NCBI RefSeq assembly: GCF_032854445.1
Contig: NC_088301.1
Span: 46,559,116-46,623,115 of the forward strand
DNA length: 64,000 bases
DNA from: Liolophura sinensis
Taxonomy: Eukaryota; Mollusca; Polyplacophora; Chitonida; Chitonidae
Direction of reading: 5' to 3'
The position numbers and the translations under genes were made by a program. Below the pieces are notes generated by a model that was not told where the DNA came from, ran no database searches, and saw only the letters and a program-made list of their open reading frames with translations. Shown here in pieces: positions 1 through 64,000 of the stretch. Numbering within the stretch: the stretch's first letter is position 1; every line of letters begins with the position of its first letter.

Positions 1-3000
1 TTTACTCGTGTTTGGAAATAATTAGAATTTTCACTTACAAAACAGTCAATGTACATTTTACTACTCTCTCTTATTTACTTTCTTTCTTTGTGCTGTATAT
101 TCGTCCCTTCCGTGTGGAAAGCCAACCTGTATGATTACATAAGATGACCCGCTAGTTCAGGACCGTCCTTGGACAGGGAATTCGTAAATTACCACGCTTT
201 GACTGTTCGTGGGTACTTGGTGACAATAAGCGGGTGGTCACGGTCGTATGGCCCTGCTCAAGGTTCCAATAGACCACTTGTTCTAATATGGTATGCATAT
301 CTCTTTATCACACGTAGGACATTTCTTCAGAAAGTTGACAAAGCATGACAAAGTTTATGGCTTACACCATTCAGATCATTTATTAAAGTATTTAATAATT
401 TCTTGATCTATTAAATAAATGTGAAATCAACTGCGGTATGCCAGGTAATGCTGTGCAATATGCTGTTCCATATAACACCGGAGGACTATATTTTTTATGT
501 TTCTAGTGTTTTAGTTGTATCCTGTGAAAGCTTGGCAGAAACGCTTTAAACTTTTATGAAGACATGCAGTTTACATAAGGCCATGGATTGCAACGGAAAG
601 CGCCGGACTGATAAAGATAATTAACAGCTGTGTCGACTGTCGAATAAATCACACCTTTCCAGTTTTTCATGTCACAGTAGCACGAAATTGTCTCTGGTCT
701 CTTGCAATGGTATTCAGTTTAAACAGTGGAATTAACAATTCTACGTGTACGTGTTGCTGACAGAACGTTTTTGCCAATGCTTCATGAGCATAAAACACAC
801 TTTAGTATTCTTCAAAGTATTTTTAAAGGAACACAACTGTACTTTAAGCAATCAAATCTGACACGAAAATGATGGAATTGGAATCCAAGTTCACAACATG
901 CATTTGTTAAGGTAAATGAAGAGTAAAAATAAAGTACAAAGTTTAAAACTGATACAATCTTTCTCTTGGAACTTTCAGCGACAATTGATGAAAATATTGA
1001 TATTGCAGGACTGGATTACCCAGCGCGTGTTTTCAGTACCAACAACGATATGTGGATACATTCAGCGACGGTTGTGCAGTCACACTGGTGTAAGATTGAT
1101 CTACCGGGGAAGGGATACAGAGTGTCTATTAACTGTTAGCAGGTAGAGCTAGAGCTAATTAAAGGGATGAGCTTCTACAAACGGTAAATCGACACTGAAT
1201 TAATGAGACTGTTGTTCAGCTTCCGTGGTCAAATGTCAAGCTTGATTACAGTTAATGAAACACCCGTAAGATCTTCGTAAATTCGCCTTGGAGACACCTT
1301 TCTCCAACTGTTCATATATTCGGTATCCTGCATGCGTTCTCAGAAATAATAGTATTAAGGATTGCTCCTGAGTAATCTTAGCTGGTTTATTACTTGTGTC
1401 ACTGAAACGCCCTTTGCTCGGGCGATTTAGATGTTTTTAATCTTTTGATCTTTTTTTTCCTTGGGCAAAGCAAATGTTTTATATTTCATTCTTGTATAAG
1501 TTTTGTAAAAGACCTGAATTTTCTAGCCTTCCTGGGTGATAACCTTTATCAGTGAATAACACTTTAGATTATATCAGATTGTGTAATACTAATTAAAAAC
1601 CTTTCTTGCTTGATGTAATATGACTGCTATTTGTATGTTTCGGGCAATAGAATGTAATGCATGTAATGTTAGAACGGGAAACTCCTTCCCGCCTGTATCA
1701 AGACAGGCTGTTAACACATTTATTCTTTCCTTTACTACGTTACAATTATCAGTGTGTGTGATCATAAAACATATATGAAGTACGCACGCACAGCAACATC
1801 ATAGAAGAAAACGATGCGCTCAACTGTCATTTAGACCTTCTGTGCGGCTCGTCCTCAAGTCTCTTATTGCTCATAAATGTCATTATTTCTGTGCAAATTC
1901 CATACCATTCTGTGCTAGTGCAAATTCAGTGGGGAAAGTGACGACGAGAAAATACAGAAACTATGTTAATGTCCGGTAAATCACCCGCATAGATTTTATA
2001 AACTTGTTTGCTACAAGACTTGAATACTGATTTTATTCGTTCGCCCATAACAGTCCTTTAATCTTTCCAACATCATTGAAAACTACTGACTGCTTCTTCT
2101 GGCTGAATCCGTTTTCATTTCATACCTGATATACTTAGTCTTCGGTACTTTGTGATGATCGTTGTTTTGGGAGTTCGGCTTGCAAGTATTGATTTGAAAG
2201 GTCCATTTTGGTTGACGGCTGATGTACAAATGTCTGCTTGGATGCATAGATTAAGCATATATAAACTTCAGGTGAAAGTAAAAGATAGGCCAATGGATCC
2301 AGATTGTGCATTATGCTTGAATCTACTATATGAATTCAAGTATGACAACAGTCACCACTGGGATTATTACGCTGGAAAATGTCCCCGCTGGAAAATGTTC
2401 ACTTCATGGCGAAAAGGATGTAACATAGATACTGACATCCTAAACTATCCATTGTAAGGCGAACACATAATGAAACCATCCTGCGTGTGGCACATTTGTC
2501 TGTTTGGATTTATTTCATCACGTGGTGACTTTAACTGATCTACTTTAAATAGTGTTTTTAACCTGGTCAGAATGGCGTAGGCATGTATTATTTCGTTTAA
2601 CCGTAAAATGCGGCCTGACAGGAAGCATTGTTATTTCACACATACTACAGAGAGGGTCCTTATGAATGGTATGTGCCTTCTTGAGCAGCTTCTGAGATTC
2701 ATTTGCTGTTTTAGCAAGATTAAAAATTTATTCCAGTTCGGTGCTTGTTAAGACCATTTTCTTAAATGATGACCGGTTCATACGGTATCTTAATGTTAAT
2801 TTTTTGGGGGCAATTACAATGATGATTATTCTAGAAATGGCGTGTCATTTTCGTTTTTAGTAATATATGGCACCTGTCTGTCACACCTGGCTCTTTTATG
2901 ATAGATTTGCGCTGCCATAAATTTATTTTAGTTCACCTCCAGAAAATTTGAAAGTAGGCAAAAGATACTACCTATGAGGAATGAATCGTATATAAATGAT

Positions 3001-3960
3001 TTACGGGTGTACACCTTCAGATCTACTCCGGTGTTTTCTACAAGAACCTGGTATACTCCTACGATTACCATTAATATATTCCTGCTATAATGTGATAAAT
3101 TATCGATAGAATATGTAGGTATGTGTGCTACATGTATATTCAGCGGAGAGCACTCAGGAGTACAGCTTGGATTTGAAGCAATTGGCATGTTCTCTATTTT
3201 ATGCCAAAATATATTGCTTAAAATAGTTACTGAGTGTGAGTATCCCTTGGTTATAATCCTGTTTTTTTTTTTTTTATCGATTTTAGTGTTGTCTGTCATT
3301 AGGTGCGCCAAATCTGTAATACATACCCAGTCTACACGAGGGAATTTTTTTTATTACATGCTGAGTTTCTGCTGCGGTACATCTTCGGCAATTAGTACAC
3401 CACAAAGGTGAAGGTTTACAAGAACAATAACTCATTCATTAAACATTGAGAGATTTTTCTAACATCCGCTTTGTCTGCAATTATCCAGAATAAACTAACA
3501 GAACAGAGATCCAGTGAAGACTTATGTTGAACATACCTTCTCAAATTAGGACGGTAACTTCCACCTCTTTATCCAGGTATATGTATAATGCCTGTAGCTC
3601 GAACTAGTCATAAATCAATATGTTAGACTTCGGATATTACGACATCTGCCCATTACGGAGAACAAGGTGTTTATTATTTATATTCCAGCAACTTTACTCA
3701 GATGTCATTGTATGTGAACTGGATATGTGTGATTAATTTATACGGGACCGTACAAAAGAGCACAGTCTGTTGCCCAGTGCGGTGTATTGAACGTTTCCTG
3801 GTTTACGTAACGACATAGTCTTATTATCTTGTACTCTATTGTCAAAGACACTTCAGTCTTTACATGAAATTGGCAAAATTGCAGTTTGGCGAGGCATCGA
3901 CAATATTTACGCTTTTCTTGAAAGCACCCTGTCATCAAGTGAACAAGCGATTTCCTGATG
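1..3960. other. Non-coding, probable intron of gene A
   Basis: No recognisable exon, RNA gene or transposon core was found here. Because the TM7 exon of gene A at 5926 must be preceded by a large exon for TM1-TM6, and none is visible upstream, this stretch is inferred to be part of one long intron. An unrecognised 101-codon ORF at 2152-2457 (+) has no domain or splice context. A short direct duplication (GCTGGAAAATGT twice) lies near 2370-2400. Confidence 0.5.
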
Positions 3961-3996
3961 GAAGCTTCGAAAAGCAGACGTTATATATATATATAT

Positions 3997-4095
3997 AATT
4001 AAAAAACAATGCACCTTATCATTGATGATTGAGTTTCCCTTGACATGGTCAAGGGAAACTCAATCATCAATGATAAGGTGCATTGTTTTTTAATT
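3997..4095. repeat. Perfect 48-bp inverted repeat, 3-nt loop
   Basis: Two exactly complementary 48-nt arms (3997-4044 and 4048-4095) are separated by only ATG at 4045-4047. Pairing ends sharply at 3996/4096. A (TA)n run sits directly to the left (about 3981-3997). No mismatch was found on reading both arms. The perfect symmetry implies a very recent origin, for example template switching at a replication fork, or an assembly or cloning artefact. A transcript would fold into one long hairpin. No coding content is seen. Confidence 0.95.
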
Positions 4096-5925
4096 TGATA
4101 CTGAACACACATCCTGTATACACACGTTCACATTGTCTCCGTGTCCGATATGTGCCTCCATTGTTTAATGGATAATAACCATTGGATATTAAACTGAAAA
4201 CTATTGAATGTGGCTTGAGTAAATCAAAACCGAAGTATGGTGGATTTCATCAGAGCGATATATCATTATTGTTTTATAATTTATACATTGTTTTGTAATG
4301 TGGACATTTACAGTCTTAAGAACTGGGCGATTCACTAACAGTGCGAATAAATTCAGTTGGCAATGATATAGTCTATATTACATAATATCGGAATGCTGCA
4401 CAGAATACGCATACGTCATAAGAACTGTCTTGGTTGGACATTTCGCTGAATAAGTAAATGCTCGCGAATGGTATTTCCATAATCTACATTCTAGGCAAAG
4501 CTAAGGCATAGGTGTTTAACATAGCTCAAATTGATTTAATGACCATTCTCCATGGCGGATCGCATTTTTATCACCATTGGATCTTAAAGATTAGGACGGA
4601 ACATCCTCGAAGAATTATTATTGAACAGGATAAATGGTTGCCATCCGGCAAGGCTTGGAAAAGAGCAAAACTTTTCACACTAGTTGGTTATCATTGCAAA
4701 TTAAAACGAGTTAAGATCAATAACCTTTTGAGGATCCCTTGTTAGAAGCTTAGAAGCCCTTGTTACAATGATACGACTGCTTTCGTTCTCGCCGCCTGAT
4801 GATTGGACTCGGATCATATTGCTAGGGGTATGAAGTATTTACTGTGACCATACTGCACACACGCCATTGTGTTGCGCATGAGTATTTATAAAAATGGAAG
4901 AAAATTGAAAGTTTCGATGTGTCCCTTAGCGTATAATATTTTACATGAAAGTAGCATATTTTCATTGTAGGTATATAGCTGTTCCCACTGAAACCAATTT
5001 AAAACAACGATCATGTGCCAGATTGAGTATAATTTGCAAGTTGAAATTGTTATTTGAAATAGTCCAGACAGATTTACAAACCTAGAATAGAATTGTTATA
5101 TTCTATTCATGTTCATTCTGTCTATTCATCTGCCTTAAGCTAAGGTCCCGACCGACAGAGATTGTGTAACTACACTTGAAATATATTTTCCAAGGTTACG
5201 CTCTTCGATGATTGCTAGACAGAACTATTTACAGAGAACTGGGGGTTTGCGTCGTCCGTGCTCCCCGGGATACGTTCGAGAGCCAACGCCACATTGATTT
5301 GTTACGATATGATTTTACTCTAAACGATATATCTTCTGGTGTATTTAAAGCGTTCTGACACAAGGGTTATGGGACAGACCTTCTCCTGACAACTCTGTCA
5401 GATCCCAAGTTTACGAGACGCTTCGTTCAAGTCGCTCGCCAGAAACATGTCGTACAGGTCAACGAGACCAGACTTGGAAGAAAAATTAGTTTATTCAATC
5501 ATTAATCAACGTCATGGAAGTTGCTATGACGGAACCGGGCAAACTCAACCATATGTCTTGCTTCGTTACTATTTCGATATCCGCTCGACTGTCAGATGTT
5601 CTGTCCATGTTATCGAGATATCTAAATCAGGCTTAAAATATATAACTTTGGCTAGGCAAACATCTGTGAAGACGTTGTCCTTTTTAACCTTCCCTGCGAA
5701 CAATATATGATTTATTCCACACGACTGTATAGAACTGAAATGTTCGTCGTATTTTATGAAGATATACATGACAGAGAAACTCCAATTACTCAGCTGGTTT
5801 CAAGGCCTGAGTTTCTTGGGCACGCACAACCAGAGGCTGTAATGAAATTTAATGTTCGCCCATAGTATTTCGATGTATTCTGCTTAATGGACTGTCTTAT
5901 TTCAAGTTATACTTTTTTGTTTCAG
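4096..5925. other. Non-coding, probable intron of gene A
   Basis: No supported gene. ORFs at 4512-4745 and 5447-5710 (+) have no recognisable domain and no receptor similarity. A small hairpin (GAATAGAAT ... ATTCTATTC, about 5091-5115) is present. The 3' end of the interval is a typical intron end with a T-rich tract and CAG at 5923-5925. Confidence 0.5.
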
Positions 5926-6118
5926 ATTCAGATCACAGTGTTATGTGTGTCTATCAGCCTGAGCGCCTCGGTTGCCCTCGTGTGCCTATTTACCCCAAAG
6001 TTGTATATAATAGTCTTCCAACCCGAGAAGAACGTCCGCAAGCTCACCATGAACTCAGCTACCTACAAAAAAGGTGGTGCTGGCGGCGGAAGCAGTATAG
6101 GATCCTCAATGAACCACG
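5926..6118 (+). CDS. GRM: mGluR gene A, TM7 and proximal tail exon (partial gene)
   Basis: This internal exon of a metabotropic glutamate receptor encodes transmembrane helix 7 and the start of the cytoplasmic tail. It opens after a pyrimidine-rich acceptor (TTTTTTGTTTCAG) in phase 0 with IQITVLCVSISLSASVALV, continues with the family hallmark PKLYIIVFQPEKNV, then a Lys/Ser/Gly-rich tail containing GGAGGGSSIGSS. The PK-Y-I-x-x-F-x-P-E-x-N-V block is typical of class C mGluRs. The exon is 193 bp and ends in phase 1 at CACG|GTAAAT. The upstream exons (ligand domain, cysteine-rich linker, TM1-6) are not in the window. If the donor is not used, translation reads on for about nine codons to a stop at 6145-6147, giving an alternative C-terminus. 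Gene B on the other strand has the same phase-0 intron position. Confidence 0.9.
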
Positions 6119-6256
6119 GTAAATATATGCTATTGGTTGTAAGATGAGGGCGAGAGCTTTGGGGAAGTTTGGATTCGCATGAGCATCCACACTTTGTATT
6201 CGCTCAAACCTGTTCTCGTCCTCATCTATCAAGGCGCACCCAATAGCGTATTTATT
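6119..6256. repeat. Imperfect inverted repeat over the gene A splice donor
   Basis: The left arm begins at the donor itself (TAAATATATGCTATTGG, then AAGATGAGGGCGAGAG). The right arm is roughly its reverse complement (CTCGTCCTCATCTATC, then CCAATAGCGTATTTA, ending about 6255). The central part (GGATTCGCATGAGCATCC) is also partly self-complementary. The arms are diverged, with bulges. In pre-mRNA the donor GU would lie at the base of this stem. Confidence 0.65.
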
Positions 6257-8585
6257 GCAAATTCCACATGACGGTTTAATCCCAAGAAGTTGTTTTATGA
6301 ACTGGGGAAGCCTTTTATTGTCTTTTTGACAAATTAAACGATAAGCAATATTCCAGTTTTACAACCTGAGCTTGCCAGAATGTCATCGTTAAATTCTAAG
6401 CCGCGTTGAACATCGACAACTTTAATATAAACAGCTTAACTCACAACATAACAACGGATGTATTTTATGTCTGAAGTGAAAGCATGTATATACATCACGT
6501 TGTCATCGTGGGCTTATTTGTCTCGTTGAAAATTAATCTACTGCTGTAGTTTTATACGATTACGTCACCTAATCTTAGTAAAGCTAGACGTTTTTAGTTA
6601 TTAGTAAAGTAACAAATGGAAACTACAACAAGATTGCTTTAGTCTCTTTACAGATTAGAGCAACATTAGATAATTGCAAGTTGGCATCATAATTCCCAAG
6701 AAGGAAATAAACATCTTGTGTTCGAAAGGATAACGATTGTATCGCTTGCCGCATTAAGCCTTAGCAGTGAAAGACGGAGGTTTCGTATGATTGATGTATT
6801 ATCTTCAGATTTGATCAGAAAAATCGTTGTCAAATCTCAGAGTTTACATGTTAACTTTTTTGCTGAGCTCCACAGTTTGCGTATTTTCATTGGCTGAGGA
6901 ATATTTAGATATTTCAATATGAATCAGATAACATGAGATTTTATGAAAGCTCTTTTTGAGGGCAGCTTTTCTTAATTCTAATCCACGGCTCGTCTTCTCA
7001 GACTAGGATATCAATAAAATATACAGGCTTGCTGTGGCCAGTCCTCTACCATACTTATTAATCTGTTGCTCCCGCTGTTGTTCCATCCACGGATACCTTC
7101 ATAATTTATTGTGCAGTACTGTGACTTGGCGTTTGACGAACCAGTGTGGGGTGCTGCCTTTGCCAAGAAGCATCATATTCGCCTACAGAAAATAAATAAG
7201 AATAACGACGTGTCTGTGGAAAATCGGGTTTGTCTGCTGTTAAACGTAAAATGAAACTGTTATCACAAATTCCACTCTTTGTCGTAGAGTTGCTGGAATG
7301 ATTACAGAAACATGTCGTTGGACCCGTCATGTAGGATTCGTGAATGAAAACGTTTGCTGTTATATGTGAAAATCCACTGAAGGCCTAAGTTGTATATGGG
7401 GACGAGTTTTTTTATGAACGAATAATTTGTATGAATATGTAACATTTTTGACATCCTTTTACACGGGAGTATTTTTTAGACGTAAGTTGCTACTGTTTAA
7501 GCATGTACATGAATAGTTAGAATAAAACTGGAACTAAGGTAACTGAAGAGGCCGGATTTCGACAGTTACTTGTAAGAATTTGCCAGCATTCACACTGTCG
7601 TGGCTGTTCTGGTTTTGTTCTCGCTTTTTTTTAAGGAATGGGTTTTTTTAAGGAATGAGGGGCTACTAGAACAACAAACCTTGCTGAGAGGCCATGATTA
7701 TATATGGAAAAAAGCGTTTTCTTGACAGCAGCTCTGGTTTGGTATATAAGGATTTCACATGTCACCACATGGATTTTTAAACCGCCTTATAACAACCTTG
7801 GTGGAACACTACATGGACTCATAAACCTTAGTGTAACAAGCTTCAAACCTCCATAAGATTCCACACTTTTGTACGGTTTTATGTAAGATAGACTAGTACA
7901 AAAACTATAAGTAATATTTCGTTGGAAAACCCTTAACTTTTGTGATTAATACTGATGTCTTGGTGAATTTTAAGCTAGATTAAGAAGAATCCTTAAAGTA
8001 AAGAAGTCAAAAACATACCATTTTTAAGTCTAAAAGCAGACCTTAAAAGGGTGTCTCAGCAATTCCTGACATCAGCATATCCCTCCATTCATGTAAGTTA
8101 ATGTAGCGATAGAACAATAACCTTATAATTTGGGTAACAAAAGGAAAAGTTCAGGACTACAAAATCAGATTACAGCTTTACGGCAAAACATGTTTTGCAT
8201 ACTTGGAATTCGGCTCATAACTCATAACCTGACAAAGTCCAAATATCATCTTTCCATCCTGACAAATATCTCCATATGAACACAACTTTAGTTTGAAAAT
8301 AGTCACTAAATATTAACGCTAACGATCGTCATTGTCACAATAACGTCTACAAGAGGTGCAGTATTTGACATGCTGTAAGAAAACCCCTTTTTGATTAGTT
8401 CGTTGAGTTATATGGATTGTAAGTCCTGAATCAATATCAGTTATCCAAGAGCAACGAATGTTGTAAAAAGACAGCAGTGCCGTTATTGTTTCGATGAATC
8501 AATGATGCCACTGAGATTCTGTGTCAGATTAAAGTTTGGGAGATATAATACGTCAAATAGTCCCTCTGTTTGTTCTGTTCGACAG
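6257..8585. other. Intron of gene A
   Basis: Inferred intron between the TM7 exon and the tail exon (2467 bp counted from 6119). It contains a fragment of the ~280-bp repeat family near 7478-7625 and a short direct repeat (TTTTTTAAGGAATG twice, about 7625-7660). No other supported feature. Confidence 0.6.
7478..7625 (+). repeat. Partial copy of unnamed ~280-bp repeat family (R1)
   Basis: It shares with the 16.75-17.03 kb copy the order: TTTAAGCATGTACATGAATAGTTAGAATAAAAC, a GAGG(C)CGGATTT-like segment, then CACACTGTCGTGGCTGTTCTGGT. The left third of the element is missing. Same orientation as the 16.75 kb copy. Confidence 0.65.
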
Positions 8586-8695
8586 GTGTTCCCCCGGAGA
8601 GGATTCGTCTGAACGTACAGAGCTCTCCAAACACGGTTGGAGGTCACGGAACAACGGAGACGGAAACAGACAGAGATAGCATGGCCTCTCTGTGA
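8586..8695 (+). CDS. GRM: mGluR gene A, inferred terminal tail exon
   Basis: This is a short last exon, recognised by splice signals and phase. The acceptor TCCCTCTGTTTGTTCTGTTCGACAG ends at 8585. The first two exon bases GT complete the single G left by the donor at 6118, giving a glycine codon. The frame then encodes 35 residues before TGA at 8693-8695. They begin VPPERIRLNVQSSPNTVGG, followed by a Thr/Glu-rich stretch ending DRDSMASL. Composition is hydrophilic and Ser/Thr-rich, as expected for an mGluR C-terminal tail, and local GC is higher than the flanks. The final residues resemble, but do not strictly match, a class I PDZ ligand (alanine at position -2). No homologue was searched, so assignment to gene A rests on strand, order, phase and splice quality. 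Confidence 0.7.
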
Positions 8696-9528
8696 AAAGA
8701 CTGCAAACAAACTCGAATCCAAAATAGATCCCCAAAAGCAGAGATCGATGGCGGCGCGATCACACCTGACCGAGAGATCAATATTCGAGTTTTAAAACCT
8801 CTACGGAAAGACTGTCCATTAATCGATAAAATCAAGACTACAACTTTACCAAAGATCAAAATCACGTTCCATGGTATTTTAGCCAAGCAAAAACTTGCTT
8901 TATACACACTAAGGTGTTGAATGTACGCAATAATTCGAAAAAAAATGCGATACAAGTTCACAACAAAGTACTAAGTTGTGTGTAACAAGCGATTAGAGCA
9001 TGCTCTCTAATCTGGTGCAACCTTTCGCTGAATATTGAGATAAGATAAAGTTTGGAAGAACGGTAATGAAAGAAGCTATGAGAGTGAAAAATACCACTTA
9101 TTCATTGAAATGACTGAATGGAATATTTTACACAGTTAAGCAGAATCGCTCAAAGCACCATACTGTATGACCGTTATTGCAATGTCTATTGTTATTGCAA
9201 CATATTCCTGTGGCAATATAGCGGGTGATTTTAAGACAGCATGTGACTTTCCACTAATCTTGAGGGAAGACAGACATGTGGAACATTTCAGCTTTTACGG
9301 AAAACAGTATAATTACAGATGAATGACCGAAAGGACGAATCTTATGTTGTGTGAATTGAGTTTTTTAGTATTTTTCATGCGCAGACCAATTGCGAATTTC
9401 CTGTTGATGACAACCAAAAGAGGCAAAAAATAGATGATGCCACTTCGTGATATAAAATAGTAAACATTGTGTGACAAGCGAGGATTCAAAGTGTGAGTAT
9501 GCCAGATTAGGCGTTAGCTAGAGATCAT

Positions 9529-9534
9529 AATAAA
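9529..9534 (+). promoter_or_regulatory. Candidate poly(A) signal of gene A
   Basis: An AATAAA hexamer about 0.83 kb after the inferred gene A stop codon, noticed while reading downstream. Assignment as the real cleavage signal is inference only. Confidence 0.2.
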
Positions 9535-11924
9535 TGAAAAACTGGAGTTGTAAAGACAATGTTTGAAAAAAAGCACATTATACTAGTCGGTCAACTGTAA
9601 AATGCTTCGCCAGTGTGAGCTGTTTTCCCCATGAAACCGCTGCCGGTGGGTTGAGCGTCCTGCTGCGTGAATATTTGGTGCTGAATGTCGAAAAGGTTCC
9701 AGCTGCAATGTTCCTCACGGTGCTTCATATCCGCAACTCTTTACATACCCACTATTAAGTGTAATTGCATCTCTCGCAGCCTAATTTTGTACGATTTTCT
9801 TGGCATGTTTGTACAGTACATGTATTATTATGTGTGAGACACGCAGCACAACCGCCATCACGTGGGAAATGATCTTTAACTTCCCAAGTGACACGATTTC
9901 CAATGTTCATATGAACTTCATATGAAGATGTTTTTCTTCTAAAATCTAAGCTTCATGTACAGGACCTAGCGCGAAAAGGTGGGTGCAGGTGTAGAGTGCT
10001 GAGGAAAGGTACATTTTCTAAACATTTTCATAAACTTTCCGTGACCTCAGGCTGCAAGATTACTGCTACGCTACCCACTGATCAGTGTTTCGCCATGGGT
10101 CACTGGGTGAAACGGTTTAATTTGTTTGTGCTCAAGTCCACCTTTAATATGTCTTGTCTCATGTTTTTATTGTGTATACTTGTTCCGTTTTTGTTTTTAT
10201 TTTTAACTATGGATTCTTTCATAACATACGCCCATACTTGGATTGAAAAGCTAAACTCTGTCGAAATTATGTTTACATCTATTTTTGTCGTCGAGTAAAG
10301 GTTGAATTCATCCGGCATTTTTTACAAAATAGTGACACACCTAATTTTGTACAACAGAGAAAGTCATCTCAAGTTCTGTGTCTCAAAAAAAAAAAACAGA
10401 ATGTAAAGGAAAACATCTGCATTTTCCCGGATGATGAAGCTGTTGTATTCTAACTATTCTGAATATTCATGTAAATGCATGAATGTAGTTCTCTGCCATT
10501 TAAGAAATATTTCGATCAGTACCTGAATGCTATAGGCATGCAAAGGCATACGTTTTATTTTTCACCGACATAAATGATACGTATTTCTAAGTTTATAAAT
10601 ATACTGTTGAGAAACATGTCGGTGACTTAAATTCTATATTTTCAGTAATTTAGTACAATAATATAAGCTCATCGTTTAATATTGTTAATCGGAGAATTTC
10701 ATTGCTGGATTAGGTCTGCACAACGTTCTAAATATTTAATCATGTATTCATTATGAATATGTTGAAATACAGGAATACTAATGATATAATGAAATGATAA
10801 TGTCAAACAATTATTTGGAAAATTAATGTACGTAGACGTTAAACTTAAATCTTTTTTTGTTTTAATGATCATAAACTGTTTCACTCATCTGTTTACAAAA
10901 TCACTGTCGGTTTCAGCACTGTGCCTATTTGTACCAAACTGTATGACATCATGCAATGTTTGTAAAATGGTATGAGAATGTTTCTGCACACCATTTTCTG
11001 CTACATGCAATCGTATCTTTCATTCTGTATGTGCATTTTGATTCTTTCAACTTAAATGTAAGTAACGTTTCACCCAGTTGTAACATGGATCATTTATATT
11101 CGTCACCTTGGTTACCAAAGTGTTGTCTACAGCGGCATTTAAATGTTCCATTTGCGATACACAATAACACACACAGCTTCCCTTTTAAACATTCGCTGTA
11201 TCAAACAAATTTCGCATGGCATAAATCGTTGGCGTCATAACCAAGTTCCCTTTTACATTAGGAAAATATATTTTTGCATCAGATGTATATTCTCTAAGGT
11301 AAACACGTTCACCGCCATATCGTCCAGTAGTGTTACCAAATCAGCAATGTGTTGTCTTCTGATGAAGATGTGTTCCGATTTACTCCCCAGTGTAAATATA
11401 ACATTTTGTCTGCCTATACGGAATTCTTGTAACCTTAATGAAACATAATGTCTGCGGTAAATTACTTTGTTGCTTGTGAAATGTTTTTAGATAGATGCTA
11501 ATTTTATGCTGTAATATATACGCTGTATGTCTCCCTGGTTTAAGTTCATAAATATTCACTAGATACTGGTGATGTGCAACAGGTTGTAGCAGCTCGCCTG
11601 CACCCATGCCTGCTGAATATTGCCATTCCACCTCCTTCAAAATATCTCGAACGTTAATATTCTCCAGGGAGTTTATTTTCCATGCTGCACATGCTGCAAC
11701 CCGTTGCACTGAGAATCACCGAATTGAACGGGCATATATCGCTTTAGTGACTTGATTTGTGTTGTTCACAGCAAATTTCCTTCCCCGTCATCACCATACC
11801 GGAGCGTAAGCGATCCGGTTTGACACAGTTCGGACAGAAACCGGTATTTTTACTACTTAACTCAGATTGATAGGCGTTTGAACCACACATGGATTATCCC
11901 GTATTCAACTTTGCTAGCCATGCA

Positions 11925-12095
11925 TCGAACCAAGGATCGGGGCTTTTCGCGTATTCACTGTTCCTTATCATGCATCATATCAAGAAGGTGATTTTTGCGG
12001 ATTCACCCTTCCCACGCAGCCATGTTTCTAACCAAGGAACGAGACTAGCGCGTTCACTGTTCCTAATCATGCACCATACCAAGGAACGACTTTGT
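11925..12095. repeat. Degenerate tandem duplication
   Basis: Two diverged copies about 106 bp apart share ACCAAGGA(T/A)CG, CGCGT(A)TTCACTGTTCCT and ATCATGCA(T/C)CAT(A). No coding role is seen. Confidence 0.5.
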
Positions 12096-13333
12096 CACAA
12101 TTTATATAATCTTAGCTCATATGACAAAAATTGTTGTTTACCTTCGTCACTGGCATAACGTGCATACTTTATGCTACATAAAATATTGCATTATAATGCA
12201 TATTTTACTGTAATTTTCAAAACAATGAAGTACTTCGTACCATGATTGGCTGCAAAACGATGCTATTTCTGTTAGCTACAGGTCACGGAAGTGAACGGCA
12301 AAAGTTTATGAAATGATTTTATTTCGATGAGAGTACTGGTTTATTTTAGAGTAAAACACATTTTATACAGGATAATTCAATATCTACAGCTGTATAATCA
12401 GTTTGTATCCAGTTGAGTTGTGCAGCGACCATTAGAGCTGTGTACATACATGTTAATGTTAACAATCTACTGTTTTATTTAACAGGTGTTCGGTGACGTA
12501 GGCAAAACTGTCTTGTCGAAAAGTTATGTGTACAGCACAACCACAGCCTAGTTAAGGCAAACAGCCTAGATTTTGTAACTTCGCCGTTTGGTTTTAAAAA
12601 ATCATTGCATTTAAATTGGTCATAGAATCTACTGAAATCATATTGCATAAGTGATCAAATGTGTGCCTATTGTAAAGGTGACAACAGAAAGTGACTATCA
12701 TTATCATAGTGCTACTTATGGACTATAAAGTATATGTCGTGTCATGGGTTTTCTGTATTTCCGCATAGGTCATGTCATTGCCTCCTATACAACCCATAGT
12801 AGTCTTGCACGGTAAGCGGCACCTTTGTATGTATGTAAATCATTGTGGCGCTAAAGACTGTGCTGACGTTGATGGTTGTTTACAACACACAAATGTATCA
12901 GGTAGTGGCTTTTGTTATGAAAACATACTGTACAGATGATTATTTTAAAACAATGTTATAGCAATGGAAGCGTTGATAATGATATAAATATTGTATGTCT
13001 ACACCAACTTTGTGTTTGTTCTCTGTTGACATTAGGCCCAGTTCATGCACATTGTTCTAGTTTTTGATGGTATTTTACCAATAAAAACATGAAACATGAA
13101 ACCATTTTACGTCCGTTGTTACATCTTAAGGTAGTAGTATTGTAACTGTAGATCAATCGGCACGAACTAGATGCTTTGGTTTTAACCTTGCTTGAACATT
13201 ACTCATATACAAATGATCCACTCATTGGGTAAACGGCAGTCTAAGTTAAACTCCGTATAAGAGGTGTCACAGTGAAGTTAATGTATGCTGTTACAGTGGT
13301 TAGGCGTTCAGATGTATCATTGGTGAGAGACTC

Positions 13334-13428
13334 ATGAAAATCAGGAAAAAATGAAACTGAAATTATGCTAAAATCATGAAAAAATGAATTTGAAACTATG
13401 CTAAAATCAGGAAAATATGAAACTATGC
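13334..13428. repeat. A-rich minisatellite, about 3 copies
   Basis: Consecutive diverged units resembling AAATCAGGAAAAAATGAAACTGAAATTATGCT. The last unit is shortened. Confidence 0.65.
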
Positions 13429-13429
13429 T

Positions 13430-13515
13430 CCAGATCAATAATGGTGTGGTGAATTCGCAAAACGACGTTAAACACAAACCACCCAAGAACTAAGGAAGTG
13501 TATAAAGTACGAAAT
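13430..13515. repeat. Short interspersed segment shared with 17120-17205
   Basis: AGATCAATAAT and AAGAACTAAGGAAGTGTATAAAGTACGAAA recur at about 17128-17205 in the same order and orientation, with an intervening ACGTT(A)AA-type segment. Probably a fragment of an interspersed repeat whose full form is not visible here. Confidence 0.55.
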
Positions 13516-16091
13516 AATGCAGAGAAGCAGTCAAGAGTTTTCAGTAATGTAGGAAAGACAATCTATTTCTGCGCAAAGGAGTTAGATCAGTGTTCCTGTC
13601 CTGTGCCATGCTAGGATGTAAGATGTCGACAATAAAATGTGTATCTCAGTTGCTCTTTGATTGCCACTGTTGATATATCCAATGTGGCTATGTAATTGAA
13701 CACGATGAATACACATTCCCCATCACCAGTAAGCAGCTAGGTGCGATAAAAGGCTGCAAGAAGGCCTGTATGTATCTTTCGGTTGGCGCCTTTTAGAAAT
13801 TGTGGAGTAGTAAGGTACTATAAATTTCGTATTTAAGATGTAAAATCAATATGTACTGGCCACATTGAAACATCGAACATCTCAAATGTTCCCAAGCAAC
13901 CACTGTGAAATGCCAACAACAGGTACACGTGTGTCTAATCGAAGGTTAATAGAGCCGTAAACTGTTTGCGGGAGACAAATTTTCCACCACCCAGTCTGAT
14001 CTGTGTTCCTTGGACCACCTGTGACCTTCTTGTTCTTGCCCTATCCCTTTATTTAACGCTGTATTTGGATATGCACTTATCGATGCCGACAGATGGGCTC
14101 ATATTTTCTAAATATAGAGCCGCGAGACGTCTCGCTTCCATAAACGTGAATGTGAGCTAGAAAACCTTTGGTTGTGAACTTGCCAACTGTTGTATACGTA
14201 GCAAGTAACACATACACACTGTAGGTGGCACATTGTTGTGACAGCCACTGTTTGACCTTGATTCATCGCTGAAAGGCCTTGTTTATTTTATATTTCTGAA
14301 GTTCGTTGTGTAACTTGGAAAATTACAGCGTATTAAATTGAGTAACCCACTTTGATCTAAACTAGATTTCTCTTGTGAAATTCACATATAGGTGCCTATT
14401 TTACAGCCTATACTATACTGTAACAGACGATCGTTTTGTAACCTTAAATTGAAGATTGCTCAAAATGTATCAATATGATTAATTTGACTTTTCATACCGC
14501 CTTCAATAATATAATATGGGTTTACATAACTACTGTCTTAAAATTACTGGGTATTAGTGGTACACATCGGTATTGTGGCAGAAGTGCACATCCACAGTGA
14601 TATGTCTAAAAGCATTGCTCACATTTTAAATGTTACAGGTACATGTACATGGATTGTATACCACTGATACACGTCATTATGGTTATGCATATATCTACAT
14701 AGTCGTGTTTAGAGTCTAGGCGCAGGGAAATAGTCGGCATAGAAATACGCCCTTCTCGTCATATTCAAATCATTGGATTAAACATAGATGCATTTGGATT
14801 TAGCCGTATATACGAAACAGTCGAACGGTATTGATTTTTATTGCTTTACGTTTACACTTCAATGCTCTATTAAAAATATATATGTACATAAAATGTACAC
14901 ATCGTTTCCTTGACGGTAAAGCTCCGCAGTACGACATGGTGTAAATTTTTGAAACTGGCAATGGATTACAAAACTGCAACAGCGACCGTGTACATGTTTA
15001 TGACATCCATGGTTTCTATTCCTCATAGTTTCACTTGTTTTTTTAGTGTTGGTCTAAACGTTAAACTAATTTATTGTTTTCACATCAGTTCGTTCACACC
15101 TAAATGTAATTACTCTGCCAAACTGCTAACAACTGAACATTTTTAATCGTCTTCGAGACTTGGCTTATCCGCTGGACCGTGGACCTTTTGTAGCTGCTGC
15201 TATTGAGGTGTATTTGTGTCTTATAATTTTGTCCAGCTGCCTTCACGTTCCAGTATTATACTGAAACTTTTTACTAGCCCAATATCGTTGAAGATTCGGA
15301 ATGAAGTCAATTAAGTGCGGGCTCTCTGTCTTACAGTTTCCTCATACACCGAGGTCATCGCAGCGAACATCGAAATAAAGGTCAAGTGTAAGACATTTCG
15401 TAGACAAACATCACAAGGTAAAGGGCATGCTATGCCCAAACAATTGTCAAATATGCTGTAGAGTTATGAAACCTCTAATTGCGACTGTGAGTGACCAATT
15501 AATTACAATAATGTCTCGATTAACCCTTATTTTGTCATTTCTCTGGATAGATAATTCTTGATTTTAGCCTTTCAATGCTATTTTGAAGAAAACTAATATG
15601 ATGCAAAGCCACAGAGTCGCGGAGACCGTCGAGCCTATGTACAAAGACAAAGCGGTCGATACAAGACTAGTGATCTTAAAAAAGGTGTCTGATCTACAGC
15701 GGGGTAACACGAAATGGCCTCGTTATGAGAGCCAAACCCAGCTGCCCATGCTTGAAGATTAGTGAAAAAATACCCAGACAGTTCGCGACAACTTACCATC
15801 CCTGGCCTTTCTAATGCTCTGCTGTAATTTACATGTCTACTAGGTTTTTACTGGTGTAATTATGACAAATCGGAGTCAAGGCCATAGATGGTCTAGAAAT
15901 GTGTTCTTAGGGTGGACACGGCAAATAAACCCAAGATACTTGGCATGTCTGCATAATTACAACTTGCATTAAATACCTAATATTGTTGATTTGAATGCTG
16001 TTTAACCCATACTTATGAATATTTTATGGATAGACAAAACAGGTGTGCCGGAGTTGAACCATCGTGATTTGGCAAGTTATTGACGATAATT

Positions 16092-16424
16092 TATTTATTT
16101 GATTGGTGTTTTACGCTGCACTCAAGAATATTTCACCCAGACAACGGCGGCCAGCATTATAGTGGGAGGAAGCCGGGCTCGGGAAACACACGGCCATTCG
16201 CAGGTTGCTACCAAACCATCTCACATACAGCCGGAACTTGAACTTACAGCAGCCGCATTGGTGGGAGATTCCGAGGACATTGCATCTTGCGCTGGGGTGC
16301 TAACCCCCTCGGTCACAGAGGACACCTGGCGAGACACGTAAGACATTTACGTCATGCTGATGGAGGACCATCGGTCTCCTTTAAAAGTTCACAAGAGAGC
16401 ACCGTCGACCATTACATGCCACCA
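16092..16424 (-). mobile_element. tRNA-derived SINE, extended variant, copy 1
   Basis: The copy is on the - strand. On the + strand it starts with the SINE tail (TTTATTTGATTGGTGTTTTACG), then AGAATATTTCAC, ACGGCGGCCAGCATTAT, the CCGGGCTCGGGAAAC region and GCAGGTTGCT. It ends with the tRNA-like head, whose reverse complement carries a box-A-like TGA(C/T)(T/C)GAGGGGGTTAGC and a box-B-like GTAAGTTCAAG. A further ~90 bp (16335-16424) beyond the head matches the copy at 20.4-20.8 kb nearly base for base. It lacks about 20 bp present in that copy. Confidence 0.85.
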
Positions 16425-16540
16425 AAGCCCCTGGAATAAGGGAATGGGATTGAACCCACGTCCCGAACTGATCGAGCGATTAAAATGGAAGCAACTTAAC
16501 CACGCAAACAAAGCCCGCTTCATCCCTAAAACTAAGACGA
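16425..16540 (-). repeat. tRNA-like segment next to the SINE
   Basis: The reverse complement reads GGGCTTTGTTTGCGTGGTTAAG, a spacer, then GACGTGGGTTCAATCCC, which resembles separated box A and box B of a tRNA-derived promoter. It may be the head of a different SINE joined to the previous one. Too diverged to be called a functional tRNA. Confidence 0.35.
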
Positions 16541-16751
16541 CGAAATAATTCCTTGGGTAGGCCCTGATTATATAACCCTCAAATGTCGACCTTGGAAGCA
16601 TTCCCATGGTTAATGTTTACCAATATGGTATATATTATATTCCTGCATAAATCGGGATTCTGCTGGTGGACTAAGCATACCCGAGGCCTGGTCCCTTTTC
16701 ATTGTTTTAATGTGATTGTATGTTAAATGTGATAACAACACAACATTTTGA

Positions 16752-17032
16752 GTAATTCTAGACCAGTCATGTCCTATAAATTGCAATAAACATCACTGAA
16801 TATTTTTTTTACCTACTTCTGCTTAAGCTATGGTGCTAGGGGGCGTGTAAATGGCTGTTATTTATGCATTTACATGAACGGTTAGAGTAAAACCCTGATA
16901 GAGGTAAATTGTCAAGAGGCGTATTTCACCGGTTACATGTGACCATTTCTCAACCATCACACTGTCGTCGCTGCTCTGATCTTACTGCTGATCTTACTGC
17001 TGATCCATGCTGTATGTCTTAATTATATTATA
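16752..17032 (+). repeat. Unnamed ~280-bp repeat family R1, full-length copy
   Basis: Collinear with the reverse complement of 19795-20060 over its whole length. Shared landmarks in order: TTCTAGACCAGT, AAATTGCA...ACATCACTG, TTTTTTTTACCTA, TTCTGCTTAAGC, GCTAG(G/A)GGGCGT, TATTTATGCATTTACA, GTTAGA(G/A)TAAAAC, GAGGTAAA, GTATTTCAC, TGTGACCATTT, GTCGCTGCTCTG and a TTATATTA end. It holds an extra internal duplication of GATCTTACTGCT. No coding capacity, and no clear tRNA promoter or terminal inverted repeats were seen. Confidence 0.8.
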
Positions 17033-19044
17033 CCTGGTGGTTCATCTGTTGTATTAAATATATGTAAGCAATCTATGAGTCGAAACATACATTCGTATAC
17101 CAGACCTCAACCAATAAAGACGTTAAAGATCAATAATCACAAGTTACTTCCCAAAACAACGTTTACCAAAGAACTAAGAAAGTATATAAAGTACGAAAAT
17201 ATTAATATTTAGAATGAGTGAAAATATTCATATGACTCTATTAAATAGCATTGAACAAATATACCCTAGAGCTTCCGGCAGTTGAATAAGGTGTTACTGT
17301 ATCCAGAAAACCGTCAAGCGCACCTCCTGCCTTAATGTCCATCATCTCGGTTTGCACGACAAAGTCGGATTGGCTTCCCCCGATACAACGCAACGCAAGG
17401 CCATTTGTGCAATCCAGAATGTCCCGAGGCGTGTCTAACTCACCAAACCTGTTTAATCGGCTCGGCTCAGTCTCTTATCTCGTATGACAGAATTTGCTGT
17501 TTCTTGGCAGAAAGTGATAATGGAAAGAGAGCCTGTTAAGTCTGTTGATATAAGTTGTTTTTCTTTCCAGAAAAAAAAACTATGGGCGAGGTCTGGTGGT
17601 TGATTCAGGTTCGATACCGAGTATGCCTTTAAAATTGGCAGCCTTCTTTCTTTCTGACTAGGGTTCAGCATAACAGAATAGTAAGGAATTGTGTGCACCA
17701 TATCCTTGCTGGTCCAGTAATCTATAAATATGATAATATTTATTCTCATTCAGTTTTTTTCAAGAAGACATTTGAAATTAAGTGACCGAAATAATGTGAA
17801 ATCAAAGAATCAAAGTATAAGTACATAAATATATTCGTAATTACACATTTTGGTGTGATTGAACTTTTGATGTATTACATTCAAATATAGAGCGTAGTTT
17901 CAGTGTGTATATTCAGAGCCTTAGTGCACCTGTAGCGAAAGTTTACGTCGACTAAGAAGAAAGAAGCCATTGGCTGTGTGAGAAGCCATATGGTGACTCA
18001 ACTTTCAACGGTTTTGGCAAAGGTAAGTTATTAGTGGGTGATGTTTTGCTCTGAGTTGTTCGCATTACACAGATGCCCTTCCCAGAAGCGTGGGAATGGA
18101 GAAGCGGGCTGCTGATTAAGTGTGCATCGATCTGGATAAGGCGGATTTGGGAAGGAAACACGAGGAGAAGTAATGATCGGCAATGGCGTTCCTTTGTGCG
18201 CCTGGATGCGATTCTCACACTCGGCGATTTACACCCAGGACACGAAACTTTCGGGGAAACTGAATGAAACTCCAGGAGCTGGATCGATCTGTGCGCGGCC
18301 GCGAACAAGGTGCAGAGTAACGCTACCCTGATCAGAAGTCATGACCGGAGGCTTTTACCCCATGGCCTTAACGGCTGCTCTATCTTCGATAACCCGTGAT
18401 TCCTGCTCTGGCCGTAACCCTGGGGTGTAGTCGCACTCCTAAATCCTTTCCGGGCTCTGGCAAAAATCTATGTCGTCTACGATCTCCTGGCGTTCGTGGT
18501 AATTCAAGCCTGATCGTTGCTAAAACACTGGCGGATAGCTGGAATCCGATTTCGAAAAGAAGCAGATTGTCTATGTCCTCATATCGGCAAAACTGAGAAA
18601 AAGTGCTTGTATAAATGGTTCAATATCCGTGACGCATAGATGGAGTGAAATCACCAGAATCTTGATGAATTTCGAATCACTCGCCAGGTAATCACTAATC
18701 AACCACGTTAAACGTCTAGAGTAAAGTATTTGACTGCCATTTTGACTTGACCAGGTAACATGACTGTTATATAGGAAAAATGAAAAATTTCAGAAAATTG
18801 CAGAAATATATGCCCTACATTTGCAGTTTTATGTGTCAGGCTGATTTCGATTAACAGCGCTTTAACGAGAAACAGGCAATTGTTTTGCCCGACAAAACAC
18901 CAGTCAGCAACCGGACTTCCATAATCCTGTCTGTTGTGCTTTAGTACATATGAAATGCTACATATCTAGCACATACAACGTAGAAAAATATGTGTTTTTC
19001 TTCTGTCTGTTTCATCGAATCTTTCTTTACCTGAGACTGCCTGT
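17033..19044. other. No supported gene; slightly GC-richer patch
   Basis: A segment of about 17940-18560 is noticeably richer in GC and CpG (for example GCGCGGCCGCG near 18293) than the surrounding AT-rich DNA, and has overlapping ORFs on both strands (17952-18308 -, 18073-18267 +, 18396-18596 +). None shows a domain I recognise. It may be a CpG-rich regulatory segment or a decayed element. Confidence 0.4.
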
Positions 19045-19470
19045 ATAGTGTGACTGGGTGCTGCATCATGTTTGGTGTCATTATACTGTGACTGGGTGGT
19101 CAGTACACTGCGACTGAGAGATACATCATGTTGTGTCGTTATACAGTTATTGGGTGAGGCGTCATATTTGGGGTTATCATACAGTTTGCCGGTTAGTCAT
19201 CATGTCTGGTGTCAGTATGGAGTGACTGAGTGAGGCATCGTGTCTGGTGTCAGTTGGCAGCGACTAGGTGAGGCTTCATGTTTGGTGTCAGTACACCGTG
19301 ATTCCACAGAGATTCGTATATGGAGGGTCCTCATGTAGGTGGCGTGCTAGGTGTTATAGTATTGTGGCTAGGTGAATTTAATGTCTGATTTCAGTTTACA
19401 AGTCTGGTCAATACACGGTGGATGAGGTGTCATTCCCGGTGTCAGTATATGCTGGGTGTTGATGCTGATG
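19045..19470 (+). repeat. Degenerate ~37-bp tandem array, SINE-body derived
   Basis: About eight diverged units follow the pattern GTGACTGGGTGAGGCATCATGT(C/T)TGGTGTCAGTA. Similar wording, and the following GAGTGAGGCAGCATTA (about 19490), occurs in the body of the tRNA-derived SINE family also seen at 61.1 and 61.9 kb, so the array probably arose by expansion inside such an element. Confidence 0.65.
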
Positions 19471-19794
19471 TCCTAGGCGTGGCGTTGGAGTGAGGCAGCA
19501 TTAGTAACACACCGGTCTTGAGATTGGCCGGTCTGGATATGATCGTAGTCAGCGTTAATTACCATGCAAACAGACCCCACTAAATAGACCAATAAACAGA
19601 ATAAATAGAACTGAAACATTTCAAGATTAATCAATGCTTAATATGAAGTTAGACAAAACCACTAACAAAAGTTGTTGCAGATACAAATTTTACTGCAGAA
19701 CAATTGATTCTGTACGTAACATTTCATGACAATTTTATCAGGAAATCTTTTAAACGCTAGTGTGCTTCTTTAAATGTTCTCCGTCGTGTAATAT

Positions 19795-20060
19795 AATTGA
19801 AGACGTACAGCATAGAGAGTAAGACCAGAGCAGCGACGGCAATGTGATAAGTGGCAAATGGTCACACATAACCCGTGAAATACGGCCTATTATCAGTTTA
19901 CCTCAGTCATCGTTTTATTCTAACTGTTCGTGTAAATGCATAAATAGCAGCAATTTAAACGCCCTCTAGCACAGTGGCTTAAGCAAAATTAGGTAAAAAA
20001 AAAATGCAGTGATGTGAAATGCAATTTATCAAACGTCACTGGTCTAGAACAAGAATCTCG
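19795..20060 (-). repeat. Unnamed ~280-bp repeat family R1, second full copy
   Basis: Inverted relative to the 16752-17032 copy and similar along its length (see that entry for landmarks). On the + strand it begins GTGTAATATAATTGAAGACGTACAGC and ends CACTGGTCTAGAAC. The two copies lie about 3 kb apart in opposite orientation and are clearly diverged, so the insertions are not very recent. Confidence 0.8.
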
Positions 20061-20405
20061 AAATATATCCATGAGATGTACTTGTACATATTTGCTGGTA
20101 TCATATATACTTGCTATTGACAAAACTTGTTACAGGTTACTGTACTACATGTAATATGTAATTGGTCTGTATGTCTTTATTGTAATTTTGCGGGACTTGC
20201 CTGTAAGAATATGAAATAGTAAACCATAATTTTTACGGAATGCTTTGTGTCTTAGTATGTCCTCAACAGGAAATACATTACACTAAAAAGATTTAAAACA
20301 TTTGACGATATCTCATGTATAATAAGTTCCAAGTTTAGAACGCACGTGAATTGTCCGCCTGTGTACAACCGAGTTTGATATTACACCCAAAAATATTGCT
20401 CTGTA

Positions 20406-20770
20406 TGTTTATTTATTTGATTTATTTATTTGATTGGTGCTTTACGCCGTACTCCAGAATATTTCACTCACACAACGGCGCCCAGCATTATGGTGGGAGG
20501 AAGCCGGGCTCGGGAAACACACGACCATCCGCAGGTTGCTACAAAACCATCTCACATACAGCCGGAGAGGAAGCCGGCATGAGCTGGCCTTGAACTTACA
20601 GCACCCGCATTGGTGGGAGATTCCAGAGTCATTGCATCTTGCGCTGGGGTGCTAACCCCCTCAGTCACAAAGGGCGCCTGGCGAGATACGTAAGACATTT
20701 ACGTCATGCTGATGGAGGACCATCGGTCTCCTTTAAAAGTTCACAAGAGAGCACCCTCGACCATTACATG
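20406..20770 (-). mobile_element. tRNA-derived SINE, extended variant, copy 2
   Basis: Same family and orientation as 16092-16424, with a longer (TTTA)n-type tail and the ~20-bp internal segment (GAGGAAGCCGGCATGAGCTGG) that copy 1 lacks. Similarity continues past the tRNA-like head through CGTAAGACATTTACGTCATG and CATCGGTCTCCTTTAAAAG to CCATTACATGCCA, so the repeating unit is longer than the usual SINE. Confidence 0.85.
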
Positions 20771-20872
20771 CCATGCGACGGCGGCCAGCATTATGGTGAG
20801 AGGAAACCGGGCACTCTGTATGCTTAGCCTAACCGGCTAAAATCACGTACCTAACCACTGGGGATAAACGCC
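20770..20872 (-). mobile_element. SINE fragment abutting copy 2
   Basis: A second partial copy of the conserved core (GACGGCGGCCAGCATTATGGTGA, then AGGAAACCGGGCA) begins directly after the previous element, then changes to sequence with a CTAACCGGCTAA segment. Probably a nested or truncated insertion. Confidence 0.6.
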
Positions 20873-23800
20873 GTTCCAAATTCATCTGTATAAGCCTAAC
20901 ATCTCAATGGAATCCCCTAAGGGTATGTTGATTTCCAGTCCTCAAAATTATCGCGCTGTCTCGCTCGGCATCATTTTGGCATCGCCCAAGTTGATTGCAC
21001 TGGGTTCCATCAACCAGGCAGTCCATCTCTTCTGCTTTCCCATTAATGACCAAATGAACAACCCAAACTTTTTAAATGTCTCCTTCATTCATTTATAATG
21101 GTGTTGGTATTTAGTTGCGACCTGGTGATGTTATACCTAATAATACCCTGCCGCTATCTTTCAAGACTTTATAACAGAGCTACAGATTTTGACGTATTAA
21201 GTATTATTTTCTGTTTGATTGCCCGCAGGTAAGTGGCCATATAACAGGTAAGTTATGAATTTCCATATTAAATTTCCGCGTCAATTATCAGTTAGTCGAA
21301 ATGTGCCTTCAAAAATAGAATTTTGTCGGTCTAATGATATTCATCTGACGTTTCCACCTTGAACGAACAAACAGCCCAAGGGGAGCAACTGTTCAGTGAC
21401 GCAGCGAGTAGCGCTTATTATCGACTAGAGCGGCATCCATAAATAACCCGACAGCAAATTTCTGATCGAAAGTCAGTCGGGTGGAAGCGTCTTCAATTTC
21501 AACAAAATTGCCAATGTCCTCGCCCAAAGGGCATCGATAAATCCTGAAATCGGCCGAGGTCATTTCGTTCTATTGTTTACAGTATTGTATAGATCTTCCA
21601 GGTGTTGGTGGGAATACCCGCATACATATATAGCAATGTCTAGAGAGAAATCGATTGACCATCCGGGAGGAGCTATAACACCAAAAGAGTATGTTTCCTG
21701 TTGTTGGCGAGGACACGTGAGCCGGGCTGCCCAAGGTTTTTTCTTCAGTGTTGAAAATACATCTTCCTCCTCTGTGTTGACAAAGTTCTGTTAGTACAGT
21801 CATCATGGAAGCCCGTTGGTACGTTAATATTTCACCGCAGCTTTCTAACTTGAGCGTTTATCAGCTACGTTGTCGTTCGTAACCCGACTGAAGGAATGAT
21901 CCGTCATTTACTGCAGCGTTTATCGGTTATATGGTTATATAGTTAAATGGCGTGACACATACGAACTGGTCTGTAAGAATCATACTTGTCAACCAAAAGG
22001 ACTTAAATCGCATAAACCTGTAACAGTTTTGTCTTGAAGAATTCGTAGTTAACAATTATGGACACCCATGAAAATATTATAGCAGCAGAATTTATAAACA
22101 TTTTCCATCCGCTCAGAAAAAAGGTATAGGGAGAAAGCAACAGTATGTGAACATTAGGCTAGCTCTACGACAAACATAATGTACACGTGAATGACACAGA
22201 TGGTTCAAATTATTCAAATTCCAATCCACAAGGTCAAACTGTCAGGCCGTATGCTTAGTAAAGATCGAATGTGTAATTGTATGTACATAGTTTATGGCAT
22301 CATAACTTAAACGACGCAGTTTTATAAGTGAAATATTCTTGACTTCGACATAAAACACCAATAAAATAAAACAAATATAATTTAAATATTGTAAACAACG
22401 TTTACAAAAACTAAATTCAGTTCAATAATTTGTGTGCAACACACACAAATATATACGAACTGCACACTATCCCTTGAATGTTAAATTATGTTTGTCATAG
22501 AGCACATGCCATTTCAGATGTAAGCGCTCTCCTTATTGAGATACGTATCATTCACGAGGATCGACTGATCGAAGTTTTCAAGACAAGAGCTTTCACTTTG
22601 CTTTCTCCGGATATAGACAATACAAGGAGCTCGACCCATCAAATTTCCGCCAGAGGACTGTGACGTTGACCAGTGTAAGGGACAATCGACTGACTAATCT
22701 CACCACAATAGATCTTGGTCAATAGTGATTTACAGACGTCGTCCAGGCCAGGGCTGCGTCGTTGAAACTCGTGAGAGATCCGGTTTGCGGATTGTGTTCT
22801 TCTCATCCCTGTAATATTGGTTCCTGTTTAGCCATCCTTTTTTCGCTGGACTCTCTCGCTTCAGTTTCCGACTTAGAAGAGGGCCCAATTTCCGACTCAA
22901 ATATCAAGCATTAACCATCTTCTTTCTGTGTGATCGAACTATGCTATTGGCGGACTGTATTTGCACAACGCCAACGGATCGAAAAAGTCGACCATCAACA
23001 TCAACGCTTCTTTGATTGAGTACATCCATCCTTCAGAATCTCAAGTGCTAACCTCAGCACAATTAAGTCAAAAAACAAAAAGGTGCCCCATGTGTTTTTT
23101 TAGCAAATTGTAGAGGTATTGACCGTGTATAATTGACATTTATTTTTACGTCGTGTAACAACCATTTCTGACAAACGTGTATTTCCTCAGGAATTTATTG
23201 TCAGAGAATAAATGAAAATCTCAAAATATGTTAAACTTTCTGATTTTGTCTATTTTTTATATAAAGCTGTATTTCAGAGACAAAATCTTGCGTCGTGTCA
23301 ATCAGCATCTCATGTAATGAGGACCTCACATTACCAATGCGGCCATGGGTTCGAATCCATCGTTCGTTTGATCTTCTGTGGCATTATAAAGATATCTTGT
23401 GTACCAAGTGCAACAAAGTAGTCGGTTGCCATCGTGACCAAGTTGTTGCGGTAGTGAATCACCACTGGACGTTACGGCCAAGCTACTCGGTTGACTTCAG
23501 GTGATGATGCGTCAGACTGACTCGAGTGAAATCATGCGTTAGGTCCCTAATCTTACGCCATAATTTCAGACCAGTAGTTGCCCTTTCGTCGGAGCAGAGT
23601 GACACAGCCATTTGTTGGCTATCCATTTAAGTCGGCTTTGACGTCGGTTCGATGTGACATAGGCTTTAGTTTTATACGTTTACTTGTAAAACCTTGACGT
23701 GTTCATTGACGAGCATTAGCACGGTTACAAATCCATCTTTACTGACCAGTCCACTCGTTATCAAATCTGCGCTCATCTCAAAAGTACTGCGCTTACCCAG

Positions 23801-25600
23801 GGCAGATATCGACGGGTGACCACATCACAGTCTAAATTTAGGTGCTTTGACGGGTTTAAAAGGTACTCTGACGTTTCCAATACTTGTCCTATCCCGTGAT
23901 TGACTTCATTTAACATATAAGAGCTCTTAGTCGGAGGTAGAAATCCGACGTTAAGTCACAAAGACCCTACATATATCGTTATTGAACAGAAGTAATAGGC
24001 TTTGTTAGTGTAATGAACGTTGCAAAGCTCATTCACGACCATCAGAGTCGTATACACATTATAATGGCGAACAGGAGCGGATTCCCTATGTTATGCCCTC
24101 GACTCTTCAAGACAGAGAGATTAAGGTTAAAGCAAAGACATCGTGGATGTCCGTTTAGATCTCATTTGCCCTTTGGTGTTTGTATTAGACATTCTGAAAT
24201 AGCCACATGACATTAAATAAAATAAGCGGACAGTTGATATCTATGTACAATTTTTTTAAAATTCTTTTGTAGCTGGACCATATTTCTTTGAGATGTATAA
24301 ATGACAATTTGTTATTGTTTATTAATATACTGCAAACCGGTATAACTTTTAGTGACCACGTGGTCATGCAATTACATTACATGGTTTATTATTGCTACCG
24401 TACTCTCATTTTAAATTCCTCAATTATCAATATAAGCAACACACCTATAGTGCAACCATTGCTATATGCCTTCATGTCTGTATCTAGTTCCCGAAGCTAT
24501 AATGGCATTAATTCAATGAAATTCGAAAAGGTCAGCACTACTTCACATGCGATTGACTGTATACAGGATCCCTAATACATCTGTCCTATTCATGCAGTCA
24601 ATCTTATCTCACAGATCAAACCTTATGATGCAAGAGAGTTGGTCCGAGCAAATTGACATTTCCAAGACTTATTAGATCATGGGGACTTTGCAGAACGTGC
24701 ACCGAGGATAGCAGAACACAAAATGAAAGACTTCATAAACACGCTGGAGTTGATGCCATGGTATAATAATTTAGTAAAACGTAGAACTGCAGGCTGCCAG
24801 CGACGATGAATTGAAACTCGTAATGTTATCAGGCCAGCTCTTTGGACTAGGTGCTAATATCCGACATTTTACCACGGAACTTTTGTGCTTGACACAGGCG
24901 TCTGAACATGGTTTTCGCTGAATTATCCATTGTAAAAAAGCAAATAGCATCTTAAATTGTCAGGCCTATTGGTCCGAGGTGACTATAGTGTATAACTTTC
25001 CTTCATTTCCGCTCCACGGAAATGGAAACCGTCACAAAAGCCTTAATCACAAGGATGAAAGCGTTAAGAGAAAATCTACGTTTGATGCATCAACATTGAT
25101 ATTACCGAATATAATGGAAAGTGTCTTTCACTAAAGTATAACACTGTTTGTTGTAATAGATTTTCACTTGACTCGGTAATAAAAATGACAGCCTTCCTAA
25201 ATGTCTGATATGTACTATAAATATCGGTAAAAATGTGGCAAAAGCTGTTATAGCGTTCATTTAAAACGGACAATTTCATGTCGGATGAAATAAAACAGAT
25301 TTTCTCTGATGACAGCCCACTTTAATGTATAATATGCATTATCAATATTGGTTGATGATGTCATTGTGCCGGATGAGTTATCTTTCTTGTAAAACGTGAA
25401 TATATAATTCACTTAATGGCGAGACGCCATACTTTTTAATCCCTTGAAGTGGCGCTAGTGTTTAGCAGGACCTCGGGTCATTGTTACGCCTAGAATGGAT
25501 TGCAGCGTAATGTCTACACCATAACAATATATCAGTTTCCAGTGTAACGTCGTGCTGTCTTTAATGTGAAATCATCATGATGAGCTGGGAAAGGAATGTT
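20873..25600. other. Intergenic, no supported gene
   Basis: No gene or long repeat recognised. Overlapping small ORFs on both strands near 21570-21806 and 24013-24575 lack domains. At 23315-23370 the sequence GGGTTCGAATCC matches a tRNA box B and may be the head of a decayed SINE running to about 23520. Confidence 0.5.
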
Positions 25601-25622
25601 TGACGTCAGTAAATTGACGTCA
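25601..25622. promoter_or_regulatory. Two consensus CRE palindromes
   Basis: Two exact TGACGTCA sites (25601-25608 and 25615-25622) lie 14 bp apart start to start. TGACGTCA is the full cAMP-response element bound by CREB/ATF bZIP dimers. No gene start is identified next to it, so function is unproven. Confidence 0.45.
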
Positions 25623-25882
25623 AGGTCCTGCTGCTGTCCATTTGACAGGTCCCCATTTAGCTAGATCTGTTATCTGTTTCATTTTTCCCAGCGTAGATTT
25701 CAGAAATAATATGGAAGCTAAGCTGGCAACATGGCCAACCGATCTCAGAGCTATACTTTAGCGTATGTCGTTCACATGGTCTAACTGTGATTAGATGTAT
25801 GGGTTGTGGAAATCCAATAGAGTTCTTCATCAGGAACCTGACAAAACTACTGACGTGAAACAATGGTGCAGCTATAGAGGAC

Positions 25883-26243
25883 AGAATAGGGGAGTTTCGA
25901 GTTGGAACATTTTTGTCGTTAAGGTAAAAATAATGCAATTGTATCAAGTGACTTGTGAAAATGTGAGGCAACCTTTGTTGACATTAATTTACCGATCACC
26001 TGTCTCACCCTGTTTCAGAGGCATAAATGACACCTATTTTCCTGTAGGAACTTCTCAAGTTCACATACGTCCAGCCCCTCAATTTTGTCTATCATTGGTT
26101 TTTGTGAAACTTTTTTCAGACGCCCATGTTATAGTAAATGTGATCAAGAATAGTTGCCCAATATTTTTGACAGGTCACATGATACAGGTGGAGTTTTTCT
26201 TACTTTATCGATAAAAGCGTTCCAACTCGGAACCCCCCATTCT
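25883..26243. mobile_element. 361-bp element with long terminal inverted repeats (MITE-like)
   Basis: The left end AGAATAGGGGAGTTTCGAGTTGGAAC (then TTTTTGTCGTTAAGGTAA) matches the reverse complement of the right end, AGAATGGGGGGTTCCGAGTTGGAAC (then TTTTATCGATAAAGTAA), over about 45 bp with a few mismatches. The inside is non-coding. A 139-codon ORF across it is read as chance. Target-site duplication is not clear. Likely a non-autonomous DNA transposon. Confidence 0.75.
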
Positions 26244-28949
26244 AAAACGCAACCACATCGGACGAGATCTTGGACGAGAGTCTTGCATCAAAAGTGATAC
26301 CCTAGATAAATGAGATGGACTGACTGTACTAATACATCATTTACAAGCTACCTCATCTCAGTGGTGCTGTATGTTCTTGAGTTTATGACAGGAAGACGTA
26401 TTTTAGTTTGAAAATTAAAAAAAAAAAACAAATGATCTCCTTGAAGCCTTAAAATCTTTAAATTCTACTTCATCGTCTCTCGTACTTGGAGATGTTGGGG
26501 GACGTTCTTGATACTTCGTAACAAACGACAAAAGCTGCTGACGTTCATTATTGCTGACAGCCTATCACAAAACCAATTTCATTTTGACCCTTTCCAGCCG
26601 AGTGATATCTTCTTGTGAGTTGTCAACACACGCTTGATGTAATTGCTTCGATTAGACTAGGACAAGAAAAAATTGCAAAAAATGCAACGACTTCTTATGC
26701 TAGTATTGAACGGCACTGGCCAGAATCAATCGTTATGTAAGGGGAAATAAGTTTCATCGTGGCAAAATCGAAGTGGTGTTGTTACTGCCTTATTGGCTCA
26801 TATGAAATCGATATCTCATTCCCCAACAATAGTATTCAACTAAAGGGTTCTTCAAAAACGACTCCGAACAAGATGGAGATATAAGGGAAAGATGTGCTGA
26901 ATTTTTGTACTCCTATTTGTGGCTGACAGTTGATTTGTGTTAAGACTTAATAGTAATGGTACGATATTAAGCGTGGTGAGACAATGCACCAGTCCAAACT
27001 CGTCCTGAATCATACCTCTTTACCCTATTCTTATCAGGTAGAGGTTTTTCTTCCTATGTACTATTTGGACAGAAAAAGTTTTTACAGTACACATTATCAA
27101 GGTTAAGTCACAAATTTACCCTGAAGTTTAAAGCAGGTGAAGTTTTAGTGGACCTTTAAATTGCACACCACTGGTGTAAGTGGAACGACTTTGTCTGGAA
27201 AGGAAGTCAGTAAGAGGAGAACATGCATTATGCAACACATCTGAGGCATTCTCAGCACGGCCTTATTTCCGGAGTCCGGGATCTATAGCACTGTATCACG
27301 ATAGTGAACAATCTGTATGACAATTTACCTTGCATTTTCATAATTATCTTACAGTCTTACAGCGAGAGAAAACATATTCATCAACCGATGCGACTGCAGC
27401 TTACTCACGTACAAGGATAGCATGCATGTCAGTTTAGATATAACTCCATTCTGAAAATAGAGATTTACAGCGTGTGATCCTATCAGTAAAATAAAAGGCA
27501 ATAAAATGAAGAAAGATGTATACATATTTCATCTTTTCTATTGTAGTAAATGGATTATTTCGTTTTACATTAAAGCAAACTCGGGATAATTAGATATACT
27601 TTAAATGTCAACGACTTTCAAGACTAGATTTAACAGATGATTGATTTGGTTGTTTTTGTGCTAATTCAGGGTCTCCATCTCCTGCTGAAGGCACATCTTA
27701 GAATGTTATCTTAAATATGACAGTCGCACAGTTTCCTGCCATTCCATTTCGTTTAGCGGACATTAAAAATAATATTGAACATGCAATTATTTGGATTAAT
27801 TAATGGAAAAAGATAATCTAGAAATGCAGATTTCAAAGACAACCTAGCTTGTCGTAAAAATGAAAAAAAAAGTTGTTTCCCTTATTTCAAAATTTCTCTT
27901 TGTACACCGTTTTACGCGCTTCTTCGAAGCCCAAAAACAACCGAGAAAGCAACCGAATCTTAGAATATCGATTGAACTCCCTGTGGAGCAAGTTTCATTA
28001 AAACGTTGTTCTTCTCTTTCAAATTAATGGGAAAAAATTGAAAGTGAAAACATTCAGAAGTAAAGGCATGCAGCATTCTACAAATCGAATAAAAGATTTT
28101 CCAGCAATAATAACAATACCAGAGTATTAGTTCAGCATGTATATATTGCACCCTTGTCTATGATATTTTAGCATCATTTGATCCATGGTTTGATTTTATT
28201 TGTGTTTCCGGTATGCTATGGGAGCTGTGCAATGGATATATTGTGTCAAAGGAGTGCCTTTTTGTGAAAATCTGTGTGGCATACGTGTATGGAGCTACAC
28301 TGAAGCTTAAGGATTAAACGTAGTCAGTGTGGTGAACAATGCACGATAATTCTCTGGTTTGCATGGAGTTTGTGTAGAGTCGGAGCAGAACACTGAATCA
28401 TGAGCCTAGCAGATGTGTCCTGTTACCGGGATGAATTCGGTCCAGTACACATAGCTTATATCGGTCCGTTTTCTGATCTGACAATAGTGCTAAAAGTTTA
28501 GCCAAAAAGTTTCAGTTAGTTCACAGGCCTGTTTATGGTAACTCTCTAATCTATTGTGCACCTGTGCCGCATCATCAATTTTTGCACGGTGTGTGGACTA
28601 AGGCGGAGTACCTGAATATTTGACAATGTTTGTTTATATCTATGCTTTACGCCAACGATCGGAGGGTTTCATAATGAAAGGATAGGGATCTGTCGAGATC
28701 AAACGATGTGTACTGAGTTTTATTACAGATACAAGGGTAAATTGGATTCAGGAAGATATACTGTTTGACATGACCCTGATATAATAATTTGTTGTCATGT
28801 ATATGCTCCACGGTTAAAATCAGAGATTTTCATTGTTTGTTCAGTATAAAGGCTAACAATAATTGTCTCCGTGAGCTATCTATATGCATATGTGCCCCAG
28901 GCCTTGAGAACGGAATTATAGTTTTTTGAGGTATATTATAGATTTTGAT
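26244..28949. other. Intergenic, nothing recognised
   Basis: AT-rich sequence with poly-A runs (about 26417 and 27865). No ORF with a domain, no tandem array and no transposon end was found on reading. Confidence 0.5.
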
Positions 28950-29207
28950 TTATTTATTTATTTATTTGATTGGTGTTTTACGCCGTACTCAAGAATATTT
29001 CACTTATACGACGGCGGCCAGCATTATGGTGAATGGAAACCGGGCAGAGCCCGGGGAAACCCACGACCATCCGCAGGTTGCTGTCAGACCTTCCCACGTA
29101 CGGCCGGAGAGGTAGCCAGCATGAGCTGGACTTGAACTCACAGCGACCGCATTGGTGAGAGACTGCTGGATCATTACGCTGCGCTAGCGCGCTAACCAAC
29201 TGAGTAT
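28950..29207 (-). mobile_element. tRNA-derived SINE, near full length
   Basis: On the + strand it runs from the (TTTA)n tail, TTGATTGGTGTTTTACGCCG, through AAGAATATTTCACTTATACG, ACGGCGGCCAGCATTATGG, CCACGACCATCCGCAGGTTGCTG and GGCCGGAGAGG to the tRNA-like head. In reverse complement the head has GTGAGTTCAAGTCCAGC (box B) and TTGGTTAGCGCGCTAGCGC (after box A). It ends near CCAACTGAGTATATT. Same family as 49428-49690, in opposite orientation. Confidence 0.9.
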
Positions 29208-32200
29208 ATTATAGATTGTACTATATATATATATCATTGCCCTAAGTAATTCAGTACTTTGTTACATATACACAAATGCCAACACTAAAACGCACAGTGT
29301 ATGAATCCTGATTAAAGATAGCTCGCCTTTCCTTAATGATATAAATTGTCATCAATTGTTTTCCATATCCAAACATTTCTGTTAAATAGTTCGGAATAAC
29401 TCATCATCCATCTTTTTAAACCGACTTTCAAGCTGTTTCACAAAGCAATTAACCTACGCTTTTTTAATTCAAGTGGGATTTCAAAGAAACACAAAACATA
29501 CATCAAAATGTAATGGATCTCTCGGATCACAAGACCTATCTCAAACCGCCAAAGGGCTAAGACAGTGAATATGACACGATGAATAAATTTCTGGAAGTAG
29601 TGCAAATGCATTACATGTTCCCTACCGGATTGGGTGGTGAAAATAATAACTATGTCAAATTCCACAAAACCAGCCATAATTCTGTTAAAAATGATTAAAG
29701 CGTACCCAAAATCGAACCTAGTTTTTTCAATCTAGTTCATGAGAGAAAAAAAACAGCATTTGAATTTGATCTTAAACATGTCATTGTGAAGCAATGTGCC
29801 AACTTTCAATGTGAAAAGTTTTAATTAAATACGTTTAATCCCTTCAGTCCGGAAATCTGTAAAATTCTAAAGCATCCAGATTTTGTCTAAGCGGAAGAAA
29901 ACGGTTCAAAACACTAATGATCTGTAACTTACGGTGCAGATATGTACCAAGTAATAACCTGGAAAATAATTTTGGTCACGAATTTGTCGCAAATGTAGAT
30001 GTCCCAAAACTCGAGCTTAGTCTTCAAGGAGTCATTGTAATGTCATGCACCAAGAATCAGTTTAATAAGAAGAATTTTAATCATTCTGGAAAACTGATTC
30101 CAGTCCGACGGACAGACTGACAGACGAGGTGTAAACCGTGAAGAAGAAGAATTTATTTGTCTTAAAACTCCACGTGGTTTTAGTATAACGGGTATAATAC
30201 TAATAGGTAGGACGCATTAGTGTCTGTTCATGAAAGGTCAGACAGATATAACTATGTGTATGTCTAGGATCGTCTTAGTTATTAGACCAATCACCAGTCC
30301 AGATTGGGAGCATTGGTAGCACCTGTTCCGAGCTATTTCATATTATACGTAATGTGCACATTCGCATATGTTGAAACCAGTATGTAATTTTATATCAGAA
30401 AGGCAGCTTTTGTATTTCATGTCAATAAAAATTTGCCGGTAATATTACACGTTCTTAAACAGAGTTAGGACTGTTCTAGCAGTTTTGGCAATGACGTCCT
30501 TCTCATAGCCTCAGTGCAGAGATGTCGACAAAAGCATCTATTGTTTTTTCTTTTCAATTAATTTTGTGTTTTGTAAAACTTTTATCTCTAGCTAAGAGCT
30601 AATCTTACACCATTTGTTGAACAATACGAAGCATCTTCAGATTAACTTAATGGAATTATTCCCACATCAAAGGAGCTCTTACGCCCGTGTGTATAGAATA
30701 AATGAAACATCTGAGACGAGCTCGCATTGTTCAATAATAGGTCCTAGTTAGTGGAAGAAACCACTAAGTAGAGGTCTTTCTGATGGCAGTCTCTCCGGCA
30801 TCGTTCTTCAGTGTCTTGAGAGTGCTTTTTAGTGAGCACTATAGCATGTTGTCCGCCTCGATGATCGTAAACGCTTGAGAGTTTCAAGTTTAAAAAAGCA
30901 ACGTTTTCTTTTGTCGGTATCGATAACTGGAATAGCTGTTGCGAAATAACCCCGTCACAAATTACTTAGTGTTGGACTCCCATCTCAAAGCGACATAAAC
31001 GATGTCTTCAATGAGTATTAAATGATCCCTAACTTCATAGTTTGTTCTAAACAATTTTGCTATGGGTATAAGTTCTAATGCAGCCTAACCGGGACAGACT
31101 TGCATTGGTACCGCTGACGCCAAGATTAATTCTCAACTGCAAGTCTTAGCTGTTAGATCATTCTTTTGGATGATAAAAGTCTTATTCCAAGAAACCATTT
31201 TCTGATCATAATTTGGCCTACAACAATTTGGTTAACAACATTAACTCATTAACTATTTTTCATCTCTCATGGCCCCAAAAAAGCCCTACAGTATATCCTG
31301 CGAATGTGACAAGAGTTTCACACGATTTTCATCCATTCAGAGTGAATCTATGAAAATGAGCCTTCCATGTTATCACGGGACAAAAGAACCCTACACCACT
31401 ATTTTGGAACCCATTGCATCAAACCAGCCGCAAATGTGTTCTGAACAAGCACGTTATCTCAGTGGCCTTTTTAACACACGTCTCATTATATCCTGTAAGG
31501 ATATCAGAAATTTGTTTTCTCCTGGCTGTGTGAATCATTTTATATGAACTCGTTCATAGCTAAACGTTCCGTGTAATTCTAGGATAGATCAACCAACGTC
31601 TGCTTTAACAAAAATGAACAAATCAATATTGCTCTGGACCCTGAACAGTTCTCAGGATTCTGCAGAAATTCGTGCAAGAAAAATTAATAATGGAATAACA
31701 TTAATAATGGAAAATTCAGCTCACACGAGTTTGTAGAAGCGTGGAATTGTTGTTTCATTTAGTCGTCGAATTTTTAGTGTCTGGCGCGTAATATGACAGA
31801 ATAATTGGAAATGGATGGTCGCGTTTGAAATGTAATTAAGTGGTCACTTTTTCTCTTTCCTTTGGCACGTGAATAGAATTTCTTGATTGGCTTTACTACA
31901 GTCACCACGGGCTGAGACTTTGGGTGCCAGAGGCCTCCATGCTGTAATGTCTCGTTACACCCGGGCTTGTTAATTAATCACACGTTAATTCAATATCCAC
32001 AGGGGGTGAAAAATAATTGAGTTAATCTTGAGTGTATACAAGAGCATTTTCCCCAATGAATCTAACGTATTGCGAGCGAAGGCCTTGTGACTTGTTTGTG
32101 AAACAATCGGTGTAAAATAAATAATTAGACGACGTCAAAGACTGAACATAATACACAATACTACGGTATGGTGAGTGAAACCAAAGCAGCGACAGTTTGA

Positions 32201-32640
32201 TAATTGGTAAACGTCACACACCCATCTAGAAACTATATTATTTTTTGCATCTTAATATGGCATAGTAAATATTTTAAAATATTTTAAAACACCAATCTAT
32301 ATACCAAACACTTAAATTTATTTAGTGATGCATTAAACTTTAAAATCAAATTCAGCTATTAATATCTTTCATTTAATTTAATAAAACATTTGTTTTACGT
32401 TCGCAACACCAAGCGTGTGAAGATAAACATAAATACTAAAATAGTATTTAAGGTGCAGTGAATAAATTAAGGATAAGTAAGATCAATGTAGGTAAGAATA
32501 AATAATTTGTCTTCTTGTCACCCATACAAAAACCTCTGAAATACAGAGTCCAGGTCTTACAGTTCATTGTATAAATTTTACAGCATAAAACTCCTTATTT
32601 AGCATCCTTCAATTAGGTTATCAATGTAGGTGAATAACGA
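29208..32640. other. Intergenic, no supported gene
   Basis: Contains a TA microsatellite (29221-29234), a CAGTCCGACGGACAGACTGACAGACG segment (about 30099-30126) of the kind seen at the end of some interspersed repeats, and an R1 fragment at 32175-32235. The ORF at 31269-31547 (+) is unrecognised. Confidence 0.5.
32175..32235 (-). repeat. R1 repeat fragment
   Basis: AAACCAAAGCAGCGACAGTTTGATAATTGGTAAACGTCACACA corresponds to the right part of the R1 family in the orientation of the 19.8-20.06 kb copy. Confidence 0.55.
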
Positions 32641-32644
32641 CATA

Positions 32645-33008
32645 ACCACTTTATCCTGTCCACCGTGAAATGATGTAGCCACTGCACCGTGAACACCGAG
32701 TAGCGACCTAACCCCATACTGACATAGCCACTGTGCAGCGTACACCTTGAAGCGACGTAGCCACTGCACCGCGTGCACCGTGAAGTGACGTCGCCACTGT
32801 ACCCCGTGCACCTTTAACTGACATAGCCACTGTACCGTCTACGACGAGTAACGACGTAGCCACTGTACTGTGTACACCATGTAGTGAGGAAGCCATTGTA
32901 CCCTGTGACCAGTGTCGCGAGGTAGCTACTGTACCCTGTAGCGACGTATCCACTATAGCGTGTGCAGCGTATAGCGATGTACGCACTGTACCGTGTAGCG
33001 ATGTGTGC
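32645..33008. repeat. Diverged ~36-bp minisatellite
   Basis: About nine to ten units follow GTGAAGTGACGTAGCCACTGTACCGTGTGCACC, with shorter units toward the right end. Because the unit is a multiple of three in places, long ORFs run through it on the - strand (32599-33028) with a repetitive Thr/Val/Ala/Ser-rich translation. These are attributed to the repeat, not to a gene. Confidence 0.85.
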
Positions 33009-34199
33009 ATATGGCATTCCAAAGTCAATGTGAAGACTTTAAAGGTAATTCATATGGGTCTTCCATGCTGTCGAATAGCCAAACTGTCACGGTTGCATAA
33101 GCCATAGATCATAATGTTAAAGTCAAATCACGGTAAAATGTGAGAAAGTACAGCCGATAAAAAATTCACTAGCTCTAGATAAAAAGTTGCTGCTTTGAGA
33201 AAAAAACAAGGGAAATTTTCCATGAAAATAACTGAATTTATTTCATAGATCATTTCATATATTCATATATGGGTTGTTATCGTATGATTTTGCGACACAG
33301 TTCAAGGAACAGGTCGTGTCACACTAATCACATGAGCGACGAAAGCAGGATACAGAGTCACAGTAGGCCATATAAATGTTAAATTGAAACCCATCGCTTT
33401 GTCCTGTCTCTAGCAGTCGGTGATTCTCAGAATTCAATGGCACCGTCCATATCGTCAGACTTGTTTTGGCCAATATTTCGTTGTGACAACATCTTGCACA
33501 CCTCTCTTGGAATGTCATATTTTCATTTATCACAGAAAATACCAGATCTTGGAAACGCAGAAATATCGCTGAACGCAACTATCATGATACTATCATTCCC
33601 CAATAGTGACCAGTCGATACAACAACAAACTGTGGCAAGAACAGAATACAATATTTAGGTCATCCATGTATTGAGTGGTACAAATCTATCGTAATGAAGT
33701 CACTCTGAATGTTGCGATGATCTTAATGAGTACAGGCTATGTCATAAAACTGTAAATGGTAATGTGGTCAAACTTATGTAGTTTTCAATGTGTTAAATAT
33801 AATGTCAACTGTGGTACTTGAACAAGAAGAGAAAGACAAAAAAAAATAATTTTAATCTAAAATGGTCAGGTGTTTCGGACATGACACTAAGGCGGACAAA
33901 ATCATGCGTGCATGCACCCAATATAAAGTCAGCGGTGAAAATACATGTATATAACAAAAATGTCTAGATGCAGACATTTACAGCCTTTTTCACTTACCAT
34001 TAATAAACAACGATGATTCTAAAGTCTTATGGACGTTGCTCCACAGTTTTTCAAAAAACTCAAAGGAGAATGTAGTGTTTCTCAATTCTTGATGGTCAAG
34101 TCATTGAAAATGTATAAAAAACGTTTGCTTTGCACTGGCGGAAAACAAATGAGCTTTGGAAGGGAGAGAACTCTTGAGCACAGTAAAGGGAAGTAACTC
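33009..34199. other. 3' flank of gene B
   Basis: Probable 3' untranslated region and flank of gene B. ORFs on both strands at 33324-33658 show no domain. On the - strand the nearest poly(A)-signal-like words are ATTAAA at 33851-33856 and AATAAA at 33237-33242. Confidence 0.45.
33851..33856 (-). promoter_or_regulatory. Candidate poly(A) signal of gene B
   Basis: TTTAAT on the + strand reads ATTAAA on the gene strand, about 345 bp after the stop codon. A canonical AATAAA lies further on at 33237-33242. Which one is used cannot be decided from sequence alone. Confidence 0.25.
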
Positions 34200-34520
34200 T
34201 CACGTAGATGGCGTCTGCATGGCAACTCCTTCGTCAAACGAGGAATCTTCAAAACTGTCTTGGAAAACATTTTCTGGAGATCGCTGAATTTCAGATGACA
34301 CAACACTCCCATTGTAGGTTACACATGTTTCAAATTTGTTTTGTGTACGCGCAAACTGTGGTCTGCTCGTACTTTTCTGTGTTGTACTGCTGTTGTTGTT
34401 GACTTGACGAACGTTTTTGTGCGGCTGGAACAACACAATGTATACTTTAGGAGCGAAGAGACACGCCAGAGCTACGGCAGCACTGATGCTTACGCACATA
34501 CACAAGGAAGTGCGCTCGAT
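34200..34520 (-). CDS. GRM: mGluR gene B, exon 7: TM7 and cytoplasmic tail
   Basis: Last exon of the second metabotropic receptor, residues 632-737 of the reconstructed partial protein. The acceptor (TTTTTATTTCAG) is followed in phase 0 by IERTSLCMCVSISAAVALA, then the class C hallmark PKVYIVLFQPHKNV, then a roughly 70-residue Asn/Ser/Thr-rich tail ending VAMQTPST before TGA. The tail is in one exon, unlike gene A, where an intron interrupts it. It has no PDZ-type terminus. The exon starts at exactly the same codon position as the TM7 exon of gene A, supporting common ancestry. The tail carries many Ser/Thr residues that could be phosphorylated, but no specific kinase site is claimed. Confidence 0.92.
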   Translation of the reverse strand: MERTSLCMCVSISAAVALACLFAPKVYIVLFQPHKNVRQVNNNSSTTQKSTSRPQFARTQNKFETCVTYNGSVVSSEIQRSPENVFQDSFEDSSFDEGVAMQTPST

Positions 34521-35157
34521 CTGAAATAAAAACATACCGAACTGTCAAGAGATTTTGCAAATGTATTACTTATATCGAATTAAAAAATCTCCGAGCCAAA
34601 AACGACCACTGAACCATCCGATGCCATATCTTAAGGGGATACCCTTATTGTCGTAAGCTGTTCAGCAGGTTCATTGGTACATTCTTCACTCCAGAGATTT
34701 TTCAACAGAGAATTACAAAACTATGGTTATTCACAAAACACTCCATGCTGTGTTGTCCATATACCAGAGAATGAGGTAAACTTCCCATATTAATAAACAC
34801 AGCGAATAGGTTCACAGATCGTGTGCACTATTCTTTTTGTACGACACGTACATAAATGAGTGCCCGTAAAAAGCAAGACTGTTCCTCAAAAATTTCTTCG
34901 CTACGCCAAGAGACAGTTATACAAGGTTGTTCCCTTATTCCAAATTATGCAGATTTGATGTAATAGTGACTTATAGTGAACACAACAATATTTAAATGAC
35001 TTCCAATTAAGTCATTAAGAAAACCTCCACAATGTGATAGACAACATCACCACATCAACGTAATTAGTTGTGAGGATATCCTGCAAAACAGAAATGAGGC
35101 TTTCTTGCCAGTGATGGGCATCTACTGAACACTCTTTAACAGAAAATGTATACGTAC
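34521..35157 (-). other. Intron 6 of gene B
   Basis: 637-bp phase-0 intron, donor GTACGTAT, acceptor TTTCAG. No other feature seen. Confidence 0.85.
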
Positions 35158-36082
35158 CTTAAAGTCATTGTTGGCTCCGAAGTATATAGGAATGAACGCC
35201 AGCCAAACAATGCAAGTTGAATACATGGTAAATGCAATGTATTTGGCTTCATTGAAGTTCTGTGGTATTTTTCTCGTTTTGAAAGCGTACACAGTACAAA
35301 ATATTATCAACAGAATGTTATAAAACAGGGATATGACCACTGCTATTTGTGAGGCCTTGCACTTCAAGACAACAGCATCTTTCCCTTGGCTGACTAGAAG
35401 AGTGTCAGGAACTTCAAATCCTAACCATGTTATGCCGCCTACCGTTTGTACGGACACTAGGCATAAGCATATGACAATTTGTGATTTGGGGCTAGTGTAG
35501 CTAGGCCGCTTCACCATGGCCTTCACACCTCTGTTGAATATCCTGTATATCCGGTTGGTCTTGGTCAGCATTGCCGCGTATATCAAGCACAGAGAAACAC
35601 CCAACCCAACGCGTTTGGCAGTACAGATGATGATCGACGGCCTGGCGAGAATTACAAACGACATTCCATAGGATAGAAATATCCCAAGAAGTAAGATGTA
35701 GCACAACTCGCGACCAGAGGCCATAATCACCGGAGTCTTGTTGTAGCGGATGAAGACGAGAAGGACAAAGATAGTACACATCATTCCAAGGCTGGAGAAA
35801 GCCACAGGAAATATGGCCCAAAGGCTGTCCCATTCCAAATGGAGGACAGGTAGTCTGATGCATGAGCTTTTGGTCGGATCTGGCTTGTGACCTTCCGGGC
35901 ACTTGGTACAAGTGGATTCATTCTCCAGGTATTCGTAATCTCCACACTTGATACAAACCCAGCAGCACGAATCTCCTCTGGTACTTTTCGCGTGACCGAA
36001 CTTACACGGGTCACTGCAGACGGATTTGGGATGGGTTCCCGACGTCCCTTTCCATCTCAGTAGACTAGCATTCAGGAACAAC
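35158..36082 (-). CDS. GRM: mGluR gene B, exon 6: cysteine-rich linker and TM1-TM6
   Basis: Large 925-bp exon, residues about 323-631. It begins LFLNASLLRWKG, then the cysteine-rich domain with all nine cysteines expected of the mGluR linker (exon residues 22, 26, 39, 40, 43, 46, 58, 61, 74), including the CCW-x-C-x-x-C core. After HLEWDS come six hydrophobic helices. Family motifs are intact: RYNKTPVIMASGRELCY (ICL1/TM2), AAMLTKTNRIYRIF (TM3/ICL2), KTRKIPQNFNEAKYIAF (ICL3/TM6) and IVWLAFIPIYFG. The extracellular cysteines at the top of TM3 (IIICTAKR) and in ECL2 (VVLKCKAS), which form the conserved disulfide, are present. The intact ICL3 motif suggests G-protein coupling is retained. Acceptor TTGACAG|G (phase 2), donor AAG|GTACGT (phase 0). 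Overall most like vertebrate group II/III receptors. Confidence 0.95.
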
Positions 36083-37506
36083 CTGTCAACAGAAACCAAA
36101 CTATTTTATAAATAAAAACACAGCAAAACTTATTGTTTTTAAATGACAAGGAAAGCAAGTGAAATAGAAATATGATTATAGAGAAATTATAAGTTTTCCA
36201 TCTACAAATAGTGCGATAATATAAAAAAATGAACTGTTTAATGTTAGGCTTCTTCATGTTGACGCCATCAAGAGCCCTCGGTGAAAGTAAATGATGAATT
36301 AATTACTAAGTGATAAATAAATTGCGGCTGCATGAAATATTTTTCTTCTTCGTTAGGCCTGCGTACACCATTCAAAGTTAAAACTGTTTCACTGACAATC
36401 TATTTTTTTTTCAAAAAGAGTGAGAGTGTTTTTTTGTTTTTTTTTTAATTTTAGGTTTTACTGTATTTTTGGGCAGTTTGGTGCGGGTAACTTTTCAACA
36501 CTTTGTTTTGTTCATATTTTTTCAGGTCATGACGATATGCCTTTTTATGTACTGACTATCACTAATACTTTTTAAGGTAGTTCTAAGAATCAGATTCCCG
36601 GCAAATGACAATGTTTGTCCTTCTAACAGTATGATACTCTTTCTGCATTTGGGTATCTTGATAACAGTAGGGAACAACTGAAAATGATAGACCACTTTGT
36701 AAAGATTCACTGCAAAATGTATCCTTGAGAGTGTAACCATACCAATGGCCATCTCGCAGTGTACATGTGCGTCACATAGTATCAAACGCATTTAGCGGTA
36801 TAGCGCTTGATTATACAAAGTGATTTTGGAATTAATATGAAGAACGGCTTCAGTAGTCAACTGCCTTTCTGTCGTAAACCTGTACGTCGCGACTTCCTTA
36901 TGCACCCGTTAAGCAACGTATATTCCACGGCTTAAACAAGAATTCCGGAAGTGTATTTTAGCCACTTAATGTATGAAGGCACTCACGCTTGGGGTAGAAA
37001 GACACCGTTAAAAGCCCGCATGCCTTGTCAGGGACCTGACAAAATTTACAAATTTGGGAATTTGCCAGAACAAAAGTGCCAATCTGCTGAACTACCTCGA
37101 CGGGCACACGAAGACTGGCAGATTTTACCTAGGGCATCTGATTTTGATTTAGAATGAGGACTGAACACAAACGAAACCAGCATTTGTTCAACAGGCAGTA
37201 TTTTGGAAATATGTGTAGAATGGAAATGTTTTGACCAAATTAAAAGTATTTCAGCAGAGATTATTTTTTAAATGTGTTTCCTTTCTGAAAACATGAGATT
37301 AATGATTCTTGATTCATCATTCTCTTAGAAGAATTTCATTCGATACCCTTAGTTGATAAACGGTTGTAATAAAAAAATTTTCTAATAATGATAAATTATT
37401 TCTTGATTCTCCAGGGAGTATATTATAAACACAATGGTGTGTTTTAAAGCTAACAATGTAGTTATAAAGGAATATATCTAAAACAAAAGGTAATTTTCCT
37501 TCGCAC
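36083..37506 (-). other. Intron 5 of gene B
   Basis: 1424-bp phase-2 intron. Contains T-rich runs (about 36401-36450). No exon or repeat recognised. The ORF at 36522-36791 (-) is unsupported. Confidence 0.8.
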
Positions 37507-37633
37507 CCGTCTGTCCATTCGCCAACAAGTTCATATTCATAGGAGCCTTCATCTTTCTTCTTAAATTGGAAGATGTCATAACCACTCAGCCCGTCGCCAT
37601 TCATGTCGAAATGAACGAGATTACCACCAACAC
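37507..37633 (-). CDS. GRM: mGluR gene B, exon 5: end of ligand-binding domain
   Basis: 127-bp exon following TTTTTTTTAG. The frame reads VGGNLVHFDMNGDGLSGYDI, then FQFKKKDEGSYEYELVGEWTDG. FD-x-NGD-x-x-x-YDI-x-Q is the typical end of the mGluR Venus-flytrap domain, where the strand returns to lobe 1 before the cysteine-rich linker. It starts in phase 1 (Gly codon shared with exon 4) and ends in phase 2 at GACGG|GTGCGA. The joined codon GG|G gives glycine and leads into exon 6. Confidence 0.93.
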
Positions 37634-38003
37634 CTAAAAAAAATACGAAAAGGGAATATCTCGATGATTTTGTGGCGAAATTTAACTACATCTAATTTGC
37701 ATATGTTTGGCCATTTATACAACACAGCATTTGAGTCTTTGTAGACCGGTGACGAATGGTAAATTGTGTTAACATCACTCCATTTTTATCCAATTTCTAC
37801 GTTTGCCATACTATAAGGGCACGTTTAAATTACCACTGTTTAAGCATTTACATGAACAGTTAGAATATAACTGATTTGGTTTTATTCTTCCCTCGGTAAT
37901 CCTTCTATTTTATAGAATACTGTTCCCTGAAACAATGGATTACACGTTTAAAACAAGGTGAAATGCAAGAAAAATGCACCATACTAAGATTTAGCGTTCG
38001 TAC
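37634..38003 (-). other. Intron 4 of gene B, with R1 fragment
   Basis: 370-bp phase-1 intron. Positions 37822-37872 (GTTTAAATTACCACTGTTTA, AGCATTTACATGAACAGTTAGAATA) are a fragment of the R1 repeat family in the orientation of the 16.75 kb copy, so this repeat has inserted inside the receptor gene. Confidence 0.75.
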
Positions 38004-38216
38004 CAGTAAATGAAACGTTGCGGATGTAATGTAACAGATCCTCGCCAGCCATACTCGTCATGTGGTTTACGCAGGTCTGAAGAGATTTCTCCCGTTTGCA
38101 CTTAGCAGAGAGCATTGCATCCATGGCATGTGCCAGGGCATAAACGGAATCGATCACAAACTGGACCAGCCCTTCTTGTTCATAGACGATGTTACGACCT
38201 GCAAACGTCTCTAAAC
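38004..38216 (-). CDS. GRM: mGluR gene B, exon 4: ligand-binding domain; Lys replaced by Leu
   Basis: 213-bp exon (phase 1 to phase 1), residues about 210-280. It opens LETFAGRNIVYEQEGLVQFV and continues IDSVYALAHAMDAMLSAKC. In vertebrate mGluRs the block is (E/D)(S/G)K(x)xFV(x)xAVYAMAHAL, and the lysine (K409 in mGluR1, K377 in mGluR2) contacts the distal carboxylate of glutamate. Here that codon (38167-38169) is CTG, leucine. The rest of the helix is well conserved, so the alignment is secure. A predicted N-glycosylation site (NVS) is near the end. Donor ACTG|GTACGA. Confidence 0.93.
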
Positions 38217-38407
38217 CTACAAAATAGAACAGCTTAAAGAAATGCATTTATTTACGCCTTTCGTAATCCTAGAATTTTATTTGGTTGAAATACTGCTCAT
38301 ACGTATGTCATATTCGTTTGCATTTGGAAAATAGGGATACTGCTAATCTGTTTGTTTAACAAGTTGTTTACTAATTCGATTTGGAATGATTTCACCTCAG
38401 TCCTTAC

Positions 38408-38533
38408 CTGTACAATGATCTACTTTGGGTTTGTTTTCAAATGTGCAATTAAAGGTCACCTCCCAGTATTCTTTGAACCAAGGATTCCTTCTGTTTTGAA
38501 TAGGATTTAGTTGCAGGAAGTAATTGTCGAATC
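38408..38533 (-). CDS. GRM: mGluR gene B, exon 3: ligand-binding domain
   Basis: 126-bp exon (phase 1 to phase 1), residues about 168-209. After CCTTTTTTAG the frame reads FDNYFLQLNP, then NRRNPWFKEYWEVTFNCTF and HCTG. It matches the mGluR segment FD-x-YF ... NxRNxWFxEFWExxFxC, including the cysteine that pairs within lobe 2 and the RNPWF(K/A)E(Y/F)WE signature. The NCT sequon is a possible glycosylation site. Donor TACAG|GTAAGG is near consensus. Confidence 0.93.
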
Positions 38534-39165
38534 CTAAAAAAGGAAATAAGTCATTGCACATATCAACATTGTCCAAAAACATGAGATTTCATACCTCTTT
38601 GGTACATACATTAGAAACTCTGAATTCTGTGGATATATGTATGTCTGAAAATTTGAGATTCTCTTCTCTTGGTGTGTATTTTGGAATCACAGCGGCTTTA
38701 TGATGTGTGAATGTGTGTGAGAAACTCTGAGGCTCCATCTTTTGTATATGTGCCTAACTTCGATATATGAATGTCAGTTTTGACGCCTAGATTTGAGAAA
38801 CTGTGAGGCTCTATGTTCTATGTATAGAATTAATATGTCAGTTTTGTTGAACCATCTTGCACTTATAAGTTATAAATGTTTTCCTGTAAGGCTTGAACAT
38901 AAAAGATAAATTAAATATGAACTGCGGTCAAATAAATATCGTTTCTGTCATAGGATCCTAAATAACAGAAACCCTTTCTGTAAACAATATGTTGCGTGCT
39001 CGAATCGACATCCAGTCAGGCGGCATGTTGGGTATTGGATGACATGATGTAGTGGTTTCCCCTAAGTTCTGTCTGATTTCACCCATCAATAAAGATAACC
39101 GCCTTTATATATTGGACAAATCAGTGAATAAATAAAATAAACGAATAATCTGTAGTTTCACCTAC
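38534..39165 (-). other. Intron 2 of gene B
   Basis: 632-bp phase-1 intron. Includes diverged repeated phrases around 38630-38830 (GAGATT/GAGAAACTCTGAGGCTC(C/T)AT) about 110 bp apart. No exon seen. Confidence 0.75.
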
Positions 39166-39453
39166 CAGGTACAACTACCCTTTTCGGTAGGAGAGTCACA
39201 GCTCCCTCTGCTGCTTGTTCCTGCTTGTGGACAGGATGAATCTTTTTGCCCCAGCTGTCACTGGCCAGGAAGGCAAAATCTTGACTACGATTACTTTTAA
39301 GAAATGCTTGGAGTAATCCCCGACTGTTGTCCTCGTTCACAAACATGACGACAGCCCGAGCTTTATCCACTTCAAACATCTCCTTGATCAGCTTGTCAAA
39401 GGTGTCCTCTGTCACAGATAGTGGTATCTCAAAGGAATGGGCCACACAAACAC
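39166..39453 (-). CDS. GRM: mGluR gene B, exon 2: ligand-binding domain lobe 2
   Basis: 288-bp exon (phase 1 to phase 1), residues about 72-167. After TTTTCCATTTCCAG the frame starts VCVAHSFEIPL and includes ARAVVMFVNEDNSRGLLQAF, FAFLASDSWGKKI and EGAVTLLPKRVVVPG. These match mGluR lobe 2: the xARAVVxFxxE strand, the SDxWG motif whose Asp (D318 in mGluR1, D295 in mGluR2) binds the ligand amino group, and AEGAVTxLPKR. The aspartate is retained. One N-glycosylation sequon (NRS). Donor CCTG|GTAGGT. Confidence 0.94.
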
Positions 39454-42400
39454 CTGGAAATGGAAAACATATAAGCCGTTAAATATTGTTAGATAGCCTT
39501 TTTTCTCCTCATTTTACCATCGATAAGTTTATGAACGTCGTTAATTCTAAGAATTGCTATAAAATTATATAAACCAATGTTTAATGCTTCACCGTAGACC
39601 ATACTTCTGTTTATTCACGCCCACCACGTATTAGATAATGTACAACATGCTTCTATTTGAATAAAGAGAGGTACATGCATCAGGTGTAACAGTCAAATCT
39701 CACATACCGATACTGGCAATTCTGTTGACATAACCTTAGTTTAATATGTCAGCCGCCAAATACTGCATAGCACAGACAGTGATAACTTAAAATTCCAGTA
39801 TATTGTGCCTACCTTCTGCTTTATTAATATTTGAAAAAGATTTACTTTAACAGCCGTGCTGTGTACGAGAATTTGTCTTCATTGTCCAGCTAGGTTGTGT
39901 TGACACATGTTTCAAAAGATTTCACCATTTCTATTTAAGTCCAAAGATGACAACATGAAAACTACGGTTAACATCTTGCCCATTAATATAAATAGAACTT
40001 AGCTTTCATGCATTTGAAAGCACCTGTATTAACTGCCCTCTACTAACCAGGTAACACGATATATCAATTTTGGCGGAAAGCAACGAAACAATTTTGTACT
40101 GAGCGAATTACTCTCAACAATGCATTTAATATTAACATGGATTTTCAATCTTCTGGGAGCAGTTAACCATTCAGATTGAGTTTTTCCTTGATAACCCCAA
40201 TTAGTGCTGCCGGCGTAAACATGATAGAGCCCTCCCGTGGAATCGTTAATTATCCGGTTGTCGGTCGGTTAGAATCGAAGCTGACGATAAATTCAATACT
40301 GTATGTCAAACTAACACCCGAATGCTAATGAGGTGCCCCTTGACTTGTGACGGCCGGATCCCCCCAGACAAAGCACAAAGATTAATTGTCGGTTTCCGCA
40401 GGAAGAAATTTGCCCCACGAAGCCTTTTAAACCCAACGCAAAAAAATTACACGTTTAAAGTAAAGAATTGTTTATTGGTCTCGAAGATATACAATCCTAT
40501 GCAGCAGGCTTCATTGACAATTGAACAAACTTTCTCTCAGGAAATGAATGACTTCTGTGAACGTCCATCATTTTTCTGTCAACGTTTCTTCTGTTTGAGC
40601 TACTATGCGCTGCTATTCTACCACGACAATTGTAGATTTTATCATCAGTGTAGTTTACGACCCTTCTACCTGCTAATTTATCAATTTAATGACACAGACA
40701 ACCACATATTGGTGTGGTGATAACTATATCGTCAATAACAATCTATGAGATGACCGCAAATATCTGTTGGGAAAATAAACGTTCGAAATGGTAATATCCG
40801 TCGAGACCAACCATCAGTGGGTAGTATGCGCATTCAAATTCCATTCTAGACATCTTCAGTTTGTGTTTCGAATTCCGCAGTAGCGTAATAATAGTTATCA
40901 AAGAGGCCACGAGTCGACTCCAACCGTCGAGAAGGCTTCTAATGAAGATCGGATCAATACCTTCTAGACGCAGAGCTTGTTGCCATCCGAAATCTTTGTC
41001 GTGTCTCTGAGCGATGACACTAGAGAGGCTTTCATTATTCGAACTTTTGTATAAAAACTCATCAAACTAAAAAGGAAAAAACGGCTGTCATGTTGTGATA
41101 ATCCGAAATGAATATTGATAGTGTGGGCATGTGTCGTATCTAACCGGGCCAGTTTTGTCTTCTCTAATTTTAGCAGCGGTAACCGCATGCTTCGGCATCT
41201 TCACCGGTTTTCTGACGTTCAATCACAAGATAGACTCCCCTGGGCACAAAGCTCGGGGGACAGATCTGATTTGCAGAACTCATCCTTGATTATAGCAGAC
41301 AAACGAGAATCTCGTGGAAAGTGAGCCGTAAAGACTGCATTCAAACCAATTACGGCGAGATGACTTGTCGAGAGGGTGTTCCCGAGATTTCTCAACACCC
41401 ACCTCGAGGTAGCTCACGCTTGTCTTCAAGAAATTTTTGACCTTCTGTTATTCCACGTATTCGCTTGCTGACCGAGTATTACACTAGGCACAAAGTGAGT
41501 TTCCCATGCATAATGGTTTTAGTTAGAAAGGCTTATGGTTTTCTCTGTTTCTTTGAGCAACCATTTTGTAAATTGTTTTACTCCTCTGTCGCTGAAAATA
41601 GGGCTTCAACTTATTACAGCTTCTTCTAAGACTCGCATAATTTTTTATGCTGCAGTATTCTTTTATACTTTTGCACTATTTCACTTCCGGTTTGTGCTGA
41701 TAAGGTTGACGTAGATGAAACAGTATTGGCTATTCATTTCGTGTTCTGTTCGCTTCCAGTAAAGTCAGTGGTTTCCTGTGAGCTTTAAATGCGACAACAT
41801 TAACATTAAACAGGTAGCTGTCCGGAGTGAGAATCCATGCATAAGCACAAAATTGGAAATAGTTACTTGTTCCTTTTTCCCAAAATAAATGGGTGTACTC
41901 CTTCTGTCACTTATCTGTATATTATTTCATTTCGTCATAAAGTATCATGTTTAGAATGAATGAAAGTGCCATATTAACTTGTGCTCAAATAGTTGTATTT
42001 TGTGATATCTTTCACAAGGACTGAATTTAACTGACAGTTTAGATCGCGCTGGAATATTTACACAACGTGTGACGATCAAGATACTGTTTTATTTCTGCAT
42101 GTATTCTGGTATTATGTTTGTATATATAGATAGCCAGTGTAATTATATTCGAAATATTTCAATATATTGTTTTAATTTTAACCATATTGTGTTGTAACAG
42201 TTTTGTTTGATCAGCAGTTGAAATCTGTTTCATTGTTTGAGCTTACATTTGACAGCTTTTCCAGTGATAACTCACTGGATTGTAACACTTTAAGATACTA
42301 TTAATTGTTATAACATCTGATACCTTTGTGGTAGCCTTCGTGGCAAAACGAACTCTTACCCACTTTCGTCATTTTGATATCATTCAGATGATTAGTGGAT

Positions 42401-43291
42401 ACTCTGTGTAGGGTGATGAATTTTAATAACCAAACCTTGTTACACTGTAAGCAAGTTACTGTATATAATGTCATAGTTCTGTTATAAATACCAAGGATTC
42501 TAAAGATTAGGCCGCCTTGACTTGCATCTTGACTATGTTTCCAGCTTTTTAAACACGTTGTAATATTCATGTTAAGAAACAAAATTCACAAGGTATTTGT
42601 AGATTATGTAGTTTCAAGTCCTAGTGTTACCTAGTATATACCAGATCAAGTTTAGATAGTCATTGTCCTCACAGAGAATAGGCCTACCGTTCACTCAGGC
42701 TTGTGTAATTGGACAAATGTGCCTCACTTGTACGTGTGCCCTCTCAGACAGCGAGACTCTGTGGAAGAGTCCGAAGGCTGAAGCTTGATTTCTTATTTGA
42801 CCTCTTCAAGCGTTCGTTTAACCACTCGCGCGTCACTGACATCGGTAAGCCATTCGAACATGTGCGAGACAAATCACTCTTGCCACTAACTTCTAAGACG
42901 GAAATGACAACAGAGAATTTATTGGTTGTTGAATCGGGCTTTTACAACGAACGCTGACTAAACGCCAACGTATCTACTTCCAAGAACAACTGTAATACAG
43001 TGATCACTCTCAAAACAATACATTGATATTGCGCAGAATGACTTATTTAGGTTGACGTTAAAGAAACACTAAGCATCAACTTCCTAAATTTTACCCCCTC
43101 ATTGTGTTTTCCCATTCTAGAATAGTTATTGTTTGTCTTCAAGTTAAACCGAGATCAATTTACTGTTTAGACTCATGAAGGGGCTCAAAAAGTTGCATTC
43201 CCTGCCCTCAGATACGCCGTGTTTCATTGTCCTATACATTTGCTTAATGTACTGGGTGTGCATGACCTAGCATGGCTACCTTGATCATGGT

Positions 43292-43328
43292 TCTTATCTG
43301 TGATAATTGGGCTGAACCTCAGATAAGA
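43292..43328. promoter_or_regulatory. Inverted pair of GATA-factor sites
   Basis: TCTTATCTG and CAGATAAGA form perfect 9-bp arms around a 19-bp spacer. Each contains a full WGATAR (AGATAAG) site in opposite orientation. Located inside the largest gene B intron. Enhancer function is inference. Confidence 0.35.
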
Positions 43329-45340
43329 TGGACAAACATTGCAAATGTCCTCTCACGTACATCTGCTTGACAGTTGATATGGGACCAACTATACATCACA
43401 TCAACGCAAAACAGACCGATGCAGCAATCTTTTAACAAATGTAAGTCACTACATTTGCATTCTGTCATTCATTTATATATAATGGATGGATTAACATCAT
43501 ACGTGTGACTCTTTACAGAGGAAGATATGCTGCTGGGGAACGCTGAAGACACTGAATTGGCATCTAAGAATAGTATTGGAAAGTAGTCTTTGAAGTGAAA
43601 TGAAGTAGTTTGGTAGGGGATATTATCATATATATCACTCTTCACAACAGTGTGATTTGTTAATTGAACATATGCAGTCACATACAAAACATTATTCACC
43701 ATTATTTAGAAAATGTCTGAATGAATGATTGGAGAATATGTACCCAATTAGAAATGCTCTGAATTAACTATTAATCACTCATTCATGATGAATTAAGTCT
43801 TAAACTAATTCCAAGCGTTTTAGTTTGGTCTTCAGTTTAAGACATCACGTCATATACATAAGCTAACAAGCTGTGAGGAGTATACATAAGCCCCTACTCA
43901 CATTGGTCTCCGTTTTTGTGAATAAAGAAACCATTACTCTGTTTGTATTCATGGCATAATTCCTCTCACAAATTAAAGAAATTGCTATTCTAGCCGCGAT
44001 AACTTTTCTTCAAGAAGCTGTTCTTATCATGATATTATGTGGGAATAGGCACATAATTATTGTCAGACATTTAGCGAAATGCAAGATAATTCCTACGATA
44101 AGGTGTACAGATCGCTTTGTAGTTTTTATTTGCTGATTCTCAATTAGCCCCTGCCCAAAGAAGTGCTTTCCCTATACCAACCAACATGTAAATAAAGGAA
44201 TGTTTCCCATTGCATCAAATTCCTTGTAAAATGCAGACAGCTATAGCTATATGCAAACAGAGGGCTTTGTTTGCACACTACATATAGAATAACTGCATAC
44301 ATAACTGGCACTCGTGTATGTGCTCAATTCTGGTGTTCATATTTGACAAACTACACAAGAAGACGCTTTATGCTTTGTCTCAGGTTCTTTGTTAAAGGCA
44401 TTGCTTCAATAAATGACGCCGTATTTCGTGGGACTTCTTTGAAAAGTTCCTCTTTTTACACTATCGTAAATCTAGAACAGCTAATGGGCGCGACTTGAAT
44501 CAATATGCAATATTGTATGGGTTCTTTCTCAACATTGGCAAGGGATACATACTGTAAACAAGTTGTCCATCTTTGACAAATCAAATTGTCGTACCTAGGA
44601 CAATGAGCTAGGAATATGTATACATATCGACAAATAGATGGTCTAATGTATTTCTGTTCTGAACTCTTCTTTCGCTTCAATCAAGAGAAAAATGATGGAT
44701 GCATATAGTTTCAGTATATTCAAAAGCACTGGAAGAAAGAATACATTTTTTGCAACGAGATTGGTTGTACAAAAACAGGTTCTGCCTTCACAAAACTTAA
44801 ATTCAAAAGTGTATTCCATTTTGCACACAAGACACGTTGCCTACGTTGATAAAATTCATTAAAACTTAATAACGTTAAAATGCTAGTGGTATTAACAAAT
44901 GCGACTTTTTAAAATGTTAAAAAAACACTTTTTTACCATTTTGCCTTTAACGTTGTTTAGTGAGTTGCGACGAGAAGGAACGAGGTTACAATTTATAGAA
45001 CCGTATGAATATGTTCATTTTCTTTTTACCGCAGCTTCCTTAAGAACAATTTGATGTAATGAGCATTTAGTCCTAAAAAAGGAAACGTGTAATTACGATC
45101 TCCACTGTAATGGGTGAAAGACGCAAAGATCCATAAACAGACCCGACAGCTATTCAAAATTACTTTTGGCAATTTAGACTGTGAATTGAGATTTGGTTAC
45201 ACGACTAGCTGTGGACACAATTTCCTGGATTAAAGAAAAACTAATGACATCTCTGAGCGCTTTAGGACCCATTCTGCGAAAAAAATTACCATCCAAGAAA
45301 TGAGTTCGTCTTTATATATTTCTTACGAATCACATATAAG

Positions 45341-45472
45341 CCTGAGCCGGTTTCATAAAGCTTACTTATCGTTAAGTTGCCCTTAGCTAAGTACACTATA
45401 TCTCTACAACATACGTTGACAGGGCAGTTAAGGGTTTGCTTAGCTAATTGAGCTTCATAAAATCAGCCTCAT
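45341..45472. mobile_element. Small MITE-like element with terminal inverted repeats
   Basis: The left end GAGCCGGTTTCATAAAGCT matches the reverse complement of the right end (GAGGCTGATTTTATGAAGCT) with a few differences. Inside, CTTAGCTAAG-type and TTAAG(T/G)G-type words are also inverted relative to each other. About 130 bp, non-coding. Such palindromic elements with CATAAAGC ends are frequent in marine invertebrate genomes. The target duplication is not clear. Confidence 0.6.
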
Positions 45473-45550
45473 ATCTATTGAAAATTTATAATGCATCTAA
45501 AAATTGCCTTTAATAGTATGTTATTAACTTATATATTACACATGCAGCCC

Positions 45551-45842
45551 AGCAAGTCCTGCAAAAAGGATGAAGCCAGCAGGGGTCTTTGTTCTTGCCA
45601 ACAAAGAGAGTAACAAGAAAAGTGAGGCCAATTTCACTAAATCAGTCTAGCAAGTCCTGCAACAAGGATGAAACCAGCAGGGATCTTTGTTTTTGCCAGC
45701 AAAGAGAGTAACAAGAAAAGAGAGGCCAGTTTCACTAAACCAGTCCAGCAAGTCCTGCAACAAGGATGAAGCCAGCATGGATCTTTGTTATTGCCTGCAA
45801 AGTGAGTAACAAGAAAAGTGAGGCCAATTTCACTAAACCATT
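45551..45842. repeat. 98-bp tandem repeat, 3 copies
   Basis: Copies start at 45551, 45649 and 45747 with AGCAAGTCCTGCAA(A/C)AAGGATG and each contains GATCTTTGTT(C/T/A)TTGCC and AGTAACAAGAAAAG(T/A)GAGGCC. Exact 98-bp spacing and few differences show a recent expansion. A - strand ORF (45637-45915) across it is a by-product. Confidence 0.92.
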
Positions 45843-47759
45843 TCTGGTTTAAGCTAAAATTTAACACCTCTCGATAATACTTTGTTTTTTGTGGTGAAAG
45901 TTGAAATGTGGACATATTTTTCTAAAGATTGAGGAGGTATATTTTGATTTCTAAAGCTCAGAAATAAGCTTAAAGATGGTATTTCAAATTTGGCCTGAAA
46001 TGGTTTTGTTGAATTGGCCAAGATGTCTTTATGTCTTTAGCATTATTAGGTCGCATGAAATACATACAGATTCTTACACAGCGTATGAAACTTAGGCGAG
46101 TATATTGCCATTTTCTCAGAGATGATCACCTTGCACCAGCTTGTGTAGCCAAAGTTTTGACGGTCAGAAAATATACAACAAAACGCTTGAGGTCTGTAAA
46201 CCACTCGAAGGGATTCGGCGTATTTTGACCAAGAATAGGATCGTGCGAAAATAGTGCAACAAGATATGCGCAAATGCCATTATCTGAAGTCAGTACAGGC
46301 CAACAAAAATAACTCCTTTTACCTTTACGCTATATTAAGCTTATTTCTCCTTTTTTTTTTGTTTTGCTGAGACAGTATATATGCTTTAAAAGGGGTGTAT
46401 TGAGTCCACTGCTATAAATGGTGGCTTACAAGTAAGACATCATTTAAAAGCTGTGGTTTTGTCTCTTGGCAGACAGCATTTTATGATTTAACTTTTGTGT
46501 TTTTAACTGACTGTCACTTGTGACTTATAGTGTCATTTGCTCATTTGCATATGGTCAGATAATCAAATGACTGAGGACAAACAGTTTTGAAGACAGGTTT
46601 GCTGTGTTCTTAAGCTCTTTTCCCCGGAAAGCAATTGTAAAACTATGTACCTTATTTTAATTCTTGACACAACTCCTCATACAGAGCTAGCCTTGGTATT
46701 CGTCCTTTGCAAAGTTACTAACAAACGCTCAAAATGGTCAGAATCTTGTAGAATTCTTTATCAACAGGATTCTGCAAGTACAGACTTTCCAATATCCCAC
46801 TAACAAAATTTGTACGAAGACAGTTAAGGTGGTTTAAAAACACATGTGTATTCAGCCAACTGGGTCCAAACTGAATTAATCTGTCAAATACAAGTCGTTC
46901 AAAAGCATAATCAGTCTGGGTGTACCTAAAATTTAGAAAAATACCCTTTCTCGATTTTCTTAGAACTAAGAAACTTCATTACAGCGGAACTGCTGCAAAA
47001 TAGTATATCCGCTACATTAGGTGGCCGAGAAGAATTTCTGTCAAGGACTCTACGTTAACAGCGCTGTTTTTGTTTCACCTAAACCCAATAAATACTTAAT
47101 GCCCACAGTGAGGCCTTCACGACGGATGGCCGACTGGCGTGATAACACGGATTTCTCCCTGAGTTACGAGAACTTAATTACATGAATAGGTCACAGTGGA
47201 AGAACAGGAGATTTGCCAGAAAAGAAAAAAAGGAAATGTCGAACAGGCAAAAACCTCCTTCTCGTTAGACTTTGAGAAAAAGGTTTCATTGTTCTTGCCA
47301 GCTACGTGAAACAGTTAATAATTTCTCACACTTTTGGAACAGAGAAATTGGATTTTTTCCGCAAAAACGAAAGTATATATTTACTTATACTTGAATTTAC
47401 AGGTAATAAATTTTTGCAGATTCGTGAAGAACTTTTACAGAAAATAAATCTCTGTTTTAGTGGTGTGCCACGGTCATATGTAACTACTTATTTTTCATGA
47501 TGGAATGGAGAGCACGAACATAGTTGTGGGAAAATACATAAGTGATGGAAATAATGGGGTTTATACCCAATACAGCTGTAAGTTTACGACTTCCTGCGCT
47601 CTGCGTTGGGCAGTTAAACAAATACTTTGAGAATTGTGCCACACCTTGGCATAGCAATTCAGGTTTACCAGTACAATGCGTGGAAATATTGCAAACACTC
47701 CAAGGCATAAATCTCCCAATTCAAAGAGATTGTCACTTTTCAGCACTCTCGCTACATTA

Positions 47760-49427
<1,668 letters not shown>

Positions 49428-49692
49428 GGGCCTCCGTGGCTCAGTTGGTTAGGCGCTAGCGCAGCAGCGTAATGGCCCAGGAGTGTCTCACCAATTGCGG
49501 TCGCTGTGAGTTCAAGTCCAGCTCATGCTGGCTTCCTCTCCGGCTGTACGTGGGAGGGTCTGGCAGCAACCTGCGGATGGTCGTGGGTTTCCCCCCGGCT
49601 GTGCCGGTTTCCACCCACCATAATGCTGACCGCCGTCGTATAAGTGAAATATTCTTGAATACGGCGTAAAACACTAATGAAATAAATAAATG
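49428..49692 (+). mobile_element. tRNA-derived SINE, full length
   Basis: Starts GGGCCTCCGTGGCTCAGTTGG, with RNA polymerase III box A TGGCTCAGTTGG (49437-49448) and box B GTTCAAGTCC (49510-49519) at tRNA-like spacing. Then the body (GCAACCTGCGGATGGTCGTGG, CACCATAATGCTGACCGCCG, AAATATTCTTGAATACGGCG) and an (AAATAAAT)-type tail to 49692. This is the most complete copy in the window and defines the family seen in reverse at 16.1, 20.4 and 28.95 kb. Confidence 0.92.
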
Positions 49693-51542
49693 ATATCTAA
49701 GCGATATGAAATATGAAGCAACTCTGTACTCTCGAGATCTTAGTAATTACAGCTAATTTAAATTCTAATGCCTACTCTCTTCCACAGGAAGCAATAGCTA
49801 AGCACTTTTATCACTGATGAATACTTCAAATGTCCAAATAATGCCTCATTCAAAACAATTGATTTAACTTAGGTGAGCTGGACTGACGGAAAATTACTCG
49901 TATTAAATCTGAATACAAAATACTGGTTTCATACAGTTGAGGTACAATAGTTTACCATTTGTGAGAGAGTTCTTGGCCAAAAGTGACCTGTAATAATTAT
50001 ACACAAGTAACTATAAAAGAAAGTGGTCTTGAACTTTTTATGCGACATGAAAAGCTGTTTCTCAGAACGTACGTAGGCCTGGCCTAAAGTTACACGTAGG
50101 TTTAACTCATTGGCGCGGTAATATGTCGTCATGGCAATTAAGATGGGCTTAACGTTACTAGTATTTTGCTAAAGAGCCTCCAGAAAATTCTCCACAAAGG
50201 CTGTATTGCTTGCAAAACCGTGACATTTTTCACAAACAAAGCAGGCAGGCAACGCAGCCTCATTATCCTAAGACGCTGACCTGTCTATTATTAACTCGAC
50301 GCCATTAATAAAGAGGGATACAATACTGCATTCTTGAAAAGCTTAAAGTTCGCACGTTATTCGTTTCAACAAACTGCGACAACCCATATCAGTGACAAGA
50401 TCCCCAGGCACGTGCTATGAATTTCACATGTCTACGGAGACATCCTGGCATAGTGGTTATCATACAGCATAGCTATGAATTTTGGTACCTTCCTCGCTGG
50501 AAACACTGCTAGTTCGCTTATTTATGATTAGTCTCAGGGATCTGTCATCATAAAATAGTCAATAAATCAGATTCATTGTCCAAGGAATACATAATGTTGC
50601 AAAAAAAAAAAAACAGTTTCATAAAACCATGTCACTGAATGGTGTTGGTATCGATTGTTCTATGCAAGATGCGTCTATTGCAAAAACAGCTTCCGGACAA
50701 CACGAAATGAAACAATACTTAATGTTTAAGGAGAAGGCAACCATCCATATCATTTGTTTTGCTTTAAATGTCAGGTACCTCGCGGCTTTCACGCGTTTCT
50801 AGGAAGCAGTCAAAATAAACACGCCTTGCAGCAAGGTTCGATCTCATGACAATTAAAATATAGCGATATAATACTCTGCTGCTTTTACTTGGTTACACTT
50901 TAAAACTGTGTGAATGGGCTTATTTTGGCTGCAGATCCCATTACAATTATAGGGACAAGAGACTTTGCGAAGCCAACTGCTATATGTGATCCAGTACTTT
51001 CACAAAACATTGTTGATTAAAGATATTGCTGCCTTCCATATCTTTGTCTTGGAGTACGCCGTCTGATACAGTCCCCAGAAATTACTGGGTATAGGGACAA
51101 AACAACGTGTCGGGACCCTAAGGTACCCATCAGCCCGTATGACCCCATTATGCAGAAGTCTAGCCAGGGCTATGCTAGGTTCTGGTCGTGTCTTAAACTT
51201 AGGTTGTGGAGACTTCCTTCCTTCTGTCCACAGCACTCTTTGTATTCAGGACTACATATTGTTTGTACTTTTAAATGTCCCACGAAGACAAATTAGCTTC
51301 CATTGGCCAGGGCGACTGCATTCTTGTAAACCTAATTGACATCTTCAGAGCAAGCGGGAAACATATTAGCCGAACATCAGATGGACAGGTTTACTGAATT
51401 GCTACGTGACAAAATCGGTAAATATGTGTCCAGACAGAGAGGGTGTTTTACTTCCTATGCTGTTCTCTTTTATATTATTTATATCCATTTATATTAGTTA
51501 TATCCATTTCTGCTTTTTCATTTCCCCTTTTCTGATATGTAG
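49693..51542. other. No supported feature
   Basis: AT-rich sequence. ORFs at 51000-51236 (-) and 51139-51339 (+) overlap each other on opposite strands and show no domain. The 3' end (about 51455-51540) is strongly pyrimidine-rich and looks like the end of an intron leading into the candidate exon at 51543. Confidence 0.45.
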
Positions 51543-51819
51543 GCAAAAAGTACTGAAGTCTTCAAATACAATTTTAGCCACTGAAGAATCCCGGAATGGT
51601 ACCCAAGGGTCCAACGAAAAATTGCTTGATGTCCAGGAGGTTGAAGACATGGGACTCCTTGAAGTTTGCCGGTTAAAAAGCTCTAACCAGAACTCACATA
51701 TCCCCTCGGTCGGAAAATTGCCATACCTACACAGTGTGTCGTCTTTTGAACCTCAAATGCCAATTGGTTCAGACAAATTGGTAGAACTGATCACAGCAGG
51801 TCAGACTATAATCGATTAG
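51543..51819 (+). CDS. Orphan candidate terminal exon, unknown gene
   Basis: After a long pyrimidine tract and TGATATGTAG at 51542, the frame stays open for 276 nt to TAG. Its first base completes a codon (upstream phase 2). The translation is hydrophilic and protein-like: QKVLKSSNTILATEES, then NEKLLDVQEVEDMGLLEV, and at the end SVGKLPYLHSVSSFEPQMP and VELITAGQTIID. I recognise no domain. It could be the last exon of a + strand gene whose other exons were not found, which would place that gene opposite the 5' region of gene B. Alternatively it is a chance ORF. No homology search was possible. Confidence 0.35.
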
Positions 51820-52745
51820 ACCTCTCTTAAGGAAATACTAGTTGACCACCGCTTGTACCGGGCCCACCCTTATAATTTCCAGAAGGTCTTGGCTTCTAAG
51901 AACTGCACACACAGCATATTCAGTTCATCTAGGTTTGCTTCATGTCTTACCCTGTCTACGTATGACTGAACCGAATAACAAAAAATAATGAATATGTGCA
52001 CTATTGGGGTAATTCTTGATTCCAAATAACTCGGTAAATGGATCAAAACTCAAACGTTGTCTCCTCTTAGGCACAATTCCAGCTGTCACAGCTTGCATCA
52101 TATGTGTATGTATAGGCCGATTTTCCCAGGGTCACGACATTTTATTTCACGTCTAACCTTGTAATGGAAGAAGAAAAATACAGAGCACACCAAACAGTAC
52201 CTCACACGAGAAACATAATTTACGGCTGTCTCCATCTACAAATTCTTCACGTGAATGAACAAAGCCGGCATCTCAGACATCATTATTATTATAATTCATA
52301 ATTAAAGCACCAACGAAAAAGATACCCATGAGTGCACTTCGCTTTAGTTTCTACATACAGAACTATTCTGGCTATCAGTCAGTTCTTCACCAATGTAAAA
52401 TAAAGAATGTGTTAGAAGCATGAGTCTCCTTAGCTCCCACACAAACAAACATTCTAGTTTGGCAGTACATGTGATGTTCCAAATCTTTTGAGGACATCTG
52501 ATTGGTGTATTGTGGATGGAGGTCAAATCTCGCGATCACATGGCGAGACTTGATGTCAATCTAGTTTATAACAGCGATCTAACCATCAAGTCCCGTCGCG
52601 TGACAACGAGAGGTTTCTCTTTCCTCTGCAGATCAGCATATTTTTCAGCTTCCGAAAAACAAAAATGGCAAACTATACACGAACACATTCAGGGGATGTT
52701 TTTGATGTATTGATGATATTGATCATATATATAGCGCGATTACTT

Positions 52746-52825
52746 CGAAACATAATGGATTATCCGAATGAACATTTGCATATTACGAAACATAATGGAT
52801 TATCCGAATGAACATTTGCATATTA
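52746..52825. repeat. Perfect 2 x 40-bp tandem duplication
   Basis: CGAAACATAATGGATTATCC and the following 20 bases (through GAATGAACATTTGCATATTA) occur twice with no difference. Recent duplication. Confidence 0.95.
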
Positions 52826-52942
52826 TTTTCCGAGATAACAGCTCCTAAAAGCTGATAAAATGTAGCGTTCCTCTCGAATACAGCTTCAAAATTCTTGATT
52901 TTATCCATGGGAGAACAGGAATGGGGGGTGATGTGAAGATGG

Positions 52943-53042
52943 CCGAAGGCCCCACTTAGGCTAATCAGATCCTTGTCTGATTTAATTCCAACACGGAAGA
53001 GGATTATAGGTCTCTAATGAAGCCTTCATCAAACTGGTCCCT
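52943..53042 (+). repeat. Diverged ~100-bp repeat, copy 1
   Basis: CACTTAGGCTAATCAG, a TCTGATTTAATT segment, CGGA(A)...GGTCTCTAATGAAGCCTTCA and CAAACT(G)G recur in the same order and strand at 53914-54013. Confidence 0.6.
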
Positions 53043-53572
53043 TTCGAAACAGTTTCAGTGATTGGCCAGCTAGCGTGATATTCAGTGAAATGGTGACCAT
53101 GAGGAAGGTACATGACAAAAGGATCACCACTTGAAGAACGGGAAGGCAGAGTAGATATTATCGGGAATTATTACTTAAAACAATGCAGTACAGAGGGCTC
53201 TCTCAGCAATTTGCTACCTAAGAAGTTACAGAAACTTGAATTAAAAAAAAAGACTTACGACTGTAGTCCATGTGTACAGTCATACATGCCAATACAGGAA
53301 TCATATATATGTATGGTATTGCTTTAATTCAATTTATTTTAGGAACACCAGAGTTACCCTCACGTCATACATGAAGCCGGGAAAGAACATCTTCGTGAGA
53401 GATTTTTCCTTAAGATAAATGAAGTAACCTTTTCCTCAATAGAATAAGACATGACGGTTATCGTATCTAGCACTGTGGTATAACATCCCTTCAAGCTCAA
53501 TTTTTTGCAAATCTGAAAGTTAATAAAGGCATATCAAGATGGGCTTACTTCTTCTTTAGTTTATTATACATC

Positions 53573-53857
53573 TTAGTTTATCAGCGTGCTTTTCATGTTA
53601 CAAGAATGACAACTGATTCCTTTGAAAGAATCTCTGTTCGGATTTGGAGTTGTCAAATTATACAGCACCATTGTGGTTGTTGAAGGTATTCCTTTGAGGT
53701 CCTCGGGCGTCCAGTTCAGCCTGGCGAGCTTAAGTGACCTATATCCCTCGCGATTAATCCGACAAATGAATCTGTCATCTTGAAGGATGGAAGTCGTCAA
53801 CGACATCCTATAGTTGGACTGAACAAAGTGCCCCTTTGTCCTGGAGTAACATTTCAA
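53573..53857 (-). pseudogene. ORF with weak leucine-rich-repeat N-cap resemblance
   Basis: 94-codon ORF. The segment TPEDLKGIPSTTTMVLYNLT followed by NPNRDSFKGIS loosely resembles the start of an LRR domain (L-x-x-IP-x-x-T-x-x-L-x-L-x-x-N ... F-x-G-L), preceded by a single cysteine (FICRINREGYRSLKL) where an LRR N-cap usually has several. Key leucines and the second asparagine are not in register, so this is either a decayed LRR exon or coincidence. No neighbouring LRR exon was found. Not receptor-related. Confidence 0.2.
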
Positions 53858-53913
53858 CCATTATCGACTTCTGCTTTGGTGTTGTCCAAAATAGATTCCG
53901 ATGTCGTGATAAC

Positions 53914-54013
53914 GGTAGGCAGCACTTAGGCTAATCAGTTACTTTTCTCATCTAATTGTTACTCGAAGTCGGATAATACGTCTCTAACGAACCCTTCACA
54001 AACTCGACCATGA
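53914..54013 (+). repeat. Diverged ~100-bp repeat, copy 2
   Basis: Partner of 52943-53042, about 970 bp apart in direct orientation, with the shared words CACTTAGGCTAATCAG and GTCTCTAA(T/C)GAA. May be an interspersed repeat or a local duplication. Confidence 0.6.
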
Positions 54014-57000
54014 TAGCCCATCTTCAAGGCTTTATGCCCGAAAGACCCCAGCTAAATGGCTGCGTTCTGAGGTTTCCATTGGATGATAATTGGAAAATTT
54101 TGCGAGCGTGAAGTGCCATGCAACACGGTTAAACAAACCGTGTCCACATGCCATGTATTCATTTTACTTTCACCCGTATGTGTACCAAGTTGAGATTGCA
54201 TTATATTTCCGCCTTTTTCCGGAACAGATTTCATCAAACCAGTAGGCACCATCAGCATCAACGTGAAGAAAGCATACTTAATTTTTTTTTCGGCAAACCC
54301 TTTTTAAACAATCTAACGTCCATTAGACTCTGAGGTATACATTAAAAATATAGTGCATTAAAACTTCAGGCATTCAGTAAACTTCGCATCGCCATACATG
54401 CTAACTTCCATGAATCTGTGTTATGAGACTGAGATATATAAAAAGTGTCCATATTCGCGTATTTTCCGAACCATGTCTCGGGCTTATAAGATTGACCTAT
54501 CCACAAAATGATATATATGAAAAAACATATTTAAGAGTGTGCTATCCATAAACAACGAACTTAGTTCGTAAAACCTGCTCCAAAATGCACCAGAAACAGC
54601 ATTTATTAGTTCCGTACAGCTAGAGGTACACACACAAAAAACAAACGTTTACTCTTTACAAATCCGCAAGCTGTCCATCCCTAAGAATGTGCAAATGTAA
54701 CGTTACTGGAATACACAGTTAAAACGACGTAAACGAGTCCGGCGTAAAGTGGATAAAATAAGTTTGAACATTAAAATGGGAAAGAGACAAGAACCTTTTC
54801 ATCGCAGAGGCAAAATTTTGTATCATGGTATCTGAGGCCGAAAGCACTCCTAAAGCTTTATGGCAAAAATTGGGCTGAGGCTTACATTGCCTAAGGCAGA
54901 CATTGACCTACACAGTCTAAGTGTGTAATATCGAAGATAAACAGGACATGAAGACTACGTGACATTTGCCGTAATGTGGGGAGACAACTTTGATGGCTTG
55001 CTTCCTGAGACCATATCTGTGGTCTTAGCCTTGACGCAGAACGTAGCATGTTTGTTACCCGGTGCCAACGGCTTTCTGGTGTATTAGATTATGTGAAAAA
55101 GCGAAAGTCTTGTTAGTATCCAGGTCACTACATTATTTCAATTTGATTGAATTTTTGGCTTTCCAATAGCGGAATAAGTTTAAACATATGCCGTGTAAGG
55201 AATTCTCAACACTGTTATAGGAGGGAAAATACAGTACAATTCTGACATTGCATTGTGAAATGTTTCAGTGTTGTATCCGCCTTAATACAGGCTAGTTTAT
55301 CGCTGCATAGAAAGGTGATTAACGTGAAGCCGATAGTTAGATGAAACACTCATTTAATGCAGATAGCCAATTTTCTTTCCTAAGGACAACGCTTTAAATT
55401 TCCAATCCCAGTTTGTTGAAGAGATAATTTGTATTCTAATAAGTATTGAGTTGGTAAGAGGTACTGATTGTATGTAATTTGTGAATCTTGAGCACGGGCT
55501 TATAGAAGGTGTTGGACAGGATCAAAACTGACACTTCAAAAGATTATCACCTATTTACAGTAAGTGAGACACAGAAAACGGTTTGATAAATTAGGCACTG
55601 GTACTTCAAATTTGCATCAAAAGCAGAAAGGTGGCTTTATCTTTTCATAACACTTTCTTGAATTAAATATAGAACCGTATACATTTGAATGAGTAGAGAA
55701 GCCAAAAACTTGAATAAATAGCGAGGTTTTCTTTAAGATGAAGGCCAGCTCTTTTTTGTTTTTGTTTTGTTTTTTTTAAATAAGCCGTTGCTTTTAGACC
55801 GGAACATGTATTGGGAGAAATCTCAGCCTGAAGTCAGATAAGCATGGCTTTGTGAATGGCCACATAGTGTTTCTGAGGGTCTTCAGCGGATAAGAGCCAT
55901 TTCATTGATTATTGTATTTCTGGAACGCTGTCAAACCTTCACTTAGGAGACAGCGTCGTCAGATGGCGACAATTTACCCCTGGGCTTCAATCTGCGTTTC
56001 GTAATTTCTTTTCCCTGATTTTACGTCTTTCGGTAAGCCGTGGCGGAAATGGTCATGATCTCACGTATCCTTTGGGTTTTATGTTTAATGGAGTTCTGTA
56101 AATGACCGTGTCCTCTGGCTTCCACAGGCCACTAATTAAACATACTGACTGGGAAGTACCATTTACAGGGCCTTCGTCCGTCATGTTAAAGACCGCAGGC
56201 TGTGCTTCGGACATGAAAACCTCATCTGCACATCAGTAAAGCAGGACATGATTCCACCCAGTCTTCATTGACTAGAGATCGTCGATGTCTTGGCCAAAGA
56301 CCAAACCTTTACGTGGTCAGTGTATTGGGTTTATTGTAAGGAAAAGGATAACAGAAGCATCGAGTCTAAATTTCACAAGCTGTTGTACGCATCGACATCC
56401 AGTTAACCAAGACCGTAGATTTCGTCACCTCAGCATGAGGACTGTGTGTCATTATCGACAGGACATTTTTTAAAATGGAAATCTATTTCGAAAAGCGGTT
56501 CAGTGTAATGTAAAGTGATGAAGCAATCTATTTCCGATAACCTTTTCGGATAAACTACTGGATAACAATACTTTAGTAATACTGAGGTAATAAAATATCG
56601 TTTGATCCCGTCCTACAATAGTCTTGCGACGTATATGAACGTTAACTCGGGGAATAGAATGTGGCTCATTGCTAAGTCTCGCTACCCAACCACTGGCACA
56701 TGAAACGTGTGTTCCATCCAGGTCTTGGAGTGGAATTTCTATTTTCTTGACGCTTTAGAGACGTTTGACTGTCTCCGTTTTGCCGTTTGCAAGGTTTGTT
56801 CGTTGTCTTCCGTCCATATGAGTTTGGCGTTAAACAGCAATCGCTATATCATTCAAACTGATTTCTATCCCGTACAAGAGCAACAAATTGGTCATTCGAA
56901 GAATCCTGTCAAAATGAGGTTTTGAGAAAACAACTTGTGTAACGTTGAGGGTCAAGTCATTAAATAGCTCACACTTGACGTTGAATTTTAACCATAGAAC

Positions 57001-58835
57001 ATAGATTCATTAACTGTTGCTTTACAAAAACTTATAATTCAGCCATCATTCTGCAGTCACAGTATTGCTGGCGATTGAAAGGCTTAAAGCCTTTCAAAGT
57101 TAATTGGTGAAGAACCTTAGATGTCTTTGTTCTAAGTACAAAACGCCTAGTCCACGCCGAAGAAGTCCACGAGCCGACAGTAGAAAACGAATAGCAGAAG
57201 AGTCCACCAGCCAACTGTGGAAAAAAGAGATGTCTGCGGGCGTATGTGAAAGTGTGGGTAACACAGGATGACTATGTGAACAAGGTGACAGGAGTAATAA
57301 ACATGTTTTGCGATGTACGTCAAGGTTATTCCGCTGCCTGAAAGGGAAATTATTCAGCTGATATACACAAAACATAGATAAGCACTGAGGCTCTTGTTAC
57401 CCAACAGAATTTGTAGGATCAGCTTGTTGCACGCGAATCACGAAAAAATTAAACTACAACCCTTTTACACAATTTATAGTATTTGTACCGTGCTGAAGAT
57501 CACAGAGTGGTGTCGGGACTGCAAGCTGTTTCTCACCACGATCATGGCGTAAACTCCCTGGAGAGACAGAGGCGCGTGCTTTTTTCTGATACGCTTCCAT
57601 TCTTCACAAAAGGATTCTGTTCAATGATCATAAGCAGAATAACAACTTGTGAATCAAAGGGATGTTTTTTTTTCATATCGGTAAAAGCCTCATCCCAACT
57701 CGCTTCCATACATTCGCTCGGTAGTATGCTTTATGCTTTGATGATTTTTATCAAAAATGTCAAACAAGTTATGTGACGAAAACAAAACGGATAATACAGG
57801 CAATTATTCTATATGCTTGAAAACAGAAACTCTACGTTATGTGAGCGTCCCTTTCAGTGAAACCAATAGTACAATACAATATTTGTGACTATCACATGTA
57901 TGTCTTATGTAAAGAACAGTATTATTAGTAAGATAGTATGTAAATAAATCTTGTGTTAAGTACACTACAACACAATTAAATGTAACCATAGTGATGTTTT
58001 AACTTCCTTTGCGTAACACGTGTTAATATTAATTGTATAACAGGTATTCCAATACCGTTCTTATTTAAACGAGTTACAGGCGCCTTATGAATGAGTGGCT
58101 TTCAGGATTTGATCGGCGACGGTTAGCAACGATAAACTGAGCCCAATTAGTTCCACTTCCATCATAGCTGAGAAGGATGCCTTTCTTAACGTTTTTTATT
58201 ACAAGGTTTATAACTCAGTCGTCAAGATGTTCGTGGTCTGAGCGCCGTCTAGCCTCCATGTAAAAGTATCCCACCGCCGAATGGGGCTTATGTGCAATCC
58301 CTAGAAACTAATGGTGTTAGAGTTACTCTATTCACTGAGAGACCCAACGAAAGCTCAGTCTGGAGCTTCAAGTATAAAGCGTGCCATACTAAACCTATAT
58401 TGGTACACGAAAGAGCTTAGACTGCAAATAACGACACATTTGTCGGTCCAGTCAACTATGGTTAGGTACGCACGAAACTTTTACAAGATAAGCCTAATCT
58501 GTTATGAAAGTTGGCCGTCCTTAAGCTGATCGCTATCAACGAATGACACAATGTGATGAAAAAAGCGCGCCCTGTATTCCAGTGGGGTGTTATGCTCGAG
58601 GTCCTAAGCATACTGAGTGTTGACTGACTTGCGGTCTAGCTTGAAGTCCGAACAAGGAGATCTGGGATTTGCTTTCTAACATACTGTACACAAAAGATAC
58701 CACAGCGAAAGTCTTGGTCAAGACGGACGCCATTTAGTGTAGACATGATGAACTAGTCACCCCTCTAGCACGATTTCAATCATTCCACATGATGTCATCA
58801 GAAAACGAGATCACTCCATAATTTATACAGTCTTA
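54014..58835. other. No supported gene
   Basis: No domain-bearing ORF. Small ORFs at 57032-57375 overlap on both frames of the - strand. A short perfect hairpin (TTGAAAGGCT-TAA-AGCCTTTCAA) lies at about 57075-57097. Nothing receptor-like was seen on the - strand. Confidence 0.5.
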
Positions 58836-58837
58836 CA

Positions 58838-59292
58838 TTTCATCTGCATATTTAAACTGTATAGCTCTAATGAATAAAAGAGACTTACCTTTCATCTGCA
58901 GATTTAAACTATGTAGCTCCAATGAATAAAAGAGACTTACATTTCATCTGCAGAATCAAAACTATATACCTCTCAAGAAATAATACACACATTTCTTCTG
59001 CAGATTTAAACTATATAGCTCTAATGAAATAATAAAGACTCACGTTTCATCTGTGAAGATTCAAACTATATAGCTCTTAAGAAATAATACAAACTTACAT
59101 TTCATCTGCAGATTTAAACTGTATAGTTCAAAAACAAATAATACAGGCTTATATTTCATCTGCAGAATCACAACTGTATAGCACTCAAGAAATCAAACAC
59201 ACCTTTCGTCTGCAGATTTAAACAGTATAGCTCTAAACAAATAATATAAGCTTACATTTCATCTGCAGAATCAAAACTGTATAGCTCTAAAA
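58838..59292. repeat. ~54-bp minisatellite, about 8 copies
   Basis: Units of the form TTTCATCTGCAGATTTAAACT, ATATAGCTCTAATGAA, TAATA(A)AGACTTACA. Two unit types (CAGATTTAAACT and CAGAATCAAAACT) tend to alternate, suggesting a higher-order two-unit structure. Most units contain a PstI-type CTGCAG. Confidence 0.9.
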
Positions 59293-61137
59293 ACCTTTTC
59301 AAACTAGGCCTAGTTTATGCATGTTTATTTTTGTATACTCATAACGTTTTCATCAGATGTAGATTGACATGTATTGTTTTTATTTCAATACCAATGAACA
59401 ATTTTAACTATAATTATTTTAACTATCTCAGACGTTGGTTCCGCAGTTCGCAGCGCGTATCGCTTACAAAATGAAGATATTAAAACCGATGAGTCTAACC
59501 AGCATGTCAAAACACGTGTGCCAAAAGGCGATCGTCTGCTTAGATAACAGCTTGGGTGAGAAATCCCTGCGACATTAATAATCAGCTGTGCAAAGAACAT
59601 AAGCCCTGACAGTACATGTATTTTACATTATTTGCTATATGTTTAAAATTTTTAGTTACGGATTCTACTGAACATACCATTCGACAAATTGGCAATCCTA
59701 CATCTAGCATCGCTGAGACAGTTTTATTTCATCACTGCACCCGATATATATAGGAAAAGGGCACGTGCTGTGTTCATTTCAGACGTTATCTGAAATAAGC
59801 TGACCAGTACCAGCATCTCAGTTTCCCCAAGTCTACAAATTATTGAAAACAGGTCTAGATCTTTCTCACAAGATAAATGTATAAATACCCAAACCATAAC
59901 AAGCGATCAGATTTTCGCACCCAACCCCAATCCTCGTTTCCCCTTGACCTGACCGAACGGCTAAATTGTCCAGATGCCCACATGAGGGGTTTGCGATAGC
60001 CCCTACAGGAAAGCTATAAAGGTCTGTTCCGCGTTATCGGCATGTTATTTGATACTAGAGACTTGTTTCTTCACTAACGACTGGAGTAATGTACAGGTCA
60101 AGTAGGGTGCAAACTTTAAAGTGAATGGTAATATTGTTCGTGGCACTTTTGGATATATCCTTGTTTACGATCGCTTTGGTATATACCTAACCCTGGTAAT
60201 AGGACCCAATAGCGCTGCCAATAACTGGTTTAACTGTAAAGAGGTGAAAAGTTGCCGATAGTCAGCCTCATATTCTGACTGTGTTAAACTGCTCTACAGC
60301 GTTGGAAATTTATACTTTCATATTTTGTAACACGGTAAAGAAAACTAAACCGATTTGGTCACACTTTATTTCCTTCAGTATATCACAATTTCAAGTCCAT
60401 TCCCTTTTCAGATTTCGCTGAACAGTGAGAAACTGAAACCAATTACACAGAGGGGTTTTCTTAAAAATTGTAATAAACTGAATGCATGACCTGACGGTCA
60501 CGATCAAAGTCACTTTTGTTTTGGGAAGTCAGTCTCAGGTCAACCCGCTTTCTTTGCATAACAAGAACAGAAGGTCAGCATACTGACTTTCCAGAAGAAG
60601 CTAACTTCACACAGCTTTTTGCATTTTATACCAATACTTTAACCCAGAACCGATTATCATCATATAACTCCAAAAACGCAAAGTTATGTCATACATATAA
60701 ACTTAGTAAAAAGAAAAATCAGAAATGTCATTAAAACACCAGATAGCGTTGAATAAATATGTCTGTACAACACTGCGGTGGCAAAAATTTAATACCTCTA
60801 AGGTATCATACGTATTCTTAGCAAAGCTTCTTAACGTCATTTGGAAGCAAAATATCCCAAATACAATCTCCTATTCTGCTCAAACAACCATCAAGGTGAC
60901 AAAACCTCCTCACCCGTAAAAGACAACTGTAAGCTGGCGTATGTCAGCTGTTTTAAGGCTATCTTCTACACCACATAGTATTTTCATCATCACTTCTTTT
61001 AAGATAAGAAACAAAGAACATCTGTCTGAAGTGGACTCGTAAAGTTTTCTGAGGGTTAGTACAATGCCTTTACAGGTTGTTTTGTCTTAGCGCTTTGAAC
61101 AATCGGTTATTCAAATGGTATGTATGCCTCTGTGTAT
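59293..61137. other. No supported gene
   Basis: Nothing recognised beyond AT-rich sequence and small unsupported ORFs (59385-59600 -, 60516-60919 +). Confidence 0.5.
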
Positions 61138-61250
61138 GCTTGGGGTTTAACGTCGCACTTAACAATTTTTCAGTCATATGACGACGTTTTCTTGTGGCAG
61201 GACAAGTCCATGACGCCACTGAAATATCAAGCCGAAGACACCAGACATGT
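61138..61250 (-). mobile_element. Second SINE family, 3' fragment
   Basis: On the + strand it starts TGGGGTTTAACGTCGCACTTAACAATTTTTCAGTCATATGACGACG and ends near AAGCCGAAGACACCAGACATG. Its reverse complement ends ATATGACTGAAAAATTGTTAAG, matching the tail at 62125-62155, and contains CATGTCTGGTGTCTTCGG, related to the tandem array at 19.05-19.47 kb. Confidence 0.7.
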
Positions 61251-61875
61251 ATTCTAATGGTATTTAAACATTAAGCTGCGAAATTCTAACGGAGTCTATG
61301 CATGTCAAGGTTTTTGATGAAAATGATTAAACAGCTCTCTTGGTTTCAGTTGGTGACACCAGTCATTACGTTAAGACTATAATAGCTAGTTCAAATCGCA
61401 GAGTCTAAGCCAGATCAAAGACCATGGATATTTTGACATTATAGCAGGGCATTATTAATATATTGCTTCCGGTTTCCTGGTACTGAGACAGTTTGGCTCT
61501 AATAGCCAAAACCTGAAAGAGCTGAATCTAATTGGGCGCTTATCTACTTATGTGGCAGCAATAGCTGTTGTCTTAAGCCCTATCATTTGGAATATCGGAT
61601 AATATGGAGTTCATCAGATGCAGAATTATAGAACACCTCAATGCAGTCAGCCATGTTCACATTTGATACGCCATATCACCATGGTTATTGCCGAGTTAAT
61701 TTTAGAACAGAGCTTCGGCCAGGAAAACATGTTTCCAGGTACGCATGGTTTCCTCTGGCACAGGCTCAGATTGCTATCCAGTGTGATCCGGGCCCAAAGG
61801 AGAATTAGTCAAAATTAACTCCACCTGCTATGGCTACTCTTTCGCCATTCAACTCTACCCAAAGCAAGCGAGACT

Positions 61876-62160
61876 GCTTCGGTGGCCTGGTGATAGAGCG
61901 TCCGCTTTGAAATGGGGAGAACTGGTATCAAATCTTGGTCGTGTCATACAAAATACTTTAAATATGGTACTTGTTGCTGCCTCGTTTGGCTCTCAACACT
62001 GGCAAGTTAGACCAAGAAAACAAGACAGGTTGTCCCTGTGTCAGTGTAATGTGATCAGGCAGGGTGTCGGCCTCGTCCAGCAACAAGATGCAGTGTATGT
62101 GCACACACTGAATGACTCCTCGTCGTGATATGACTGAAAAATCGTTAAGTAAAGTAAATG
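61876..62160 (+). mobile_element. Second tRNA-derived SINE family, near full length
   Basis: Head GGTGGCCTGGTGATAGAGCG (box-A-like, 61881-61900) and GGTATCAAATCTTGG (box-B-like, 61924-61938), then CATACAAAATACTTTAAATATGG, a body with CAGTGTAATGTGATCAGGCAGGG, and a tail ATATGACTGAAAAATCGTTAAG ending near 62155. The promoter boxes are degraded, so the copy is probably inactive. Confidence 0.75.
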
Positions 62161-64000
62161 GTATAACCAAGCATATATATGTTTGAAACAGGCGAAGCAA
62201 TAGTAACACCGAGTTAAGTAGTACGATACAAATAATCATTCTTTTTTTTTGCATTACGCTGTATCCCTTGTGGTATATTTCTTACATTAAAAACACGCTC
62301 ACAGAAAGACATGAGATGAAAGAGGAATCTTACTTTCCAAGCAAAAATTAGAAAGCTTATCCAGTAATGCTGAAAGCCATTTATTTCTTTAGTGGCATGC
62401 GCAGGCCTATATTTTTTGTTTCCGAGAAGCCGTCCCTATTAGTAAGCAATCATGAATTTGATGCTATTTACCTGGAGTAAATATGAGATACCCCATTAAT
62501 GTGATGAAGGGATATTGCTGAGCTGGGTATATATCGACCATAAGTAACATCTCGGCAGCAGGGACTTGCAAATGTCAACAGAAGCTTGTGTATCTATGTG
62601 TATATAATCGTGGCAAATGTCGGAGTCGCTAGATGACACGCTGCATACATCTACACTCAGCATGTTTTATTCATCAGAACACTGGAGCATTGAATACCCT
62701 GTGCTGGGCTATTGTCTGCCATAAAAGAGATATTCTCTTCATGTGAAAAACGGTTTGACGGCTTTATCGGGCGTAAGCTGCTTTGTAATCAAGACTAAAA
62801 GGCCTACTATATTTCCTCGTAAGACGGTGGTATTGTTTCGCTGCTGTTTCCATGTACAATAGTCCTCCAGGTATGTCGAAGGTGGTTCAATATGTCAGCT
62901 TCATAATTAGTACCATGGAAACGTGTATGTGTTGGTGAATTTCACTGTATGCTTGGCTGATGTCTTACAATGCAAAGCGCTTCAGTGGTGCAGTAGTATA
63001 TGTACATTATATTCATCACTTTTTGATTGTCGTTGTTGACATATTTTGTAAAAAAATAGGGAAGAATGACACTTTGTGCTAAAACTCTGTTTTCATGGTT
63101 CTGTCCTTTAATTTGGACATCCCATTCCGTTTGCCACGAGCGTTCACCATATCTAAAGTGTCTGAGAGCTGTAAACAACTGGATAAACGGTTAACTTATA
63201 GTGTTTTGAATCGGTCAGTGTCACATGCTGCTGATAATTAAACACATAGACGCCTGAAATATTCTGAATATCAATTTTTCCTAAATTTACATTTATTGGA
63301 GAGTAATTTACCAATTTTGTCTAATTTGTTTCAACAAGAATGTTGCAAGTTATCATCTAGTCACATGCAGGTGCACAGGCTTAACTCAGTCACAACTCAT
63401 AAATCCATGTAGATCGAAGTGTCTCTAGAAATTCAGACCACCCCTTAAAGTTGGCATGTACATCTCAGCCCGGCATGGAGAAACAAAGCGTCTGTATATG
63501 CTGCGTGCAGGCGCCTACTGACCGGTTTAAACAACTCCGTTAGAAAGCCTAATTGGATCTTTCCCACGAAATCATTAGCAGCACTGCTTTTTTTCATGGG
63601 TTTTATAAGCCATTGGTAAAGGTATCATTGTGGTCATTTTGTTTCCAGGAACAATTTCTTGATGAGTTTTATCTCCTTTCTATCATTTCGTAGTTCAGTG
63701 TTTGGAACACATTATTTTTTACCAAACATAACTGAAGATCCATGCAAATTTCCTTTTCTTTAGATTTTCAATGCTTTATACAATTTCAGATTTATAAATA
63801 TAGACAAGATTATAAAATCAATGAAACACAGAAAGGCAAAATATCAAATTAACCACAATAAGTTTGCCATACCTTTAAACGCGTAGTCCGAAACATCGCC
63901 TAAAACTAACTCCTAAAACTAACTCAAATGTTGACAATGCTTCCTTAATATTGAATTTTCAACTCCCCGATGTAAGATTGGAGTTGCATAAAACCAGGCT
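62161..64000. other. No supported gene
   Basis: AT-rich sequence with no recognised exon, RNA gene or repeat. ORFs at 61958-62254 and 62942-63178 (-) show no domain. A direct duplication (CCTAAAACTAACT twice) is at about 63899-63923. Confidence 0.5.

Follow-up and report, generated by a model that had tools for sequence, protein, structure and literature searches.

In the fly receptor DmXR (mangetout, mtt), the contacts to the γ-carboxylate of glutamate are lost; L-canavanine activates the receptor in the same pocket, whereas glutamate does not (PMC2695807, PMC3646046). The class IV metabotropic glutamate receptors (mGluRs), which are reported from all bilaterian phyla except vertebrates, are defined by replacement of the residues at the R78 and K409 positions with a non-polar or acidic residue, and all identified members were reported to lack both R78 and K409 (PMC6307864). 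The available text of that study places class IV as sister to classes I–III and predicts that its proteins do not bind glutamate. Similar distal-contact losses were described for four ascidian receptors (PMC9138782) and for a planarian receptor, for which the text and a figure legend, in the parts available, name different genes (PMC3261222), and divergent mGluR pockets were reported in Fasciola (PMC6114109). Starfish mGluRs were reported in sensory organs (PMC6267866), in a paper whose available passages do not mention the residue at the K409 position.

The schistosome receptor SjGRM7, in which the two distal residues are Leu79 and Ser416, was reported to respond to glutamate, and to be unresponsive to glutamine, GABA, glycine and aspartate (PMC9750798). 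The available parts of the same paper conflict on K409: the Results state that a change in any one of seven residues severely damages function, whereas, according to the Discussion, mutating the key residues strongly impairs the binding of glutamate, K409 excepted. A 1,000-fold loss of potency for R78L in mGluR1 is also cited there. A literature search on mutants of the lysine and on AmGluRB/mXR found no primary mutagenesis study.

An earlier note on the DNA analysed here had proposed that a receptor gene, receptor B, has lost the lysine that contacts the distal carboxylate of glutamate. All coordinates below are positions within the window, i.e., the whole 64-kb stretch of DNA that was analysed. 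Receptor B lies on its minus strand, where seven exons, joined by splice sites and reading frame and ending in a stop codon, were found:

47810–48025, minus strand: first exon found, reading (S)QISYAST..., with the Thr, Asp and Tyr backbone contacts kept
39166–39453, minus strand: exon with NEDN and SDSWGKK, with the Asp contact and the class III-type Lys kept
38408–38533, minus strand: exon placed by the gene model
38004–38216, minus strand: exon carrying the helix YEQEGLVQFVIDSVYALAHAM, placed by splice sites, frame and alignment
37507–37633, minus strand: exon with the end of the Venus-flytrap domain, placed by the gene model
35158–36082, minus strand: exon encoding the nine-cysteine domain and the greater part of the 7TM domain, placed by the gene model and the domain search
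34200–34520, minus strand: last exon, with TM7, the C-tail and the stop codon, placed by the gene model

The product over these exons comprises 737 residues with no internal stops, and all six introns are GT–AG with matching phases. The acceptor of the first exon found is ambiguous, as two tandem AGs give a start at either 48025 or 48017. Pfam matches to ANF_receptor (E = 7.7e-60), NCD3G (1.6e-12) and 7tm_3 (3.5e-70) all lie above the curated cut-offs. Judged by its sequence, receptor B is an mGluR-type class C GPCR, nearer to the mGluRs than to CaSR in PDB matches, identities and trees. A 98-base tandem unit in three copies (45545–45840) lies within its large intron, and a tandem array of roughly 104/157/212 bases (58825–59294) lies upstream of the first exon found.

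The exon at 38216–38004, whose strand the earlier note had left unstated, reads LETFAGRNIVYEQEGLVQFVIDSVYALAHAMDAMLSAKCKREKSLQTCVNHMTSMAGEDLLHYIRNVSFTG on the minus strand, with GTAG before it and GTACGA after it. The plus strand has CAG at 38167–38169, so that the sense codon is CTG (Leu). As had been claimed, this Leu occupies the position of mGluR1 K409, mGluR2 K377 and mGluR8 K401, and Lys stands opposite it in all seven human mGluRs compared (1, 2, 3, 4, 5, 7 and 8; mGluR6 was left out). The claim that the exon fits the mGluR helix without gaps also held, both against human mGluR8 (YEQEGKVQFVIDAVYSMAYAL) and against the seven human receptors together; compared with mGluR8, receptor B has one extra residue just before the helix. 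Among the ectodomain columns that are invariant in the seven human mGluRs, receptor B departs at 10 of 78 (S→I, L→M twice, K→L, A→S, M→L, L→K, C→V, G→S and R→G); counted the same way, the nine-cysteine and 7TM part departs at 12 of 107. The C→V entry is probably an alignment shift, since a neighbouring Cys of receptor B pairs with the mGluR8 Cys in another alignment. Read from these alignments, K→L removes a charge at a contact position, yet it is not the sole departure from the invariant columns.

The amino-acid backbone positions visible in the window, i.e., the T188-, D208-, Y236- and D318-type residues, are kept in receptor B. The Thr of SYAST, the Tyr of EGNYGE and the Asp of SDSWG, described earlier as retained backbone contacts, are all present in the alignment. 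The S186 position is Ala, as in classes II and III. Except for K409, R78 and the Thr, the contact roles and numbering of these pocket positions in receptor B are ones we assume. At the R323/Q306/K314 position, receptor B has Lys, as do mGluR4, 7 and 8; this is the class III lysine of SDSWG-x-K, which we take to contact the distal group in class III receptors. A second Lys adjoins it in SDSWGKK (39166–39453), where mGluR4, 7 and 8 have Ser, and this extra lysine could offset the lost one. The retained class III lysine had not been mentioned in the earlier note. With this lysine kept and another Lys beside it, the loss of side-chain contact is only partial: the distal pocket of receptor B has one positive charge lost, one kept and one neighbour gained. 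The earlier note had also paired R78 with R57 as the partner of the lysine; this pairing does not agree with the numbering we assume, in which mGluR1 R78 pairs with mGluR2 R61, and mGluR2 R57 with mGluR1 Y74.

Recovery of the N-terminal exons, which the earlier note had proposed as a check on that partner, did not succeed within the window: Pfam, tblastn and a motif scan did not find the first coding exon or exons, bearing the Y74 and R78 positions and further backbone contacts, upstream of 48025. Pfam found no family in three minus-strand frames over about 48600–63590 or in one plus-strand frame over 49011–64000; these scans passed over 48026–48599 and, on the minus strand, the final 410 bases. 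A tblastn search of the whole window with the mGluR8 and mGluR3 N-termini gave a best E of 0.36–0.42, at a site downstream of the receptor B stop, and the motif scan of the region before the first exon found gave only short matches, none in a fitting context. Such searches could miss a short or divergent exon.

Elsewhere in the window, a piece resembling a last exon, with TM7 and a C-tail, lies at 5926–6118 on the plus strand and belongs to a second mGluR-type gene, receptor A. It shares 57% identity over 51 residues with the last exon of receptor B, and the two genes are convergent, about 28 kb apart; tblastn with receptor B across the window found no further receptor A exon. Rfam and tRNA scans of the window gave no match, and Pfam on 9 of the 28 open frames of at least 100 aa gave none above the cut-off. 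Pattern searches for relatives in viral and prokaryotic collections returned 2 and 12 matches, respectively, none of which encodes a relative.

To place receptor B in the class C tree that had been called for, trees were run under three model settings with human receptors only (no invertebrate and no class IV sequence, and mGluR6 left out). Receptor B is sister to mGluR4/7/8 under all three, with ultrafast bootstrap values of 100 for the full length, 99 for the ectodomain and 80–87 for the nine-cysteine and 7TM part. That it branches outside human mGluR4/7/8 suggests an invertebrate origin. In these trees, which hold no class IV sequence, the AU test rejects a position of receptor B outside classes I–III for the full length (p = 0.0003–0.0011) and for the ectodomain (0.0002–0.0004), whereas the SH test does so for the ectodomain (0.03) and not for the full length (0.09–0.10). 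For the nine-cysteine and 7TM part alone, a position outside I–III is not rejected (AU, 0.066–0.082), and this part by itself is compatible with most other placements.

Among the best 60 of 90 PDB matches to the ectodomain, mGluR8/4/7/6 score 317–337 bits, followed by mGluR3/2 (about 235–245), mGluR5/1 (about 224–233) and CaSR (about 112); for the nine-cysteine and 7TM part, class II is almost as near as class III. Identity in the ectodomain is 49–51% to class III, 41% to class II and 38–40% to class I, and outside the ectodomain it is 44–49% to all three. At 29 class III-diagnostic ectodomain columns, receptor B has 15 class III, 8 class II, 2 class I and 4 other states; for the nine-cysteine and 7TM part, with 42 such columns, the numbers are 5, 18, 8 and 11, respectively. 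Placed against human receptors only, receptor B is grouped by its sequence on the class III side of the mGluR family, with the lysine at the K409 position lost. Of the class III features, the lysine of SDSWG-x-K is present and that at the K401/K405/K407 position is absent (Leu); of the class IV features, a non-polar K409 position is present and the branching as sister to I–III was not obtained, in trees holding no class IV sequence. Because the trees include no invertebrate sequences, they do not separate class III from class IV for receptor B.

The explanation we favour, with about even confidence, is that receptor B is an mGluR-type GPCR on the class III side with an altered ligand preference. 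Its flytrap pocket would still hold the α-amino and α-carboxylate groups of an amino acid, with Leu in place of one lysine that would grip the distal carboxylate of glutamate. Most likely, its preference would then be for an amino-acid-like ligand that differs from, or for a range wider than, that of vertebrate class III receptors, as in mXR/class IV; binding would close the flytrap and activate a G protein, as other mGluRs do; we infer its expression, altered ligand and signalling alike. The CTG codon and its alignment, the 737-residue model with its domains and the retained Thr, Asp, Tyr and Asp backbone contacts argue for this explanation, as do the activation of DmXR by L-canavanine without γ-carboxylate contacts (PMC2695807) and the prediction, in the available text of PMC6307864, that class IV proteins are blind to glutamate. 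The retained class III lysine with a second lysine adjoining it argues against it, as do the one passage of PMC9750798 that treats K409 as tolerant, the reported response of SjGRM7 to glutamate despite changes at both distal positions, and the absence of the R78 position from the exons found.

The comparison with insect mXR made in the earlier note stands in part. Loss at the K409 position with the visible backbone contacts kept matches part of the DmXR/class IV pattern, but the class III distal lysine is still there, and the reports available extend the pattern beyond insects to bilaterian class IV receptors, ascidians and a planarian. The pattern is already described in invertebrates, and receptor B adds a member to it rather than a new pattern. 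As for the suggestion of a different ligand, one of the two diagnostic residues is indeed lost; however, another distal lysine is kept and SjGRM7 is a reported counterexample, which together leave the ligand undecided. Leu at the K409 position alone does not show that receptor B senses another ligand.

Somewhat short of an even chance, receptor B could be a true class IV receptor (mXR clade), with class IV lying nearer to class III than published. This would concern membership rather than ligand and is compatible with the altered preference favoured above. The nine-cysteine and 7TM part, which matches vertebrate class III at only 5 of 42 diagnostic columns and to which most other placements are open, is consistent with such membership, and the fly class IV gene mtt has been called homologous to the human class III gene GRM6, as has the fly mGluR (PMC10815649, in its available text). 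The published position of class IV as sister to I–III is, however, the one rejected for receptor B by AU (full length and ectodomain) and by SH (ectodomain), although SH does not reject it for the full length and the tests were run with no class IV sequence and with the R78 state unseen.

It is also possible, as we tentatively allow, that receptor B is a class III orthologue that is still a glutamate receptor, in which K→L only shifts affinity while the distal carboxylate is gripped by the retained class III lysine and its neighbouring Lys, together with an unseen R78/K74 pair. The higher ectodomain identity to class III (49–51%, against 38–41% to classes I and II), the 15 of 29 diagnostic ectodomain columns and the kept and extra lysines fit this, as do the exception made for K409 in the Discussion of PMC9750798 and the glutamate specificity that the same paper reports for SjGRM7 despite worse losses. 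Against it, K→L removes a charge that all seven human mGluRs compared retain, the exon bearing R78 was not found in the window, and the Results of PMC9750798, as available, hold any one of the seven residues important.

It seems unlikely that receptor B is class III-derived and independent of class IV, having lost the distal lysine separately, with the SDSWGKK lysines accepting a different acidic amino-acid-like ligand; if so, mXR-like ligand switching would have arisen a second time, separately.

An artefact (a sequencing error, a decaying pseudogene or an alternative lysine exon) is very improbable, since, although the evidence comes from a single assembly stretch with no transcripts and the first coding exon unseen, CTG differs from AAG at two bases and from AAA at three, so that a single-base error cannot explain the Leu, no second exon copy or lysine version was found in the whole window by relaxed tblastn and a motif scan, and the seven exons show no sign of a pseudogene over 737 codons (no stops, intact splice sites, matching phases). 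The earlier note had named a sequencing error and transcripts with an alternative lysine exon as counting against its claim; a single-base error and a lysine exon within the window are both rejected.

If the altered preference holds and the ligand differs, receptor B would be one more glutamate receptor that has switched to another amino acid, and could help to show which residues of the pocket determine the choice of ligand. With one lysine lost, one kept and one gained, this mixed pocket would be a good test case next to those of receptors lacking both distal contacts.

We note four comparisons between receptor B and known systems. First, like the schistosome receptors SjGRM7 and Smp_128940, it is a probable invertebrate mGluR with changed distal-contact residues, whereas those receptors were reported to differ at six of seven contacts, R78L among them, and to remain responsive to glutamate, and receptor B keeps its visible backbone contacts. 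Second, the Sc-GRMs of the ascidian Styela clava were described with five backbone contacts kept, neither distal residue conserved and the mGluR genes clustered; they belong to a different lineage, and receptor B shows only one of the two distal residues. Third, receptor B shares with class IV and the insect mXR receptors the visible backbone contacts and a non-polar residue at the K409 position, whereas it groups with class III rather than outside I–III and keeps the class III distal lysine, a position at which the class IV state lies outside this comparison; in class IV proteins both R78 and K409 are replaced, whereas in receptor B the loss at K409 is the one visible in the window. Fourth, receptor B has Leu where vertebrate class III receptors have Lys at the K401/K405/K407 position, and few vertebrate class III states in its nine-cysteine and 7TM part, whereas it resembles mGluR4, 7 and 8 in its sister position, in its best ectodomain PDB matches (mGluR6 included, among the best 60 of 90) and in the pocket marks SDSWG-x-K and EQEG-VQFVID.
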